Shown here: positions 1 through 64,000 of the stretch, one piece after another
Layout of the letters: each line of letters begins with the position of its first letter
How positions within the stretch are numbered: the first letter of the stretch is position 1
NCBI RefSeq assembly: GCF_011320225.1
Contig: NZ_JAAOEN010000001.1
Location: forward strand, 415,652-479,651
Direction: 5' to 3'
DNA length: 64,000 nucleotides
Source of the DNA: Phytoactinopolyspora limicola
GTDB taxonomy: Bacteria > Actinomycetota > Actinomycetes > Jiangellales > Jiangellaceae
Program-made: the position numbers and the translations under genes
Notes under the pieces: model-generated
The model's database searches: none
The model's input: only the letters and a program-made list of their open reading frames with translations
What the model was told of the DNA's origin: nothing

Positions 1-1
1 C

Positions 2-841
2 CCCGACCGCGTGCTCGGCACCCCGATCAGCGAGAACGCCTTTGCCGGCCTCGGCGGCGGGATCGCCATGGACGGCCGGTTCACGCCGGTGGTGGAGTTC
101 ATGTACGCCGACTTCATGTGGGTCGCCGCCGACCAGCTGTTCAACCAGATCGGCAAGGTCCGCCACATGTACGGCGGTACTAGTGACGTCCCCTTTGTCT
201 TGCGCTCCAAGGTCGCGATGGGCACCGGCTACGGATCACAGCACTCCATGGATCCCGCCGGCGTCTTCGCCACCGCCCCCGGCTGGCGTATCGCCGCACC
301 CACGACGCCGTTCGACTACATCGGGGTGCTGAACACCGCCCTTCGATGCAAGGACCCGGTGGTGATCCTGGAACACGTCGACCTCTACACCACGACCGGA
401 CCGGCGCCGGTGGACGATCTCGACTACTACCTTCCGGTTGGCCGTGCCGCCGTCCGCCGCCGAGGTTCGGCCGTCACCGTCATCTCATATCTGGCCATGG
501 TCGCCGAAGTCCTCCACGCCGTCGATTCGCTGGACGACGTCGACGCCGAGGTGATCGACCTGCGCTGGCTCGACCGGGCGAGCCTCGACTGGGAGACGCT
601 CTCGACCAGCGTGCGCAAGACCAACCGGGTGTTGATCGCCGAGCAGGGCCCTCCCGGCACGTCGTACGGCGGGTGGCTGGCCGACGAGATCAACCGGCGG
701 CTGTTCGACTGGCTCGATCATCCGGTCCAACGGGTCACCGGTGGTGAGGCGTCACCAAGCATCAGCAAAATTCTGGAACGAGCCGCCGTCGCCGGCCGCG
801 ACGAGGTCGCCACCGCCCTCACGGAAATGACGAGGTTCTAA
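2..841 (+). CDS. 2-oxoacid dehydrogenase E1 component, beta subunit (5' truncated)
   Basis: This is the C-terminal part of a thiamine-diphosphate-dependent E1 beta subunit; the reading frame is open to the window edge, so the true start lies upstream. The visible part opens with a TPISE motif typical of this family. It then has the transketolase-like pyrimidine-binding region (EFMYADFM) and the C-terminal transketolase domain (LIAEQGPP, GGWLADEI). With an E1 alpha partner, expected just upstream, it decarboxylates a 2-oxoacid and passes the acyl group to the E2 lipoyl arm. The E2 gene follows after only 3 bases, so the two are one operon. The substrate (pyruvate, branched-chain oxoacids or acetoin) cannot be told from this fragment. 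The family call is firm. Confidence 0.93.
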   Translation, partial: PDRVLGTPISENAFAGLGGGIAMDGRFTPVVEFMYADFMWVAADQLFNQIGKVRHMYGGTSDVPFVLRSKVAMGTGYGSQHSMDPAGVFATAPGWRIAAPTTPFDYIGVLNTALRCKDPVVILEHVDLYTTTGPAPVDDLDYYLPVGRAAVRRRGSAVTVISYLAMVAEVLHAVDSLDDVDAEVIDLRWLDRASLDWETLSTSVRKTNRVLIAEQGPPGTSYGGWLADEINRRLFDWLDHPVQRVTGGEASPSISKILERAAVAGRDEVATALTEMTRF

Positions 842-844
842 CCG

Positions 845-2209
845 ATGGCCACGTTGCTGCGCCTACCGGCTGTCGCCGCCGGATCGACCGAGGCGGTCCT
901 CCAGGACTGGTCGGTGAACGAGCACCAGGCGTTCACCGCCCTCGACGTGATCGCGACGGTTGAGACCGACAAGGCCCTGGTGGAGGTCGAGGCCGAGGCG
1001 GACGGTGTTGTCCTCAAGACGCTGGTGCCGGCCGGTTCCGTCGTCGAGGTCGGAGCACCGATCGCGGTCCTCGGCGAGCCCGGCGAGCAGGTCGACGACC
1101 TCAATACTCTGCTCGCCGACCTCGGTGTCGACATCGATCGACCAGCCCGGGCCGCCGAACGTCGCGACCTCACCGAGCCGGCTCCAGAACCAGCCGCCGC
1201 CCCGGATGGAGCCACATCGACCGCGGCACCACCGGCCACCAACGGGTCGGATCCGGAACCAGAGGACCCCGGCAACCGACGTATCTTCAGCAGCCCCTTG
1301 GCTAGACGGTTGGCCAGGGAGGCCGGCCTGTCCCTCGACGACATCACCGGAACCGGGCCACGCGGACGGATCGTCCGGCGCGACGTCGAATCCGCCATCA
1401 CCCAGCGCCAGGTACTGGACGCCCCGCAAGCACCCCCGGATCCAGCGGCGGGCACCAGTTCGTCGACGACCAGCGACGCACCTGGCCCGGAGGTGGAGGC
1501 CAGCACGTCGGCTCCCCGGGATCAGCCGGCCAGCACCCGTGTCCCGCACAGTCGGATCCGGCGGGCGACCGCCACCCGTCTCGCGGAAAGCAAACGCGAA
1601 GCGCCACATTTCTATGTACGCGCCTCAGCTCGGGTCGATGAGCTGATCACGTTGCGGACCCGGCTCAACGAGGTCAGCTCCGTCCGGATCTCGCTGAACG
1701 ACCTGGTGATCAAGGCGGTCGCCGTGGCGCATTCCAGGGTTCCCGAGATGAACGTCATCTGGACCCCCGACGCCGTCGAGACGTTCTCGGCCACCGACGT
1801 CGCTGTCGCCGTCGCCACCGACCGTGGTCTCGTGACCCCCGTGCTGCGCGGCGTCGACACGATGTCAGTGGGTGCGATCGCCGCCGCGAGCCGGGATGTG
1901 ACCGAACGCGCCCGCGCCGGGACGCTCCGGCAGGACGAACTCACCGGCGGCACCATCACCGTGACCAACCTCGGTATGTACGGTGTGGAAGAGTTCTCGG
2001 CGATCATCAACCCGCCACAGTCAGCCATCCTGGCCGTCGGCGCCGCACGGTCGGAGCCCGTCGTCGACGATGGCAAACTGAGCGTCGGGACGGTCATGCG
2101 GGTCACGGCGTCGGTCGACCATCGCCCGCTGGACGGCGTCGTAGCCGCCCGCTGGCTCCAGGTCCTCGTCGCCACCCTGGAGAATCCCCTCACCCTCGTC
2201 GCCCACTAG
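845..2209 (+). CDS. dihydrolipoamide acyltransferase (E2) of a 2-oxoacid dehydrogenase complex
   Basis: This 454-residue protein has the classic E2 layout. A single lipoyl domain (about 1-80) carries the ETDKA motif with the lipoylated lysine at residue 43. A Pro/Ala/Glu-rich linker follows, then a peripheral-subunit-binding domain near residues 145-180 (SSPLARRLAREAG, GTGPRGRIVRRDV). A second flexible linker leads to the catalytic chloramphenicol-acetyltransferase-like core, ending in HRPLDG with catalytic His426 and Asp430. It takes the acyl group from E1 and transfers it to CoA in the cytosol. The lipoyl domain is slightly unusual before ETDKA: the common GDxV turn is replaced by NEHQAF. 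The gene starts 3 bases after E1 beta. No E3 gene follows, because the repeat element at 2217 begins at once, so E3 must be encoded elsewhere. Confidence 0.95.
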   Translation: MATLLRLPAVAAGSTEAVLQDWSVNEHQAFTALDVIATVETDKALVEVEAEADGVVLKTLVPAGSVVEVGAPIAVLGEPGEQVDDLNTLLADLGVDIDRPARAAERRDLTEPAPEPAAAPDGATSTAAPPATNGSDPEPEDPGNRRIFSSPLARRLAREAGLSLDDITGTGPRGRIVRRDVESAITQRQVLDAPQAPPDPAAGTSSSTTSDAPGPEVEASTSAPRDQPASTRVPHSRIRRATATRLAESKREAPHFYVRASARVDELITLRTRLNEVSSVRISLNDLVIKAVAVAHSRVPEMNVIWTPDAVETFSATDVAVAVATDRGLVTPVLRGVDTMSVGAIAAASRDVTERARAGTLRQDELTGGTITVTNLGMYGVEEFSAIINPPQSAILAVGAARSEPVVDDGKLSVGTVMRVTASVDHRPLDGVVAARWLQVLVATLENPLTLVAH

Positions 2210-2565
2210 CCGTTGTGCACCTGATCTCCGTTTGTGCGCCTGATCGTTTGTCCGGCGACGATCAGGCGCACAAGCGATGGCGACGTTGCTGATAGACGTG
2301 TGGTGGCGTCGTCCGGTCATGGCTTGCGATGTGAACGACAAACGATCAGATGCGCAAACCGACACGACGGGGCGGAAGGTGCATCTGATCACCCGCCATC
2401 CACATATTGAGATAACGCTCTGTGGGTGTGGACTCGGTGGTGCTGGCTGGGATTGCCGCCAGGCGAAACATAGGCGTCGGGCTGCGCGATATATACCGCG
2501 AACGGCCGCACTGTGGCGACGTCGGGCCGGATGGGTGCCAGGTCCCGACGCGCTATCGCGCACTG

Positions 2566-2625
2566 CGCTACCGCCAGATGGCGTTAAGAGCCGGATTCGG
2601 GCCTTAACGCCATCTGGCGGTAGCG
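2566..2625. repeat. perfect 22-bp inverted repeat (hairpin core of the 2.2-kb element)
   Basis: The arms at 2566-2587 and 2604-2625 are exact reverse complements around a 16-base loop that is itself partly self-complementary. The core word is CTACCGCCAGATGGCGTTAA. The same hairpin, with 25-bp arms and one mismatch, recurs at 63857-63922, which makes it the best-conserved part of the element. There is no T-run, so a simple terminator role is unlikely. Confidence 0.75.
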
Positions 2626-2677
2626 GAGTACGGGGCCAGGGCAACACGGCCCCACGTCGCAAGGAAAGCGTGGTGAG

Positions 2678-2790
2678 TGTCCGGGCAACAACAAGGAGGC
2701 TCACCGCGGCATCCACCCCGGGCACAAGGACGCTTACTGTCACCAGGGCAACAACAAGCAGACTTACTGCAACCAACCGAGGGGTGGGAG
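2678..2790 (+). repeat. tandem short repeats with a Cys/His/Asn-rich reading
   Basis: Three imperfect tandem units of about 27-33 bp are built on GGGCAACAACAAGGA or GGGCACAAGGACGCTTACTG. Read in one frame they give repeats such as CPGNNKEAH, PGHKDAYC and QGNNKQTYC. The same motif in the same relative frame (CPGHNKDAYC) ends the window at 63971-64000. No start codon with a ribosome site precedes it, so it is listed as a repeat and not as a gene. It could be the remnant of a Cys-rich coding sequence carried by the element. Confidence 0.4.
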
Positions 2791-3134
2791 TCGTCGCAAT
2801 GTACGCCGACACCGACACCCGCGACGGGCGCGGCGAGCGCGATGGGCGCGCGGTCGATCAGATGTATGCACAGCTACCGCACACGTTTGCGACGCATCTG
2901 ATCGCCACGCGTCCACACTCAAAGACGCGATCAGATGCACCACACCGCGCCGCCCACCGCCGTTGGCACACCTGATCGCCCCACAGAAAACGATCAGGTG
3001 ACCAAACGGAGATCAGGTGCAGCCCCAGCCCGGGTTGGAAAGCTGCGGCGGATCACCGGAGCGTCTGATCGTCGTGCGGCGCGACGTAACCGCGGCCCTA
3101 ACGCCGGCGCCGCCATCCACGGGGTTGATCGAGG

Positions 3135-4085
3135 TCAGACGAGGTCGGACGGGTCCGTGTTGGCGCCGGACAGCACGACGACGACACGCTCCCCTTCCGC
3201 CGGGCGATACGCGCCGCTGAACAGGGCAGCGGCGGCGGTCGCCGGACCGTGCTCGACGGCCAGGCGGTATCGCTCCCACAGCCGACGGCGGGTGTCGACG
3301 ATCACCGCGTCGTCCACCAGAACCGAGCCAACACCGGTGCGTACCGCAACGTTGTAGGCGATGTCACCTAGGCGGGTGGCGCCGAGTGAGTCGGCGGCGA
3401 CCCCCGAGACGTCGACATCCACCGGGCCACCAGCAGCGAGGGCAGTGTGCAGGGTCGGGATCGCGGCCGGCTCGACGCCGACCACCCGGGCTCGACCCTC
3501 GACCGCCGCGGCCACCCCGGCCAGCAGTCCACCACCGCCGACGGCCACCACGATGGTGTCCACCGGCTGACCGGCCTGCTCCAGGACCTCCAGGCCCAGC
3601 GTGCCCTGGCCGGCGCAAATCTCCGGCTGGTCATACGCGTGGCAGAACAACGCGCCGGTTTCGTCGGCGCGGATGAGGGCGGCGGCGTAGGCATCGGCAT
3701 ACTTACGCCCCACCTGCCGGACGTCGGCCCCCAACGAACGCAGCTTCCTCACCTTGACCGGCGGTGCCGTCTCCGGCACGTACACCTCAGCGGGCAGCGA
3801 GTGGGAGGCCGCTGCATAAGCAACGGCCAAGCCGGCGTTTCCGCCCGAAGCTGCCACGACGCGGCCCTCGCCGGTTGCCAGCTCGCCGCGCTCGAGGGCG
3901 GCGCGGACGCGGTTGAAGGCACCGCGTACTTTGAACGATCCAGTGTGCTGGGCCTGCTCCAGTTTGAACCACAGGGGGGCCGACGGAGCCCACGGTCCGG
4001 CTTCGACCTCGAACAACGGGGTGCGCCGGATGAACTGGCCGATGCGGCTCCGCGCCGCCTGCACGTCGTTTGCGTCGATCACCAC
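3135..4085 (-). CDS. threonine/serine dehydratase-like PLP enzyme (fold type II)
   Basis: The 316-residue product belongs to the tryptophan-synthase-beta fold of PLP enzymes that dehydrate threonine or serine to 2-oxoacids and ammonia. The PLP-binding lysine sits in TGSFKVRGA (about Lys52). The glycine-rich phosphate loop is VGGGGLLAG, and the SGGNAG motif binds the substrate carboxylate. There is no C-terminal ACT domain, so it looks like the short, non-allosteric form. I place the start at GTG 4085, preceded by GGGGGA at good spacing; an upstream GTG at 4142 would only add a low-complexity leader. It stands alone between the repeat element and a gene remnant. Threonine dehydratase is the likely activity, but serine or hydroxyaspartate dehydratase cannot be excluded. 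Confidence 0.85.
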   Translation of the reverse strand: MVIDANDVQAARSRIGQFIRRTPLFEVEAGPWAPSAPLWFKLEQAQHTGSFKVRGAFNRVRAALERGELATGEGRVVAASGGNAGLAVAYAAASHSLPAEVYVPETAPPVKVRKLRSLGADVRQVGRKYADAYAAALIRADETGALFCHAYDQPEICAGQGTLGLEVLEQAGQPVDTIVVAVGGGGLLAGVAAAVEGRARVVGVEPAAIPTLHTALAAGGPVDVDVSGVAADSLGATRLGDIAYNVAVRTGVGSVLVDDAVIVDTRRRLWERYRLAVEHGPATAAAALFSGAYRPAEGERVVVVLSGANTDPSDLV

Positions 4086-4141
4086 ACCATGGTCCCCCAG
4101 GCGGACGTCAGCACCGTGCGCCCCCCGAGGAGCTGGCCTCA

Positions 4142-4445
4142 CCCACTTCGCGATCCTGGAGAACTACCGCGGGTTGCGCGAGCCGGACCAGCTGCGCTGG
4201 CTCGAACCGGACCTGGAGCTCAACGCCGCTGGCAAACAGGTGCTCGTCGTGACCCCCGTGCCGTGGAACGTGCCGCGGACACCAGCCGGATCACGTACCG
4301 CCCGCCCCTCGAGCTGACGTGGTCACGGCACACCGGCGATCATGGCAGGAACCCGAAATCAGCGCCGGACGGCACGCCTCAGGTGGTCTACCTCCAGGAA
4401 CGTCTGGACGGCTGGTTGGGAGCCGACCGATCCCACGTGGTGTGA
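4142..4445 (+). pseudogene. frameshifted remnant of an unrecognised gene
   Basis: This 300-bp stretch has no intact gene but shows coding-like, strongly GC-biased third positions in two successive frames. The first frame (about 4142-4270) reads HFAILENYRGLREPDQLRWL and ends near VTPVPWNV. After a shift near 4275 a second frame reads RPPLELTW and VVYLQERLDGWLG to a stop at 4443-4445. Neither part has a start codon with a ribosome site. I do not recognise the family. It lies head-to-head with the dehydratase gene and looks like the tail of a gene whose front was deleted. Confidence 0.35.
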
Positions 4446-4472
4446 CCGAACTTCGCCGTGCACTAGCGCACG

Positions 4473-4994
4473 TCAGTAGTCGGAACGGCCCCCGCCGTTG
4501 TCATCGTCATCGTCGGACATGTCGTCCGGTACCGCGTCCTCGATGGCGTTGCCGCCGGCGTCGAGCACGTACCAGACGTCGTTCAAGCCCTGACCGTGCA
4601 GGTCGCCAGCACTGCTATCCCCCGCGTAGTAGTACAGCGGCCAATCGCCGTAGGTGGCCTGGACGGTGCCGTCGTCGCGTTCGATACTGCCAAGTAGCGA
4701 CGCGTCGACACCGGAACCGGCCTCCGGCTCACCCGCCAACGGCGGCCACGCCTCCAGGCATTCGTCATGGCAGTTGCTCGTCCCCGGCTCGTCGACCGTG
4801 AACAGATACAGAACCATGCCGTCCCCGTCGACGAGAATCTCACCGAGGGGCGACCCAGTTAGATCGACCCGATCGCCGTTGCCGGGGGGCGCTGCGACGT
4901 CGCCATCACCGTCGTCGTCCGAGCCGCAGGCAGCGACCACGAGCGCAAGGGCGCCGACCACCACCAACGGCATGGCCCGAGTTCGTCGGTTCAT
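4473..4994 (-). CDS. secreted-repeat lipoprotein (COG4315/PF03640-like)
   Basis: The 173-residue product has a lipoprotein signal peptide with lipobox VVAAC (Cys23), so it should be lipid-anchored outside the membrane. The mature part holds two copies of the repeat known as lipoprotein_15 or 'secreted repeat of unknown function'. The first is GEILVDGDGMVLYLFTVD followed by CHDECLEAWPPL; the second is YGDWPLYYYAGD ending GLNDVWYVL. The C-terminus is acidic (DDMSDDDDDN). The start at 4994 is fixed by GGAGG seven bases upstream. The biochemical role of the family is not established; a link to extracellular redox or metal binding through the two cysteines is only conjecture. It appears monocistronic. 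Confidence 0.88.
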   Translation of the reverse strand: MNRRTRAMPLVVVGALALVVAACGSDDDGDGDVAAPPGNGDRVDLTGSPLGEILVDGDGMVLYLFTVDEPGTSNCHDECLEAWPPLAGEPEAGSGVDASLLGSIERDDGTVQATYGDWPLYYYAGDSSAGDLHGQGLNDVWYVLDAGGNAIEDAVPDDMSDDDDDNGGGRSDY

Positions 4995-5135
4995 GAGACC
5001 TCCACATGTCACGACGGGCGCGGCGCTCACCCCGCGCCCGCCCGGAATCGGTCCGGTCTCCTTATCTACGGTCGAGGTACCACTATCGGATTGCCCCCGC
5101 GCGGATTTGCTACCGCGTCATGCGGTCGGGGGCCC

Positions 5136-5163
5136 GCGGCGCCGGCGGCGCGGGACGCAACCG
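5136..5163. repeat. 28-bp direct repeat, left copy
   Basis: A 28-base sequence beginning GCGGCGCCGGCGG and ending GGGACGCAACCG matches 6233-6260 with one difference (C for T). The two copies point the same way and bracket the two-gene cassette 5242-6197. The word is GC-rich but not a simple repeat. It could be a duplicated insertion target or recombination site. Confidence 0.6.
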
Positions 5164-5241
5164 AGATTCGGAGACGGCTTGAGAACCGGCATTCACGCCG
5201 CAGTTCGGGGATAATGAAGCCGAACCGGAGGGAGAGGTGCC

Positions 5242-5649
5242 GTGGCCGGCTACGACGCAGCAAGGGCTGCCGCTGATGCCCAGCAGCTGATGCGTCGCGA
5301 TGAGCCTCTCACCGTCGTGTGGCGGCATGCCATTCTGCAACTGCTGGACGTGTACGAGTCGCGGAAACGCCATCAGGGAGTCGAAGCGGCGGCCGCGCTG
5401 TTCTCGAAGGAACCGAAGCCCACCGGCGATGGCCGGGTCGACGCCGCCTTTGCCGCGCTCGCCGAACATCTCGCCCGACGGGACGACTGGCAGGTGCCTC
5501 GATGGGCACTGAATGAGCGGCGTTTCACCGACGACTGGTGGTTCGTCACCGAGCTCCGCGGTATGCATCCGTGGTCCTTGCGTGAATCCCCGCTGTCATT
5601 TCGCCGCCGTGGGATCTTCATCGCGGCAAACGGCCTGGAGCGGGTGTGA
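5242..5649 (+). CDS. hypothetical protein paired with a DUF6036-type nucleotidyltransferase
   Basis: This 135-residue soluble protein has no signal peptide, membrane segment or family that I can name with confidence. It is mostly helical in its first half, and its conserved-looking second half holds WALNERRFTDDWWFV and MHPWSLRESPLSFRRRGIFI. It starts with GTG behind GGAGGGAGAGG. It overlaps the next gene by four bases (GTGTGA), so the two proteins are almost certainly made together. Small partners of AbiEii-like nucleotidyltransferases are often antitoxin-type or DNA-binding proteins, so an antitoxin or specificity role is a reasonable guess, but no helix-turn-helix is obvious. Confidence 0.7.
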   Translation: MAGYDAARAAADAQQLMRRDEPLTVVWRHAILQLLDVYESRKRHQGVEAAAALFSKEPKPTGDGRVDAAFAALAEHLARRDDWQVPRWALNERRFTDDWWFVTELRGMHPWSLRESPLSFRRRGIFIAANGLERV

Positions 5650-6197
5650 ACACCCCAACCGCACTAGACCGGGCTGGCATCGTCTCCCTCCTCGAGTCTC
5701 TGTCAGACGAACTTGCCCAGCGCGCGACGCAGGCGGACATCTTCCTCGTCGGCGGCGCCGCGATGGCGCTTGCCTACGACGCCAGGCGCGCTACCCGCGA
5801 TCTCGACGGAGTCTTCGCCCCCACGGCGGCGGTGCGGCAGGCAGCGGCAGCGGTTGCGGAGGACCACGGGCTCGAAGAAGACTGGCTCAACGATGCGGTG
5901 AAAGGCTTTCTCCCGGGCCCCGATCCAGATCCCCGTCTCTTCTTCGAAACGCGGTATCTGCGGGTCTCCGTCGCCTCTCCGCGATACCTGCTCGCGATGA
6001 AGCTGCGGGCCTCCCGCGTAGACACCGACGTAGACGACATTCGGTTCCTCATGCGCGAGTGCGGGTTCAACACGGTCGAGGACGGCCTCGAACTTCTGCA
6101 ACGCTCCTATCCGGCCGCCGTCATCGAACCCAAGACGCAGTATCTGCTCGCCGAGATCGTCGAGACGCTGACCGCTGACGAAGGCGACCCGTCGTAA
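5646..6197 (+). CDS. DUF6036/AbiEii-like nucleotidyltransferase
   Basis: This 183-residue protein carries the minimal nucleotidyltransferase signature: FLVGGAAMALAYDARRATRDLD, with the GG and the D-x-D-like TRDLD needed for Mg-NTP chemistry. The following region SPRYLLAMKLRASR and DDIRFLMRECG matches the helical half seen in AbiEii and DUF6036 proteins. Related enzymes act as toxins of abortive-infection or toxin-antitoxin systems by adding nucleotides to tRNA or proteins; here that function is inferred. The GTG start lies inside the stop of the upstream partner, giving translational coupling. The pair sits between 28-bp direct repeats and just before the first B12 riboswitch, with no functional link to cobalamin, which suggests an inserted cassette. 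Confidence 0.8.
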   Translation: MNTPTALDRAGIVSLLESLSDELAQRATQADIFLVGGAAMALAYDARRATRDLDGVFAPTAAVRQAAAAVAEDHGLEEDWLNDAVKGFLPGPDPDPRLFFETRYLRVSVASPRYLLAMKLRASRVDTDVDDIRFLMRECGFNTVEDGLELLQRSYPAAVIEPKTQYLLAEIVETLTADEGDPS

Positions 6198-6232
6198 ACA
6201 TCAGGACCCAGCGTCGTGCAGTCGGAGTGCCT

Positions 6233-6260
6233 GCGGCGCCGGCGGTGCGGGACGCAACCG
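6233..6260. repeat. 28-bp direct repeat, right copy
   Basis: This copy matches 5136-5163 at 27 of 28 positions in the same orientation. It lies about 20 bases upstream of the first cobalamin riboswitch, in the spacer after the nucleotidyltransferase gene. Confidence 0.6.
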
Positions 6261-6279
6261 GGGCGGTCGGCGGGCAGGC

Positions 6280-6500
6280 CGGTACAGTGGACGGCGAGCC
6301 GTGGTGAACGGGAAGCCGGTGTAGTACCGGCGCGGCCCTCGCCACTGTGATCGGGAAGCCCCCGGCTGTTCCCCGCGTGCGGGGAGCCACTGGCCAGCAA
6401 CATCGGCTGGGAAGGTCGGCCGGACGGCGCCATACCCGTCAGCCAGGAGACCGGCCACGGCGTCAGGAAGCCAGATTCCACGAGGTGATGGAAGGCGGTC
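6280..6500 (+). promoter_or_regulatory. cobalamin (B12) riboswitch upstream of cobG
   Basis: The leader shows the standard cobalamin-riboswitch landmarks: GCCACTGTGATCGGGAAG at about 6339-6357, a GGGAAGG segment, and the B12 box GTCAGCCAGGAGACCGGCC at 6438-6456. After the aptamer, positions 6466-6500 are identical to those after the second riboswitch. In this tail TTCC at 6476-6479 can pair either with GGAA at 6466-6469 or with TGGAA at 6489-6493, which is part of the cobG ribosome site GGAAGGCGG. This suggests control of translation initiation: adenosylcobalamin would favour hiding the ribosome site. The controlled operon is cobG-cobH-cobIJ. Confidence 0.93.
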
Positions 6501-6504
6501 GGCG

Positions 6505-7764
6505 ATGGCTCCGACGGTGCGGGACCGAGTCGATGCCTGCCCAGGCGCCCTCACCACTCATCAAGCGGCTGACGGACCGTTGGCCCGGATCCGCACCCCT
6601 GGCGGACGCCTCGATGCCTCGCAGCTCGTCACGCTGGCCGACTGCGCCGAACATCTCGGGGACGGCGAAGTACACCTGACCTCGCGTGCCAATGTCCAAC
6701 TACGCGCCGTCGCCGACGTTAGTGCGCTGGCCGAACGGCTCACCAGAGCTGGGCTGTTGCCGTCGGCCAGCCATGAGCGGGTCCGCAACATCGTGGCGTC
6801 ACCACTGAGCGGCATCACCGGCGGCCTGGTCGACGTACGCACACTCGTCATCGAACTGGACCATGCGCTACGCGCCGAACCGGCTCTCGCCCGGCTGCCG
6901 GGCAGGTTCCAGTTCGGGCTCGACGACGGCCGGGGCGACCTGCCGCCGGCCATGCTCGACGCCGGATGGCGGGCCACCGACAGCCAGCAGGGTGCGCTCC
7001 TGCTCGGCGGCGCGGACACCGGCCTGCGAATCCCGGCCCGGCGGGCATCCGCGGCTCTCGTCGCAGCCGCCCACGCGTTCCTCGACGTCCGTGCCAGGAC
7101 CAGCGGCACGGCGTGGCATATCCGTGAGCTGAACAGCCAGGAGCAGCTCACAGCAGTGGTGGCCGACACGCTCGGCCCAGACGTCCGGACGGCACCAACG
7201 GCCGCTCTCACCACGTCGCCACCGCCGGCCGTCGGGCCGCACCAGCACCGATCCGGCCCGGACTACGCCGTTGTGGCCGCGATTCCCCTTGGCACGTTCA
7301 CGGCTGCCCAGCTGCGGACACTGGCCGGGCTGAGCCCGCGCGGGGCGGTGCTGACGCCGTGGCGTTCAGTAGTGCTGCCCGGTCTGCCGCCGGGTGCCGC
7401 GGGGCGCGCCGTCGACACGCTGGTCGCCGCCGGATACGTTCTCGACCCCGAGTCGCCCTCGGCCGGGGTGACCGCGTGTATCGGACATCCCGGCTGTGCA
7501 TCGTCTCGGGCCGATGTCCGTGCCGACACTCTCCCGCTCCTCACGACGCTCCCCCCTGGGATCACGCTGCATGTCTCGGGGTGTGAGCGACGCTGTGGCC
7601 GCCCACGCGGCCCACACGTGGACGCCGTAGCCGCCATGGACGGCTACGTCGTCGACGGCATCCGCGTGGCACGAGACGAACTGGCCATCGCCGTGCCGAA
7701 AGCCGCGTCACAGGTGACTTCCGAAGCGGTCGGGACCGCGACCACACTGGCCGGGAAGGACTGA
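6505..7764 (+). CDS. cobG: precorrin-3B synthase
   Basis: CobG is a 419-residue monooxygenase of the nitrite/sulfite reductase family. It uses an Fe-S cluster and oxygen to form precorrin-3B in the aerobic cobalamin route. Two ferredoxin-like half domains are visible ([13 protein letters not shown] near 55-68, and a second from about 255). Cluster-ligand cysteines occur in CIGHPGC and [10 protein letters not shown]. The ATG at 6505 follows the riboswitch-controlled GGAAGGCGG. It is the first gene of a tight operon: cobH starts two bases after its stop codon. CobG marks an oxygen-using pathway, which makes the anaerobic-type CbiD encoded at 13.3 kb noteworthy. Confidence 0.92.
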
Positions 7765-7765
7765 C

Positions 7766-8389
7766 ATGGACCACTACATCCGCGACGGCGCCGAGATCTA
7801 TCGCCGCTCGTTCGCCACCATCCGGGCGGAGGCCGACCTGGACCACCTGCCGTCCGACGTCGCGACGGTGGTGGTCCGCATGATTCACGCCTGCGGCATG
7901 GTCGACCTCCCCACGGACGTGGACTACTCCGACGACGTCGTGGCCGCCGCGCGATCCGCCTTACGAGCCGGCGCCCCCATCCTGACCGACGCGAAGATGA
8001 TCGCCAGCGGCGTCACCCGGTCTCGTCTGCCCGCCGACAACGACGTCGTCTGCACCCTCGCCGACCCTCGGGTGCCCGCGCTGGCCGCCGAACTCGGCAC
8101 CACCCGCAGCGCCGCGGCCTTGGAGTTGTGGCGCGACCGCCTGCCCGGCTCCGTCGTCGCCATCGGCAACGCACCCACCGCGCTGTTCCGGCTGTTCGAG
8201 CTACTCGACGAGGGTGTCCCGGCCCCCGCGGCCATCGTCGGCGTGCCGGTCGGTTTCGTCGGGGCGGTGGAGTCCAAGGAGGAGCTGGTGAAACGGGCCC
8301 CGGCACCCTATCTGACCGTCCACGGTCGCCGCGGGGGCAGTGCGATCGCCACCGCCGCCGTGAACGCGCTGGCCACGGAGGTCGAATGA
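7766..8389 (+). CDS. cobH: precorrin-8X methylmutase
   Basis: This 207-residue enzyme moves the C11 methyl group to C12, converting precorrin-8X into hydrogenobyrinate (CobH) or the cobalt form (CbiC). Family motifs are [13 protein letters not shown] with the catalytic histidine at about residue 37, [12 protein letters not shown], and the C-terminal [15 protein letters not shown]. The length is normal. It begins one base after the cobG stop and overlaps cobIJ by four bases (ATGA), so it is translationally coupled. Whether the substrate contains cobalt depends on when cobalt is inserted, which the sequence does not tell. Confidence 0.94.
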
Positions 8390-9957
8390 CGAACGCGCAG
8401 ACGAACACCACGTCGAAACCGGGAGTCTTGTGGGGTGTCGGGCTCGGTCCAGGCGATCCCGAGCTCATCACGGTCAAGGCGGCCCGGATCATCGAACGTG
8501 CCGACGTTATCGCCTACCACAGTGCCCGGCACGGACGCAGCATCGCCCGCTCGATCGCCGAACCCTACCTGCGGGGTGACCAGATCGAGGAGGCACTCGT
8601 CTATCCGGTGACCACCGAAGGCACCCAACATCCGGGCGGTTACGACGGCGCCATGGCCGAGTTCTACGAACACGCCGCCAAACGGCTCGCCGAACATCTC
8701 GACGCCGGACGCCACGTAGCGGTGCTGTGCGCGGGTGATCCGTTCTTCTACGGCTCCTACATGTACATGCACGAACGCCTGTGTGAGCGGTACGAAGCAC
8801 ACGCGGTGCCCGGTGTGACGTCGATGACGGCGGCGGCCGCGGCGCTCGGCCAGCCGTTGGTCCAACATGAGGAGACGTTGACCGTCCTGCCGGGGACCCT
8901 GCCGGCACCTCAGCTGGCGATGCGGCTAGCCGAAGCCGACGCGGTCGCCATCCTCAAACTGGGCCGCACGTTCACCGCGGTGCGCGACGCCCTCGCCGAG
9001 GCCGGCCGGTTGGCCGACGCCTACTACGTCGAGCGCGCCACGTGGGGTGAACAGCGCGTTCAACCTTTGGCGGGGGTAGACCCGGCCAGCGTTCCCTACT
9101 TCTCGTTGGCGATCGTGCCGAGCCCCGGATACACGGCTCGTGTCGACGGCACCACCGCGGCGGTCCGTAGCACCGACGATGCGGCCGACCCCACTGCCCA
9201 GCGTCCGACACAACCAGGCGGCGAGGTCGTGATCGTCGGCCTCGGACCGGCCGGGCCGGACTGGCGCACCCCGGAGGCCACCGCGGAGTTGACCGCCGCC
9301 GACCACGTCGTCGGCTACGGTCCCTACGTCGCACGTGTTCCGGTCCGTCCTGGCCAGCAGCGACACAGTTCCGGCAACCGGGTCGAGGCGGACCGCGCCG
9401 TCCAGGCGTTGGAGCTGGCCTCCGCGGGCGCCCGGGTGGCGGTGGTGTCCTCCGGGGATCCAGGTGTGTTCGCGATGGCGTCGGCGGTGCTGGAGCAGGC
9501 CGGTGATCCACGCTGGGCCGGTATCGACATCCGGGTGGTGCCCGGCCTGACGGCGGCACAAGCGGCCGCGTCTCGAGTGGGTGCCCCGCTGGGCCACGAC
9601 TATTGTGTGTTGTCCCTGTCCGACCGGCTCAAACCATGGGATGTCGTCGAACGTCGGCTGGACGCGGCCGGAGCGGCCGATCTGGCCCTGGCGTTGTACA
9701 ACCCGGCTTCCCGCAGCCGCCGCGACCACCTTGAGCGGGTGCGGGCAACCCTGTTGCGGCATCGCGCGGCAGAGACACCGGTGGTGATCGCCCGAGACGT
9801 CGGCGGCGCGGAGGAATCGGTGACCGTGACCACGCTCGGGAGTTTCGACGCCGACGACGTCGACATGCGCTGCCTGCTGATCATCGGCTCGTCGCGGACC
9901 CAGGTGAGCGAGCGCCCGGACGGATCCGCCACCGTGTGGACGCCTCGCACCTACTAG
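8386..9957 (+). CDS. cobIJ: bifunctional precorrin-2 C20-/precorrin-3B C17-methyltransferase
   Basis: This 523-residue fusion holds two SAM-dependent uroporphyrinogen-methylase-fold domains. CobI is N-terminal ([21 protein letters not shown] near 15-36; [16 protein letters not shown]) and methylates C20. CobJ is C-terminal from about residue 280 ([49 protein letters not shown]) and methylates C17 with ring contraction. A Thr/Asp-rich linker joins them. The fusion is typical of actinobacteria. The start ATG at 8386 overlaps the cobH stop; the open frame extends further upstream but that is cobH antiframe. It ends the riboswitch operon; 18 bases later the convergent XRE gene ends. Confidence 0.95.
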
Positions 9958-9975
9958 GCGGTCTCGGCCTCAAAC

Positions 9976-10764
9976 TCAGCCGGCGATGCGGCGAAAATAG
10001 TCGGCCGAGAACTCGTCCTCCGGGTAGAACGTCTCGATCGCCAGCTCCGACACGGTGACGTCGGTGGGTGTGCCAAAAACCGTCGTCATGCTGAACAACG
10101 AGACGATCCCGTCGTCGGTGCGCAGCCGCAACGGGATCACGATGGCCGGATGCCTGCCGCCGGCGGCGGAACGCCGGATCGGGTAGTCGCGCAGTTCGGC
10201 GAGCAGCTGCTCAAGCTGCGCGTCGGCGGTGCGGTCGCACTCCTGCTGGAGCCGCGCCAGGATGTGTGCGGCCCATTCGGACAGGTTGACGATCCGGGGA
10301 GCCATACCCTCCGGGTGGAAGGTCAGCCGCAATACGTTGGCGGGCGGTTCGACCAAGAAGTCGGCGGAACCCTCGATCAACGCGACGACGGCGTCGTTGG
10401 CGGCGACGAGATTCCATTGCCGGTCGACTACCAGGGCGGGAAACGGCGCGTGTGCGTCCAAGACGCGGTTGATCGCGTCGTTGACCATCGACAGCGGCGG
10501 CTCCGCCAGATCGCGCTGCGTGAATGAAGGAGCGAACCCGGCTCTCAGCAGCAACGTGTTCTGTTCTCGCAGCGGGATGTCGAGGCACTCGGCTAGCCGG
10601 ACGATCATCGCCGCGGTCGGTGCCGAGCGGCCGGTCTCCAGAAAGCTGATGTGCCTCGTCGATACTCCGGCCTGGGCGGATAGGTCCAGCTGGGTGAGGC
10701 GTCGCCGCTCCCGCCACCAGCGCAAGGATTCACCCACGGAAGGAGTGGTACTAGTCACGGTCAC
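9976..10764 (-). CDS. XRE-family transcriptional regulator with MmyB-like ligand domain
   Basis: The 262-residue protein has an N-terminal helix-turn-helix of the Cro/C1 type (RRRLTQLDLSAQAGVSTRHI, followed by LETGRSAPT) at about residues 15-55. A C-terminal PAS-like MmyB domain follows (ALVVDRQWNLVAANDAVVAL). Proteins of this type bind DNA as dimers, and some respond to fatty acids or other small ligands. It starts at GTG 10764 (or GTG 10758). It diverges from the SnoaL-like/DUF1330 pair, and the spacer holds a near-perfect palindrome at 10798-10814 that is a good candidate operator. It interrupts the cobalamin genes without an obvious link to them. Confidence 0.88.
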   Translation of the reverse strand: MTVTSTTPSVGESLRWWRERRRLTQLDLSAQAGVSTRHISFLETGRSAPTAAMIVRLAECLDIPLREQNTLLLRAGFAPSFTQRDLAEPPLSMVNDAINRVLDAHAPFPALVVDRQWNLVAANDAVVALIEGSADFLVEPPANVLRLTFHPEGMAPRIVNLSEWAAHILARLQQECDRTADAQLEQLLAELRDYPIRRSAAGGRHPAIVIPLRLRTDDGIVSLFSMTTVFGTPTDVTVSELAIETFYPEDEFSADYFRRIAG

Positions 10765-10797
10765 GGCGCCAATCTACGCGGCCACCGACGCCAGCCC

Positions 10798-10814
10798 ATT
10801 ACCTCGGACGTAAT
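10798..10814. promoter_or_regulatory. candidate operator palindrome between divergent XRE and SnoaL-like genes
   Basis: ATTACCTCGGACGTAAT pairs at seven of eight positions around a central G and is conspicuously AT-rich at its ends. It lies between the GTG of the XRE gene (10764) and the ATG at 10881, where a regulator of both units would bind. Assignment to the XRE protein is inferred. Confidence 0.45.
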
Positions 10815-10880
10815 CGACCGACCGGAAAAGGCGGCCGAAGATTGAACACGTCCACACCGGACGGAACGAAAGGACAAGAC

Positions 10881-11246
10881 ATGACTGACTTCGCAGCCGT
10901 AGTGGCCCGATACATCGACGTCTGGAACGAGGCCGACGCCGACGCCCGGCAGAAGCTCGCCGACGAGGTGTTCGCGCCCGCGGTGACCTACATCGACCCC
11001 ATGGCGACGGCGGCCAGCGCTCAGGAGCTGACCGCCCTAATCGGGGCGGTGCGCGGGCAGTTCCAAGGTATGCGATTCGGCCTGCATGGCTCGGTCGACG
11101 GCCACCACAACCAAGCCCGGTTCCAGTGGACTCTGGGGCCGGCTGGAGCGGAACCGCTCGTCATCGGCTTCGACGTCATCCAGCTCGACAGCGACGGGCG
11201 CGTCGCGACTGTCCTCGGCTTCCTCGACCAGGTGCCGAGCGCATGA
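10881..11246 (+). CDS. SnoaL/NTF2-like protein
   Basis: This 121-residue protein has the cone-shaped NTF2/SnoaL fold signature: FAAVVARYIDVWNEADAD at the start, then VTYIDPMA, GQFQGMRFGLHG, and a C-terminal strand DVIQLDSDGRVATVLGF. Members include isomerases, cyclases and ligand-binding proteins; the substrate here is unknown. The start at ATG 10881 is preceded by AAGGA. It overlaps the DUF1330 gene by four bases (ATGA) and diverges from the XRE regulator, so the three genes probably form one regulated unit, perhaps detoxifying or modifying a small molecule. Confidence 0.8.
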   Translation: MTDFAAVVARYIDVWNEADADARQKLADEVFAPAVTYIDPMATAASAQELTALIGAVRGQFQGMRFGLHGSVDGHHNQARFQWTLGPAGAEPLVIGFDVIQLDSDGRVATVLGFLDQVPSA

Positions 11247-11584
11247 GCACCGGCGCCGACAATGTCCCGGCCTACGCCGTCGCCCATCTACACGATGTTC
11301 ATCTCGGCGAAGGGATCGTCGAGTACCTACGCGGCATCGATGCCACGCTGGAGCCCTTCGGCGGGCGCTTCGTGATCCACGGTGGTGTCCCGACCGTGCT
11401 GGAAGGGACGTGGACCGGCGATCTCATCGTCATCGAGTTCCCCGACCGCGCCAGCGCACTGGCCTGGTATCAGTCCGACGACTATCAGCGCATCCTGCCC
11501 CTACGGCTGGCGAACTCCACGGGCTACGGCATGATCATCGACGGGGTGGGCGCGGACCATGTCGCCACCGACGTCCTCGGCTGA
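11243..11584 (+). CDS. DUF1330 domain protein
   Basis: This 113-residue protein matches the DUF1330 dimeric alpha-beta barrel family (PAYAVAHLHDVHLGEGIVEY; GTWTGDLIVIEFPDRASALAWYQSDDYQ). Its biochemical function is not established; related ferredoxin-like barrels act as monooxygenases or stress-linked small proteins. It is coupled to the SnoaL-like gene through a shared ATGA, which makes the two a functional pair. The start in the overlap removes the otherwise longer open frame. Confidence 0.85.
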   Translation: MSTGADNVPAYAVAHLHDVHLGEGIVEYLRGIDATLEPFGGRFVIHGGVPTVLEGTWTGDLIVIEFPDRASALAWYQSDDYQRILPLRLANSTGYGMIIDGVGADHVATDVLG

Positions 11585-11603
11585 TCTCCAGGCTGCCGAA
11601 ACG

Positions 11604-11798
11604 TCAGTTCCGCGGGTCGCGCACGGTATGTGGTGGACGCTCGGCGACGTCGAGATCCACCGCATACCCCACGAACCTGCCGGCGGACGACTCGTCGGGC
11701 CAGCCGTTGGCGTGGTGGATCCGGGTGATCGTGGCTGAGCCGGGCACCGGCACCAGCGTCGTCCCGTCGCCGTCTGGATGGGACGTCCGCTCAGTGTG
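11604..11798 (-). other. coding-like 3' extension in frame with bluB, after its TGA
   Basis: Directly after the bluB stop codon the same frame stays open for 64 codons to a second stop near 11604. Third-position GC is high, as in real genes here. It reads GTTLVPVPGSATITRIHHAN and then SAGRFVGYAVDLDV. It has no plausible start of its own. It may be a lost C-terminal domain, a remnant of a former downstream gene, or chance. No known family was recognised. Confidence 0.25.
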
Positions 11799-12440
11799 TC
11801 AGTTGGTCTCGGCAGGTTTCACCACATATTTCTCTCGGTGGATGGCCTCCGCCAGTGGGCGCCGCCGACGCCAGCCGTGCCGCTCCAGGTCCGGGACCGT
11901 CGCCAGCTGCGTCACCGGCCCGACGCACAGCCAGGCCACCGGGCGGATCCCGTCCGGCAGACCGACCAGCTCGGCCAGGAACGGTTCCCGGTAGAAGCTG
12001 ACCCAGCCCACCCCGAGTCCTTCGGAGGTGGCGGCCAGCCAGAGGTTCTGGATGGCCAGACACACCGAGTACAACCCGGCGTCGGCGATCGCGTGCCGAC
12101 CCAACACCGCGGGTGAACCACGGGAGGGATCGTAGGTGACGACGATGCCGAGGCTGGCCTCCAGAATGCCTTCGATCTTGAGCTTGCTGAAGGTTCCGCC
12201 CCGTTCCCCGTTCAACGTCTCGGCGAACACCTCACGTTCGGCCAGCACGTGGTCGCGGAACGCAGCGCGGGTGCCGCCGTCCTCCACCAGGACGAAATCC
12301 CAGGGTTGGCTCAGCCCGACGCTGGGAGCGGCGTGCGCGGCACCGAGTATCCGGTCCAGCACGTCGGGCGGGATTGGCTCACCCGTGAACTCACCACGAA
12401 CGTCTCGCCGTCGCTGCACCACGTCGTAGAACGCTTCCAT
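11799..12440 (-). CDS. bluB: 5,6-dimethylbenzimidazole synthase
   Basis: BluB cannibalises reduced FMN with oxygen to make dimethylbenzimidazole, the lower ligand of cobalamin. The 213-residue product belongs to the nitroreductase fold, with FYDVVQRRRDVRGEF at the N-terminus, HAAPSVGLSQPWDFVLV for FMN binding, and the family-specific GLGVGWVSFYRE and LCVGPV. The start at ATG 12440 has AGGGG upstream; a GTG one codon earlier is possible. It lies 37 bases downstream of cobK on the same strand, so the two likely share a transcript. Its presence shows that the organism makes its own lower base and does so in air. Confidence 0.93.
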   Translation of the reverse strand: MEAFYDVVQRRRDVRGEFTGEPIPPDVLDRILGAAHAAPSVGLSQPWDFVLVEDGGTRAAFRDHVLAEREVFAETLNGERGGTFSKLKIEGILEASLGIVVTYDPSRGSPAVLGRHAIADAGLYSVCLAIQNLWLAATSEGLGVGWVSFYREPFLAELVGLPDGIRPVAWLCVGPVTQLATVPDLERHGWRRRRPLAEAIHREKYVVKPAETN

Positions 12441-12477
12441 CACTACCCCTTGTCGCGTGCCATCGTGCCATTCATGA

Positions 12478-13245
12478 TCATCTACCGGTTGCTTCCAGCA
12501 CCCACCGGACCGCCGCGGCCGGCGTTTCCACTACCCGATCCGCGGCCGGATGGGGCGGTCGGCGGACAACGACGACCGGCCGGCCCAACCGCCGGGCCGC
12601 GGTGAGTTTGGCCGTCGTCATCGTCCCGCCGCTGTCTTTGGTCACCAGCAGGTCGATCCGGTGCCGACGCATCAGGGTCAGCTCTTTGTCCACCGTGTAC
12701 GGGCCGCGGTCGAGCACCACCAACGACTCGAGCGGCATCGGTGGCTCCGGCATGTCGACACAGCGGATCAGGAACCATTGCTTGTCAAGGCGGGCGAACG
12801 CGGCAAGCCCCTGCCGACCGGTGGTGAGGAACACTCGGCGGCCCAGCCGGGCGATCAGCTCGGCGGCGTGGGTCAGCGAATCGGCCCAGTGCCACTCGTC
12901 ACCCGGTCCGGCCTGCCAGCCTGGCCGCTCCAGCCGCAGGTGCGGGACGCCGGCCTGCTCTGCCGCGGTGACCGCCGACGCGCTGATCCGCTCCGCGAAC
13001 GGGTGAGTGGCGTCGACGACGGCGGCGGCTCGCTGCTCCCGGAGCCACTCCGCCAACCCGTCGACACCCCCGAACCCACCCACCCGGACCTCACCCACCG
13101 GTAGCCTCGGCTTCGATACCCGCCCGGCCAGTGACGACACCACCCGCATGCCGAGCACGTTCAGCTCGGCCGCGACCTCGCGGCCCTCCGCCGTGCCGCC
13201 CAGCACCAGAACCGGACCACCCGGATCACCGTCCGGTGCACTCAC
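12478..13245 (-). CDS. cobK: precorrin-6A reductase
   Basis: This 255-residue NAD(P)H-dependent reductase converts precorrin-6A to dihydro-precorrin-6. The N-terminal nucleotide-binding motif is VLVLGGTAEGREVAAEL. Later family motifs are VVDATHPFAERIS, VFLTTGRQGLAAF, and DLLVTKDSGGTMTTAK. I choose GTG 13245 because AAGGAG lies seven bases before it; the longer open frame adds 26 residues unlike the family. It is followed by bluB on the same strand and diverges from cbiD with 92 bases between starts, so shared regulation in that spacer is likely. Confidence 0.93.
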   Translation of the reverse strand: MSAPDGDPGGPVLVLGGTAEGREVAAELNVLGMRVVSSLAGRVSKPRLPVGEVRVGGFGGVDGLAEWLREQRAAAVVDATHPFAERISASAVTAAEQAGVPHLRLERPGWQAGPGDEWHWADSLTHAAELIARLGRRVFLTTGRQGLAAFARLDKQWFLIRCVDMPEPPMPLESLVVLDRGPYTVDKELTLMRRHRIDLLVTKDSGGTMTTAKLTAARRLGRPVVVVRRPPHPAADRVVETPAAAVRWVLEATGR

Positions 13246-13337
13246 GTCATACTCCTTGGAGACTGCACACGAGATGCCCACCGGTGACACCGCACTGACA
13301 TCCGCCACCTGATGGGCCGGCATACGGGGTCGAATCG

Positions 13338-14420
13338 GTGACGACGGAACGGACTAGCGACGGGTTGCGCTACGGCTGGACCACCGGCGCCTGCGCCACC
13401 GCAGCCACCACCGCCGCCTACACCGCGCTGCTGACCGGCGAGTTCCCGGACCCGGTGGAAGTGCCGCTGCCGAAAGGCAAGCGGCCAAGTTTCGCGCTGG
13501 CGACCGAACGGCTCGACGCCGCTAGCGCGAGCGCCGGAGTGGTCAAGGACGCCGGCGACGACCCGGACGTCACCCACGGCGCACTCATCGTCTCCACCGT
13601 CAGCACCGGAGAACCCGGCAGCGGAGTGACCTTCCGCGCGGGACATGGTGTCGGCACCGTCACCCGCCCGGGCCTGCCGTTGGACGTCGGGGAGCCGGCG
13701 ATCAACCCGGTCCCCCGGCAGATGATGCGCGACGCCATCAACCGCGTGGCCGCTCAGTACGACGGCGCCGGTGACGTCGTCGTGGAGATCTCGATTCCGC
13801 ACGGCGAGGAGATGGCCCGGCACACGTGGAACCCGCGGCTGGGAATCGTCGGCGGGCTGTCGGTGCTCGGCACCACCGGTGTTGTCGTCCCCTACTCCTG
13901 CTCGGCGTGGATCGACAGCATCCGGCGCGGCGTGGACGTCGCCCGCGCCATGGGCCATCAGCATGTCGCGGCCGCCGTGGGCAGCACCTCGGAGCGGGTC
14001 GCTCAAGAGCTGTACCAGCTGCCGGACAGCGCATTGCTGGACATGGGTGACTTCGCCGGAGCCGTGCTCAAGTACCTGCGCCGACACCCGATACCGCGGT
14101 TGACCGTGGCCGGTGGGTTCGCCAAGATGTCCAAGCTGGCCGCCGGCTTCCTCGACCTGCATTCCAAACGTTCGCAAGTGGACTTCGGCTTGCTGTCGCG
14201 GATGGCCGCCGAGGCGGGCCACCCTGAGCTGGCCGGCCCGATCGAAACGGCCAACACGGCGATCCACGCCCTGGAGATCTCTCAGGCGGCCGGACTGGAT
14301 CTCGGCGCCTTGGTAGCGGTCAAGGCCCGCGAGACCGCCGACGACGTGCTCCGGGGCGCGCCGGTGACCACGGACGTCGTCGTCGTGAACCGCTCCGGGA
14401 CCATCGTCGGGAGAAGCTGA
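13338..14420 (+). CDS. cbiD: cobalt-precorrin-5B C1-methyltransferase (CbiD type)
   Basis: CbiD methylates C1 of the corrin ring in the oxygen-independent pathway. The 360-residue product begins with the hallmark YGWTTGACATAAT and continues with VVKDAGDDPDVTHG, TGVVVPYSCSAW, and VAGGFAKMSKLAAG. The GTG start lies 92 bases from the divergent cobK. Here cbiD accompanies oxygen-dependent cobG and bluB, and no cobF is visible, so CbiD probably supplies the C1 methylation that CobF gives in purely aerobic pathways. It converges with cobM, with 17 bases between stops. Confidence 0.94.
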   Translation: MTTERTSDGLRYGWTTGACATAATTAAYTALLTGEFPDPVEVPLPKGKRPSFALATERLDAASASAGVVKDAGDDPDVTHGALIVSTVSTGEPGSGVTFRAGHGVGTVTRPGLPLDVGEPAINPVPRQMMRDAINRVAAQYDGAGDVVVEISIPHGEEMARHTWNPRLGIVGGLSVLGTTGVVVPYSCSAWIDSIRRGVDVARAMGHQHVAAAVGSTSERVAQELYQLPDSALLDMGDFAGAVLKYLRRHPIPRLTVAGGFAKMSKLAAGFLDLHSKRSQVDFGLLSRMAAEAGHPELAGPIETANTAIHALEISQAAGLDLGALVAVKARETADDVLRGAPVTTDVVVVNRSGTIVGRS

Positions 14421-14437
14421 CCGGAGGCGCCCGGGCG

Positions 14438-15199
14438 TCACAGCGATGCCGGCTGCTTGGAGCGGTCCCGGGTGGCCGAGTAGAGGAAGCTGTCGGGGAA
14501 GTTCTCCGCGGCGAGCACCGCGCCGACGAAGATCATCGCGGCCCTCGTGATACCCGCCGCGCGGACCTGGCCAACGATGTCGCCCAGCGTGCCACGGACC
14601 ACCTGCTCCCCGGGCTGGCTGGCCCGGGCCACCACGGCCACCGGGCAGTCCGCGCCGTAATGCGGCACCAGCTCGTCGACCACCTGCTCGATCCGGTTGA
14701 TGGCCAGATGTAGGGCCAAGGTGGCACCGCTGGCGCCGAACGTGGCCAAGTTCTCACCGTCCGGCATGGAAGTCGAGCGGGCCTGGGTGCGGGTGAGGAT
14801 GACACTCTGCCCCACCGTCGGAACCGTCAGCTCCCGCCCCAGAACGGCGGCCGCGGCCGCGAACGCGGGCACTCCGGGGACAACGTCATACGGCACGCCG
14901 GCCGCATCCAAGCGGCGCATCTGTTCGGCCACCGCGCTGTAGATGGACGGGTCGCCGGAGCACAGGCGGGCCACGTCGTCGCCCCGCTCATGTGCGGCGA
15001 TCAGCTCGTCGACGATCTGGTCGAGGGTGAGGTCGGCGGTGTCGACCAACCGCGCGTCGTCCGGGCAGTGTGCGAGCAGTTCCGTCGGGGTCAGACTGCC
15101 GGGGTACAGGCACACCTGACAGTGCCCGAGCAGCGTCTGGCCGCGCACCGTGATCAGGTCGGCCGCGCCGGGTCCGGCGCCGATGAAATGAACAGTCAA
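14438..15199 (-). CDS. cobM: precorrin-4 C11-methyltransferase
   Basis: This 253-residue enzyme is a single-domain SAM-dependent corrin methylase. Motifs are VHFIGAGPGAADLITVRG at the N-terminus, LCSGDPSIYSAVAEQMRRL, and DVVPGVPAFAAAAAVLG. It adds the C11 methyl group. The likely start is TTG 15199, which overlaps the cobL stop (TTGA) and has AAGGAG six bases upstream inside the cobL end. An ATG-like longer start would collide with cobL. This makes cobL-cobM a tightly coupled pair transcribed away from cobB. Confidence 0.93.
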   Translation of the reverse strand: MTVHFIGAGPGAADLITVRGQTLLGHCQVCLYPGSLTPTELLAHCPDDARLVDTADLTLDQIVDELIAAHERGDDVARLCSGDPSIYSAVAEQMRRLDAAGVPYDVVPGVPAFAAAAAVLGRELTVPTVGQSVILTRTQARSTSMPDGENLATFGASGATLALHLAINRIEQVVDELVPHYGADCPVAVVARASQPGEQVVRGTLGDIVGQVRAAGITRAAMIFVGAVLAAENFPDSFLYSATRDRSKQPASL

Positions 15200-16440
15200 C
15201 GGTTCTCCTTGGTGATGCTCCACTGAGTGAGCGTCCGGGCGGGCTGCCAGCTGGTATACCCACCAAGCGGGGCGGCACGCTCAATGGCGTGCCGGATCAA
15301 CTCGCCGCCATGTTTGGTGTACGCATCGGTCAGCACGGCCTCCGCCTCCAGCGTGACGCCGTGCGCGACGAGCCGGCCGCCTCGACGCAGCGCACGCAGG
15401 CACGTCTCGACCACACCCGGGGTACTGACGCCGCCACCAATAAACACGGCGTCGGGCGGAACGAGCTCAGCCAAGCTTCGTGGTGCCCGTCCGTGGACGA
15501 CGAAGAGTTCCGGTACACCGAGGTAGTTCGCGTTCCGGCCGATCCGCGCGGCCCGCTCCGGATCGGCCTCGACCGCCACCGCCTGGTTGGCGGGGTGCAC
15601 GCGCATCCATTCGATGGCGATGCTGCCGGACCCGGCCCCCACGTCCCACAGGTAGTGTCCGGGCAGCGGCATCAGCCGTGCCAGGCAGCTAGCCCGCAGG
15701 TCACGTTTGGTGAGTTGGCCGTCGTGCTCGAAGGCGTCGTCGGGTAGGCCGGGCACGATCGGCCGTGGCACCGTGCCGGGATCGGGTTCACATTCGACGG
15801 CGACGATGTTCAGCGGTGCGCCGGGCGGGTGACTCCAGTCCCGCGCCACCCCGTCGATCAGCTGTTCGTCCGGGCCACCGAGGTTCTCCAAGACCCTCAT
15901 GCGGCTGGATCCGTAGCCGCGGGAGGTTAGCACCTCCGCGACGGCCGGCGGCGTCGACGCATACGCGCTGAGCACCAGGATGCGTTGTTCCGGAACCAGC
16001 ACCCGGGCCACCTCGTGGGCGTGGTCACTAGTCAATCTGACCACCTCGGTGCTCTCGCTGGACCAGCCGAGCCGTGCCCGGGCCAGGGCTACCGACGAGA
16101 CACCAGGCAGGATCCGGACCCCATCCGTTCCGAAGAGGCCCACCAGCAGCGTGGCGACCCCCCTGAGCAGGGGGTCCCCGCTGGCCAACACCACCAGGCG
16201 GCGCGCGCCATGTTCGCGGACGATCCGTTCGACGCCTGGTTTGAACGGCGATGGCCAGGAGAGCTTCATCACAGCGTCGCCCGGGACCATGTCCAGATGA
16301 CGTTGGCCGCCCACCAGCACCTCAGCGTTGGCGATCACGTCTCTCGCCTGCTCGCCTAGGCCGCTCAAGCCATCGGCGCCAATACCCACCACGGTGATCA
16401 TGGCAGGTGAGGCGGCTGCGGCGGCAGGCGGACGAGTCAC
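15196..16440 (-). CDS. cobL: precorrin-6Y C5,15-methyltransferase (decarboxylating)
   Basis: CobL of about 414 residues has two parts. The N-terminal CbiE-like methylase domain carries ITVVGIGADGLSGLG and VVLASGDPLLRGVATLL. The C-terminal CbiT-like domain has the Rossmann motif LWDVGAGSGSIAIEW, with FIGGGVSTPG further on. Together they methylate C5 and C15 and decarboxylate the C12 acetate. The start is uncertain: GTG 16440 or ATG 16401, with only weak ribosome sites. The gene diverges from cobB across the 58-bp palindrome at 16494, and its stop overlaps the cobM start. Confidence 0.92.
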   Translation of the reverse strand: MTRPPAAAAASPAMITVVGIGADGLSGLGEQARDVIANAEVLVGGQRHLDMVPGDAVMKLSWPSPFKPGVERIVREHGARRLVVLASGDPLLRGVATLLVGLFGTDGVRILPGVSSVALARARLGWSSESTEVVRLTSDHAHEVARVLVPEQRILVLSAYASTPPAVAEVLTSRGYGSSRMRVLENLGGPDEQLIDGVARDWSHPPGAPLNIVAVECEPDPGTVPRPIVPGLPDDAFEHDGQLTKRDLRASCLARLMPLPGHYLWDVGAGSGSIAIEWMRVHPANQAVAVEADPERAARIGRNANYLGVPELFVVHGRAPRSLAELVPPDAVFIGGGVSTPGVVETCLRALRRGGRLVAHGVTLEAEAVLTDAYTKHGGELIRHAIERAAPLGGYTSWQPARTLTQWSITKENR

Positions 16441-16493
16441 GCTTTTCACCGTAACCCAGGTGTCCGTGCGATGATGCCGGCGGCCACACCACA

Positions 16494-16551
16494 CCCATGA
16501 TCATGAACACTTTGCCGTGCTATGGCACGGCAAAGTGTTCATGATCATGGG
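16494..16551. repeat. 58-bp near-perfect palindrome (family A, copy 1)
   Basis: Arms 16494-16520 and 16525-16551 are exact 27-bp reverse complements around TATG; each arm contains CATGATCATGAACACTTTGC. The core is shared with the 74-bp palindrome at 27061-27134. It fills the short spacer between the divergent cobL and cobB starts and ends 20 bases before the cobB GTG, so it could act as a regulatory cruciform or as a protein-binding site. Confidence 0.85.
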
Positions 16552-16571
16552 GCGAGAAGAGGAGGGCATCC

Positions 16572-17993
16572 GTGCCGGGAACCCCTGCCACACGGCTGGT
16601 CCTGCCCCGGCTGATCATCGCCGCACCAGCCTCGGGGCACGGCAAGACCACGGTCGCCAGCGGTCTGATGGCGGCGCTTGCCGGGCGCGGGCTCACGGTG
16701 TCCGGGCACAAGGTCGGACCCGACTACATCGACCCGAGCTATCACGCCCTCGCCACCGGTCGACCCGGCCGCAACCTCGATCCCCACCTGCAAGGTGAAC
16801 ACCACATCGCCGCGCTGTTACGGCACGGCGCCACCGTCCCGACCCAGGCTGACATCGCCGTGATCGAAGGTGTCATGGGCCTGTTCGACGGCGCCCTCGG
16901 CACCGGCGGGTTCGCGTCGACGGCGCACGTGGCCCGGCTCACCAACACCCCCGTCGTCCTCGTGGTCGACGGAAGCGCCGCCGGCCGTAGCGTCGCCGCG
17001 ATGGTGCACGGGTTCGCGACGTTCGACCCCGGCATCACGCTGGCCGGCGTGATCCTCAACAAGCTCGGTTCACCACGGCACGAGACCGAGCTCCGCGGCG
17101 CCCTCGACGGCATCGGCGTACCCGTCCTGGGGGCACTACACCGCAGCGACCACGTCGAAGTGCCGAGCCGGCATCTCGGCCTGATCCCAGCCGCGGAGCG
17201 CCGCGCCGAGTCCGCGACCGTCCTCGACGCGTTGCGGTCGTGGATCACCACCGGGGTCGACCTGGACGCCGTACTACGGGTAGCCCGGACCGCGCCCGAC
17301 CTCGACCGGCCCGCGTGGGATCCCGTCGCCGCGCTGGGCGCGCATGGCGCTCCCTCTCCGGTGCGCCGGCCACTGCCAGTGATCGCCGCGGCCGGCGGAC
17401 CGGCGTTCACCTTCCGCTACACCGAGAACGTCGAACTGCTGGCCGCGGCTGGGGTCGAGGTGGTCGACGTCGACCCGCTCGCCGACGAGTCTCTCCCGGA
17501 CGGCTGCGCTGGACTCTATTTCGGTGGCGGGTTCCCCGAGGTGCACGCCGACGCGCTCAGCGCGAACGCACCGCTCCGCGCGGCGGTGGCCGGGCTAGCC
17601 GGATCGGTGCCCATGGTCGCCGAGTGCGCCGGGCTCACCTACCTGTGCCGCGAGTTGGATGATCAGCCGATGGTGGGGGTTCTGGACGCCACCGCCCGGA
17701 TGACATCCCGACGTACCCTCGGCTATCGGACCGCGACCGCCCCCGCCACCAACGTGCTCAGCGGCGAAGGTGAGCAGGTCACCGCGCACGAGTTCCACCG
17801 CACTCAGGTCACCCCGGCGCACGGTGCACAGCCGGCATGGACCTGGGGCGAGAGCACCGAGGGCTTCGCCGGTCGGCTGCTACACGCGTCGTATCTACAC
17901 GTGCACTGGGCTGGGCATCCGCGGTTGGCCGCCCGCTTCGCCACCGCAACCCACGCCGCCTATGCCGCTCTGTCAGGCCGGACAGATCTGTGA
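16572..17993 (+). CDS. cobB: cobyrinate/hydrogenobyrinate a,c-diamide synthase
   Basis: This 473-residue enzyme amidates the a and c carboxylates using ATP and glutamine. The N-terminal ATP-binding domain has the P-loop IIAAPASGHGKTTVASGL (about 14-31) and HKVGPDYIDPSYH. The C-terminal glutamine amidotransferase domain has the nucleophile in VAECAGLTYL and the later HEFHRT and SYLHVHW motifs. GTG 16572 follows GGAGGG. The gene stands alone between the palindrome and the second riboswitch. Because cobalt timing is unknown, both CobB and CbiA names are possible; the length fits either. Confidence 0.94.
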   Translation: MPGTPATRLVLPRLIIAAPASGHGKTTVASGLMAALAGRGLTVSGHKVGPDYIDPSYHALATGRPGRNLDPHLQGEHHIAALLRHGATVPTQADIAVIEGVMGLFDGALGTGGFASTAHVARLTNTPVVLVVDGSAAGRSVAAMVHGFATFDPGITLAGVILNKLGSPRHETELRGALDGIGVPVLGALHRSDHVEVPSRHLGLIPAAERRAESATVLDALRSWITTGVDLDAVLRVARTAPDLDRPAWDPVAALGAHGAPSPVRRPLPVIAAAGGPAFTFRYTENVELLAAAGVEVVDVDPLADESLPDGCAGLYFGGGFPEVHADALSANAPLRAAVAGLAGSVPMVAECAGLTYLCRELDDQPMVGVLDATARMTSRRTLGYRTATAPATNVLSGEGEQVTAHEFHRTQVTPAHGAQPAWTWGESTEGFAGRLLHASYLHVHWAGHPRLAARFATATHAAYAALSGRTDL

Positions 17994-18071
17994 CCTGTGG
18001 GGTAACGCCCACCGCCCCGGACAACTCGCAGATACTCCAGCGGACCAGCGGAACCGGAGACCGAATCGCAC

Positions 18072-18284
18072 GGTAGGGTGGACTCGCCGTGGTGCACGGG
18101 AATCCGGTGTAGAACCGGAGCGGCCCTCGCCACTGTGATCGGGAAGTTTCCCGGCCGTACCCCACAACGGGGAGCCACTGGGCAGCATGCTGCCTGGGAA
18201 GGTAGGCCGGGCGGCGTCGCCCGTCAGCCAGGAGACCGGCCACGGCATTGGAAGCCAGATTCCACGAGGTGATGGAAGGCGGTC
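18072..18284 (+). promoter_or_regulatory. cobalamin (B12) riboswitch upstream of the transport/chelatase operon
   Basis: This leader repeats the landmarks of the first riboswitch: GCCACTGTGATCGGGAAG near 18130, GGGAAGG near 18196, and the B12 box GTCAGCCAGGAGACCGGCC near 18225. The 35 bases at 18250-18284 are identical to 6466-6500, including the GGAA/TTCC/TGGAA alternative pairing around the ribosome site GGAAGGCGG, and the ATG of the first transporter gene follows at 18288. It should switch off translation of the ABC transporter-cobO-cobC operon when adenosylcobalamin is plentiful. Confidence 0.93.
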
Positions 18285-18287
18285 CCA

Positions 18288-19346
18288 ATGACCGTATCAA
18301 CGCACGTGCCCCACCGATCCCGACTACACCGGCGCCGATTCGTGCCAGTGCTCGCGTGTCTCACGCTCGGCGGCGTCCTACTCGCCGCCTGCGGGAGCGA
18401 CGACGACACCACCACCGAGCAACGAGAATCGGACGATTCGACCACGACGCCACTCGCCGATACCGCCAACGAATCAACATCCAGCACCAACTGCGGGATC
18501 GAGGTGAGCATCGAGGCACCCCCGGAGCGGACGGTCACCATGAACCAGGCCGCCACCGAGGTGATGCTGGCCCTGGGCTTGCAGGACCGGATGGTCGGCA
18601 CGGCGTACCTGGACGACGAGATCCTGCCCGAGTTGGCGGAGGTATACGCCGAGGTCCCCGTGTTGTCGGACAGGTACCCGTCGTCGGAGACGGTGCTCGA
18701 CACCGAGCCGGACCTCATCTACGCGTCGTATCCGAGTGCGTTCCAGCCGGAGAACGCGGGTGAGCGCGCTGACCTCGCCGAGTTGGGTATCGCCACGTAC
18801 CTCTCGCCAGCTGCATGCCCGGGGCGGTCGGATGACGAACCGCTCGACATCGAGGCGGTGTGGCAGGAGATCGAGGAGATCGGCGCCCGGTTCGGGGTTG
18901 CCGACGCCGCCGACGACCTCGTCGCCGCCCAACGCGCCGAGCTCCAGGAAGCACTCGACGTGACCGCCGACCATTCCAGCACCACGGTGATGTGGTGGGA
19001 CAACAGCACGGATGCACCAAGCGTTGGGGTGTGCTGCGGCGCACCCGGCATGATCATGGACGCGGCCGGGGTTCGGAACGCGTTCGCCGACGAAGCCGGC
19101 TCCTGGGCAGCGGTGAGCTGGGAACAAGTCGTCGAGCGTGACCCGGATGTGATTGTGCTGGTCGACTCGGACTGGAGCACGGCAGAGGACAAACGTTCGG
19201 CGATCGAGTCGACGCCCGCGGTCGACGGCCTGCGGGCCGTCCGCAACGAGCAGTACGTGGTGATCCCGTTCTCCGCCACCACGCCTGGCATCCGCAACGT
19301 GAGCGCCGTGGTCGCCCTCGCCGAGGGCTTGGAGGTGCTGCGATGA
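18288..19346 (+). CDS. BtuF-like substrate-binding lipoprotein 1
   Basis: This 352-residue periplasmic-binding-protein-like lipoprotein has a signal peptide and lipobox LLAAC (Cys35), followed by a Ser/Thr/Asp linker. It then has the helical-backbone fold of cobalamin/iron-siderophore receptors (NCGIEVSIEAPPERTVTMNQ, DLIYASYPSAF, VSWEQVVERDPDVIVLVD). An unusual VGVCCGAPGMIMDAAG segment is shared with the next gene. Control by a B12 riboswitch and the neighbouring permease and ATPase point to corrinoid, or possibly cobalt-ligand, import. It overlaps the second receptor gene by four bases. Confidence 0.88.
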   Translation: MTVSTHVPHRSRLHRRRFVPVLACLTLGGVLLAACGSDDDTTTEQRESDDSTTTPLADTANESTSSTNCGIEVSIEAPPERTVTMNQAATEVMLALGLQDRMVGTAYLDDEILPELAEVYAEVPVLSDRYPSSETVLDTEPDLIYASYPSAFQPENAGERADLAELGIATYLSPAACPGRSDDEPLDIEAVWQEIEEIGARFGVADAADDLVAAQRAELQEALDVTADHSSTTVMWWDNSTDAPSVGVCCGAPGMIMDAAGVRNAFADEAGSWAAVSWEQVVERDPDVIVLVDSDWSTAEDKRSAIESTPAVDGLRAVRNEQYVVIPFSATTPGIRNVSAVVALAEGLEVLR

Positions 19347-20389
19347 CGACGCCGACTCGCCTCGTGGCCGCCACCGGCCTGGTGCTCTCCACGCTGGCGC
19401 TGGCCGCCTGCGGCAACGACGACGCGGCCCCGGTCGCGGCGCCGCCGGCCGGCCAGGCCGATCCGACCGACCCGGCCGAACGGGCCGACACCCATGGCCA
19501 TCCGATCACCATCGAGAACTGCGGCGTCGAGGTCACCGTCGAGGCACCACCGGAGCGGGCCGTCACGCTGAACAAGCCGGTGACCGAGATCATGCTGGCG
19601 CTGGGTTTGAAAGACCAGCTCCTGGCGGTGGCCGGCGAACCGGACGAGTACGTGGCACCGCTGGTCGCGGACGACTTCGCCGACGTCGAGGTGCTCGTCG
19701 ACCGCGACTATCCGAGCCTCGAGGCGTTGCTCGACGTCGAGCCGGACTTCGTCTACGCCTCCTATCCGAGTGCGTACCGGGACGAGAACCTGGGCAGCCG
19801 GGACAACTTCGCCGACCTCGGCATCCCCACGTTCCTGTCGGTGGGCCGGTGTGAGAACGAACCCGACGACGAACCGATGAGCATCGAGGACATCTGGTTC
19901 GAGATCGAACTGATCGCCAGCATCTTCAACGTCGAAGATCGCGCCGCCGAGCTCATCGCGGAACAGAAACAGCAGCTAGAGGCGACGCTGGAGTCTATCG
20001 GCGACCTCCCCCAGCAGTCGGTGTTCTGGTGGGACATGAACACCGATGCCCCCTTCGTCGGCGCGTGTTGCGGCGCGCCAGCCATGATCATCGAGGCGCT
20101 CGGCTTCGAGAACGTCTTCAGCGACATCGGTGGGCACTGGGCGGATACCAGCTGGGAACAGGTCATCGAGCGCGACCCCGACCTGATCGTGGTGGCCGAC
20201 TTCGGCAACGGCGACATCGACACCAAACTCGATTTCCTGAACTCCGATCCCACCCTCAGCAAATTGCGTGCCGTTCAGGACGGCGCGGTCTTGACCCTGC
20301 CGTTCGCCGCCACGACGCCGGGGATCCAGACCGTCACGACGGTGGGTGCCCTGGCTGACGCGGCTAGGGACGCCGCGGAGGCACGATGA
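19343..20389 (+). CDS. BtuF-like substrate-binding lipoprotein 2 (tandem paralogue)
   Basis: This 348-residue lipoprotein (lipobox LALAAC) is homologous along its whole length to the preceding protein, sharing NCGVEVTVEAPPERAVTLNK, YASYPSAY, FWWDMNTDAPFVGACCGAP and SWEQVIERDPDLIVV. The tandem arrangement suggests gene duplication followed by divergence; the linker after the lipid cysteine is richer in Pro/Ala. Both may deliver different corrinoids or precursors to one permease. The start ATG overlaps the previous stop, and its own stop overlaps the permease start (ATGA). Confidence 0.88.
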   Translation: MTTPTRLVAATGLVLSTLALAACGNDDAAPVAAPPAGQADPTDPAERADTHGHPITIENCGVEVTVEAPPERAVTLNKPVTEIMLALGLKDQLLAVAGEPDEYVAPLVADDFADVEVLVDRDYPSLEALLDVEPDFVYASYPSAYRDENLGSRDNFADLGIPTFLSVGRCENEPDDEPMSIEDIWFEIELIASIFNVEDRAAELIAEQKQQLEATLESIGDLPQQSVFWWDMNTDAPFVGACCGAPAMIIEALGFENVFSDIGGHWADTSWEQVIERDPDLIVVADFGNGDIDTKLDFLNSDPTLSKLRAVQDGAVLTLPFAATTPGIQTVTTVGALADAARDAAEAR

Positions 20390-21525
20390 ACTCCGCGCCG
20401 GCACCCGGGGTGGCGGCGGACCGCACCACGACACCGCCGGCCGGCAGCACGCCGTCCCCCCTTCCCCGGTCGCGGCGGCGGATGCTCGGCAGCGGCGCGA
20501 TCGTCGCCGCCGCGGTTCTGATCCTGACCGGCTCGATCCTCGTCGCGGTCACCCTGGGCCAGGCCGGCATCTCGGTGCGCGAGGTGTGGACCGTCATGAC
20601 CGACCGGCTGGGACTGTCCTTCCTCCAGGTCGACACGCTGGGGTTGGGCGCTCAGCATCCGAGCGATATCCGCGCCGACGTAATTTGGAACATGCGCCTG
20701 CCCCGGACGCTGAGTGCCGCCCTGATCGGCGCCGGCCTGGCGGTGGTCGGCGCGATCATGCAGACCCTGACCCGCAACCCGATGGCGGATCCGTACCTGC
20801 TCGGTATCTCCTCCGGTGCCTCGTTCGGTGCGGTGATGGTGATCGTGGCCGGGATTGGTGGCGGTCTGTTCGGGGTGTCGCTCGGTGCGTTCGGCGGCGC
20901 GTTGGGTGCGTTCATGCTGGTCCTGATCATCGGCCAGTCCTCGGGCACCCTCACCCCGGTCCGGATGATCCTCGCCGGGGTGGCTATCGGTGCGCTGTGT
21001 AGCGCGCTGACGTCGTTCGTCATCCTGTGGGTGGCCGATCCACACGCCACTCAGGACGTGCAGTTCTGGTTGTCCGGGTCGTTGGCGGCGTCGCGCTGGT
21101 CGTCACTGCAGATCGCCTCGGTGGTCTTCGTCGCCGCGTTGCTGCTGTTCCTCTGGAACGCCCGGACCCTCAACGCGTTCACCTTCGGTGATGATGCCGC
21201 GGCCTCGCTGGGCGTGGACGTCAACCGGATCCGATGGCTTCTCCTGGTCGCGTGTGCGCTCCTGACCGGCGTGCTGGTAGCGGTCAGCGGCTCCATCGGG
21301 TTCGTCGGGTTGCTGTTGCCACACGCGGTGCGGTTCCTCGTCGGGCCGGACCACCGGCTGGTGCTGCCGCTGTCGGCTCTACTGGGCGGGGTGTTCCTGC
21401 TGTGGGTGGATACCGTCGCCCGGACCGTGTTCGACCCCCGCGAGCTGCCCGTCGGCGTCGTGACAGCCATCGTCGGCGTCCCCGCGTTCATCTGGGTGCT
21501 CCGTAAGAAGCAGGTGCGCGGATGA
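20386..21525 (+). CDS. BtuC/FecCD-type ABC permease
   Basis: This 379-residue integral membrane protein follows the BtuC pattern: a cytoplasmic N-terminal extension rich in Pro/Ala, then about ten hydrophobic helices. Family motifs are WNMRLPRTLSAALIGAGLAV, TRNPMADPYLLGISSGASFG and GFVGLLLPHAVRFLVGPDHR. It forms the membrane channel of a cobalamin- or siderophore-type importer with the downstream ATPase. Coupling is by 4-bp overlaps at both ends. The specificity call rests on the riboswitch and on operon partners. Confidence 0.92.
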   Translation: MNSAPAPGVAADRTTTPPAGSTPSPLPRSRRRMLGSGAIVAAAVLILTGSILVAVTLGQAGISVREVWTVMTDRLGLSFLQVDTLGLGAQHPSDIRADVIWNMRLPRTLSAALIGAGLAVVGAIMQTLTRNPMADPYLLGISSGASFGAVMVIVAGIGGGLFGVSLGAFGGALGAFMLVLIIGQSSGTLTPVRMILAGVAIGALCSALTSFVILWVADPHATQDVQFWLSGSLAASRWSSLQIASVVFVAALLLFLWNARTLNAFTFGDDAAASLGVDVNRIRWLLLVACALLTGVLVAVSGSIGFVGLLLPHAVRFLVGPDHRLVLPLSALLGGVFLLWVDTVARTVFDPRELPVGVVTAIVGVPAFIWVLRKKQVRG

Positions 21526-22370
21526 CAACCACAGCCGAACCACCCACCGCCACCTCGGGTGGACTACGGGTCGACGACGTGAGCTGGTCGGTCAAAGGCA
21601 CCGTCATCGTCGACGGGATCGAGCTGCAAGGACGCCCCGGCGAGATCACCGGGCTGCTCGGGCCGAACGGCTCAGGCAAAACGACACTCCTGCGCGCCAT
21701 CGCCCGCCTGACCCGGCCCGATCGCGGCGTCGTCCTGCTCGGCGGTACCGACCTGTCCTCGCTGCGTCGGCGCGACCTTGCCCGCAAGCTCGCCGTCGTC
21801 GAGCAGCACTCCGGTACCGACCTCGACGTCACCGTGCTCGACGTCGTGTTGCTGGGCCGCACGCCGTACCGGTCGGCGTTGCAGGGTGACTCCGAACACG
21901 ACCGCGTCCTCGCCCTCGACGCCCTCGACCAGGTCGACATGCTCGACCTGGCCGGGCGGAAATGGACCACCCTGTCCGGCGGCGAGAAGCAGCGGGTGCA
22001 GTTGGCCCGGGCGCTCACTCAGCAACCCGCCCTGTTGGTGTTGGACGAGCCGACCAACCATCTGGACATCGCGCACGCGCTGTCGTTGCTGGCGTTGGTC
22101 CGCCATGCCGGCCTGACCACCATCGCAGCGCTGCACGATCTCAACCTCGCGGCGATGTTCTGCGACCACCTGGTCGTCCTGAACCGGGGCCGGCTCGTGG
22201 CTGCCGGCGCACCCGCGGAGGTGCTCACCCCGGACCTGTTACGCGAGGTCTACGAGGTCGACGCGGACGTCAGCCGGCATCCACAGACTGGCCGGCCGCT
22301 CCTCACCTTCCACCCGCCGTCCCCACGCTCCAACGGCACCGGGCACACCACGCCGGGGGTGGCCACGTGA
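21522..22370 (+). CDS. BtuD/FecE-type ABC ATPase
   Basis: This 282-residue ATPase shows Walker A LLGPNGSGKTTLLRA, the Q-loop region VVEQHSGTDLDVTVLDVV, signature LSGGEKQRVQLARAL, Walker B LLVLDEPTNHLD and the switch histidine in AALHDLNLA. It powers the riboswitch-controlled importer. The ATG overlaps the permease stop, and the stop overlaps the GTG of the CbiX-like gene. A short C-terminal tail of Pro/Gly follows the usual core. Confidence 0.94.
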   Translation: MTTTAEPPTATSGGLRVDDVSWSVKGTVIVDGIELQGRPGEITGLLGPNGSGKTTLLRAIARLTRPDRGVVLLGGTDLSSLRRRDLARKLAVVEQHSGTDLDVTVLDVVLLGRTPYRSALQGDSEHDRVLALDALDQVDMLDLAGRKWTTLSGGEKQRVQLARALTQQPALLVLDEPTNHLDIAHALSLLALVRHAGLTTIAALHDLNLAAMFCDHLVVLNRGRLVAAGAPAEVLTPDLLREVYEVDADVSRHPQTGRPLLTFHPPSPRSNGTGHTTPGVAT

Positions 22371-23134
22371 GCCGGCAGATCGTCCTCGTCGGCCGGGCGC
22401 TTGGTGCGCCGACGGCGGAGCAGACCCTGGCGTCGCTGGCCGGCCGGCTGGCCGAACGGCTGGGACACCCGGTGCGGCCGGCGCTGCTCGACCACGGCGA
22501 ACGGTCCGTGCATGGAGCGCTCGATCAGTGCCTCGCCGACGGCGCCACCGACATCCTGCTCGTACCTGCACAGGTGCCACGAGACCGGTACCTGGAGACG
22601 TGGTCCCGCAAGGCCACCGCACACTGGATCCAGAAGGCGGGTATGGACACTGGGGTCCGGGTCGCCGCGGGGGTCAGCGAGACGAACGAAGTGGTCGACG
22701 CGCTGGTCGCGGCGGTCAGCGGACCGACCCGCCCGATCAACGAATCACCCGACGCGTTCCGCAGTCCGAGCTGGTCCGAGATCACCGCACACCGCCGGCA
22801 CGTCTTCGTCTGCCGAGGCCCGCGCTGCTCCGCCTACGGGGCGGCGGGCATCGCCAAGACCCTGTCCGCACATCTGCGGGAGCGCGGTCAGGACGACGAC
22901 GCCGTCCTCGTCACCAACACCGGATGCCTGGTGCCGTGCAACCTCGGGCCCATGGTCGTCGTCCATCCCGACGACGTCTGGTACACCCATCTCGACGACG
23001 AAGCAGTCAGACGCGTCGTCGACGAGCACCTATGCGATGGCATGGTGGTCGACGAGCTACGCACGCCCCGCCCAGCACCGGCGGGTGCACCTGAACCTCA
23101 GGCCCCGCCCCCGCAACCCCCGGAGGACACATGA
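22367..23134 (+). CDS. CbiX/SirB-like domain fused to a thioredoxin-like [2Fe-2S] ferredoxin
   Basis: This 255-residue fusion begins with a domain resembling small sirohydrochlorin chelatases (IVLVGRALGAPTAEQTLASLAGRL; DGATDILLVPAQVPRDRY). The usual active-site histidines are not in place, since the normal VGHGS turn reads VGRAL and the second histidine site reads VPRDRY. The C-terminal half has the four-cysteine pattern CRGPRC and GCLVPC of thioredoxin-like ferredoxins, then a Pro-rich tail. It is coupled by overlaps to the ATPase and to the ChlID-like gene. Metal handling or electron supply for the cobaltochelatase step is a fair inference; a functional chelatase is doubtful. Confidence 0.78.
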   Translation: MSRQIVLVGRALGAPTAEQTLASLAGRLAERLGHPVRPALLDHGERSVHGALDQCLADGATDILLVPAQVPRDRYLETWSRKATAHWIQKAGMDTGVRVAAGVSETNEVVDALVAAVSGPTRPINESPDAFRSPSWSEITAHRRHVFVCRGPRCSAYGAAGIAKTLSAHLRERGQDDDAVLVTNTGCLVPCNLGPMVVVHPDDVWYTHLDDEAVRRVVDEHLCDGMVVDELRTPRPAPAGAPEPQAPPPQPPEDT

Positions 23135-25269
23135 GTCCCGGCTACCCGTTCACCGCGATCGTCGGCATGGATGATCTCCGTCTCGCCCTGGTGCTGTCGG
23201 CAGTGTCACCGGCCACCGGTGGAGTGCTGGTCCGCGGCGAGAAGGGCACCGCCAAGTCGACGATGGTCCGGGCGCTGGCCGGGCTGCTTCCTCCGGTCAG
23301 TGTGGTGGCGGGCTGCCGGTTCTCGTGTGCCCCGAAAGACCCGGATCCGGACTGCCCGGATGGGCCCCACACCGACGCCGAAGACACCCTGAACCGACCC
23401 GCGCGGCTGATAGAACTGCCGGTGGGTGCCTCCGAAGATCGCGTGCTGGGCTCGATCCACCTGGAGCGTGCTCTCACCGAGGGCGTCACCGCGTACGAAC
23501 CCGGTCTACTCGCCGGCGCCAACCGCGGCATCCTGTACGTCGACGAGGTCAACCTCCTCCACGACCACCTGGTGGATGTCCTGCTGGACGCCGCCGCCAT
23601 GGGCCGGGCCAAGGTGGAGCGGGAGAACGTGTCGGTGTCACACGCCGCGCGTTTCGTCATGGTCGGCACCATGAACCCGGAGGAGGGTGAGCTCAGGCCG
23701 CAGCTCCTCGATCGCTTCGGCCTGACAGTTGAGGTCGCCGCCAGCCGCGATCCGGAACTTCGGGCCGACGTGGTCCGTGCTCGCCTGGCCTACGAAGCCG
23801 ACCCGGCCGGGTTCGCCGCACGTTACGCCGCCACGGAGCGCGAGTTGTCGGAGCGGATCGTCGCCGCCCGCGAACGGCTGGCCGACGTAATCCTCACCGA
23901 CGCCGCGTTGCGCCAGATCACCGAGGTATGTGCGGCGTTCGAGGTAGACGGGTTGCGCGCCGACCTGGTCACCGCGCAGGCCGCCATCGCCCACGCGGCG
24001 TGGTCCGGCCGGACCGTCGTCGAGACCGAGGATGTGCGGGCGGCGGCCCGCCTGGCGTTGCCGCACCGGCGACGTCGCAACCCGTTCGACGCCCCCGGTA
24101 TCGACGACGACCAGCTCGAACAGGCGCTACAGGACGCCACCCCCGACGACCCCGGACCCGACGACCCCGACGACTCCGGCCCTGGCAACGACCCCGGAAC
24201 CGGCCCCGGTTCGCCGCCCGACGACACACCGCAGCAGCCGGACGCCGCATCTGACGCCGACACCCCCCTCGACCAGTCGCCGGAGTCTACGGATAGTCCA
24301 TCGGACCCACCGCCGACCACCCAGCAGCACCCGGCCCGGCCCGCACCGGACAGCGACGTCCAGCAGGCCAGCATTCCGTTCCGGGCCCGGTTGCTGACCG
24401 TGCCCGGATATGGCTCCGGTGCCGACGGGCGTCGTTCCCGCGCCATCACGAGCAACGGGCGAACCATCGGTGCCCGCCGGGCGGCCGAGGACACGAGCGG
24501 CGGTATCCATCTCGTCGCGACTCTGCGGGCCGCCGCCGTTCACCAGGCGGCCGGGGCGGCTGGCCGGGGGCCCGGGGCACTGACCACCGACGGCGTCCGG
24601 TCCGGCACCACCGGCCGGCCCATCGTGCGGCCGGGCAGGGACGACCTCCGGGTCGCCGTCCGTGAAGGCCGAGAAGGCAACCTGGTGCTGTTCTGCGTCG
24701 ACGCCTCGGGATCGATGGGGGCCCGGCAGCGGATGCGCGAGGTCAAAACCGCCGTGCTCTCGTTGCTTATCGACGCCTACCAACGGCGCGACAAGGTCGG
24801 CCTGGTGCTCTTCCGGGCGAACGAGGCGACCCTGGCGCTACCCCCTACATCCAGTGTCGACGCCGCCGCCGCCCGCCTCGAGACCCTCCCGACGGGTGGC
24901 CGGACACCGCTGGCCGAAGGGCTGGCGGAGACCGCCCGCGTCGTCGCGCTGGAAGGAGTCCGCGATCCGCGCCGCCGGCCGCTCGTGGTGGTCGTGACCG
25001 ATGGCCGAGCCACCTTTGGTTCCGACGCGGTGCCGCGATCCCGCGCCGCGGCGGGGCTGCTCGCCCGCGAAGTGCACCGGGCCCGCGGCGGCGCCGTTGT
25101 GGTCGACTGCGAGACCGGCCCGATCCGGCTCGGGCTGGCCGCGACCATGGCGGGTCATCTCGGCGCGGAACACGTGGTGCTCGACGGCCTCGCCGCCGGC
25201 TCCACCGCTGGTGCCCTGACCTCGGCGGTACGCACCCATGTCACTTCTAGCCAACGAAGGGCGGCCTGA
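23131..25269 (+). CDS. ChlI-ChlD-type AAA+/VWA chelatase subunit (putative cobaltochelatase component)
   Basis: This 712-residue protein joins an N-terminal AAA+ domain to a C-terminal von Willebrand A domain. The AAA+ domain has Walker A RGEKGTAKSTMVRA, LYVDEVNLLHDHLVDVLLDA and MVGTMNPEEGELRPQLLDRF; the VWA domain has MIDAS motif FCVDASGSMGARQRM near residue 525. A long Asp/Pro/Ser linker (about 325-415) separates them. This is the layout of fused BchI/BchD-like subunits that drive metal insertion with a large catalytic subunit. In actinobacterial cobalamin clusters such proteins usually sit beside CobN, but no cobN is visible in the window. Overlaps of 4 bp upstream and one base to cobO place it in the riboswitch operon. 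Confidence 0.88.
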   Translation: MSPGYPFTAIVGMDDLRLALVLSAVSPATGGVLVRGEKGTAKSTMVRALAGLLPPVSVVAGCRFSCAPKDPDPDCPDGPHTDAEDTLNRPARLIELPVGASEDRVLGSIHLERALTEGVTAYEPGLLAGANRGILYVDEVNLLHDHLVDVLLDAAAMGRAKVERENVSVSHAARFVMVGTMNPEEGELRPQLLDRFGLTVEVAASRDPELRADVVRARLAYEADPAGFAARYAATERELSERIVAARERLADVILTDAALRQITEVCAAFEVDGLRADLVTAQAAIAHAAWSGRTVVETEDVRAAARLALPHRRRRNPFDAPGIDDDQLEQALQDATPDDPGPDDPDDSGPGNDPGTGPGSPPDDTPQQPDAASDADTPLDQSPESTDSPSDPPPTTQQHPARPAPDSDVQQASIPFRARLLTVPGYGSGADGRRSRAITSNGRTIGARRAAEDTSGGIHLVATLRAAAVHQAAGAAGRGPGALTTDGVRSGTTGRPIVRPGRDDLRVAVREGREGNLVLFCVDASGSMGARQRMREVKTAVLSLLIDAYQRRDKVGLVLFRANEATLALPPTSSVDAAAARLETLPTGGRTPLAEGLAETARVVALEGVRDPRRRPLVVVVTDGRATFGSDAVPRSRAAAGLLAREVHRARGGAVVVDCETGPIRLGLAATMAGHLGAEHVVLDGLAAGSTAGALTSAVRTHVTSSQRRAA

Positions 25270-25270
25270 C

Positions 25271-25885
25271 ATGCCTAAAGGACAACCCACGGCGGTCCCC
25301 TCCGACGGTATGACCACTCGGCAGCGACGCAACCGGCCGCTGGTCGTTGTCCACACCGGCGAGATGAAAGGGAAGTCGACGGCGGCGTTCGGGATGGCCC
25401 TGCGGGGGTGGAATCAGGGTTGGGACATCGGCGTGTTCCAGTTCGTGAAGTCGGCGAAGTGGCGGGTCGGCGAAGAGGAAGCGTTCCGGGCGCTCGGCCG
25501 GCTGCACGAGCAGACCGGTGACGGTGGACCGGTGGAGTGGCACAAGATGGGTGAAGGGTGGTCGTGGTCGCGGAAGAAGGGGTCCGAGGAGGACCACGCG
25601 GCCGCGGCGGCCGATGGCTGGCGCGAGATCGCCAGCCGCATCGCCGCGGAGCGACACACACTCTACGTACTCGACGAGTTCACCTATCCGATCCACTGGG
25701 GATGGGTGGACGTCGACGAGGTGGTCGACGTCCTCACCCAGCGACCCGGCCACCAGCATGTGATCATCACCGGCCGCAACGCCCATCCCCGACTGATCGA
25801 GGCCGCTGACCTGGTCATGGAGACAACTAAGATCAAACATCCGATGGATGCGGGCCAGAAAGGCCAACGTGGCATCGAATGGTGA
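25271..25885 (+). CDS. cobO: cob(I)yrinic acid a,c-diamide adenosyltransferase
   Basis: This 204-residue CobA/CobO-type enzyme transfers the 5'-deoxyadenosyl group of ATP to reduced corrinoid. Features are the P-loop VHTGEMKGKSTAAFGMALRG, GVFQFVKSAKWRVGEE, the Walker B-like TLYVLDEFTYPIHWGW and ITGRNAHPRLIEAADLV. I start it at ATG 25271, one base after the ChlID stop, with AAGGGCGG upstream. Its end overlaps the likely start of cobC by 17 bases. The product is cytosolic. Confidence 0.94.
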   Translation: MPKGQPTAVPSDGMTTRQRRNRPLVVVHTGEMKGKSTAAFGMALRGWNQGWDIGVFQFVKSAKWRVGEEEAFRALGRLHEQTGDGGPVEWHKMGEGWSWSRKKGSEEDHAAAAADGWREIASRIAAERHTLYVLDEFTYPIHWGWVDVDEVVDVLTQRPGHQHVIITGRNAHPRLIEAADLVMETTKIKHPMDAGQKGQRGIEW

Positions 25886-27023
25886 TCGGCGTGGTGGCTC
25901 GGGCCGGCGCCCTGCCCCGGTGACACCGGCGCACGAAGTCGATCTGCACCATCACGGCGACGCAGAGCTCCGCTCACCCGACGGCGACCAGCAGCCCTGG
26001 CTCGTCGACCTCGCTGTCAACGTCCGAGCTGGTATGCCGCCGGCGTGGCTGCGTGAACGTTTGGTCGACGCCATCGACGACGTCGCCACCTACCCCGACC
26101 CGCAGCCGGCCGCCGCGGCGATCGCCACCCGGCACGACCGTCCCGTGGCCGAGGTGCTCCCGACCGCGGGCGGTGCCGAGGCGTTCACGCTGGTGGCCCG
26201 CGCGTTCCGGCCGGGGCTCGAGGTTCGCCACGCGGTTGTCGTCCACCCCCAGTTCACCGAACCGGAGGTGGCCCTGACGGCCGCCGGACACTCGGTTCAC
26301 CGGGTGCTGCTCTCCGCCGACGACGGGTTCCGGTTGGAGCCGTCCGCCGTCCCCGCCGCCGCCGATCTCGTCGTCGTCGGGAATCCCACGAACCCGACGT
26401 CGGTCCTCCACCCGGCCGCGGTCCTCGAGCAGCTAGCCCGCCCAGGCCGGCTGCTCGTCGTCGACGAGGCGTTCATGGACGCCATCCCCGGTGAGCCGGA
26501 ATCCCTCGCGGCCCGCCGGGACTTCCCCGGTCTGCTCGTCCTGCGCAGTTTGACGAAGACGTGGGGCCTGGCCGGGGTCCGGGCGGGTTATGCCGTCGGA
26601 GCCGCGGAGGTGATCGCCCGGCTACGGGCGGTACAACCTCCCTGGTCGGTGTCCAGCCTCGCCATCGCCGCCACCGAAGCCTGCCTCCGACCAGCCGCTC
26701 AGCAGGAGTCCGACCGGCTGGCCCGGGCCGACGAGCCCGTGCGTCAACTGGTGGCGACCGAGTTGCAGGGTATGGGCGCCCACGTCGTGACTCCACCGCG
26801 TGCTCCGTTCGTGCTACTGAGGTTGGCCGGGGCCGACAAGATCCGGATCCGCCTGCGGGAACTCGGCTGGGCCGTCCGGCGGGGAGACACCTTTCCTGGC
26901 CTCGGCCCGGATTGGCTGCGGATCGCGATCCGGGACGAGGCCACCATGCGCCGGTTCCTCGACACAACCGCCGGGATCGTGTCTCAAGGTGTTCTTGGTC
27001 ACGGCAGGAACGTCGTCCACTAG
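25869..27023 (+). CDS. cobC: CobC-type PLP aminotransferase-like enzyme (threonine-phosphate decarboxylase family)
   Basis: This roughly 384-residue fold-type-I PLP enzyme matches the actinobacterial CobC group related to threonine-phosphate decarboxylase and histidinol-phosphate aminotransferase. It has TAGGAEAFTLVARAF, VVVGNPTNPTSVLHP, LLVVDEAFMD and the PLP lysine motif SLTKTWGLAGVRAGYAVG. It should supply aminopropanol phosphate for the nucleotide loop. The start is taken as GTG 25869 after AGAAAGG; GTG 25920 is possible. It ends the riboswitch operon, and the 74-bp palindrome lies 37 bases beyond its stop. Confidence 0.85.
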   Translation: MASNGDRRGGSGRRPAPVTPAHEVDLHHHGDAELRSPDGDQQPWLVDLAVNVRAGMPPAWLRERLVDAIDDVATYPDPQPAAAAIATRHDRPVAEVLPTAGGAEAFTLVARAFRPGLEVRHAVVVHPQFTEPEVALTAAGHSVHRVLLSADDGFRLEPSAVPAAADLVVVGNPTNPTSVLHPAAVLEQLARPGRLLVVDEAFMDAIPGEPESLAARRDFPGLLVLRSLTKTWGLAGVRAGYAVGAAEVIARLRAVQPPWSVSSLAIAATEACLRPAAQQESDRLARADEPVRQLVATELQGMGAHVVTPPRAPFVLLRLAGADKIRIRLRELGWAVRRGDTFPGLGPDWLRIAIRDEATMRRFLDTTAGIVSQGVLGHGRNVVH

Positions 27024-27060
27024 TGTCTGGCCGACTCGGCGAGCCGGTCGTGCGAGAACC

Positions 27061-27134
27061 GCCCCCATCCCATGATCATGAACACTTTGCCGTGCCATGG
27101 CACGGCAAAGTGTTCATGATCATGGGATGGGGGC
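27061..27134. repeat. 74-bp perfect palindrome (family A, copy 2)
   Basis: Positions 27061-27134 equal their own reverse complement throughout, with centre CCATGG. The inner part is the family A word CATGATCATGAACACTTTGC seen at 16494-16551; the outer GCCCCCATCC arms are specific to this copy. It follows cobC and could act as a bidirectional terminator. It also abuts the 3' end of a frameshifted ATPase remnant on the other strand. Confidence 0.9.
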
Positions 27135-27490
27135 TGCCATACCTGATGCGCTCAAGGTCTACCAGCTCGACGTCATGTCGCTGGCGGACACCGACCGCAG
27201 AGCGGAGTCGAACCCCGACCGGCCGAACAACAAGAGCTTCATGGAACCGTCGACGCCGCGGCCGGTCAGCAAGCTTCGAACGCGGTCAAGCCGAACCAGG
27301 TCCGCAATACCTCGAACCCGGTCGGAGTCTTTGGCCTCACCGATTGCCCGGACGACCGGCCCGCGGTCCTGCCGTCGCCGACCCGCAGCCAGTGCAACGA
27401 CGTCGACTTCGTACTGCGTCTTCCCTGAGCTGTCATTGACCACCGTGACCCCAACCTCTCCTACCGGGCCACCCAGGGTCGACTCGCTCG
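27135..27490 (-). pseudogene. remnant of an AAA+ ATPase with DUF234-like C-terminal nuclease domain
   Basis: On the minus strand the sequence reads TLGGPVGEVGVTVVND, then YEVDVVALAAG, AIGEAKDSDRVRGIADLVRL and KLLLFGRSGFDSALRS. This is the C-terminal region of ATPases whose tail is a DUF234-type nuclease-like fold (EVDVVAL, GEAK). Near 27165 the frame breaks: the continuation HDVELVDLERIRYG lies in another frame. No N-terminal ATPase part is present, because the sequence joins a sigma-factor fragment near 27500. It is a decayed gene fragment without start. Confidence 0.7.
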
Positions 27491-27531
27491 CGCCAGGCGT
27501 CGTAACAGGAAAGAAACCCTCCTGACCGAAG

Positions 27532-28185
27532 GTGTTCGTCCTGCGGGAGGCGTTCGGCTACCGCTACGGCGAGATCGCTGCCGTGCTCGACCGGACACCA
27601 GAGGCCGTACGTCAGCTCGCCCACCGGGCACGTGAACACGTGCAGGCGCGCCGGCCACGGGTCGACGTGGACCAGAAAGACCGTCAAGCCGTCACCGAGC
27701 GATTCATGGCGGCCGCGGTTGGTGGAAACATCAGTGCACTGATGGAGGTCCTCGCGCCTGACGTCACGTTCTGTACCGACGGCGGCGGGCAGGCGAAGGC
27801 GGCGCTGCGGGTCATCGTCGGCCGGGAGAAGATCGCCCGGCTATTCACGGCGAAGCCCTTCATCGACGACCTATCCACGGTCACCGTGCGTTACGTCACC
27901 ATCAACGGCGACGCCGCCGCCATCCTCTGTGCAGGGGATCAGCTGCGCGCGGTGGGACTACTCGACCTCGACGAGAACGGCGAGCGGGTACGCGCCATCT
28001 ACGGCATCGTGAACCCCGACAAGCTGCGCCGCGTCGCCGCCGTGTTCGATCTGACCGTCGAAACTCGTCCCTCCCGGCCGCGCAACGCCCGGCCCGGCCA
28101 CCGCCGGAACCATGATCTGCAGGATGCCTCGGCGCGCGAACCCGACCAGACACCGGTTCCAGACCCGGCCCTACGAGACGAGTGA
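27532..28185 (+). pseudogene. N-terminally truncated SigJ/ECF41-type sigma factor
   Basis: The 217 codons begin inside sigma region 4 (FVLREAFGYRYGEIAAVLDRTPEAVRQLAHRAR). They continue into the SnoaL-like C-terminal domain that marks ECF41 factors (FMAAAVGGNISALMEVLAPDV; VYGIVNP-like IYGIVNPDK). Region 2, needed for core polymerase and -10 binding, is absent: a stop lies three codons upstream and the DNA before it is the antisense ATPase remnant. Without region 2 it should not work as a sigma factor, though expression of the SnoaL part from GTG 27532 is not excluded. Its end overlaps the arginase-like gene by 15 bases. Confidence 0.75.
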
Positions 28186-28941
28186 TTCCAGATGTGGTCG
28201 TATCTGGTCGGCAGCGCCGTGACCGGCTTGCCAGGTACAGCCGACGCTGACCGCCACCACCCGTCCGGTCGCCATCACCCGGCCGGCCGCACGGGCGACC
28301 GCATCCACCGACGGGCCGCCCGGCACGGGGAACAGCAGGCCCCGGAGGTGGTCCGGGCTGATGACGTCGACGTCGATGTGCATGACCAACGGGCCTGATG
28401 GCACCGTTGCGTCCCCGACCTCGTCGACGAGGCAGTGGCGGACCTCTGATCGGGACAGATACTCAGCTTCCGCGGGGTCGAGGTCGCGGGCGTCCACCAG
28501 CGTCACGTGATCCTCCCGCACCGGGCGCAGACCGAGCGGCTCAGCGAGGAGTTCGGGACGGTAGCCAGTGAGGATGCTGAGCGGCATACCACCGAGGTAA
28601 CCCGAGGTGGTGGTCTCGAGAGTCTGCACATCACCGTGCGCGTCGAACCACACGACACCTATCGTCGGACCCGACGAACCCCCGGCCTTGGCGTCGACGG
28701 CTCGTTGCGCACCTGCCACGACCCCGATGGCCACCATGCAGTCCCCGGACTGGACAACCGGTAGACCGCCGCTGCCGATGTCCTCAGCCACCGCCGCCGC
28801 CACCTCGCGGTGCAGGTGGGCCATCCGTTGCCATGGGCCGGCCTGGGAAAGGTCCGCGCTGATGGTCAGGTCTGGCGCCAACGGTACCTCGATGTCAGGC
28901 AGGTGCTCGTCGAGGTGGTAGGGAACGACATATCGGGTCAT
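28171..28941 (-). CDS. arginase/agmatinase-family (ureohydrolase fold) protein
   Basis: This 256-residue protein has the ureohydrolase order of motifs. The first metal motif, normally GGDHS, reads SGDCMVAIGVV, so a cysteine replaces the histidine ligand. The second is intact, VVWFDAHGDVQT, and the third is MHIDVDVISPDHLRG, where the DxD is kept but the final Asp-Pro is Ser-Pro. It may hydrolyse a guanidino compound or be a diverged relative with another role; arginase activity should not be assumed. Two possible starts exist near 28941. It is monocistronic, convergent with the sigma remnant. Confidence 0.82.
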   Translation of the reverse strand: MTRYVVPYHLDEHLPDIEVPLAPDLTISADLSQAGPWQRMAHLHREVAAAVAEDIGSGGLPVVQSGDCMVAIGVVAGAQRAVDAKAGGSSGPTIGVVWFDAHGDVQTLETTTSGYLGGMPLSILTGYRPELLAEPLGLRPVREDHVTLVDARDLDPAEAEYLSRSEVRHCLVDEVGDATVPSGPLVMHIDVDVISPDHLRGLLFPVPGGPSVDAVARAAGRVMATGRVVAVSVGCTWQAGHGAADQIRPHLESLVS

Positions 28942-28997
28942 CAGCTCAGGCTACTGCGCACACCGTTGGCCGACTGTCCGGGCCGCGCTGGGGGGGG

Positions 28998-29375
28998 TCA
29001 GGCGAGGTGACTGGCCAGCACCTGGCGATGGGTGGCGCTCGCCTCGGCGTGCAGTTCCCGCCCCGTCGGGGTGGGTTTGACGAAGACACCGCGGCGATCT
29101 TCCGGGCACATAACCCGCTGAACCAGCCCGGCCCGTTCGAGCCGGTCGACCGTTCGCGACAGTGCGCTCTGGCTCAGGTACATGTCAGCGGCGAGGTCGA
29201 GCATGCGGGATTTCTCGGCGCCGGAGTCGACCAGCCGGTCGAGGGTCTCGAACTCGCTGCGGCCGATGCCGTGCCGCTCTTGGAGGTGGCGGTCGAGAGC
29301 ACTTGCGATCTCGTTGTACGACGAGAGCAGGTCACGCCACTGGGCAACCAGCTGGCGTTCCTTCGTCGGCACCAC
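28998..29375 (-). CDS. MarR-family transcriptional regulator
   Basis: The 125-residue protein has the MarR winged helix: ALDRHLQERHGIGRSEFETLDRL, the recognition helix YLSQSALSRTVDRLERAGLV, and the wing CPEDRRGVFVKPTPTG. Such dimers repress neighbouring transporters and are released by small aromatic ligands. It diverges from the MFS gene, with palindromic TGCAT repeats in the 88-base spacer. That arrangement strongly suggests that it controls itself and the exporter. Confidence 0.92.
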   Translation of the reverse strand: MVPTKERQLVAQWRDLLSSYNEIASALDRHLQERHGIGRSEFETLDRLVDSGAEKSRMLDLAADMYLSQSALSRTVDRLERAGLVQRVMCPEDRRGVFVKPTPTGRELHAEASATHRQVLASHLA

Positions 29376-29428
29376 GCTGCGAATTCTAACATCACATGAA
29401 CGATAGATGCACTCGCATTATGTGCTTG

Positions 29429-29448
29429 TGCATTGAATGCATGTGCAT
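29429..29448. promoter_or_regulatory. candidate MarR operator (overlapping TGCAT palindromes)
   Basis: TGCATTGAATGCA (29429-29441) and ATGCATGTGCAT (29437-29448) are overlapping perfect inverted repeats in an unusually AT-rich spacer between marR and the MFS gene. A further TGTGC lies just upstream. Position and symmetry fit a MarR-type operator. Confidence 0.6.
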
Positions 29449-29463
29449 GTACCGTCGTTCCTC

Positions 29464-30981
29464 GTGACTTCTACAGCAACATCCCCTTCTCCCGTCTCCG
29501 CCCCGGAGCAGCAGCGGTGGACCCCGCGGCTGTGGGGCATCCTCGCCGTGGTGTGCCTCGCCTTGTTCCTCGACGGACTCGACGTGTCGATGGTCGGGGT
29601 CGCCCTTCCGTCCATCGGCGCGGAACTCGGGCTGTCCACGACGTCCCTCCAGTGGATCGTCAGCGGATACGTCCTCGGTTTCGGCGGCCTGCTGCTCCTC
29701 GGCGGGCGCACGGCGGACCTGCTCGGCCGGCGGGTGGTCTTCCTCGTCGCCCTCGCCGTGTTCGCGGTTGCGTCCTTACTCGGCGGGATGGTCGACGACG
29801 GCGCGCTCCTCATCGCCACCCGCCTGATCAAAGGCGTCGCGGCGGCCTTCACCGCACCAACCGGGCTGTCCATCATCACCACCACGTTCGCCGAAGGCCG
29901 GGCCCGCAACCGCGCGCTGGCCATCTACACAGTCTTCGGCGCCAGCGGCTTCTCATCCGGCTTGATCTTCGGTGGACTGCTGACCGGCTTCGGATGGCGG
30001 TGGACCTTCCTCTTCCCCGTGCCGATCGCACTCGCCGCGCTCGTAGCCGGGATCCTCCTGATCCCCCGCGACCGGCCGGCGAGCTCCGGCGGTTACGACA
30101 TCGGCGGCGCGGTCACCCTCACCGGCGGCATGGTCCTGCTCGTGTACACGGTGGTCTCCGCACCCGAAACCGGCTTCACCCACCCCACCACGATCGCCTC
30201 GCTCGTCCTCGCGCTGGTCCTGCTGGCCGTGTTCGTGGTCGTCGAGCAACGGGTGCGCCAACCGTTGGTACGGCTGAGCATCCTGCGCATCGGGCACATC
30301 GTCCGGGCCAGCCTCGCGATCGTCGCACTGTTCGGCTCCTACCTGAGCTTCCAGTTCATGATGACCATCTATCTGCAAGACGTCCTCGGCTGGAGCCCCC
30401 TGCGGATGGCATTGGCCTTGCTGCCCACCGGCATCCTGGTCGTCCTGACCGCACCGCACGCCGGCCGGATGATCGACCGGCTGGGTACCCCGCGGCTGAT
30501 CATCATCGCGCTGGGTGCACTCAGCGTCGGCTACGTGTGGTTCCTTCTCCGCGCCGAACCCGAGCTCGGATATGTCGGTGTGATCCTCCCGACTGTGCTG
30601 CTCCTCGGTGCGGGCTTCGCCCTGGGATTTCCCGCCATCAACGTCCAAGCCACGTCCGGGGTGTCCGACGACGAGCAGGGTCTGGCCGCCGGTCTGGTAC
30701 AGACGTCCATGCAGGTCGGAGCCGCGCTGGTGCTGGCGGTCACCACGGCCCTGGTCACGGCGGGCAGCCACCACGCCGGTGCTCACGCCGACGCATCCGC
30801 TGCGGAGGTACTCGACCAGTTCCGTCCCGGACTGGTGCTCGTCACCGTCGTGGCCCTCGCCGGCCTCGCGGTGATGGTGATCCCGCTGGTTCGCGGCGGC
30901 TCCGGAAAGATCTCCGCCACCGAGGACGACGACGTCCGAGCGGAGCCTCGAATGGCTCGCACCGGACGTCCGCACGGCTGA
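29464..30981 (+). CDS. MFS drug exporter, DHA2 (14-TMS) family
   Basis: This 505-residue membrane protein has the 14-helix drug:proton antiporter pattern. It has LFLDGLDVSMVGVALPSIGAEL in the first helix, motif A GGRTADLLGRRVVF, LIKGVAAAFTAPTGLSII in motif C position, and a second half starting near residue 255. It should export lipophilic compounds. I take GTG 29464 as start since the ATG at 29437 lies inside the operator palindrome; no clear ribosome site is visible, so leaderless translation is possible. Divergence from marR indicates local repression. A strong hairpin (30991-31038) follows the stop. Confidence 0.9.
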   Translation: MTSTATSPSPVSAPEQQRWTPRLWGILAVVCLALFLDGLDVSMVGVALPSIGAELGLSTTSLQWIVSGYVLGFGGLLLLGGRTADLLGRRVVFLVALAVFAVASLLGGMVDDGALLIATRLIKGVAAAFTAPTGLSIITTTFAEGRARNRALAIYTVFGASGFSSGLIFGGLLTGFGWRWTFLFPVPIALAALVAGILLIPRDRPASSGGYDIGGAVTLTGGMVLLVYTVVSAPETGFTHPTTIASLVLALVLLAVFVVVEQRVRQPLVRLSILRIGHIVRASLAIVALFGSYLSFQFMMTIYLQDVLGWSPLRMALALLPTGILVVLTAPHAGRMIDRLGTPRLIIIALGALSVGYVWFLLRAEPELGYVGVILPTVLLLGAGFALGFPAINVQATSGVSDDEQGLAAGLVQTSMQVGAALVLAVTTALVTAGSHHAGAHADASAAEVLDQFRPGLVLVTVVALAGLAVMVIPLVRGGSGKISATEDDDVRAEPRMARTGRPHG

Positions 30982-30990
30982 CTGCGGCGA

Positions 30991-31038
30991 CCACATGTTT
31001 CCTTACTGTCGGCCCGGCGACAGTAAGGAAACATGTGG
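30991..31038. terminator. perfect 21-bp hairpin after the MFS gene
   Basis: CCACATGTTTCCTTACTGTCG and its exact reverse complement flank a six-base loop (31012-31017). It lies nine bases after the MFS stop and 65 bases before the DUF1990 gene. It lacks a T-run; in this GC-rich genome it may still terminate, or it may be another intergenic palindrome. Confidence 0.6.
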
Positions 31039-31102
31039 CTGCGCGGGCCGGCCCCGACGCAGGCATCGTCGGTGATCACCAGCCGGCCCGCCCGCGAGTA
31101 CC

Positions 31103-31624
31103 GTGGAGAAGGTGACCCGCGATTTCACCTACGCCGAGGTCGGCGCAACCGGCGAGCTGCCGCTGCCGCCCGGCTACCACCACGTGCAGCTCAGGGAACA
31201 CGTCGGGCGGGGCGCCGCCACCTTCGCCGCCGTGGCCCGAAGTGTCATGTCGTGGGAGGTCCATCGAGGGTCCGGCCTGATCGTCCGGGCCTCCGCCGAA
31301 CGGGCCGCCCCCGGTGTCGAGGTCACCTGCGGGGCCGGGGCCGGACCGGTCCGACTGTGGTTTCCGTGCCGGGTGGTGTGGACGGTGGAGGAAGACCACC
31401 GGGCCGGCTTCGCCTATGGCACCCTGCCTGGGCATCCTGAAGCTGGCGAGGAAGCATTCGTCACCGAAATCGACGACGCCGGCGACGTCTGGTTCGCGGT
31501 CACCGCCTTCAGCCGGCCGGGCCGGTGGTACACCCGCCTGGCCGGTCCACTCAACCGGACCGTCCAGCACGGCGCTATTCGGCGATACGTCCGCTCAGCG
31601 CGTCGGCTCGGCGCTGCCCGCTGA
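31103..31624 (+). CDS. DUF1990 family protein
   Basis: This 173-residue protein matches DUF1990 (UPF0548): FTYAEVGATGELPLPPGYHH, SWEVHRGSGLIV, FPCRVVWTVEED, and the hallmark GFAYGTLPGHPEAGEEAF with a later AFSRPGRW. The fold resembles START/SRPBCC-like lipid-binding cups; the function is unknown. The start is GTG 31103 (an alternative GTG lies three codons later). It appears monocistronic. Confidence 0.88.
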   Translation: MEKVTRDFTYAEVGATGELPLPPGYHHVQLREHVGRGAATFAAVARSVMSWEVHRGSGLIVRASAERAAPGVEVTCGAGAGPVRLWFPCRVVWTVEEDHRAGFAYGTLPGHPEAGEEAFVTEIDDAGDVWFAVTAFSRPGRWYTRLAGPLNRTVQHGAIRRYVRSARRLGAAR

Positions 31625-31702
31625 GCCGCGCCCGATCGCATAGTCTCGGTTGTACCCGTCGGTACCACCCGTGCCGCGGGTACACGGGGAGGAGGACATC
31701 AC

Positions 31703-31819
31703 ATGCGCCGCGGACGCGCCACCACCGTCCGGCTCAGGTTGGCTGACCGGCTCGACCACGCCCATCTCCCTGACCCACAACGTCCCACCGCTCAGCACAT
31801 CAGTGCGCTAAGAAACTAA
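31703..31819 (+). CDS. possible 38-residue small protein
   Basis: An ATG at 31703 preceded by GGGGAGGAGG opens a 38-codon frame (MRRGRATTVRLRLADRLDHA and then HLPDPQRPTAQHISALRN) ending at TAA 31819. The product would be basic, without a signal or membrane segment. The strong ribosome site is the main evidence; no family was recognised and chance is possible. It lies 18 bases before the PAP2 gene, so it could be a short upstream ORF in that transcript. A GTACCCG/CGGGTAC stem lies just upstream. Confidence 0.3.
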   Translation: MRRGRATTVRLRLADRLDHAHLPDPQRPTAQHISALRN

Positions 31820-31837
31820 GGGCCGGGAGCACTGACC

Positions 31838-32764
31838 GTGCAAGAAATGTCCCCCCGCATCGGCACCGCCGTGCTCGGGTTGTTCATGTTCGCCGCCGGG
31901 GTGGTCGGCACCGCCCTGACCTGGCAGTACTTCGTCAAAACCACCACTGGTCAACGCATCGACGACGTCGCGTTCCGGGGCTCTGAGATTGGGCAGAGCG
32001 CCCTGTGGAACGCCGCCGAACCTGTGCTGGACATCGTGTCCATCCCCTTCATCGTTGTTGTCCTCGGCGCGGCCGCCCTCATCGCCATCATCCGGCGACG
32101 CCCGCTGCTGGCCCTGGAGGTGGCCGTACTCGTGGGTGGCGCCAACGTCACCACCCAATTGTTGAAGTACGTCGTCTTCGATCGGCCCGATCTGGCCGAG
32201 ACGTCGGGCGCAGCGGCCAACTCGCTGCCTAGCGGCCACACCACGGTCGCCGCCAGTGTCGCGGCCGCGCTGGTCCTCGTCGTCCCCCGTCACACTCGCC
32301 CAATGGTCGCCGTGCTGGCAGCCACGTATGCCGCGGCCACTGGCGTGGCGACCATGATCGGGGGATGGCACCGGCCTTCTGACGTGGTCGCCGCGATGAC
32401 CGTGGTGATGGCGTGGGCCGGACTGGCCATGATCGTGACCGCGATCGGTAGTTCGGAGCGGGTACGGCCGCCAGACTCCGCGATCGTCCCGACCGCCTTC
32501 GTGAGCGGACTGATGGCGGTCGTCGCGTTCATCACCGGCTTGCTGGCCTTCTCAGCCCTGTCCAGCACCGGCGACCTGCTGACCTCCGGCGGGAGCATCG
32601 ATCGGGGAGATCTCATCCGGGCCTACACCGGCGGTGCCTTCGGAGTCGTGGCCGTCACGGCTGCGCTGTTCGCCCTGATCCTCGTCATGCACCAGTTCGC
32701 CACTCGCCCTGGTCCGGACAAGTTGAGCGGCAAACGCACAGCTCAGCAAAGTTCTTACAACTGA
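31838..32764 (+). CDS. PAP2-superfamily membrane phosphatase
   Basis: The 308-residue protein has six to eight hydrophobic helices and the three acid-phosphatase motifs: KYVVFDRP, SLPSGHTTVAASVA and GGWHRPSDVVAAM. These form the active site on the outer face, where lipid pyrophosphates or phosphatidic acid are dephosphorylated. The C-terminal third adds two further helices beyond the core. GTG 31838 is the start. Substrate cannot be told; undecaprenyl pyrophosphate and diacylglycerol pyrophosphate are both possible. Confidence 0.87.
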   Translation: MQEMSPRIGTAVLGLFMFAAGVVGTALTWQYFVKTTTGQRIDDVAFRGSEIGQSALWNAAEPVLDIVSIPFIVVVLGAAALIAIIRRRPLLALEVAVLVGGANVTTQLLKYVVFDRPDLAETSGAAANSLPSGHTTVAASVAAALVLVVPRHTRPMVAVLAATYAAATGVATMIGGWHRPSDVVAAMTVVMAWAGLAMIVTAIGSSERVRPPDSAIVPTAFVSGLMAVVAFITGLLAFSALSSTGDLLTSGGSIDRGDLIRAYTGGAFGVVAVTAALFALILVMHQFATRPGPDKLSGKRTAQQSSYN

Positions 32765-32804
32765 GGACTACACATCGGGGTGTGTCGTAGCGCACACTGT
32801 GGGA

Positions 32805-33026
32805 ATGACCTCTAGCACGGCCAATCGACGAGTCTTGCCTTCGAGTCCCTTCCAACCCGTCGCTCCAGAACCGGTGGAGCAGTTCGCCGTCAACGACCTC
32901 CTGACCCATGACCGCCATGGTGTCGGGCGGGTGATCGGGCTCGGAACCGGCAACAAAGTTCATGTCGACTTCGGCGGGGGTGTGCAGACCATCACGCTGC
33001 CCAACGCCAAGGTCACTCGTCTCTGA
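32805..33026 (+). CDS. small CarD/Tudor-like SH3-barrel protein
   Basis: This 73-residue protein has a short unstructured head and a compact beta module, FAVNDLLTHDRHGVGRVIGL followed by NKVHVDFGGGVQTITLPNAKVTRL. The pattern resembles the N-terminal RNA-polymerase-interaction domain of CarD-type proteins and small actinobacterial proteins of unknown role. It starts at ATG 32805 (GTG 32799 is an alternative). It is preceded by a short spacer after the PAP2 gene. The fold match is visual and the function is unproven. Confidence 0.65.
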   Translation: MTSSTANRRVLPSSPFQPVAPEPVEQFAVNDLLTHDRHGVGRVIGLGTGNKVHVDFGGGVQTITLPNAKVTRL

Positions 33027-33212
33027 ACGTTCTCGTCACCGAGACACACAGAGCACATCCGTCGGCGCCACGTTTCCGACCGCACGTCAAATCCTCACAT
33101 ACTTCCCCAATGGTCCGGCCGGAATCTGGCGACAGGTGAGTGTGGCCCCATACCTTGGGTGCCGTACCCATGCGGATCAAGACCCGAGCCACCGATCAGG
33201 CATGCTCGTGGG

Positions 33213-33848
33213 ATGCCGACGAGACATATCGTGGTGTCGCCCGAGCGCATGGAGCGGTGGCTGGTGGGGTTCACCGAACGGCACGGCCCCGTCACCCATG
33301 GGGCCACACCGGACGCCGTCACCATTCACGCGGCCGACGGTGCCCAGGCACAGTGCCAGGTGCCATTCGGTCCGTTGGACATCGACGCCGACGCACCGTA
33401 CTCGGGCCTGCTTGCGCACGTCCGGCGGACCCGCCGCGTGGGTGTGTTGCTGGTCCGGCGCGGTGGGCACGCCGCCGGGATCTTCGACGGCTCGACACTC
33501 GTGGAGTCGAAGGTCGGGTCGCGGCATGTTCAGGGACGTACCGCCGCGGGCGGACAATCTCAGCAGCGTTTTGCCCGACGTCGGGAGAAGCAGGCCCGCG
33601 AAGCGTTCGCCGCCGCCGCCGACATCGCTGCCCGCATCATCCTGCCGCACGTGCGCGATCTGGACGCTATGGTCTGCGGCGGTGACCGCACCGCCACCCG
33701 TCAGGTTCTCTCCGACCCACGGCTGACACCTCTCAACGAGCTGGTGGTTTCACCACATATCGACGTACCTGACCCGAAGCTTGCCGTCCTCCGGCGCACC
33801 CCCGACATGTTCCGGGCGGTCCGGATCTCCCTCACCGAGCCGGACTGA
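33213..33848 (+). CDS. acVLRF1-type peptidyl-tRNA hydrolase (ribosome rescue)
   Basis: This 211-residue protein resembles the actinobacterial VLRF1 family, relatives of eukaryotic Vms1/ANKZF1 that release peptides from stalled large subunits. The key loop [18 protein letters not shown] contains the GxxQ-type catalytic Gln, and [20 protein letters not shown] precedes it. The N-terminus [17 protein letters not shown] is normal. ATG 33213 is chosen over an upstream ATG because the upstream part is poor in conserved residues. It acts in the cytosol on ribosome quality control. Gene neighbours give no further hint. Confidence 0.85.
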
Positions 33849-34014
33849 CCACAACGACCGGTGGCGCCCGATCGGGCACAAACAGCGTCCGGGCCCTCGG
33901 TTCACCGTGATCCGCTACACAAACTGCCACCACCTGCGTGACGCGGGAATATTCAGGCGTAGGTTTGAGCATGAGCATGGTGTACGCGCGCTCATCGATG
34001 AGAGGACTCTGCGC

Positions 34015-34641
34015 ATGGCTACTTACTCCCTCCCCGATCTTCCGTACGATTACGGCGCACTGGAGCCACACATCTCCGGGCAGATCATGGAGTTGCATCA
34101 CTCCAAACACCACCAGACCTACGTCAACGGCACCAACAGTGCGTTGGAGCAGATGGCCGAGGCGCGGGCGGCCGAAAAGCTCGAGACCGTCAACCTTTTG
34201 CAGAAGAACCTCGCCTTCAACCTTGCCGGGCACGTCAACCACACCGTCTTCTGGAACAACATGTCTCCGGAGGGTGGCGACAAGCCGGATGGCGAACTCG
34301 GTGCGGCCATCGACGAGTTCTTCGGATCGTTCGACGGCTTCCGCGCCCACTTCACGGCCGCGGCGCTCGGCATCCAGGGTTCTGGCTGGTCCATCCTCGC
34401 CTGGGAAAGTCTGGGTGAGCGTCTGGTGATCGAGCAGTTGTACGATCACCAGGGCAATCTCGCGGTCGGTACCGTTCCGTTGCTCATGCTGGACATGTGG
34501 GAGCACGCCTTCTACCTTCAGTACAAGAACGTGAAGCCGGAGTACGTGAAGGCCTTCTGGAACATCATCAACTGGGCCGACGTCACCGAACGTTTCACCA
34601 ACGCCCGCGCGAAGACCAACGGGCTGATCACACCGAGCTGA
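34015..34641 (+). CDS. sodA: superoxide dismutase (Mn/Fe type)
   Basis: The 208-residue enzyme is a complete Mn/Fe superoxide dismutase. It has [20 protein letters not shown], the metal histidine in [13 protein letters not shown] (about His28), [15 protein letters not shown], the [10 protein letters not shown] motif and the Asp/His ligands in [14 protein letters not shown]. It converts superoxide to peroxide and oxygen in the cytosol or after export without a signal. The start ATG is set by AGAGGA upstream; an open leader precedes it. A very stable terminator hairpin follows at 34665. Metal preference (Mn, Fe or cambialistic) cannot be read safely. Confidence 0.96.
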
Positions 34642-34664
34642 TCACGGCGCTTGTCGCCACCGTC

Positions 34665-34700
34665 ATGACGGGGCGTGCCCGAGGGGGCACGCCCCGTCAT
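34665..34700 (+). terminator. strong terminator after superoxide dismutase
   Basis: ATGACGGGGCGTGCCC and its exact reverse complement form a 16-bp stem with the tetraloop GAGG, followed by TGTGTCT. It starts 24 bases after the sod stop. Confidence 0.8.
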
Positions 34701-34785
34701 TGTGTCTGCCCGCGGCTGTGGCACTATTATGGGAGGCGAAGAAGAAAGTTCGGGCTACCGAACTTCTAGTCCATCGGCGGTGACT

Positions 34786-34893
34786 ATGTTTCGGCATCCA
34801 CCCCAGCGGCGCGACACCGCGTACGTCGTCGCCATGGCCGCTCTCGCCGTCGGTTTCCTCGCCGTCGTGACCGGCTGGCTCCTCATGCTCTGA
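34786..34893 (+). CDS. possible 35-residue single-helix membrane protein
   Basis: An ATG at 34786 opens a short frame, MFRHPPQRRDTAYVV followed by AMAALAVGFLAVVTGWLLML, with a basic head and one clear transmembrane helix. The topology is that of many small actinobacterial membrane proteins. The ribosome site is weak, and an upstream ATG at 34729 would add 19 residues. Chance cannot be excluded, but the sharp hydrophobic segment with a flanking positive charge favours a real gene. Confidence 0.4.
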   Translation: MFRHPPQRRDTAYVVAMAALAVGFLAVVTGWLLML

Positions 34894-35036
34894 GCGCGCC
34901 TCGAGCCGGCGCCACTGGAGTCTCCGCGCCGCAGTGCTCTGGTGAAGTGGATCAGAAGTTCGTACCACCAGTGCCCTACGTGGGAACTAGCCAAGGCCTG
35001 CCCGGACCGCCCGGCTAGTGCGTCGCACCATCCCAG

Positions 35037-35160
35037 CGGTGATCGTCGCCCGATTCGCGCCCCTTCGCTCGGTGATCGTCGCTGGGATTTGGTCGCTATA
35101 GCGACCAAGTTACGGCGACGATCACCGAGCGAAAGGGCAGAAAAACGGCGACGATCACCG
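35037..35160. repeat. intergenic inverted-repeat element (family B, copy 1)
   Basis: The 124-bp unit is an imperfect cruciform. Outer arms CGGTGATCGTCGCC (35037-35050 and 35147-35160) are exact inverses. Middle arms around TTCGCTCGGTGATCGTCGC (35061-35082 and 35115-35137) match with one mismatch. The centre TTGGTCGCTATAGCGACCAA (35089-35108) is a perfect 20-bp palindrome. The layout recurs at 44016-44148. The rest of the gap 34894-35172 shows no gene. Confidence 0.8.
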
Positions 35161-35196
35161 GCGTGATCTCCGGTGCGGCACACTAGGTACGTGTCC

Positions 35197-35817
35197 ATGC
35201 CGAATGAGCCTTCCGGTGAACCCGACGGGCGATCACTTCCGCCGCCTCCCACCACGTCACCGCCTCCCACCACGTCACCGCCTCCCACCACACCGCCTCC
35301 CTACACGCACTCGCCATTCAACGCCCCTGAGCAACAGCACACGTACCACCACACGGTCCCGGCTGCCGCGCCCTATGCCGGTTCCAGCCCGGCACCCGGC
35401 GCCGCGAATCTGCTGGGTGCGATCGTCGGCTTGGCCGGCACCGTACTCGGCCTAGCCCTGCTGGCCAACGGCGCCGAACGGATCGCCGAGGAGCAGGTCT
35501 GGAGCGGGGCCGCGGACGGCGTCGGCCTCATCCTGGCCCTCCTGGGTGTGGTGGTGGTCGTCGCCGTCGCCGTGGCAGCCCACTGGGCTCCGGCGACCCC
35601 CCTCGTGCCCGGTCTCCTGTTGATGGTGATCGCGCTGGCCGGCATGCTCTCGCGGGACATGCTCGAAGAGATCTACGAGATGTTGGCCGATGGACCCATA
35701 TCCGACTTCTTCGCGGCGTGGATCATGCTCGGTGCGGCGCTGGGTGTAGGCGCGCTGCTCACCGCGGCCGGGTTACTGGGCTGGCTCGGCCAACGCCGCC
35801 GGCTCGGCGCACCCTAA
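35197..35817 (+). CDS. proline-rich four-helix membrane protein
   Basis: The 206-residue protein starts with a Pro/Thr/Ser-rich head containing three tandem PPPTTSP units encoded by near-identical 15-bp repeats, then a His/Tyr-rich stretch. Four hydrophobic segments follow (NLLGAIVGLAGTVLGLALLA; GVGLILALLGVVVVVAVAVA; LVPGLLLMVIALAGML; FAAWIMLGAALGVGALLTAA). It looks like a DUF4190-type or general actinobacterial envelope protein, but no family was identified. ATG 35197 or GTG 35191 could be the start. It sits alone after the family B repeat. Confidence 0.7.
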   Translation: MPNEPSGEPDGRSLPPPPTTSPPPTTSPPPTTPPPYTHSPFNAPEQQHTYHHTVPAAAPYAGSSPAPGAANLLGAIVGLAGTVLGLALLANGAERIAEEQVWSGAADGVGLILALLGVVVVVAVAVAAHWAPATPLVPGLLLMVIALAGMLSRDMLEEIYEMLADGPISDFFAAWIMLGAALGVGALLTAAGLLGWLGQRRRLGAP

Positions 35818-35948
35818 CCGCGGTGCTCGTTTCCGGTCTGCCGCCGCCTGGCCCCGGGCGGTGAGGGTAGGCGGTAGGCCCGCGAACAGGCGGCGACAAA
35901 CGACGGTCAGTGCCCTGCGCCGGACGCTAAGGCCGGCCCGGCAACACC

Positions 35949-36701
35949 TCAGACGGCCCAGTACCAGGACTGAGCGCCATATGCGTACTCCACCCTGCTG
36001 TCGACATGAGTGTGGGTGTTGTACCGGATGATCCCGCTGAAGCCGCTGGTCTGGCTGTAGGAGATCACCTGCGACACCGAGCGGTTGTTGATCCTGATGT
36101 CCGCCGCGATCCCGTACATGTGCTGGCTGTTCGATGAGCCGCCAACATTGCTGTTGTGTCGGATGCTCCGGAAGCCGGAGTTGATGATGCAGGCGTTGTT
36201 GCCACCCTTGCGGCGTACGGCCTCCAGCTTGTACATGAGCCGCCGCACGTTCTCCCGCACCGTTGCGGTGCCGACCCGGCCGCCGCCGAACCCACTGCCG
36301 TCACGCGAGTGGAACTCGCTCCACGCGAAGTGGCGGGTGGAACCGTCGGAAGACTCGAGCCAGTTGAGCTGGGTGTGGGTCTGGGGCCCGGCGATGCCGT
36401 CGACTCCCAGGCCATAGGCGGACTGGAAACGTCGGACCGCTCCTTCGGTGGCCGGGCCGAACGACCCATCGATGGCGATGAACGTCCGCGATGGACTCGC
36501 GGCCGCCCATCCGGCCACCCTGATCTGTAGTTCGCGGACATCGGCACCGCTGTCGCCCCTCCGCATAGTGCGCGTCCAGTTGTAGGCGTGTGCGGGTGCG
36601 GCTGTGACGACGCTGCTCACGGCGACGGCCCCAACGGTGGCGGCAAGTCCACCGATGGCGCCACGCCGGCTGATGGGTCGGGGGGCTGGTGTTTCGGACA
36701 T
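35949..36701 (-). CDS. secreted peptidoglycan-binding, M15-type D,D-carboxypeptidase
   Basis: This 250-residue exported enzyme has a Tat-like signal (ISRRGAIGGLAATVGA ending ...APAHA). A peptidoglycan-binding domain follows at about 45-115 (GDSGADVRELQIRVAGW; GSFGPATEGAVRRFQSAYGL; GIAGPQT). The M15 zinc peptidase domain has the metal motif SQHMYGIAADI and the later HTHVD. It should trim D-Ala or related stem peptides in the wall. The start ATG 36701 has GGAGGTG upstream, and the long frame before it is only leader. Its 5' spacer (36702-37137) is unusually AT-rich. Confidence 0.9.
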   Translation of the reverse strand: MSETPAPRPISRRGAIGGLAATVGAVAVSSVVTAAPAHAYNWTRTMRRGDSGADVRELQIRVAGWAAASPSRTFIAIDGSFGPATEGAVRRFQSAYGLGVDGIAGPQTHTQLNWLESSDGSTRHFAWSEFHSRDGSGFGGGRVGTATVRENVRRLMYKLEAVRRKGGNNACIINSGFRSIRHNSNVGGSSNSQHMYGIAADIRINNRSVSQVISYSQTSGFSGIIRYNTHTHVDSRVEYAYGAQSWYWAV

Positions 36702-37137
36702 CACGACACCTCCAGGTGGCTGTGATCTTCCGGGGGTAGAAGACCACGCGATCTGGCGACAGCATGACAGGAAGTTGCCATCTTGTCTCGACTCGTTGCA
36801 GAAAATTTTCTCGCAGTTAGTCACACGTGAAGCAAGAACACCGTTGGCATCAGTTGTTTGCAGGACTTTCCGTTTAGTCATCTGATGAGCGGACGAGCTG
36901 ATTCGAGTTGTCGCCCCGCCATTCAGCGAGAACCCTGGTGGCTGGTGTCATGCGGGATCACGAGTGTGCGCGACCTCTTCGCCGGATCGATCCGCCGAAT
37001 GGGCCCGCCCTCACATCCGAACAATCCACCTAGCTAGCCGGATCCGTAGCACATGAGAGTGCCCGCACACGACACTGGTGTCCTACCGATACCTACGGCC
37101 GCACCATCACCCACGTCCCGGACCAAGGAGCGCACCC
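36702..37137. other. AT-rich divergent spacer between the M15 peptidase and YceI genes
   Basis: This 436-bp gap contains no convincing gene. Around 36780-36870 the sequence is lower in GC than elsewhere and holds the near-palindrome GCAGAAAATTTTCTCGC and a GTTTGCAGGACTTTCC segment. It probably carries the promoters of the two divergent genes. I looked for a ydaO/c-di-AMP-type leader, often found before wall hydrolases, and saw no conserved landmarks. Confidence 0.4.
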
Positions 37138-37839
37138 ATGACCAAGCCGTCGAGACTCAAACGCAGGCTGCTCATCGCGGCCGGCGCGGTGGTCGGCGCC
37201 GTCGCCCTCGTGCTCGGCGGCACGTGGATCTACATCAACGTCTTCAGTGGCGACGCCCCCGACCCGTTCTCGCTCGACCCGGATGGCCCCACCGCCGAGT
37301 CGGACGGCGAACTCGCCACCCTCGATGGCACCTGGAGCGTCGGTCCCGATTCCGAGGCCGGCTACCGCGTCGACGAGGTCCTCAACGGGCTGGACAACAC
37401 CGTGGTGGGCCGCACCACCGACGTGTCGGGCGAGATCGTCGTCGAGTCAGGAGTCGCGACCAGCGGTGAAGTCGTGCTGGACATGACCACCGTGACCACG
37501 GACAGCAATAGCCGCGATGGCCAATTCCGCGGTCCGATCATGAACACCGACGAGTACCCCACCGCCACGTTCACCCTGGCCGAACCCGTCTCGGTGGCGG
37601 AGGTGCACGACGCACCTGCCCCGGTGACCCTCACCGCGGACGGTCAGCTGACACTGCGCGACGTCACCCGCGACGTCCGCGCCGAACTCCAAATGCAACG
37701 CTCCGGTGACACCGTCCAGGTAGCCGGGTCGATCCCCATCACCTTCACCGACTTCGACGTGGAGCCGCCGAACCTCGCATTCGTCCGGGTCGAGGGAGAC
37801 GGGCTCGTCGAGTTCCTCATCACCTTCATCCAGGAATGA
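37138..37839 (+). CDS. membrane-anchored YceI-family protein
   Basis: The 233-residue protein has a cytosolic basic start (MTKPSRLKRRLL), one transmembrane helix or uncleaved signal (about 10-36), an acidic linker, and the YceI lipocalin-like barrel. Barrel landmarks are DGTWSVGPDSEAGYRVDEVL, EIVVESGVATSGEVVLDMTT, FRGPIMNTDEYPTATFTL and ITFTDFDVEPPNLAFV. YceI proteins bind isoprenoid-like lipids; the ligand here is unknown. AAGGAG precedes ATG 37138. A perfect terminator stem follows at 37854. Confidence 0.92.
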   Translation: MTKPSRLKRRLLIAAGAVVGAVALVLGGTWIYINVFSGDAPDPFSLDPDGPTAESDGELATLDGTWSVGPDSEAGYRVDEVLNGLDNTVVGRTTDVSGEIVVESGVATSGEVVLDMTTVTTDSNSRDGQFRGPIMNTDEYPTATFTLAEPVSVAEVHDAPAPVTLTADGQLTLRDVTRDVRAELQMQRSGDTVQVAGSIPITFTDFDVEPPNLAFVRVEGDGLVEFLITFIQE

Positions 37840-37853
37840 CGCCCACATGCGGC

Positions 37854-37882
37854 GGTCCCGGCACCATCACGGTGCCGGGACC
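37854..37882 (+). terminator. terminator hairpin after the YceI gene
   Basis: GGTCCCGGCACC and its exact reverse complement enclose ATCAC. It lies 15 bases past the YceI stop and before the convergent LppM-like gene. Confidence 0.7.
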
Positions 37883-37957
37883 ACACATCCGCCATTCGCG
37901 GAACACCCGGCGCGACAGCCAGCGGCTGGATGTCAGCGCCGGTGAGGTGCGCAACTT

Positions 37958-38914
37958 CTAAGCGCGCCCCCCAGTGGGCTCGTCGGGATCCGGGCCTTCG
38001 CCTGGGTCCGTGCCCGGCGCCACATCGGGCTCCGGCGCCACATCGGGCTCCGGCGCCACGTCCGGCTCCGGCGCCACGACGGGCTCCGGCGCCACGTCCT
38101 CGGCCGGGGTGTCTACCGGCGCGGTGGCAGCAGCGGATGCGGTACCGGCCGGGGGTTCGCCGGGGGCCGGCGTGCCGACGGGCCCGGGCGGCGGAACGGG
38201 CTGGTCGCCGGCGACGGCTGGCTCGCCACCGCTGCGGTTTCGGGAGAACATAAACAGCAGGCCAATCAATGCACCCAGGACCACCACGGCGATCAGAATC
38301 CACAGCCAAACGGGCAGACCGTCGCCGCCACCGCCGCTCTCGCTGGCCCGCGCGAACATGTCGTTGCTCTCGCCAATCTGCGGCTCCCAGGTCACCGTGG
38401 TGCCACTGAGGTCGCCGTTGTGCTCGAGAACCTCACCCGGGAACGTGATACTGACCTTAAAATCGAAATCCATCGCGCCGAGCATGCCCGGCGGGATCTC
38501 CCCCATGTCCCCGTCATCGGACATGTCCATCTCACCCGAGAAGACGAACTCGTCGCCATCCCGGCTCAGATCGAACTCGCCCGACCCACCGTCGTCCGAG
38601 AACTCCTCAATAGGCATGTTCTCGAAGGTCATCTCCTGGCCGACATACTGGCCGTCCTCGTAGGCCTGCACATCGACGTTGTCGGGGGCGTCGGCCCCCA
38701 GGTCCCCGCCGAAGAACTCGTCCATCATTCCGTCGAGCTCGCCGAACTCGCCGCCCATCCCGTCGGCGAACTCTTTGTCTATGGCGAAGATTATGGTGCC
38801 GTCGACCGTGTCATCCGCATGGACGGTCAAGTTCATGTCCATCTTCATGCAGCCGGTCAGTGCCAGGGCAAGGCCCGCCGCACCGATCGCTCGCAATGTC
38901 CGTGTTCGCTTCAT
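37958..38914 (-). CDS. LppM-like lipoprotein with C-terminal membrane helix and VAPEPD repeats
   Basis: The 318-residue protein has a lipoprotein signal with lipobox ALTGC (Cys21). The LppM-type domain follows (MKMDMNLTVHADDTVDGTII; FAIDKEFADGM; DFDFKVSITFPGEVLEHNG), then a C-terminal helix LPVWLWILIAVVVLGALIGLL and a cytosolic Pro-rich tail. The tail contains four nearly identical VAPEP units encoded by 18-bp tandem repeats, which may vary in number between strains. LppM in mycobacteria is linked to phosphatidylinositol mannoside balance; that role is only suggested here. Two in-frame ATGs lie further upstream; 38914 is best because it gives a standard signal peptide. Confidence 0.82.
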   Translation of the reverse strand: MKRTRTLRAIGAAGLALALTGCMKMDMNLTVHADDTVDGTIIFAIDKEFADGMGGEFGELDGMMDEFFGGDLGADAPDNVDVQAYEDGQYVGQEMTFENMPIEEFSDDGGSGEFDLSRDGDEFVFSGEMDMSDDGDMGEIPPGMLGAMDFDFKVSITFPGEVLEHNGDLSGTTVTWEPQIGESNDMFARASESGGGGDGLPVWLWILIAVVVLGALIGLLFMFSRNRSGGEPAVAGDQPVPPPGPVGTPAPGEPPAGTASAAATAPVDTPAEDVAPEPVVAPEPDVAPEPDVAPEPDVAPGTDPGEGPDPDEPTGGRA

Positions 38915-39138
38915 GGGCGCACAGCCTGTCATACCTGAGTGGCTTCCACTAAGTCCGGGACAAGACCGGATTCGAGCTGTAACCAAACATTTGGGCAGGA
39001 AGGCACAAACCGGACCACAACTTCTGCGATGACAGGCTCGAAGGTCCTGACTGAAAGGGACTATCGAGGGTAGACGATCAGTACCGGCCACGCGACTCTC
39101 GTAGGTGAGTACTGGCAACCCGTGAAGGAGCTACATCC

Positions 39139-41544
39139 ATGTCCAGTCCGAGCAGCCACCCCTCCCGGCCCATCGACGACGACACTCTCAACGGCATCGA
39201 CGCGTGGTGGCGAGCGGCCAACTACCTGTCCATCGGACAGATCTACTTGCTCGACAATCCGCTCCTGCGGGTGCCGCTGGAAGCAGAACACATCAAGCCA
39301 CGGCTGCTCGGCCACTGGGGAACCTGCCCGGGATTGAGTTTCCTGTACGCACATCTCAACCGGACGATCATCGACCGCGACGCCGACATGATCTACATCT
39401 GCGGGCCCGGTCACGGCGGGCCAGCGCTCGTCGCCGCCGCCTGGCTCGAGGGAACCTACAGCGAGGTCTACTCTCACATCGGAACCGACGAAGACGGCCT
39501 GCGCGAGCTGTTCCACCAGTTCTCTTACCCAGGGGGCGTGCCCAGCCACGTAGCCCCGGAAACACCAGGTTCCATCCACGAAGGCGGCGAACTCGGCTAC
39601 GCGTTGTCCCACGCCTACGGTGCCGCGTTCGACAATCCGGGGCTCGTCGTGGCAGCCGTCATCGGCGACGGCGAGGCGGAGACCGGACCACTGGCGACGT
39701 CATGGCACAGCAACAAGTTCATCAACCCTGCCCAGGACGGCGCGGTCCTGCCGATTTTGCACCTCAACGGCTACAAGATCGCCAACCCGTCGTTCCTCGC
39801 CCGAATCCCGCGTGCCGAGTTGGAGTCCTTGCTCGTCGGCTACGGTCACCGGCCGTACTGGTTCGAGGCCGGATTCGATCACGAGGCACCGGTCGACATC
39901 CATCGGCGTTTCGCGACCATGCTCGACACCGTGCTGGACGAGATCGCCGACATCCAGGATCGGGCGCGGCGGGGCGTGGACGATGAACGCCCGGCGTGGC
40001 CGATGATCGTGTTCAAGACACCTAAGGGGTGGACCGGCCCTACGGAGGTGGACGGGCAGCCGGTCGCGGACACGTGGCGTTCACACCAGGTACCGATGGC
40101 CGGGGTTCGGGAGAACGAGCAGCACCGCAAACTGTTGGAGGAGTGGATGCTGTCCTATCGGCCCGAGGAGCTGTTCGACGAGGCCGGTGCGCTCCGCGCC
40201 GAGGTGGCCCTCCTCAATCCCGCCGGCCGGCGGCGTATGAGCGCCAACCCCCATGCCAATGGTGGACTCCTCAGCCGTGATCTCGCTCTGCCAGATCACC
40301 GCCCCCACGCCGTCCAGGTTCCATCGCCGGGTGCGGTGACCGCCGAGGCGACCCGCGTGCTCGGCAACTGGCTCGGTGGCATCGTCGAGGACAACCCGAC
40401 CAACTTCCGGGTGTTCGGCCCCGACGAGACGTTGTCCAATCGGCTGCACGGGGCGGTGGAGGCCGGCGGCAAGACGTGGAACGCGGAGATCCTCCCCACT
40501 GACCAGCATCTGTCTCGCACTGGGCGGGTGACCGAGATGCTGTCGGAGCATCAGTGTCAGGGCTGGCTCGAGGGTTATGTGCTCACCGGCCGGCACGGCG
40601 TGTTCAACAGCTACGAGGCGTTTATCCACATCGTCGACGCGATGTTCAACCAGCATGCCAAGTGGCTGAAGGTCACCCGGCAGATCCCATGGCGGGCACC
40701 GATTCCCTCGCTGAACTATCTGCTCTCGTCGCATGTCTGGCGGCAGGACCACAACGGGTTCACCCACCAGGATCCCGGCTTCATCGATCACGTCGTCAAC
40801 AAGAAGGCCGATGTCATCCGGGTGTATCTGCCGCCGGACGCGAATACGCTGCTGGTCACGTATGACCAGTGTCTACGCAGCCATGACCTCGTCAACGTCG
40901 TCGTCGCAGGCAAACAAGAGCAGGCGCAGTGGCTGACTATGGACCAGGCGATCGCACACTGTGCTCGCGGCATCGGCATCTGGGACTGGGCGAGCACCAA
41001 CGGCGGCGACGTCGACCCCGACGTGGTCCTCGCCTGCGCTGGCGACGTTCCCACGGTCGAGACGCTGGCTGCCGCTGATCTGCTCCACCAGTATTTCCCC
41101 GATCTCAAGATCAGGGTCGTCAACGTCGTCGACCTGATGCGTTTGCAGGATGCTCGCGAGCATCCACACGGCCTCCCGGACACGGAGTTCGACGCCCTGT
41201 TCACTACCGACCGCCCGATCATCTTCGCCTACCACGGCTACCCCTGGCTGATCCACCGGCTGACTTATCGTCGGGCCAACCACCACAATCTCCACGTCCG
41301 GGGGTACAAGGAGGAGGGCACGACGACGACGCCGTTCGACATGGTCATGCTCAATGACCTCGACCGCTATCACCTGGTCATCGACGCTATCGATCGGGTA
41401 CCGGGGTTGGGCCGGCATGCGGCCGGAGTTCGACAGCGGATGGTGGACAGCCGGTTGCGGGCGCGCCAGTACACGCGCACACACGGCACCGATATCCCGG
41501 ACGTCCGCGATTGGACCTGGCCGGGTCCGTCTAGCGCCGGATAA
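39139..41544 (+). CDS. xfp: xylulose-5-phosphate/fructose-6-phosphate phosphoketolase
   Basis: This 801-residue ThDP enzyme cleaves xylulose-5-P (and often fructose-6-P) with phosphate to acetyl-phosphate. Hallmarks are [20 protein letters not shown] near the N-terminus, [38 protein letters not shown], the ThDP motif [20 protein letters not shown], and [17 protein letters not shown] in the C-terminal half. Length is typical. AAGGAG precedes the ATG. No acetate kinase or transaldolase lies nearby, so it acts with enzymes encoded elsewhere. The 13-bp inverted repeat at 41565-41612 lies between its stop and the next gene. Confidence 0.97.
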
Positions 41545-41564
41545 CCATCCATCTGGGTCGATCA

Positions 41565-41612
41565 GGATCCTCCCGTCCACGGCGATATGGTGAGACGTCG
41601 ACGGGAGGATCC
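41565..41612 (+). promoter_or_regulatory. inverted repeat that includes the ribosome site of the AEC transporter
   Basis: GGATCCTCCCGTC (41565-41577) and GACGGGAGGATCC (41600-41612) are exact inverse copies. The right arm contains GGGAGG, the ribosome site of the TTG start at 41616, so the stem could hide it. It could also act as the phosphoketolase terminator. Confidence 0.55.
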
Positions 41613-41615
41613 GGT

Positions 41616-42539
41616 TTGCAGGGCGTCTTCGAGGGTTTCGGCGTCATCGCCGTGGTCATCGCCCTTGGCTACGTTCTTGGGCGCATTCACATCGTGGACC
41701 GCGACGCACAGGTGGTGTTGTCGCGGATCGTCTTCAATGTGGGTGTTCCGGCACTGTTGTTCGTCACCTTGGCGAGCGCCGACCTCGCCACCATCTTCTC
41801 CGCGGCACTCCTCGCCCTCGTCTCCGGTGTCCTCGTGGTGGTAGGAAGCTACGTACTCGTCGCCCGGCTGCGCTGGCGACGACGGGTCGGTGCCCTCACC
41901 ATCGGGGCGCTGAGCAGCAGCTACGTCAACGGCGGGAACCTCGGCATCCCGATCGCGGTGTACGTGCTGGGCGACGGATCCTACGTGGCGCCAGTGATGC
42001 TGTTGCAGTTGGTCGTGATGGCACCGATCGCGTTCGCCATCCTGGACACCGCCACATCGGGTCGACCTCCCACGTGGCGGTCGGTGCTTGCGCTGCCGCT
42101 GCGGAACCCCGTCACCATCGCCTCGGTTCTGGGTGTGACGGTGGCCGCGGTCGGCTGGGACCTACCGAACGTCATCGAACGTCCGGCCGAGCTGGTCGCC
42201 GGACTGGCGATTCCAGCCGCACTGATCGTCTACGGCGCGTCGCTGCACGGAGCGCCGCGGCCCGGCTCCGGTGGGTCGGCCCGGGAAGTGACGTTGATCG
42301 GCGTCCTCAAGCTCGTCGTTCAGCCCCTCGTGGTCTACATGGTGGGCCGGTTCTTGTTCGGACTCTCCGACGACTGGCTTCTCGCCGTGACCATCGCGGC
42401 GGCACTCCCCACGGCGCAGAACGTGTACGTCTACGCACTGCGCTACCAGACCGGCGTGGCGCTCGCCCGCGACTCGATCTTCGTCACCACCATGCTGTCC
42501 GGGATCTCCGTGCTCACCATCGCGGCCCTGCTTGCCTAA
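41616..42539 (+). CDS. AEC-family (auxin efflux carrier-like) transporter
   Basis: This 307-residue membrane protein of about ten helices begins GVFEGFGVIAVVIALGYVLG and contains RIVFNVGVPALLFVTLAS. It has the signature SSYVNGGNLGIPIAVYVLGD and the C-terminal AALPTAQNVYVYALRYQTG, all typical of the AEC family. Bacterial members move malonate, malate, amino acids or other anions; the substrate here is unknown. Translation starts at TTG 41616 behind GGGAGG inside a stem. Confidence 0.88.
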   Translation: MQGVFEGFGVIAVVIALGYVLGRIHIVDRDAQVVLSRIVFNVGVPALLFVTLASADLATIFSAALLALVSGVLVVVGSYVLVARLRWRRRVGALTIGALSSSYVNGGNLGIPIAVYVLGDGSYVAPVMLLQLVVMAPIAFAILDTATSGRPPTWRSVLALPLRNPVTIASVLGVTVAAVGWDLPNVIERPAELVAGLAIPAALIVYGASLHGAPRPGSGGSAREVTLIGVLKLVVQPLVVYMVGRFLFGLSDDWLLAVTIAAALPTAQNVYVYALRYQTGVALARDSIFVTTMLSGISVLTIAALLA

Positions 42540-42594
42540 CACCACGGTGACCTCAATCGTGGTTGAGCCACCACCACGACACCCTGCTCTGTGG

Positions 42595-43044
42595 TCAGTG
42601 CCCGCGGAGCACCTCCAGCGCACGGTCGGCATGTGCCGTCATGTTCAGCTCGCTACGGATCACCGCACGCACTCGTGCATCGGTGCCGATGACGAACGTG
42701 TGCCGCTTGACTGGGACGGGGAGGAGCCGGCGGCTCACCCCGAACTGCTTCGCCACTCGTCGCTCGGTATCACTGAGCAGGGGGAACGGAACGTCGTTGC
42801 CGTCGGCGAACTGGTGTTGGCGATCAACCGGGTCGGCGCTGATGCCCACCGGCTGACCACCGACGGCCTGAAACTCGGCGGCGAGATCCCGGAAATGGCA
42901 TACCTCAGCGGTGCATCCCTTACTCATCGCGGCCGGATAGAAGAAGAGCACCACGGGACCGTCCTGCAGCATGACGCTGAGCCGGCGCGGGTTTCCCTGG
43001 TGGTCGAGCAGCTCGAAGTCGTCGACTAGATCACCCTTGTCCAT
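42595..43044 (-). CDS. peroxiredoxin (BCP/PrxQ type)
   Basis: This 149-residue thiol peroxidase has the thioredoxin fold: VDDFELLDHQGNPRRLSVM, then VVLFFYPAAMSKGCTAEVCHFRD. The peroxidatic and resolving cysteines are five residues apart (GCTAEVC), as in BCP/PrxQ. VGISADPVDRQHQFADGNDV and FPLLSDTERRVAKQFGV follow. It reduces peroxides in the cytosol, recycled by thioredoxin. The start is ATG 43044; the longer frame upstream is not conserved. It diverges from a methyltransferase gene across an AT-rich site resembling a Fur/PerR box. Confidence 0.9.
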   Translation of the reverse strand: MDKGDLVDDFELLDHQGNPRRLSVMLQDGPVVLFFYPAAMSKGCTAEVCHFRDLAAEFQAVGGQPVGISADPVDRQHQFADGNDVPFPLLSDTERRVAKQFGVSRRLLPVPVKRHTFVIGTDARVRAVIRSELNMTAHADRALEVLRGH

Positions 43045-43124
43045 CGTTCCATCATGCCGGGAGGTGGGTGCTGGCCACCCAGCAGGACAGTGGTGGATCG
43101 ACGAGGTGCCCAATGAGGAGGCGT

Positions 43125-43144
43125 AATCGATTATCATTCTTATC
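43125..43144. promoter_or_regulatory. AT-rich Fur/PerR-like site
   Basis: AATCGATTATCATTCTTATC stands out from the GC-rich surroundings. Its reverse complement contains ATGATAATC, the centre of Fur-type boxes, with a GATAAG arm. It lies 34 bases before the methyltransferase GTG and 81 bases from the peroxiredoxin start, fitting peroxide- or metal-dependent control. It could alternatively be part of a promoter -10 region. Confidence 0.35.
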
Positions 43145-43177
43145 GGCGTAGATGATGTCCATATCCGAGGTGACGAC

Positions 43178-44005
43178 GTGCCCCAACCCGACACCAAAAC
43201 CACCGTGGCCGCGGCGTTCCACACCGCGTCGACAAACTATGAACGCATCGGCCCGCGATTCTTCGACCTGTTCGGCCACCAGCTGGTCGAGTATGCCGAC
43301 GTCCGGCCCGGCATGCGGGTCCTGGACGTGGGCAGCGGCGCCGGTGCGGCGCTGATCCCGGCCGCGACGGCCACCGGTCCATCCGGCCGGGTGCTCGGCA
43401 TCGACCTAGCACCGGGTATGGTGCGTCGGCTCACGGAGGTGATCGACGGCCGCGGTTGGTCACACGTGTCGGCACAGCTGGGCGACGCCGAGGATCCACC
43501 AGCTGATCCGGCCGGATGGGATCGCATCCTGGCGGCTCAAGTGCTGTTCTTCCTGCCTGCTCCGGAGCAGGCCGTGGTCAGGTTCCACGAACTCCTACGG
43601 CCCGGCGGCGTGCTGGCCTTCTCTACCTGGGGGCCGGACGATCCAGACTGGGCGCCGGTCTACCGGGCGTTGTTCGGTTATATCCCTGAGGGTGCGGCGC
43701 CCCGGCTGACCCCGTCGGGCGACACCTTCAAGTCCGACCAGCACATCGCCGAGTTGCTCCAGGGCGCCGGTTTCGATGACATCCACCACGAGACAACCAC
43801 CTACGACGTCGTGTACCAGGATGCCGAGCAATGGTTGCAATGGACGCGTACCCACGGCGCCGTCGCGTTCTGGGAGGCCATCCCGCCGGACCGAGTCGCA
43901 TCCGCGCGCGCCGATGCCATCACCGCACTGGATCAACTCCGCGCGCCGGACGGCCAGCTCCACATGCCCACAGCCGTGCGCTACACCGTCACGACTCGAC
44001 GCTAA
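43178..44005 (+). CDS. class I SAM-dependent methyltransferase
   Basis: The 275-residue protein has the Rossmann SAM motifs: MRVLDVGSGAGAALIPAATA (motif I), RVLGIDLAPGMV (acidic residue for ribose), DRILAAQVLFFLP (motif IV) and LRPGGVLAFSTW (motif VI). The C-terminal part (FDDIHHETTTYDVVYQ) suggests a UbiE/Coq5-like small-molecule methylase, but the substrate is unknown. GTG 43178 is preceded by GAGGTG. It diverges from peroxiredoxin, and a family B repeat begins ten bases after its stop. Confidence 0.85.
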   Translation: MPQPDTKTTVAAAFHTASTNYERIGPRFFDLFGHQLVEYADVRPGMRVLDVGSGAGAALIPAATATGPSGRVLGIDLAPGMVRRLTEVIDGRGWSHVSAQLGDAEDPPADPAGWDRILAAQVLFFLPAPEQAVVRFHELLRPGGVLAFSTWGPDDPDWAPVYRALFGYIPEGAAPRLTPSGDTFKSDQHIAELLQGAGFDDIHHETTTYDVVYQDAEQWLQWTRTHGAVAFWEAIPPDRVASARADAITALDQLRAPDGQLHMPTAVRYTVTTRR

Positions 44006-44015
44006 CACCCACCAT

Positions 44016-44148
44016 CGGTGATCGTTGCCGGATCTCCGCCCTCCACTCCGGTGATCGTTGCTGCATTCGTGTCGCTATAGCGACCTCATCGCGGGTTTGA
44101 TCACCGCGGCGGAGCGACACGATGCCGGCAACGATCACCGGAGTGGAG
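44016..44148. repeat. intergenic inverted-repeat element (family B, copy 2)
   Basis: The arms CTCCACTCCGGTGATCGTTG plus C at 44041-44061 are exactly repeated in reverse at 44128-44148. The centre GTCGCTATAGCGAC (44071-44084) is a perfect palindrome identical to the core of copy 1 at 35092-35105. An extra CGGTGATCGTTGCCGG lies at 44016. The family uses repeated GGTGATCGTYGC words in both copies. Confidence 0.8.
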
Positions 44149-44232
44149 CACGACACCCCCTGTATTCCGCGCCGTCGCAGCGCACAGTGTTGCGCTAGGG
44201 AACCGTTCGGCCAAACACGGCGTCGAAGTGGC

Positions 44233-46212
44233 ATGCGGAAGCGACTGGCGTTTGTACTCGGGTGTGGAATCGCAGTGGGCACGCTGGGCGTCATCAACGT
44301 CCTTCCGGCCAACGAGGCGGCGGCTACTGGCCTGATCTCGTTCGGCACCTGTTCAGAGGCTCTAGACCACCTTCGCGGCGAGGCTCGAGAGCGAGTCGGT
44401 CCGTGGGGTCTCCACCACTGGAACGATGCCGCGATCGCCATGGAGTCCGACGGCACCGAGGCCGCAAGCGACGACGCCCTCTCCGGCGCCGCGCCGGGCG
44501 GCTCACCCTCCCACTCCACCACCAACGTGCAGGAAGTGGGGGTAGATGAACCCGACGTCGTCAAAACCGACGGGCGGTTGATCGTGACGACGTCGGGATC
44601 GACCCTTCGTGTCATTGATGTCACCGGCTCCGAACCAGAGCAACTCGGCGAACTCAGCATCAGCGACGACTGGGCCGAAACACGTGTGCTCCTCTCCGGC
44701 GACCGCGCCCTTGTTTTCGCCTGGGAACACGCCATGATCATGGACGACGATGCGTCCTACCCGGCATGGGACCCGATGCGTACCGCCATTCACCTAGTCG
44801 ACCTGTCCGAGCCCACCGCACCAGTCATCGAGTCGTCCCTTCGGGTGGACGGCAACTACCTCGACGCGCGCCTGATCGACGACACCGTTCGAGTGGTGAT
44901 CAGCTCTCCGCCGACGCTCCGGTTCCCCGTCATGGACTACGCCCGTGACGAGGATCAGATGCGCGACACCATGCGCGACACGATCGATGAGTCGACGGTC
45001 GAGGACTGGCTGCCGTCGTACAGCCTGACCGCCGCCGATGGCACGGAGACCGGCGGCCTGCTCGTCGAATGCGACCAGCTCAACCATCCCGGCGACTTCG
45101 CTGGATACTCGACGGTGAGTGTCTTGACGCTCGGCTTCGACGAGCTGAGCGACGGATCGGCGGTGGGTGTCCTGACCGACGGCGACACCGTCTACGCCAG
45201 CGCCGACCTGCTCTACGTGGCGACGGCCAAGTGGGGCGATCCGATAGAGCCGACGACATCATGGGGTACCGGCGACGACGCGGTGACCGACGACGAGACC
45301 ATGATCGACATCGACCCGATGATCATGCCGTGGCCGCAGGTCGAGAGCACCGGAATCCACGCCTTCGACATCCGTGGCGACGACCCAGCCGAATACCTGG
45401 CCTCGGGTGAGGTGGACGGTGCGATCATTGGCCGCTACGCGATGTCCGAACACGAGGGTGTGCTCCGGGTGGCCACCACCACGGACGCCAACGATGCCAA
45501 GACCAGCGAGAGCCACCTCTACACCCTGGGGCGCCAAGGCCGCGACCTGGTGCGTCTCGGTCACGTGGGTGGCCTCGGTGCGGGAGAACGTATCTACGCG
45601 GTGCGCTACTTCGGCGATACCGGCTACGTGGTGACGTTCCGACAGATCGACCCGCTCTACGTGCTCGACCTCTCCGATCCGGCGACACCGACGGTCGACG
45701 GTGAGCTCAAGATCACCGGGTACTCGTCGTACCTACACCGGGTCGGTGACGATCGGCTTGTTGGCATTGGCCAGGAGGCTACCGACACCGGCCGCACCGT
45801 CGGCTCCCAAGTCTCGCTGTTCGACGTCGGCAACCCCGTGGATCCGCGGAAGCTCGACGGCCATGTCATGGAGAACGCGTGGAGCGACGCGGAACACAAC
45901 CCACACGCGTTCCTCTTCTGGCAACCAACCGGCCAGCTCGTCATTCCGGTGTCCGGGATGGACCTCGGTGGACGAGACCTGATAGCGGCCGAAGACTCCG
46001 GCGCCCTCGTGTTGAAACTCACCGGTGATGCGCTTCAGGAGCAAGGAGTCGTCACCCGGCGCGGTCCCACCGAGGACCACTACTGGACGACGATCACCCG
46101 CTCGTTGGTGATCGGCGACTCGTTGTACACGCTGTGGGATGACGGGCTTCAGGTCAACAACCTCGACGACCTCGAGTTCCAGAGCTGGCTACCCATCGAT
46201 ACCGATTGGTGA
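44233..46212 (+). CDS. secreted beta-propeller domain protein
   Basis: This 659-residue protein has a signal peptide (MRKRLAFVLGCGIAVGTLGV ending near ANEAAA) and matches the C-terminal beta-propeller family (PF09826-type). Landmarks are NVQEVGVDEPDVVKTDGRLIV, a repeated blade pattern such as LRVIDVTG and IHLVDLSEPTAP, YAVRYFGDTGYVVTFRQIDP, GYSSYLHRVGDDRLVGIG and NPHAFLFW. It lies outside the membrane; function is unknown, though such proteins resemble archaeal secreted propellers. ATG 44233 is chosen because it starts the signal peptide; the frame upstream runs through the family B repeat. A terminator follows at 46219. Confidence 0.87.
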   Translation: MRKRLAFVLGCGIAVGTLGVINVLPANEAAATGLISFGTCSEALDHLRGEARERVGPWGLHHWNDAAIAMESDGTEAASDDALSGAAPGGSPSHSTTNVQEVGVDEPDVVKTDGRLIVTTSGSTLRVIDVTGSEPEQLGELSISDDWAETRVLLSGDRALVFAWEHAMIMDDDASYPAWDPMRTAIHLVDLSEPTAPVIESSLRVDGNYLDARLIDDTVRVVISSPPTLRFPVMDYARDEDQMRDTMRDTIDESTVEDWLPSYSLTAADGTETGGLLVECDQLNHPGDFAGYSTVSVLTLGFDELSDGSAVGVLTDGDTVYASADLLYVATAKWGDPIEPTTSWGTGDDAVTDDETMIDIDPMIMPWPQVESTGIHAFDIRGDDPAEYLASGEVDGAIIGRYAMSEHEGVLRVATTTDANDAKTSESHLYTLGRQGRDLVRLGHVGGLGAGERIYAVRYFGDTGYVVTFRQIDPLYVLDLSDPATPTVDGELKITGYSSYLHRVGDDRLVGIGQEATDTGRTVGSQVSLFDVGNPVDPRKLDGHVMENAWSDAEHNPHAFLFWQPTGQLVIPVSGMDLGGRDLIAAEDSGALVLKLTGDALQEQGVVTRRGPTEDHYWTTITRSLVIGDSLYTLWDDGLQVNNLDDLEFQSWLPIDTDW

Positions 46213-46218
46213 GGGGTA

Positions 46219-46267
46219 GCCGGACATCCGGCGCGGGGGGCTGGTGGCCCCGTGCCGGATGTCCGGC
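46219..46267 (+). terminator. terminator hairpin after the beta-propeller gene
   Basis: GCCGGACATCCGGCGCGGGG pairs with CCCCGTGCCGGATGTCCGGC (one mismatch) around a nine-base loop, seven bases after the stop. It separates this gene from the convergent winged-helix gene. Confidence 0.7.
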
Positions 46268-46298
46268 GTTGAGCCTCTTGCCGATCCCGAACCCCAGT

Positions 46299-47435
46299 TC
46301 AGAGCACATCTGGCGAGTTGACGACGGCCTTCCTGTTCAGGAACGCCGCGTGCCGATCAGCCGCGGCCTGCAACGCTGCGTGCGCCCCGTCGTCGAACGG
46401 GCGGTATAACTGAAGATCGACAACAACGTCCTTGCTTTTGATGGTGCGCTTCCAGTTGCCGGCCACCTGGGTGTCGAGCAGGACCACACCGTTGTAGGCA
46501 CCACGCTCCGGCCGCTTCGCGGCGTCCAGGCCGGCGATGTCATAGACCGCGCGGCTCTCGGTGTAGGCGACGACATACTCGTCATACGGCTGCAGCAGGT
46601 GGACCGTGGCGGGCGGGTCCGCCGGAGCGCCAGCTCCTCCGCCGGACCAGTAATAGGTGACGTCGTCGACGACGGCCCGCTCGAGGGTGTCTGCCACGAG
46701 GTCCAGCCCGGACCGGATCTCGGCCATGGTGAGACTGGACCACCAGTGGAAGTCTCGAGCCGTGGCCGGACCGTGGCTGGTGAAGTAGCGCCGGGTCAAC
46801 TCGGCCAGCTGTTCGTCACGCGATAGACGGCGAGCCGTGGGCACCCGCTCATCGAGGAGCGTATAGGTCTGCTGTTTACCTCGCCGGACCCCGCTGCAGA
46901 TGGCCTGTTCCAGCTCCGCATACATGAGGATGAGGCCGAGCCGGAGACTGTTGGCCGCCACTCCGCCGCGCTCCAGAACCGTGGCTAGCTCGCCGCGGGT
47001 GAGCTCGGCGCCCCCGTGCAGGGCCTCGACGATCAGCGTGGTGCACGCCTCGAGCGTCCGGGCATCGAGTTCGTGTGTTCGGTAGTAATAGGCGTTGAAC
47101 GCGTGCACCCTTGGCGCAGTGAGCTCGAGCATCCAACGGACGTCGTCCGGACGGACGAAATGCCAGGTGGGCCTGAGCACGTGGGTGCGGATCAAGACAC
47201 CGGCATCAACCGCGGCCAGCACCTGTCCTTCGGTCACAGCGTCGAGACGTTGACCGAGGGACCAGATGGCCGGCCCGAAGTCTTGCGCCTGAACGGCACC
47301 CAACCGTCGTACGACGTCATCGACATCCGACCAAGGCTGCCCGGCCAGGCCCGTAGCGTGCATCCGAGCAGACGCGACATCGATGACGTCCCCTGGGGCA
47401 CCCACATGGCTCACGCCTGAGACTTTATCGGTCAC
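46299..47435 (-). CDS. winged-helix DNA-binding protein (HTH_42/AlkZ-like)
   Basis: The protein of about 378 residues belongs to the family of three-winged-helix proteins that includes the DNA glycosylase AlkZ. It has VRRLGAVQAQDFGPAIWSLGQRL, VLRPTWHFVRPDDVRWML, ELTRGELATVLERGG, HLLQPYDEYVVAY and the C-terminal YNGVVLLDTQVAGNWKR. AlkZ uses a QxQ-like motif, here QAQD, for base excision, so an interstrand-crosslink or alkylation repair role is possible. Starts are uncertain: GTG 47435, 47444 or 47414 all fit. It diverges from the NmrA-like gene across a palindromic spacer. Confidence 0.82.
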   Translation of the reverse strand: MTDKVSGVSHVGAPGDVIDVASARMHATGLAGQPWSDVDDVVRRLGAVQAQDFGPAIWSLGQRLDAVTEGQVLAAVDAGVLIRTHVLRPTWHFVRPDDVRWMLELTAPRVHAFNAYYYRTHELDARTLEACTTLIVEALHGGAELTRGELATVLERGGVAANSLRLGLILMYAELEQAICSGVRRGKQQTYTLLDERVPTARRLSRDEQLAELTRRYFTSHGPATARDFHWWSSLTMAEIRSGLDLVADTLERAVVDDVTYYWSGGGAGAPADPPATVHLLQPYDEYVVAYTESRAVYDIAGLDAAKRPERGAYNGVVLLDTQVAGNWKRTIKSKDVVVDLQLYRPFDDGAHAALQAAADRHAAFLNRKAVVNSPDVL

Positions 47436-47457
47436 GACCGACACCCACCGACTGTCC

Positions 47458-47477
47458 TCGGTTCCACGTGGAACCGA
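47458..47477. promoter_or_regulatory. 20-bp perfect palindrome in a divergent promoter
   Basis: TCGGTTCCACGTGGAACCGA is fully self-complementary. It lies between the winged-helix gene and the NmrA-like gene, just before the GTACGC repeats. It may be a separate operator or a short terminator-like stem. Confidence 0.5.
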
Positions 47478-47485
47478 AGACACTC

Positions 47486-47526
47486 GTATTGCGTATCTTG
47501 TACGCACAGCTGCGTACGTTGTACGC
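47486..47526 (+). promoter_or_regulatory. candidate operator: repeated GTACGC/GCGTAC half-sites
   Basis: Four half-sites occur within 36 bases: GCGTAT (47491), GTACGC (47500), GCGTAC (47512) and GTACGC (47521). GTACGCA and TGCGTAC form a palindrome at 47500-47517. They end eight bases before ATG 47534. A TetR- or HxlR-type repressor is likely; no such gene lies next to it. Confidence 0.55.
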
Positions 47527-47533
47527 TCTCGCC

Positions 47534-48337
47534 ATGAAGATCTTAGTGACCGGAGCAACCGGCAGCGTGGGCCGGATGGTCGTCGACCACCTCCTCGCCG
47601 CCGGCGCCGACGACGTCCGGGCCCTCACCGCCAACCCTGCCAAAGCCGCACTGCCCACCGGCGTGGAGATCACCGTCGGCTCCGTCCTCAAGCCGGACAC
47701 CCTGAAGGACGCCCTGCAGGGGGTAGACCGGATGTACCTCCCCTCGGCGCCAGAGACCACCCACGAGGTGGCACGGATGGCCGCCGAGCACGGCGTCGAA
47801 CGTATCGTCGACCTCTCCGGGCCCGAAGGAAGCTGGTGGTACTCCATCGTCCAAGACGTCGAATCCGCCGGTACCGCGTGGACTCATCTATGGCCGGGCG
47901 AGTTCATGGAGAACGCCGAGATCTGGGCCAGCCAGATCCGGACCACTGGCACCGTACGTGACGCGTTCCCGGAAGCCGCCAACGCGATGATCGCTATGGA
48001 CGACGTCGCGGCCATCGCCGCCGAAGCCCTGCTCGGGGAGCACCACGATGGCCAGGCCTACCTCCTGACCGGCCCGGAGACCCTCACCACCCGGGAGAAG
48101 ATCCAGCGCATCGGCGCCGCACTCGACCAGGACATTCCCGTGATCGAGGTCAGCAAAGCGGAGTCAGTGCGGCTACTGGAGCCGGACATGGGTGAATACG
48201 CGGAGTGGTATGTCAACGGCCAGGAGGAGAACAGCCATAGCACCCAACCGGTCTCGCCGACGTTTGAGCAGGTCATGGGCCGGCCCGGCTGTACCTTCGC
48301 CCAATGGGCCCACGACCATGTCCACCTGTTCCGCTGA
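47534..48337 (+). CDS. NmrA/SDR-type NAD(P)-binding protein
   Basis: This 267-residue protein has the atypical short-chain-dehydrogenase fold: MKILVTGATGSVGRMVVDHL with the GxxGxxG dinucleotide motif, VDRMYLPSAPETTHEVARMA, and AMIAMDDVAAIAAEAL. The catalytic Tyr-x-x-x-Lys of classical SDRs is not evident, as in NmrA-like sensors and quinone or NAD(P)H-binding proteins. There is no ribosome site before ATG 47534, which lies eight bases after the operator repeats, so a leaderless mRNA is possible. The strong operator implies induction by a specific signal. Confidence 0.85.
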   Translation: MKILVTGATGSVGRMVVDHLLAAGADDVRALTANPAKAALPTGVEITVGSVLKPDTLKDALQGVDRMYLPSAPETTHEVARMAAEHGVERIVDLSGPEGSWWYSIVQDVESAGTAWTHLWPGEFMENAEIWASQIRTTGTVRDAFPEAANAMIAMDDVAAIAAEALLGEHHDGQAYLLTGPETLTTREKIQRIGAALDQDIPVIEVSKAESVRLLEPDMGEYAEWYVNGQEENSHSTQPVSPTFEQVMGRPGCTFAQWAHDHVHLFR

Positions 48338-48404
48338 CCGACCAAGTCACCTCGGTGCATGGTTCACGTGCTGACAACAGCCCCGAAGTCCCTACGGACG
48401 GACA

Positions 48405-49250
48405 TCACGGCTTGCGCACCACTCCGCCGTACTCATAGATACCTTTGCCGCGGTTGGTGGCGCCGACATAGGGAACCAGTGCGGGGTCGGTCGGCTGCAG
48501 CGACGGCTGATCGGGATCCGGACGCCAGCGCTGGATATCCAGCAGTCCGGGCTCAACCACCTCGAGTCCGTCGAGCAGTGCGTCGATGTCGGCCGGTTGA
48601 CGGGTGCGCCAGGGGATGCCGCTCGCGTTGATCCGTGCGGTCATCTCCGCACCCCGCTGTGGATCGTCGGTGACGACCTGCGACAGCGCTAGGTAGCTCC
48701 CCGGAACCGCTCTATCGATGATCGTCCGTAGCACCCGCCGCGGATCGTCGTCATCGGCCAGATGATGCACCACGGACAGGAAGAGCACCGCCACCGGCTC
48801 GGAGAAATCGATCAGCTGATCCACCTCCGGCCGCTTGAGAATGTCCTGCTGATCCCGCATGTCAGCGGTGATGACCGTGGTGTTGTGGTTCGACGCCAGT
48901 AAAGCCCGGCCGTGCGCAAGCACGATGGGGTCGATGTCGACGTACACCACCCGACAGTCAGGCGAGAACGCCTGCGCAACCTGGTGGACGTTGTTGTCCG
49001 TGGGCAACCCGCAGCCCATGTCGATGAACTGGCGGATCCCGGCCTCCTCGGCGAGGAAACGCACCGCCCGGTAGAGGAACAGGCGGTTCTGCCGGGCGAT
49101 ATCCACACATTCCGGAAAAGCCGGCAACAGGTCGAGCAGGAAGCGTCGATCGATGTCGAAGTTGTCTTTGCCCCCCAACATCCAGCCATAGGCCCGGGCC
49201 GAGGTAGGGACGTCAGTGGGTATCGAGGGCGGCTCGTAATTGTTGGTCAC
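48405..49250 (-). CDS. DUF574-type SAM-dependent methyltransferase
   Basis: The 281-residue protein matches the actinobacterial PF04672 methyltransferase group: PTSARAYGWMLGGKDNFDID at the start, FIDMGCGLPTDNNVHQVAQ as SAM motif I, VVYVDIDPIVLAHGRALL, VAVLFLSVVHHLADDDDP and the C-terminal YGGVVRKP. Substrates are unknown; many copies occur per genome in streptomycete-like bacteria. GTG 49250 follows GTGGAG and gives the family-standard start. It stands alone. Confidence 0.88.
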   Translation of the reverse strand: MTNNYEPPSIPTDVPTSARAYGWMLGGKDNFDIDRRFLLDLLPAFPECVDIARQNRLFLYRAVRFLAEEAGIRQFIDMGCGLPTDNNVHQVAQAFSPDCRVVYVDIDPIVLAHGRALLASNHNTTVITADMRDQQDILKRPEVDQLIDFSEPVAVLFLSVVHHLADDDDPRRVLRTIIDRAVPGSYLALSQVVTDDPQRGAEMTARINASGIPWRTRQPADIDALLDGLEVVEPGLLDIQRWRPDPDQPSLQPTDPALVPYVGATNRGKGIYEYGGVVRKP

Positions 49251-49493
49251 GGTGGATTCTCCACATCGAGGTATGCAGCAGGAGCTCGCGACGATAGACG
49301 GCGACATTATCACCTGGACACCCCCAGTGTGGATCTTGCAAGCGGTACCTGTCGAGGTCTATCCGCGGCGCCTTCTCGATCGTCGTCCACAGCACCACCA
49401 CCCACCGCGTCAGCGCCATGTCAGCGCCGGCTCAACACCGGATCAGGGCTTCAGGGAATCGTCGAATCCGACCTACTCGAAAGGAGCCCGCCA

Positions 49494-50434
<941 letters not shown>

Positions 50435-50438
<4 letters not shown>

Positions 50439-51223
50439 GCGCCGCCACCCACACCATGCGCGACTCGTCCACCATGTTGCGCCGCAAGTTCAAGCACATG
50501 CTGCGGTACCCGTCGATGACCTTGCAGCTCGCCGCCATTCCGATCATCTTCCTGCTCCTGTTCGTCTACGTCTTCGGCGGGACCCTCGGCGACGGACTAG
50601 GTGGCTTCTCCGGTGGCCGGTCCGAATACGTCAACTACGTGACGCCGGGCGTCATCCTGCTGGCGGTGGCAGCGACGGCCACCGCCACCGCGGTGTCGGT
50701 GGCGACGGACATGACCGAGGGCATCATCGCCCGGTTCCGCACCATGGCCATCTTCCGCCCTTCCATCCTGACCGGCCACGTCATCGGCTCCGTGCTGCAG
50801 GCCCTCATCAGCCTCGCCATCGTGATCGGGGCGGCGCTGCTGATCGGCTTCCGGCCCACCGCAGGTGTGGTGGAATGGTTCGCCGCTGCCGGCCTGCTCA
50901 CCCTGCTCGCCCTGGCGATCACCTGGCTGGCCGTGGGCCTCGGCATGGTCGCTGACAGCGCCGAGACCGCCAGCAACCTCCCCACACCGCTGATCCTCCT
51001 GCCGTTCCTCGGCAGCGGCTTCGTGCCCACGGAGTCGATGCCCGGTTGGCTGAAGTCGTTCGCCGACCACCAGCCGTTCACCCCGGTCATCGAAACGCTG
51101 CGGGGCCTGTTGTTCGACGCGCCGATCGGCAACAACGCGTGGATCGCGGTCGCCTGGTGTGTCGGCATCACGCTCGTCTGCTTCGTCTGGGCGACGCGTA
51201 CCTTCAACCGCAAAACTCTGTAG
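50435..51223 (+). CDS. DrrB-like ABC-2 exporter permease
   Basis: This 262-residue protein has six hydrophobic helices of the ABC-2 permease type: LQLAAIPIIFLLLFVYVFGG, YVNYVTPGVILLAVAATATA, IARFRTMAIFRPSILTGHVI, and LPFLGSGFVPTESMPGW with a C-terminal helix. It partners the DrrA-like ATPase. It converges with the BTAD regulator gene, 41 bases away, which may control it. Confidence 0.91.
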
Positions 51224-51264
51224 TCACGAGCACGGCCACGACCTCAGGCGCCCAACCAACACGA

Positions 51265-54200
51265 TCACTGGTCGAGGGCGGTGGCCACCAGCTCGGGCAC
51301 TGTCGACAGAGTGACCGCTCGACCGCGCTGGGTCGCCTCGGCGAATTGTTCCTCGCCGAGCGCGGCCCGCGCGGCGTTCTCGACCTGGCCCGCATCCGGC
51401 CGGGACAGGTTCGGCGCACCCTGGATAGCGGTGCTCGCGGCCAGCAGCTGCGCCGCCTGGTAGGGCTGCCCGTCGCGCAGCGCGACGCCGGCTGCTCCGA
51501 CCAGTACTTGGCCGATGCTGAGTGCGTTCGTCGACATCAAAGCCGAGCTGAATGCCTGTGCTAGATGATCGCGGGCCACACTGACGTCACCGTCAAGGGC
51601 GGCCACCGTGGCCCGGGCGTTGAGCACCATCGCGGCGATCTCCGGCGCCATGTCGATACGCAGCGAGATCGTCGAGAAGCGCGCCAGCTGATGTTTGGCC
51701 TCCGCGACGTCACCCGCCCAACAGGCCAGCTCGGCCTTGCCGAAGGCGACCATCGCCAGCGCGTCGGGCGCGCTGACCTCCTCGGCCTCCTGCTGAGCCT
51801 CAGCCATCAAGGCGGTGCTGCCGGCGTGATCGCCGACCATCCACAGCAGCTGGGCCTGTTTGGAGCGGAGGTAGGGCACGTCCTCCACAGCACCCATGGC
51901 CCGGAGGGCGGCCACCGCCTCGCCGTAGTGAGCCTGGGCGGCGACCAGGTCTCCGCGGCGGGCCACCATGTCGGCCAGGGCGGTAAGTGAGAACGAGATC
52001 CCCCAGCGTTCGCCGAGGTCGCGGAACGTGGACACGGCTGCCCGAATAGCCGCCTCGGCGTCATCATGCTGCCGGCCGGCATACACCATGGCCTCGGCCC
52101 AGTTGATCAGAACCAGGCCGCGTACCCACGGATCCTCGTTGGCGAGCAACTCCGGGGCGACACCCCTCTGTACACGCATCACCTGAATCAAGCGCACTAG
52201 TGGATGGCGTCGACCCAACTCCCCGGTGGCCTCCTCGACCTTGGTGGCCCAGACGGCCGCCAGCGAGGTGTCTCCCAAACCAGCTGCGGCGTACAGACCC
52301 GCTACCGCATAGGCGGTGGTTTGTGCCTCACGATCGGTCGCGCCCGGCATGGCCAACGCCTCGGCGGCCAGCCTGGTCGCCTCGGCCCGGTAGCCACGCA
52401 ACCACCAGTACCACCCGGCTGAAGCCACCATGCGGACGGCGGTGTCGGTATCACGGGCGACCATCGCATCCCGTATCGCGGCGACGATGTTGGCGTGATC
52501 GGCGTCCAGCCGGCGGAGCCATTCGAGCTGGTCGGCGCCGCGAAGGTATGGGTCAGCGGTTTCGACTAGCTCGACGAAATGCGCTGCGTGCGCCAGCCGG
52601 ATCCGGTCCTGTTCACCGGCGCCTTCCAGGCGTTCCAGGCCATAAGCCTTGATCGTGTCCAGCATGTGGTAGCGCGATTCGGCGTCGCCACCCGGCTGCA
52701 GCAGCGACTTGTCGACGAGTGCGGCCAGGAGATCGGGAATCTGATCCCGTGACAGCTGGTCGTCGGCACATACCCGCGCGGCAGCTGTCGCCGTAGAACC
52801 TCCAGAGAACACCGCGAGCCGGCGTAGCAGTGTCCGCTCGTCGTCAGTCAGCAACTCCCAACTCCAGTCGATCACCGCCCGGAGCGTCTTGTGCCGCGCC
52901 AACGCCGTACGGCTACCACTCGTCAGCAGCCGGAACCGGTCGTCGATCCGATCGGCGAGTTGCTGCATGGTCATGGTGCGCAGCCGGGCTGCCGCCAGCT
53001 CGATGGCCAGCGGCATTCCGTCCAAGGCTCGGCAGACCCGGATGACCGCCGGCGCGATCTCGTCGGTCACCGCGAACGCCGCGCTGGCCGCCCGCGCACG
53101 ATCGGCGAGCAGCCGCACGGCCGGATAGGACAACGCCCTGGCCGTGGCGACGTCGGGTGGAGGCAACTCCAGTGGTTCTACCTGCCGCACCGCCTCACCC
53201 GTGATACCCAATGGTTCCCGGCTGGTGGCGAGGATCCGCAGCTGCGGGCACTCGCCCAGCAGCCGTTCGGCGGATGCGGCCACAGCGTCGATCAGATGTT
53301 CGCAGTTGTCCAGCACCAGGACCGCTTTTCGGCTGCGCAGTGCGCTGACGAGACGGTCGATCGGCTCGCTCTCCGCGGCCCGGCCCAGCAATGCCTGATC
53401 GCGGACGTTCAGAGCGGTCAGGATCGCCTGCGGCACCCCGGTTTCATCGTTCAGCGAAGCAAGCTCCACCAGCCAGACCCCATCAGGCGCCCGGTCCGCG
53501 AGGGTGTGGCCGACCTCGACCGATAGCCGAGTTTTGCCCGCACCACCAGGCCCGATGAGCGTGACCAGTCGGTACTCGTCGACCAACTTCTGGACCTCGT
53601 CGACATCCTGATCTCGACCGACGAAGCTGGTCAGGCCAGCCCGCAGATTGGTGCGTGGAGACCGGTCCGGATCAGGTGGGGCGGCCGGCAGGTCTCGCGT
53701 CGTCGAACTCAGCTCACCGCGCAGCACCGCGGTGTGTACGGCGGCCAACTCCGGCGAAGGGTCGGCGCCCAGTGTCTCGGCAAGATCTACTCGTGTCCGC
53801 TCGTACACTTCCAAAGCTTCCGCCGGTCGGCCCGCCGCCGCCAACGCCTGAATGAGAGCGGCGACAAGCCGCTCCCGCCGCGGATGCTCGGCCACGAGGG
53901 CCGTCAACTCCCCAAGCAACTCGCCACCGAGCCCCAGCCGAAGGTCGGCCGAGATCCGATCCTCGAGCACCGCGAGTCGCGATTCCGTCAGATGCGCCGC
54001 CGCCGCGTGGAAATAAGCCAGCTCCGCGACATCCAGCAGCGCGCTGCCGCGCCACAACGCGAGTGCCTCCCGCAGCAGTTGTGCCCCTTCCGCAGGGTTC
54101 GTGGCCAGCCTCGATCGGCCGGCGGCGGCCAACTTCTCGAACCGCGCGACGTCGACCGCGTCGGGATCTATCAACAAGCGGTAACCAGCTGGATGGGCGT

Positions 54201-54438
54201 CGATCTGGACATCCGGCAAGGCTCGGCGCAGCCTAGACACGAGTGCCTGGAGCGCGTTGACCGCCCCAGTTGGTGGTTCTTCGTCCCAGATCGCCTCGAT
54301 CAGCCGCGGTGTGGACACCACCCGCCCCGGCTCCAGCGCTAGCCCGATGAGCAGTGTGCGTAGCCGGGCGCCGGACAACACCACCTCGCTGTTGGTGTGG
54401 GCGCGGACCTCCAAGGGTCCCAGCACGGCAATCTGCAC
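51265..54438 (-). CDS. AfsR/SARP-type BTAD regulator with NB-ARC ATPase and TPR region
   Basis: The 1057-residue regulator has an OmpR-type winged helix (MQIAVLGPLEVRAHTN; GARLRTLLIGLALEPGRVV) and a bacterial transcriptional activation domain (VDVARFEKLAAAGR; RRERLVAALIQALAAAGRPAEALEVYERTR). An NB-ARC-like STAND ATPase follows (Walker A LIGPGGAGKTRLSVEVGHTL near residue 300; ILATSREPLGI). A long helical repeat tail from about 680 completes it. Such proteins activate secondary-metabolite or stress genes in response to an unknown signal. It converges with the ABC exporter and diverges from the lactate genes. It is single-copy in this window. Confidence 0.93.
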   Translation of the reverse strand: MQIAVLGPLEVRAHTNSEVVLSGARLRTLLIGLALEPGRVVSTPRLIEAIWDEEPPTGAVNALQALVSRLRRALPDVQIDAHPAGYRLLIDPDAVDVARFEKLAAAGRSRLATNPAEGAQLLREALALWRGSALLDVAELAYFHAAAAHLTESRLAVLEDRISADLRLGLGGELLGELTALVAEHPRRERLVAALIQALAAAGRPAEALEVYERTRVDLAETLGADPSPELAAVHTAVLRGELSSTTRDLPAAPPDPDRSPRTNLRAGLTSFVGRDQDVDEVQKLVDEYRLVTLIGPGGAGKTRLSVEVGHTLADRAPDGVWLVELASLNDETGVPQAILTALNVRDQALLGRAAESEPIDRLVSALRSRKAVLVLDNCEHLIDAVAASAERLLGECPQLRILATSREPLGITGEAVRQVEPLELPPPDVATARALSYPAVRLLADRARAASAAFAVTDEIAPAVIRVCRALDGMPLAIELAAARLRTMTMQQLADRIDDRFRLLTSGSRTALARHKTLRAVIDWSWELLTDDERTLLRRLAVFSGGSTATAAARVCADDQLSRDQIPDLLAALVDKSLLQPGGDAESRYHMLDTIKAYGLERLEGAGEQDRIRLAHAAHFVELVETADPYLRGADQLEWLRRLDADHANIVAAIRDAMVARDTDTAVRMVASAGWYWWLRGYRAEATRLAAEALAMPGATDREAQTTAYAVAGLYAAAGLGDTSLAAVWATKVEEATGELGRRHPLVRLIQVMRVQRGVAPELLANEDPWVRGLVLINWAEAMVYAGRQHDDAEAAIRAAVSTFRDLGERWGISFSLTALADMVARRGDLVAAQAHYGEAVAALRAMGAVEDVPYLRSKQAQLLWMVGDHAGSTALMAEAQQEAEEVSAPDALAMVAFGKAELACWAGDVAEAKHQLARFSTISLRIDMAPEIAAMVLNARATVAALDGDVSVARDHLAQAFSSALMSTNALSIGQVLVGAAGVALRDGQPYQAAQLLAASTAIQGAPNLSRPDAGQVENAARAALGEEQFAEATQRGRAVTLSTVPELVATALDQ

Positions 54439-54623
54439 ATCTCAATTCTGCCTGGTCTGGGTTGGTCATGGCCGACCGGAACCCACAGCCCACCCATGTT
54501 CTTCCAGCGGGACCAGAGCCGATGGGCCTCGATGATCGGGACTTCCCGCCGGGCCACATGCTCCTACAGGCAACGCTTCAGGACATCTAGTGTGCGACAC
54601 ACCAGTGTCGTTATCGGAGGTCG

Positions 54624-55631
54624 ATGATGCGTGTAGCCGTATTCAGCACGAAGCCGTACGACGAAGAGTTCCTACTGGAGGCCAATGCTTCGGACCAGCA
54701 TGACCTCGTGTTCCTGGAGCCCCGTCTGTCCCGCGCGACGGCGTCTCTCGCGGCCGGCTGCGACGCTGTGTGCGCATTCGTCAACGACGATCTTGGCAGT
54801 GAGGTACTGCGTATCCTCGCGACCAATGGAGTGCGGATGCTGGCTCTGCGCTCGGCCGGATTCAACCACGTCGACCTGGCCGCCGCGGCCGACCTCAGGT
54901 TGACCATCGCTCGTGTTCCGGGGTACTCGCCACACGCCGTGGCCGAACACTGCGCAGGCCTCATCCTTGCTCTCAACCGCAAAATCCACCGCGCTCACAA
55001 CCGCGTACGCGAAAACAACTTCGCCCTGGCCGGGCTCCTCGGATTCGACCTCCACGGCAAGACCGTTGGCGTCATCGGCACCGGACAGATCGGCAGCCGC
55101 TTCGTTCGGATCATGGCGGGGTTCGGCTGCCGGGTTCTCGCAGCCGATCCCTATCCCAACGACGACACCAGGCTGGCGGGTGCGGAATACGTCGATCTGA
55201 CCGAGCTACTCGCCGAATCCCACATCGTTACCCTGCATTGCCCACTTACACCAGAGACATACCACTTGATCGACCTTTCCAGGATCGAACTGATGCGAGA
55301 TGGCGTCATGCTGATCAACACCAGCCGCGGCGCGCTGGTGGACACCACCGCGGTTATCTCCGGACTCAAAAGCGGCAAGATCGGCTATCTAGGCCTCGAC
55401 GTCTACGAGGAGGAAGCCGACCTCTTCTTCGAGGATCTGTCCGATCAGCTCCTAAATGACGATGTCTTCTCCCGGCTCCTGACCTTTCCCAACGTGCTCA
55501 TCACCGGTCATCAGGCGTTCTTCACCCGCGAAGCACTGTCGAACATCGCCCGAACCACTATCACGAACCTCAGTGCGTTCGAGCGGGGTGAGGGCGCCAT
55601 CCATCAGGTCACCGTCGACTCGCTCGCCTAG
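54624..55631 (+). CDS. ldhA: D-lactate dehydrogenase (2-hydroxyacid dehydrogenase family)
   Basis: The 335-residue NAD-dependent enzyme has the family layout: [34 protein letters not shown], the dinucleotide motif [20 protein letters not shown], and catalytic residues in [28 protein letters not shown] and [11 protein letters not shown], where the active-site histidine sits in GHQAF. This matches fermentative D-lactate dehydrogenases more than hydroxypyruvate reductases. Two adjacent ATGs (54624, 54627) follow GGAGG. The lactate permease begins 28 bases after the stop, so the two form an operon. Confidence 0.9.
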
Positions 55632-55659
55632 CGCGTCCGACGCACGAAGAGAGCCTCCC

Positions 55660-57183
55660 GTGCTGACGCTCGTGGCTGCGCTGCCCATCCTGGTGGTGCT
55701 CGTCCTCATGCTGGCGGTTCGATGGTCCGCGGCCCGGGCAGGAGTCGTCGCGGCCCTCGGCACCATCCTCTTTGCGGGATCGGTCTTCGAGTTCGGCGGC
55801 CAGACGCAGCCCTACAGCTTCGGCCAGGGTGTGGGCGGCATCGTGGCGGAGGCAGGATTCGTCGCGTTGACCGTGATCGCCATCATCGGACCGGCACTGG
55901 GAATTCACCATCTGCAGCAGTACACCGGCGCAACCGACCGGCTCCGTGCGGGGCTAGCTCAGATCACTCCGGATCCACGGCTAGCGGCCCTACTGATCGC
56001 CTGGTTCTTCACTCTTTTCCTCGAGGGTGCGGCGGGCTTCGGGACACCAGTCGCGCTTGCAGCTCCGTTCCTCGTCGCGGCCGGCTTCCGGCCATTGTCT
56101 GCCGTCTGCGCAGCGATGATCGGGCACGCCGCTGGTGTGTCGTTCGGCGCCGTCGGCACCCCGGTCCTGGCGCAGGTCGCCATCGTGGATGTCACGGGCA
56201 TCGAGCTGTCCCGGGCGACCGCCCCGTATCACGTCGCGCTCGGTGCGCTCCTGGTCGGTGCCGTCGTCGTCATCGTCGGCCGAGCCGGCAACGGTTCACC
56301 GCCATGGCCGTGGGGCGCATTGGCCGCAGTACTGTTTTTCGTGCCTTACGGCCTCATCGCATGGTTCGTGGGGCCGGAGCTGCCGACCTTGGCCGGCGCG
56401 CTGGTCGGTGCCGTTGGGTTCGTCGCTGTCGTGTCAGTGGTCCGTCGCCGCGACGACGGCGGCACCGGTGCCGGGACGGCGCCGCTGGACATCGGCTCCA
56501 TGAGCCTCGTGCGGGCTGGCGCTCCCTACCTCGCGCTGGTCGGCACCGTACTCGTCACCAGAATGGTTCCGCCGATACGCGACGCCCTCGTCGGTGTCGA
56601 GGTCCGCTGGCAGATCTTCGACACCTTCGCCGGCGACGTGCGCCCCTTGTACCACCCCGCTCTCCTCCTGACCATGGCATTCGTCGTCGGATGGTGGGCA
56701 CAGCGAGCGCCCGGACCAGACGTGCGCCGCGCGTTCGGCACCGCGACTCACCAGTTGCGGTGGGTTTTCGTGGCACTCGTCGCCATGGTGACCATCGCGT
56801 TCACCATGTCGCACTCCGGCATGACCACTGAACTCGCCGACAGCGCCGCTGCTACCGGCCGGTGGTGGCCTCTGCTCGCCCCCGCCGTTGGGGTCCTGGG
56901 TACGTTCGTGACCGGCTCCGCCACCGCGTCGAACGTGCTTTTCACCGAGTTCCAGCAGACGACGGCACAGGCGACCGGCCTGCCGACGATACCGATGCTC
57001 GGTGCCCAGGGATTCGGGGCTGCGGTGGGCAACATCATCTGCCCGCACAACATCGTCGCCGCTGCTGCGACGGTTGGCCTATCTGGACAAGAGGGCCGTG
57101 TCCTTCGCGTCACCATGCCGGTCGCCCTCACCTATGCCGCCCTGGGTGGCGTGTTCGCGTCGTTGTTCGTCACCTGGTGGTGA
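55660..57183 (+). CDS. L-lactate permease family transporter (LctP)
   Basis: This 507-residue membrane protein of 12 or more helices matches LctP: LIAWFFTLFLEGAAGFGTPV, AAFLVAAGFRPLSAVCAAMI-like LVAAGFRPLSAVCAAMIGHA, GTFVTGSATASNVLFTEFQ and the conserved NIICPHNIVAAAATVGL near the end. It imports or exports lactate or glycolate with protons. GTG 55660 follows AGAGAG. Pairing with D-lactate dehydrogenase suggests handling of D-lactate, although the family name refers to L-lactate. Confidence 0.92.
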   Translation: MLTLVAALPILVVLVLMLAVRWSAARAGVVAALGTILFAGSVFEFGGQTQPYSFGQGVGGIVAEAGFVALTVIAIIGPALGIHHLQQYTGATDRLRAGLAQITPDPRLAALLIAWFFTLFLEGAAGFGTPVALAAPFLVAAGFRPLSAVCAAMIGHAAGVSFGAVGTPVLAQVAIVDVTGIELSRATAPYHVALGALLVGAVVVIVGRAGNGSPPWPWGALAAVLFFVPYGLIAWFVGPELPTLAGALVGAVGFVAVVSVVRRRDDGGTGAGTAPLDIGSMSLVRAGAPYLALVGTVLVTRMVPPIRDALVGVEVRWQIFDTFAGDVRPLYHPALLLTMAFVVGWWAQRAPGPDVRRAFGTATHQLRWVFVALVAMVTIAFTMSHSGMTTELADSAAATGRWWPLLAPAVGVLGTFVTGSATASNVLFTEFQQTTAQATGLPTIPMLGAQGFGAAVGNIICPHNIVAAAATVGLSGQEGRVLRVTMPVALTYAALGGVFASLFVTWW

Positions 57184-57204
57184 CGTCGGAGTGTCAGCCG
57201 GGCC

Positions 57205-58566
57205 TTACTGGGCCATATCGACGAACCGGCTGTAGTGGCCCTGGAAGGCGACCGTGATGGACGCGGTGGGGCCGTTGCGGTGTTTGGCCACGATGAAGTC
57301 TGCCTCGCCGGCCCGGGGGGATTCCTTCTCATAGGCGTCCTCCCGGTGCAACAGGACGACCATGTCGGCGTCTTGCTCCAAGCTTCCCGATTCGCGGAGG
57401 TCGGACAACATGGGTTTCTTGTCCGTCCGCTGTTCAGGTCCGCGGTTGAGCTGACAGATGGCGACGACGGGAACTTCGAGTTCTTTCGCCAACAGCTTGA
57501 GCGAACGGGAGAACTCCGACACCTCCTGCTGGCGGCTCTCCACCTTTTTTCCGCTGGTCATCAGCTGCAAGTAGTCCACGATGACGAGCCGAAGATTGTG
57601 CCGCTGCTTTAGCCGCCGGCATTTGGCCCGGATCTCCATCATGGTCATGTTCGGCGAGTCGTCGATGAACAGCGGTGCGCTCGTGACCTCACCAGTACAG
57701 CGGGCGATCCGGTTCCAGTCGTCATCGGTCATCTGGCCGGCGCGCATATGGTGCAACGCGACCTTGGCCTCGGCCGACAACAACCGCATCGTGATCTCGT
57801 TGCGCCCCATCTCCAGTGAGAAGATCACCGAGGTCAACTGGTTCTTGATCGACGCCGCGCGGGCGATATCCAATCCCAGCGTCGACTTACCGACGGCCGG
57901 CCGGGCCGCCAGGATCACCATCTGCCCTGGGTGTAACCCATTGGTCAGCGTGTCGAGGTCAGCGAATCCCGTCGGCACCCCGACCATCTCACCGCCCCGC
58001 GAGCCGATCGCCTCGATCTCGTCGAGTGCGCCTTCCATGATCTCCGATAGCGGCGCGTAGTCCTCCGAGGCACGGCGATCCGTGACCGCGTAGACCTCGG
58101 CCTGGGCTCGGTCGACGACGTCATCCGCGTCGCCGTCGCCGCCGTAACCCATCTGCGTGATCCGGGTGCCGGCCTCGACCAGCCGACGCAGAATGGCCCG
58201 CTCCCGCACGATGTTGGCGTAGTACCCGGCATTAGCCGCCGACGGGACGGATGACACCAGGGTGTGCAGGTAAGGGGCGCCTCCGACCCGGCCGATCTCG
58301 CCGGCTTTCTGCAGGACAGCCGCCACCGTTACGGCGTCGGCCGGCTCGCCCCGTCCGTAGAGGTCGAGCACCGCCTCATAGATCAGCTCGTGGGCAGGGC
58401 GGTAGAAGTCGACACCGCGTAATACCTCCACCACGTCCGCGACGGCATCCTTGGACAGCAGCATGGCACCGAGCACCGACTGCTCCGCGGCGATGTCTTG
58501 CGGTGGGGTGAGTCCACGTGCACCCACCGGTACATCGTCACGGTTCGGCAGCTCGGTGACGCTCAC
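57205..58566 (-). CDS. dnaB: replicative DNA helicase
   Basis: This 453-residue DnaB has the N-terminal primase-interaction domain (PPQDIAAEQSVLGAMLLSKD; DFYRPAHELIYEAVLDLYGRG) and the RecA-like helicase domain, with Walker A ILAARPAVGKSTLGLDIARA, VIFSLEMGRNEI, LVIVDYLQLM, the SLKLLAKELEVPVVAICQLNR region and DLRESGSLEQDADMV. No intein interrupts it, unlike some actinobacterial dnaB genes. GTG 58566 gives the normal N-terminus; the longer open frame is leader. DnaA-box-like sites lie in the upstream spacer. Confidence 0.97.
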   Translation of the reverse strand: MSVTELPNRDDVPVGARGLTPPQDIAAEQSVLGAMLLSKDAVADVVEVLRGVDFYRPAHELIYEAVLDLYGRGEPADAVTVAAVLQKAGEIGRVGGAPYLHTLVSSVPSAANAGYYANIVRERAILRRLVEAGTRITQMGYGGDGDADDVVDRAQAEVYAVTDRRASEDYAPLSEIMEGALDEIEAIGSRGGEMVGVPTGFADLDTLTNGLHPGQMVILAARPAVGKSTLGLDIARAASIKNQLTSVIFSLEMGRNEITMRLLSAEAKVALHHMRAGQMTDDDWNRIARCTGEVTSAPLFIDDSPNMTMMEIRAKCRRLKQRHNLRLVIVDYLQLMTSGKKVESRQQEVSEFSRSLKLLAKELEVPVVAICQLNRGPEQRTDKKPMLSDLRESGSLEQDADMVVLLHREDAYEKESPRAGEADFIVAKHRNGPTASITVAFQGHYSRFVDMAQ

Positions 58567-58747
58567 CCCGTACCCCCTTGTCTCGCCGGCTTGTTGATGC
58601 CCGCGACGTTCATACACACGTTCTACCACCCGGCACCGACAGCCCACGCTCGATCGGATGCCGCCGACCGACGGTTACCGGCCCACTGACCGTAAGCCGC
58701 AATGTCAGCCCAACCAAGCCCGACACCCACACCCCCTGTGCATGAAG

Positions 58748-58900
58748 TGTGGACAACTCAGGCTCGCATCCCGTCTACCCCGGCCAAACGATCATCCCCA
58801 GGTGTGGACAAACCTGGGGACAACTGTTGGTCCCCCTTAGACACTGGCTGACTCGCGGGTGCCTCAACTGCACATTCAGTCATCCACCGGCTGTGGATGA
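58748..58900. promoter_or_regulatory. cluster of DnaA-box-like sites upstream of dnaB
   Basis: TGTGGACAA, the reverse complement of the actinobacterial DnaA box TTGTCCACA, occurs exactly at 58748-58756 and 58803-58811. TGGGGACAA at 58815-58823 and TGTGGATGA at 58892-58900 are close variants. They lie in the 410-bp spacer between the divergent dnaB and MATE genes, which has no other gene. DnaA control of dnaB or a titration site is plausible. Confidence 0.5.
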
Positions 58901-58977
58901 GAAAACAACGGGTGACATCTCATGATTCGAGACAGCGACGGTACGTGTCAGGTGCAAGTCATACGGTCACTACTGCC

Positions 58978-60321
58978 ATGACACGACGACCTGCCGCGCT
59001 CCGCCGACACCCTGCCGACCGGGAGATCTTCCGGCTTGCACTACCCGCACTCGGTGCGCTGGTCGCGGAGCCGCTGTTCCTGATCGCCGACTCCGCCATC
59101 GTCGGCCAACTGGGTACACCCGAACTCGCCGGCCTCGGCATCGCCGCCGCCGTCCTGTCGACGTTGGTCAACGTTTCGATCTTCCTCGCCTACGGCACGA
59201 CAGCCGCCGTAGCCAGAATGCTCGGCGCCGGCGACCTCGCCGGCGCACTCCGCGCCGGCATCGACGGATGCTGGCTGGCCATCCTGCTCGGCACCGGAAC
59301 CCTCGCCGCGGGCTGGCCACTCACACCTTGGATCGTCGAACGTTTCGGCCCGCGACCCGATGTCGCCGAACATGCGGAAACCTACCTGCGGATCAGCCTG
59401 CTGGGGATCCCCGCCATGCTGCTGGTCCTCGCGGCCATCGGGGTGCTCCGCGGTCTACAGGACACCCGCACCCCGCTCTACGTCGCCGCCGGCGGGGCCG
59501 CCGGCAACGTCGGCCTCAACATCGCTCTAGTCCACGGGGCCGGTCTCGGCATCGCCGGGTCAGCCATCGGCACCGTTATCGCGCAGGTCGCCATGGCGGC
59601 GGTCTTCGTGACCGTCGTCGCCCGCGCGGCCCGCCGGCACGCGGTGTCGCTTCGCCCGTCGTGGCCGGGCGTCGGGCGGTCGTTCGGGGCCGGCGTGCCG
59701 CTGATCGTACGCACCGTGGCCATGCGGGTCGCATTAATCGTGACCACCGTCGTCGCCGCCGATCTCGGGACCGCCGAACTCGCCGCGCACCAAGTCGCTT
59801 TCACCACGTGGACATTGCTCGCCCTCATCCTCGACGCCGTAGCGATCGCTGCCCAGGCACTCGTCGGCCGGGCTCTGGGGGCCGACGACGCGACGGCGGC
59901 CAGAGCCATCACCCAGCGGATGATCCAGTGGGGAGTACTCTGCGGGCTGGTGCTGACCGTCGTCGTCCTGGCGGTGGCGTCGATCTACGCACCGCTGTTC
60001 ACGTCAGACCCAGAGGTGCGTGCCCTGCTTGTCGCCGCCCTCGTCGTGGCCGCCTTGCTACAGCCGCTAGCCGGATGGGTCTTCGTCCTCGACGGTGTGC
60101 TCATCGGCGCGGGCGACGGCCGGTACTTGGCGTGGGCGTCAGTGGTGTCCGTCGCCGCCTTCCTGCCCGCCGCCTTCGCCGTTCTGCTGCTCGATCTGTC
60201 CGGAACGGTCGGTATCGTCGCGCTCTGGGCGGCCATTGGGCTCTGGACCCTCGTCCGGCTGATCACCCTCCACCTCCGGGAACGCCGGGGTGCGTGGGCC
60301 GTCACCGGCGCGGTGCGATGA
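58978..60321 (+). CDS. MATE-family efflux transporter (DinF-like)
   Basis: This 447-residue membrane protein has about 12 helices. It begins RREIFRLALPA-like DREIFRLALPALGALVAEPL with the MATE signature ADSAIVGQLGTPELAGLGIA, VLRGLQDTRTPLYVAAGGAA in the middle and GTAELAAHQVAFTTWTLLAL at the start of the second half. It exports cations or drugs using H+ or Na+. ATG 58978 has no ribosome site, so the mRNA may be leaderless. Location beside dnaB is common in actinobacteria, although here the genes are divergent. Confidence 0.9.
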   Translation: MTRRPAALRRHPADREIFRLALPALGALVAEPLFLIADSAIVGQLGTPELAGLGIAAAVLSTLVNVSIFLAYGTTAAVARMLGAGDLAGALRAGIDGCWLAILLGTGTLAAGWPLTPWIVERFGPRPDVAEHAETYLRISLLGIPAMLLVLAAIGVLRGLQDTRTPLYVAAGGAAGNVGLNIALVHGAGLGIAGSAIGTVIAQVAMAAVFVTVVARAARRHAVSLRPSWPGVGRSFGAGVPLIVRTVAMRVALIVTTVVAADLGTAELAAHQVAFTTWTLLALILDAVAIAAQALVGRALGADDATAARAITQRMIQWGVLCGLVLTVVVLAVASIYAPLFTSDPEVRALLVAALVVAALLQPLAGWVFVLDGVLIGAGDGRYLAWASVVSVAAFLPAAFAVLLLDLSGTVGIVALWAAIGLWTLVRLITLHLRERRGAWAVTGAVR

Positions 60322-60473
60322 CCCGACCCGTGTCTTGCGTCGGAACCGGCGGACGGTATAGGACACTTGTGTCCTGAGTCGGACGTTGGTGCGCTTTCGT
60401 ATCGGCGACCCCACCGAACACCATCGACGGTCCCGTGCCGGGACCGCCCCCGAGAGACCTGAACGGAGCGGGT

Positions 60474-62456
60474 GTGACGGATATCGTGACCCTTCCGTTC
60501 GTCGTCGTGTTCTCGATGATCGGCGCCCTGATCGCCGGGCTCGCCGCCCAACGGCTCCTCGGCATCCGGCTCGGCCCGGTGCGGCTGCTCGTCACCGGCG
60601 CGTTCGCCTTGGCCGTCGGTCCACTCATCATGCTCGGCATCATGCGGCCGCTCGGCCTACCAACGGACGACCACGATGCCATCCCCGAGGCCGCCGCCTT
60701 CTGGTTCCTGCTGCTGGCGGTCGTCTGCACGATCCTCGCCGCCATGGCGTTCATCGTCGTCATCGAGGCCTTCGCGCCGCTCGGGTCCATTCCACCTGCG
60801 CTCGTCTGGGGGCGCGGCCTACGTGGACGGATCAAGCGCGCCCGCAGATACTGGCAGATCATCGGCCTGGCGATCCGGCACGGGCTTGGTCCGTATATCC
60901 GGGGCGGACGCGACCGCGCACTCGCCGTGCCCAGCGGCCGCGCAGAGTTCGGCCGAGCCCTGGCCGCCACTCTCAACCGCGGCGGCGTCACGTTCGTGAA
61001 GATGGGCCAACTGCTGGCCACCCGCCGCGACGTGCTCTCCCCCGAGATCGTCTCCGAACTCAGCCGCCTCCAGGACGACGCCACGCCGGTGCCCTGGGCC
61101 GACATCGAGGCCGTCCTGCTTCAGGAGCTGGGGGGACCCATCGATGAAGTGTTCGCCAGTATCGACCCCGAACCCCTCGGAGCCGCCTCGGTCGGTCAGG
61201 TCCACGTAGCCCAGCTGCGCTCCGGCGACGAGGTGGTGGTGAAGATACAACGGCCCGGCATCCGGCCCGTCGTCGAACGCGACCTCGACATCGCCGGCCG
61301 ACTGGCCGTCCGGCTGGAGGCTGGCACCCGCTGGGCGCGGGGAATGGGCCTGACGACCCTCGCCGACGGAATGGCGGCGGCCATCCGCGAAGAACTCGAC
61401 TACCGGATCGAGGCGGAGAACATCCTGGCGGTGACCCACGCCCATCCCGCCGACAGCGACGTCCGGGTGCCCCACGTGTATCAGGAATTGTGCACGCCAC
61501 GCGTGCTCGTCATGGAACGCCTGCGCGGTAGGTCGCTGCGCGAGGCCGGCCCCACCATCGAAGCCCTCGGCTTAGATCCGGCCACCATCGCCAGATCGCT
61601 GCTCGACGTGTTGTTCCGGCAGATCGTGGACTCCGGCGTTTTCCACGCCGACCCGCATGGCGGCAACGTGTTGATCCTCGACGACGGCCGGATCGGGTTG
61701 CTCGACTTCGGCTCGGTGGGGCGGCTCGACGGTTCGCTGCGCGAGGCGCTCCAACGTCTCCTGATGGGGGTCGACCACGGCGACCCGCTGGCCGTCACCG
61801 ATGCCCTACTCGAGCTCGTCCCCCGTCCGGACGAGGTCGACGAACAACGGCTGGAGCGCGACCTCGGACGTTTCATGGCCCGCCACGTCAACGGCGCCGC
61901 ATCGTCCGGGGTGCGGATGTTCGGCGACCTCTTCCGGATCGTGGCCAACCATGGCCTCGCCATTCCCCCCGAAGTCGCGGCGGTGTTCCGTACGCTTGGG
62001 ACGGCCGAGGGCACACTCGTCGATCTCGCTCCCGGCTTCGATCTCGTCACCGAGACACGTGCCCTGGCCGGACAGTACATGAACGAACAGTTCGGGCCGG
62101 ACCGGCTCAGGCAATCCGCCACCGAGGAGCTGACTGCTCTGCTGCCGGTGCTGCGTCGGCTCCCCCGCCGGATCGAACGCATCGCCAATGCCGCCGAACA
62201 CGGCCGGCTCGGACTCAACGTTCGGCTGCTGGCCGACGAACGTGATCGCGCGGTGGTCACCGACCTCTTGCACGAGGTCCTCGTGGCCTTCCTCGCCGCT
62301 ACCACCGGCGTCATGGCCGTTCTCCTACTCGGCACCAACGGTGGTCCGTCCGTGACTGATGCGGTCAGTCTCTTCGAGCTGATCGGATACAACCTGCTGG
62401 CCGTCAGCGCCATCCTGGCGTTGCGGGTGCTCGTGCGGGTGTTCCGCCGCTCCTGA
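60474..62456 (+). CDS. ABC1/UbiB-family atypical kinase
   Basis: This 660-residue protein has two or three N-terminal membrane helices, then the ABC1 kinase-like domain. It has FGRALAATLNRGGVTFVKMG with the KxGQ-like motif, EPLGAASVGQVHVAQLRSG, the lysine in VVVKIQRPGI, HADPHGGNVLILDDGRIGLL and DFGSVGRLDG. A C-terminal membrane hairpin ends it. Relatives support ubiquinone or other isoprenoid-lipid biosynthesis. GTG 60474 is preceded by CGGAGCGG. Its last 132 bases overlap the end of the convergent membrane-protein gene. Confidence 0.9.
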   Translation: MTDIVTLPFVVVFSMIGALIAGLAAQRLLGIRLGPVRLLVTGAFALAVGPLIMLGIMRPLGLPTDDHDAIPEAAAFWFLLLAVVCTILAAMAFIVVIEAFAPLGSIPPALVWGRGLRGRIKRARRYWQIIGLAIRHGLGPYIRGGRDRALAVPSGRAEFGRALAATLNRGGVTFVKMGQLLATRRDVLSPEIVSELSRLQDDATPVPWADIEAVLLQELGGPIDEVFASIDPEPLGAASVGQVHVAQLRSGDEVVVKIQRPGIRPVVERDLDIAGRLAVRLEAGTRWARGMGLTTLADGMAAAIREELDYRIEAENILAVTHAHPADSDVRVPHVYQELCTPRVLVMERLRGRSLREAGPTIEALGLDPATIARSLLDVLFRQIVDSGVFHADPHGGNVLILDDGRIGLLDFGSVGRLDGSLREALQRLLMGVDHGDPLAVTDALLELVPRPDEVDEQRLERDLGRFMARHVNGAASSGVRMFGDLFRIVANHGLAIPPEVAAVFRTLGTAEGTLVDLAPGFDLVTETRALAGQYMNEQFGPDRLRQSATEELTALLPVLRRLPRRIERIANAAEHGRLGLNVRLLADERDRAVVTDLLHEVLVAFLAATTGVMAVLLLGTNGGPSVTDAVSLFELIGYNLLAVSAILALRVLVRVFRRS

Positions 62457-63653
62457 CCCCTCGGTGAACGCCGCCGGCGGGTGTTCGCCGTCCGACCGGC
62501 CACAGGTGTCGCACCCGCCCCGACGACGGAGGTAGTAGGCATACGTAGCCGCGGCCAGCGCCACGCCCCACAGAGGCCAGAGCAGGGCCGGACCGATAGC
62601 TGCCCAGTCGTCCGCGGACAGCGCCAGGGAGTCGTCCTCGAATCCGATCTTGATCAAGCTCATACCCGCGGAAACAACAACCACCGACACGAACGACGCC
62701 GGGATGACCGCCGCTTTGATCGGCACCGGCCGGCCGCGGAGCCCGATGACCCAACGCGGGAACACCTCACCCCAAGGCCGCACTAGTCCAATCGTCAGCG
62801 CCGCTCCGACCAGAGCGAACGTCCCGAGCCAGGCGCCGCCCCACAGCGACCCGTCCGCCGAGCCGTCGGCGAATACCTCGCTGTCGATCCCGAGCGGATA
62901 TCCCGCCACCCAGACCCACCTGGTCACGGCGTAGATGGCGGGAATGGCGACCGCGATGCCGACGGCCCACCCGCCCCACCGCGCCGCGGCCGCCGGATGT
63001 GTCCACCTACGCCGCCTCATACCCCGGCCACAACTCACGCAGGCCCCCGATGTACGCCTGGCGAAGACCACCGTTGCCACTGCCCACAGGAATCCGCCCA
63101 CGAGAACGGCCAGGTGGTTCAGATAGATCGGCCCGAGCGCCTCCATAAACGACTCACGCAGTTCGGCGTCGAACGGTGCGGCCACGAGCACCATAGGTAA
63201 ATATCCGACTATCGCCAACACCCGACCGTCGGGCACCACAAGCAGCCAGCCGAGTGCCGTGAGTGTACCGATGACGATCAACGTCACTCGCCACCAGGCG
63301 CGCAACTGACTCCTGGCCAGATCGGCGCGGTTGTGCCGCCGGGCGGCCCGACCGACCGACGCCGCCTGGGCGGGAGACGGCCATCGGGCCATCAAGAAGG
63401 CCATGCCGGCACCAGCCAGGGCGGTCGCCGCGAACAGCGGAGCACCGACGTCGGCGGGCACGTTGTCCAGCATCGACAACGCACCGTCCGGATCGTTCTC
63501 GCCAAGCGGATAACCCCGTCCGGTGATCGTCCAGCCAAGCGCCAGCAGGCCGTACGCGAAAGACCAGGCCGCGACCGCGTACGTCACCCAGTGCAGGCGA
63601 TGCGAGGAGCGTGGTGCGGAGTCGGCCGCCGGGGTGGTAGTCGTGTGCGCCAT
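62325..63653 (-). CDS. zinc-ribbon multi-pass membrane protein of unknown function
   Basis: This 442-residue protein has about eight hydrophobic segments (WVTYAVAAWSFAYGLLALGW; VTLIVIGTLTALGWLLVV; LNHLAVLVGGFLWAVATVVF and others) and two CxxC pairs (ACVSCGRGM and GCDTCGRSD) that could bind zinc. ATG 63653 precedes MAHTTTTPAADSAP. The C-terminal hydrophilic tail overlaps the UbiB-like gene on the other strand by 132 bases, an unusual arrangement. I know no named family. Upstream, positions 63654-63753 are short spacer before the second repeat element. Confidence 0.75.
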   Translation of the reverse strand: MAHTTTTPAADSAPRSSHRLHWVTYAVAAWSFAYGLLALGWTITGRGYPLGENDPDGALSMLDNVPADVGAPLFAATALAGAGMAFLMARWPSPAQAASVGRAARRHNRADLARSQLRAWWRVTLIVIGTLTALGWLLVVPDGRVLAIVGYLPMVLVAAPFDAELRESFMEALGPIYLNHLAVLVGGFLWAVATVVFARRTSGACVSCGRGMRRRRWTHPAAAARWGGWAVGIAVAIPAIYAVTRWVWVAGYPLGIDSEVFADGSADGSLWGGAWLGTFALVGAALTIGLVRPWGEVFPRWVIGLRGRPVPIKAAVIPASFVSVVVVSAGMSLIKIGFEDDSLALSADDWAAIGPALLWPLWGVALAAATYAYYLRRRGGCDTCGRSDGEHPPAAFTEGSGAAEHPHEHPQRQDGADGQQVVSDQLEETDRISHGRTTVGAE

Positions 63654-63753
63654 GTCGTTTAGCCTGCGCTTGGTGGCGGTTCGCGGAGATCCCCCGAGAC
63701 CGTGAACCAACTCCCTCCTTCGGGGGACCCCCGGCCATCTCCCACCCCGTTGT

Positions 63754-64000
63754 GCACCTGATCTCCGTTTGTACACCTGATCGTCGCCACGAAACGATCT
63801 GTGAGTGTGGCGATGTCGGACCGGATGAGGGCAGATTCCCGGTGCTTCATCGTGCACTTCGCTACCGCCAGATGGTGTTAACGCCCGAATCTGGCCTTTA
63901 ACCCCATCTGGCGGTAGCGAAGTCCGGGGCTGGGCCGCACCGTCATCGCAGTGAGGGACGCGTGATGCTTTGCCCGGGCCACAACAAGGACGCTTACTGC
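63754..64000. repeat. repeat element, copy 2 (cut by the window end)
   Basis: The copy starts with the same terminal 30-mer (63754-63783; GCACCTGATCTCCGTTTG is identical). It then jumps to the GTGTGGCGATGTCGGACCGG segment, matching copy 1 near 2511 and so lacking about 250 bp present there. The hairpin (63857-63922, 25-bp arms, one mismatch) and the CPGHNKDAYC repeat complete the visible part. It supports the view that both are one mobile or repeated family. Confidence 0.75.

Follow-up and report, generated by a model that had tools for sequence, protein, structure and literature searches.

The closest described systems are BIMEs and REP repeats, which, in the passages of PMC2817692 and PMC3733652 devoted to them, consist of regularly spaced units in alternating orientation, occur in high copy number, are extragenic and often lie behind genes, and are species-specific and targets of IS elements. 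The repeat element analysed here resembles them in these respects; it differs in that its word is about 9 bp long and is not itself a GTAG-headed palindrome, each arm holds up to six words, and the arms form mirror pairs of 143–1466 bp. The same passages link BIME-like repeats to RAYT transposases, and Actinobacteria are not among the phyla listed in the passage of PMC3733652. CGTC repeats are, like the element, palindromic and without a known dedicated transposase; unlike it, they are short 8–9-bp stems tagged CGTC, without six-word arms (PMC3733652, in the part describing them). MITEs share with the element their inverted ends, the lack of a transposase and the many copies (PMC10969869, in the part consulted), whereas the element has neither a target duplication nor a parent that we could find, and its arms carry up to six words. 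Insertion of an IS into palindromic repeats also has precedents: for the REP-targeting IS1397, ISPsy8 and ISRm22, every found copy of one IS lay in one palindromic repeat family, and ISRm22 likewise sits at the symmetry axis of its repeat (PMC1525189, in the passage on these elements). The REP-targeting families named there are IS3, IS110, IS4, IS256 and IS5, and IS481 is absent from that passage. The IS found in copies of the present element differs from these in being IS481-like, in making a 14–15-bp duplication and in lying 22–23 bp from the word on either side, irrespective of the intervening bases. A literature search for an actinobacterial counterpart, or for an IS481 element targeting palindromes, showed none among the papers listed.

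The element in the window and its copies in the genome

The window is the whole stretch of 64,000 nucleotides that was analysed. A sequence-only reading had described in it an 804-bp repeat element at 2217–3020 with 30-bp terminal inverted repeats, and a recount bore this out with a shift of one base: the inverted ends at 2216–2266 and 2971–3021 (51 nt, 80% complementary) set the bounds given in Table 1, and the first 30 bases again matched at 27 of 30. The perfect 22-bp hairpin of that reading is present inside 35-nt arms, and its GATCAG/CTGATC words were confirmed as CAYCTGATC, which occurs 14 times in the window against 1.49 expected, a count of at least 14 being reached in none of 100 shuffles. 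The two copies hold 11 of these 14 words and the rest of the window 3. The second copy, placed by the earlier reading at 63754 with a loss of about 250 bp, also stood; its recounted start is one base earlier, copy-1 query bases 49–312 correspond to 21 bases in it, so that about 243 bp are missing, and it extends beyond the window end. Folded as RNA, 2205–3030 gave −443 kcal/mol (z = −14.8 relative to 20 shuffles). In the left arm of copy 1, word 4 is unrecognisable; the motif (C)CCCGTTGTG was found at many element ends, and the spacer between words 6 and 5 is occupied in other copies by an IS481-like element. The only Rfam matches, two to MIR5387, scored 30–32 bits, far below the cut-off of 69, and were read as chance matches to the hairpin; an over-long exact hairpin pattern gave no matches.

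Table 1. Features of the two copies and their surroundings, in window positions (> and <, word orientation)
Feature	Position	Strand	Basis or remark
Upstream open reading frame, which we take to be E2 acyltransferase-like	845..2209	+	stop codon ends 6 nt before element; relatives found
CCGTTGTG, resembling (C)CCCGTTGTG	2210..2217	+	between stop codon TAG 2207–2209 and first word
Copy 1, outermost words included	2216..3021	.	inverted ends; homology with copy C1:680051 stops at terminal word
Left arm, words 2218>, 2237>, 2260<, 2344<, 2382>	2218..2390	+	genome position C1:417869 onward
Internal perfect 22-bp hairpin of middle module	2566..2625	.	arms 2566–2587, 2604–2625
25-nt unit GGGCAACAACAAGNAGNCTYACYGC, two copies 63 bp apart	2683..2770	+	
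Right arm, full six words, from inside outward 2856<, 2895>, 2929<, 2969>, 2992<, 3011<	2856..3019	-	
Spacer between right-arm words 6 and 5, with GCTACCGCACACGTT	2865..2894	.	empty in copy 1
Convergent open reading frame right of element	3135..4142	-	stop 113 nt from element
Copy 2, left part	63753..64000	+	blastn, word map; window end cuts copy, genome continues

Searches covered the window's own genome (G000; 6.59 Mb, 40 contigs), four congeners (G001 to G004) and other genera, including G005 and G017. With 2200–3030 as blastn query there were at least 183 matches in G000, 20 in G001 and 6 in G004, and none in G002 and G003. The end motif GTGCACCTGATCTCCGTTT, allowing up to 3 mismatches, occurred in G000 93 times forward and 89 times reverse, 182 in all, against 0 for its reversed control pattern. 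The genome-wide search suggested along with the earlier reading therefore returned a many-copy family and clearly not, given 182 ends, two copies with poorly aligning ends. From these sequence counts the family is estimated at some 90–100 copies in G000. A stricter two-word pattern was found 122 times in G000, 4 times each in G001 and G005 and once in G004, and not at all in the remaining 18 of the 22 family genomes. The copies studied are 89 stretches of G000 (248,370 bp), drawn from 100 listed end motifs of the 182; two recognisable ends were present in 44 of the 89, giving 44 pairs, in one of which (C1:964653) the left end had been set 42 bp too far out. Copy 1 (C1:417869) and the copy at C1:680051 agree at 502 of 513 positions in the right-hand part, the match breaking off exactly at the terminal CACCTGATC, and differ in their left parts. 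Single arms without a mate are present in G001 and G005.

Layout of the arms and their likeness within a copy

Under the search rule used, the unit of the arm is a 9-bp word, N(A/G)(C/T)CTGATC, of which an arm holds up to six. It is mostly preceded by TG and mostly followed by G, and it is not self-complementary. Read inward from the outer end, the words are oriented > > < > < >, and this array was complete in 78 of 135 arms; among the other 57, some were cut by contig ends and others had decayed or extra words. The spacing in the 78 full arms was nearly constant, with steps of 19 bp (77 arms) and 23 bp (77 arms) followed, after step 3, by 33–35 bp (76 arms) and 38–40 bp (all 78). Step 3 itself fell into two classes about one helical turn apart, 38–40 bp in 40 arms and 49–52 bp in 37, with 60 bp in the remaining one. 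The second arm of a copy is the mirror image of the first. Two-ended copies measure 143–1466 bp (44 pairs), the two of 143 and 144 bp being almost one single palindrome, and folded copies pair largely end to end into giant hairpins. The middle region is variable; the type seen in the window consists of the 22-bp hairpin and the two 25-nt units. With up to 5 mismatches allowed in 24 bases, that unit was present in 32 of the fetched stretches, usually twice per stretch. Changes among 69 copies of it were distributed over codon positions as 95/44/20, a pattern that would fit third positions of a neighbouring frame; a peptide coded in the middle is not supported, as no frame was open across all 32 stretches.

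The two arms of one copy resemble each other more than arms of different copies do. Over the 44 pairs, left–right identity within copies exceeded that between copies in every 10-base stretch starting at base 10 or later; the ten bases before that hardly vary and are hence uninformative on arm pairing. The observed value was reached by 1 of 5000 shuffles for bases 10–20 and by 0 of 5000 for the nine later stretches, for example at bases 60–70, where identity was 0.62 within a copy against 0.34 between copies. Outside the word, agreement was slightly above shuffled values over the nearest 12 bases (4/5000 for each half), not above them over the nearest 3 (487/5000) and weakly above them over the 33 bases further out (158/5000). 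The class of the third step, 40 or 50, was concordant in 24 of 27 pairs (the shuffles averaged 13.0 and reached 24 in 1 of 10,000), and at C4:61889 both arms carry the same altered word, GGCAATCAGATG. The best match of an arm was its own partner in 22 of 88 cases and another arm in 66; for left arms alone the own partner was best in 10 of 44 against 0.6 expected. To judge from these comparisons, matched pairs spread as whole units, or else one arm was copied onto the other.

Several properties of this layout, namely terminal inverted repeats, small size, many copies and the lack of a transposase, are those of a MITE, and the element could be a classical one: a DDE transposon that suffered an internal deletion, its parent, which shared these ends and had a transposase, being either lost or hidden in a gap of the assembly. 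The long inverted ends, the size range of the 44 pairs and the high copy number argue for this, as do the gaps that 40 contigs leave and the one copy (C7:70129–71594) with a gene between its arms. Against it stands the target-duplication check that the sequence-only reading had proposed, which gave nothing clear: across the 44 pairs, at offsets 0–25 and lengths 2–12, the best z was 2.6 of 286 trials. The mateless single arms in G001 and G005 also speak against it, and so does the enclosed gene at C7, which is AbiEi-like and not a transposase and whose relatives elsewhere lack an end motif within 1.5 kb. In this 40-contig genome, no transposase gene lay between the arms of the two longest two-ended copies, and no mobilising enzyme or autonomous parent was found among the copies read. 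We regard descent from such a transposon as unlikely.

Two enclosed genes deserve description in their own right. Between the two complete arms of copy C7:70126–71597 lies a gene of 310 aa (L096:1251-2183) with AbiEi matches in PADLOC-DB and no Pfam or NCBIfam match; its paralogs match AbiEi_4 and DUF559. It was considered as the mobiliser and dropped, since the other 11 family matches, in nine places, had no end motif within 1.5 kb and showed scattered single near-words only. A pair in G001 (C23; L048:1879-2973) encloses a glyoxalase-superfamily gene and adjoins the same helicase gene as the C7 copy. By their sequences both enclosed genes look like neighbours or cargo, not mobilisers.

Membership in the REP/BIME group was examined in the same way. 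The element has the regularly spaced, alternating and extragenic units of a BIME in more than 100 copies (182 ends). Its word is not a palindrome, so that it lacks the 20–40-nt palindrome with a GTAG or CGTC head of a RAYT-type unit, and a search for the RAYT gene (Y1_Tnp, PF01797), positive in 5 of 14 control genomes, found it in 0 of the 22 family genomes. Because both of these RAYT-type tests and the MITE test for a target duplication came out negative, we file the element under neither. The earlier description of it as a non-autonomous MITE- or REP-like element holds for its kind, a high-copy inverted repeat with empty sites, but not for membership in either group, there being no target duplication and no Y1_Tnp.

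Position at gene ends and the corresponding sites in relatives

With genes called by a simple heuristic caller, and with random intergenic points of the window as control, the element lay mostly outside called genes and preferentially behind them. A gene 3′ end was faced by 101 of 130 ends (random, 558 of 1200), a 5′ end by 27 and neither by 2. Forty-two of the 130 ends lay 0–13 nt behind a stop codon (random, 50 of 1200) and 6 more within 25 nt, and at 15 ends the gene reads into the element without meeting a stop and terminates there, at the TGA within a word in 13 cases and at a TAG at the joint in 2. Together, 63 of 130 ends had a stop within 25 nt or inside the element, compared with 169 of 1200 random points (14%); the other 67 had no called stop within 25 nt. 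Twenty-seven of the 44 pairs lay between two gene 3′ ends (50 of 400 random points), and in 12 of the 44 both stops were within 25 nt or inside (2 of 400). Arms in G001 and G005 behaved similarly: all 8 with fetched surroundings faced a gene 3′ end, the stop being no more than 20 nt away for six and some 69 and 82 nt away for the others; the adjoining genes include two that are presumably metK- and icd-like.

Stop codons beside the element were often TAA. Where the stop lay 0–13 nt from the element it was TAA in 30 of 42 cases; where it lay more than 25 nt away it was TAA in 5 of 38, and among other called genes of the fetched stretches in 16 of 80 (Fisher p = 4e-8 against 30/42). At the junctions C34:453830, C12:677375 and C34:509440 all 6 stops in G000 were TAA, while a reading by eye of the same three junctions in G001 to G004 gave TAA at 0 of 18 stops, with 14 TGA and 4 TAG; this count omits the paralog-like rows L263 and L268, neither of which has TAA. 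We infer that insertion of the element caused the TAA stops beside it.

Sites without the element were found in the relatives. The element at C12:677375–677938 is absent in G001, where the convergent stops are 17 bp apart; at the junction C34:509440, G003 has 1 bp between the stops and no element; and the element at C7:70129 is absent in G004, which has about 50 other bases at the site. Between the aligned flanks of the C12 junction, G004 has 217 bp, G002 342 bp and G003 115 bp. These inserts (L252:1280-1500, L254:1740-2085 and L256:1745-1860, respectively) resemble other long palindromes or word arrays. The array word of G002, GGNGGGGAGGGAGAGNTC (up to 1 mismatch), occurs 13 times in G002, 7 times in G003, once in G004 and not in G000 or G001, its control being found once in all. 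These palindromes and word counts suggest that the sister species may have palindrome families of their own at such places, as judged from the sequence of the one junction compared. A pre-existing palindrome, CCCGTTGTGCACAACGGG, was considered as the insertion target and dropped on its counts: G000 had it at 10 places, each time with 3 mismatches, and the control at 2; the corresponding figures for G001 to G004 were 7, 7, 8 and 4, with 2, 2, 1 and 5 for the control.

The earlier reading had named as its alternative a region conserved in place. Absence of the family at the three junctions compared in detail goes against this, whereas an arm stands behind one helicase gene both in G000 (C7) and in G001 (C23), which goes for it. 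We take this gene to be of the UvrD/PcrA type, and the two arms may reflect inheritance or two insertions. A related explanation would make the copies host-made and non-mobile, serving convergent genes as bidirectional terminators or insulators and enlarged by local inverted duplications. Their position behind stop codons, their strong folding, the other long palindromes at the same junction in relatives and the shared helicase neighbour would all fit. Yet no intrinsic terminator (hairpin plus T tract) was found in 2100–3200 of the window, the family is missing at the three junctions, copies 98% alike stand at different loci, and the fixed spacing of the words exceeds what a terminator needs; we consider a host-made origin rather improbable. 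On the sequences at hand, the element is probably a non-autonomous, BIME-like mobile palindromic element, spread by an enzyme encoded elsewhere; mobility as a process we infer from its copies and the empty sites.

An IS481-like element at the words, and the proposed mode of spread

An unassembled IS was observed at 18 contig ends of G000, nine with each IS end (for example L026:1628-1776 and L013:1-130). At every one of the 18, counting outward from the IS, the nearest word begins at base 23 or 24 and points away from it; the IS sits at the midpoint of a divergent word pair. Seventeen of the 18 can be recognised as element copies from additional words or from the middle module; the C27 end has one word only. 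Five insertions could be paired, reading by eye, by a 14–15-bp duplication (C7/C27, C13/C18, C11/C19, C36/C16 and C2/C1 end). The remaining eight ends have near-identical spacers that allow no one-to-one pairing, and the C10 end, one of them, has a one-base mismatch to each candidate mate. Since the bases between differ, the position of the IS is set by the words, and the fixed distance at 18 of 18 ends argues that the words are functional, recognised sites. This geometry is independent evidence, at the level of sequence, for the words as recognised sites.

An assembled relative of the IS was seen in another genus (G017:C4; L278:1502-2841), lying centrally in a different, intergenic hairpin. 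It encodes a 404-aa IS481-type transposase and is flanked by a 15-bp duplication. PF13011 (LZ_Tnp_IS481), rve and rve_3 all scored above their cut-offs with this transposase, and NF033577 gave 220.4 bits, just below its cut-off of 224. The transposase of the G000 IS is unassembled, and its assignment to IS481 is judged from this relative. TGATC stands at base 27 from both ends of the G017 IS and at base 27 or 28 at the equivalents in G000; by an eye count, two remnant IS ends in G014 also have it at 27, and a weaker remnant in G001 (L277) has no TGATC in the 90 bases inspected.

Recognition of the words by the IS, together with the alternative third steps about one helical turn apart, would also fit a chromosome-organising or protein-binding array (methylation sites, or sites for gyrase or a nucleoid protein) that selection for binding would favour and recombination would spread. 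The pattern is, however, absent in two of the four congeners and nearly so in the other two, which speaks against a core cell function, and we hold such an array to be very improbable.

For a mobile element of the kind that we favour, we propose that a protein encoded elsewhere would bind the phased words of an arm and would cut at the element end or at the hairpin formed by the arms. Insertion would take place at convergent gene ends, where it would do little harm, and the inserted element would supply the stop codon, as TAA or as a TGA inside its own words. The arms would be kept alike if masters whose arms already matched gave rise to whole pairs; alternatively, template switching in the hairpin could transfer the sequence of one arm to its partner. 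As for the IS481-like element, it would be a passenger, using the words as a safe target. A bolder version would see here a new mobile DNA that homes to convergent stop codons by means of a dedicated, undescribed enzyme, turns both stops into TAA, keeps its arms identical by hairpin copying, and has counterparts in sister-species families at the same junctions; taken as a whole, it seems to us doubtful.

The IS yields a target rule. The element itself represents a dense BIME-like family in genomes without a found RAYT, with a far more rigid layout and, at some convergent stop codons, an exact placement. Either the job of RAYT would fall to another enzyme, or palindromes would be able to spread and to lodge at gene ends with no enzyme doing it. 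On the bolder version, if the sister species do carry their own palindrome families at the same junctions, the class of enzyme responsible would be common in this actinobacterial family.
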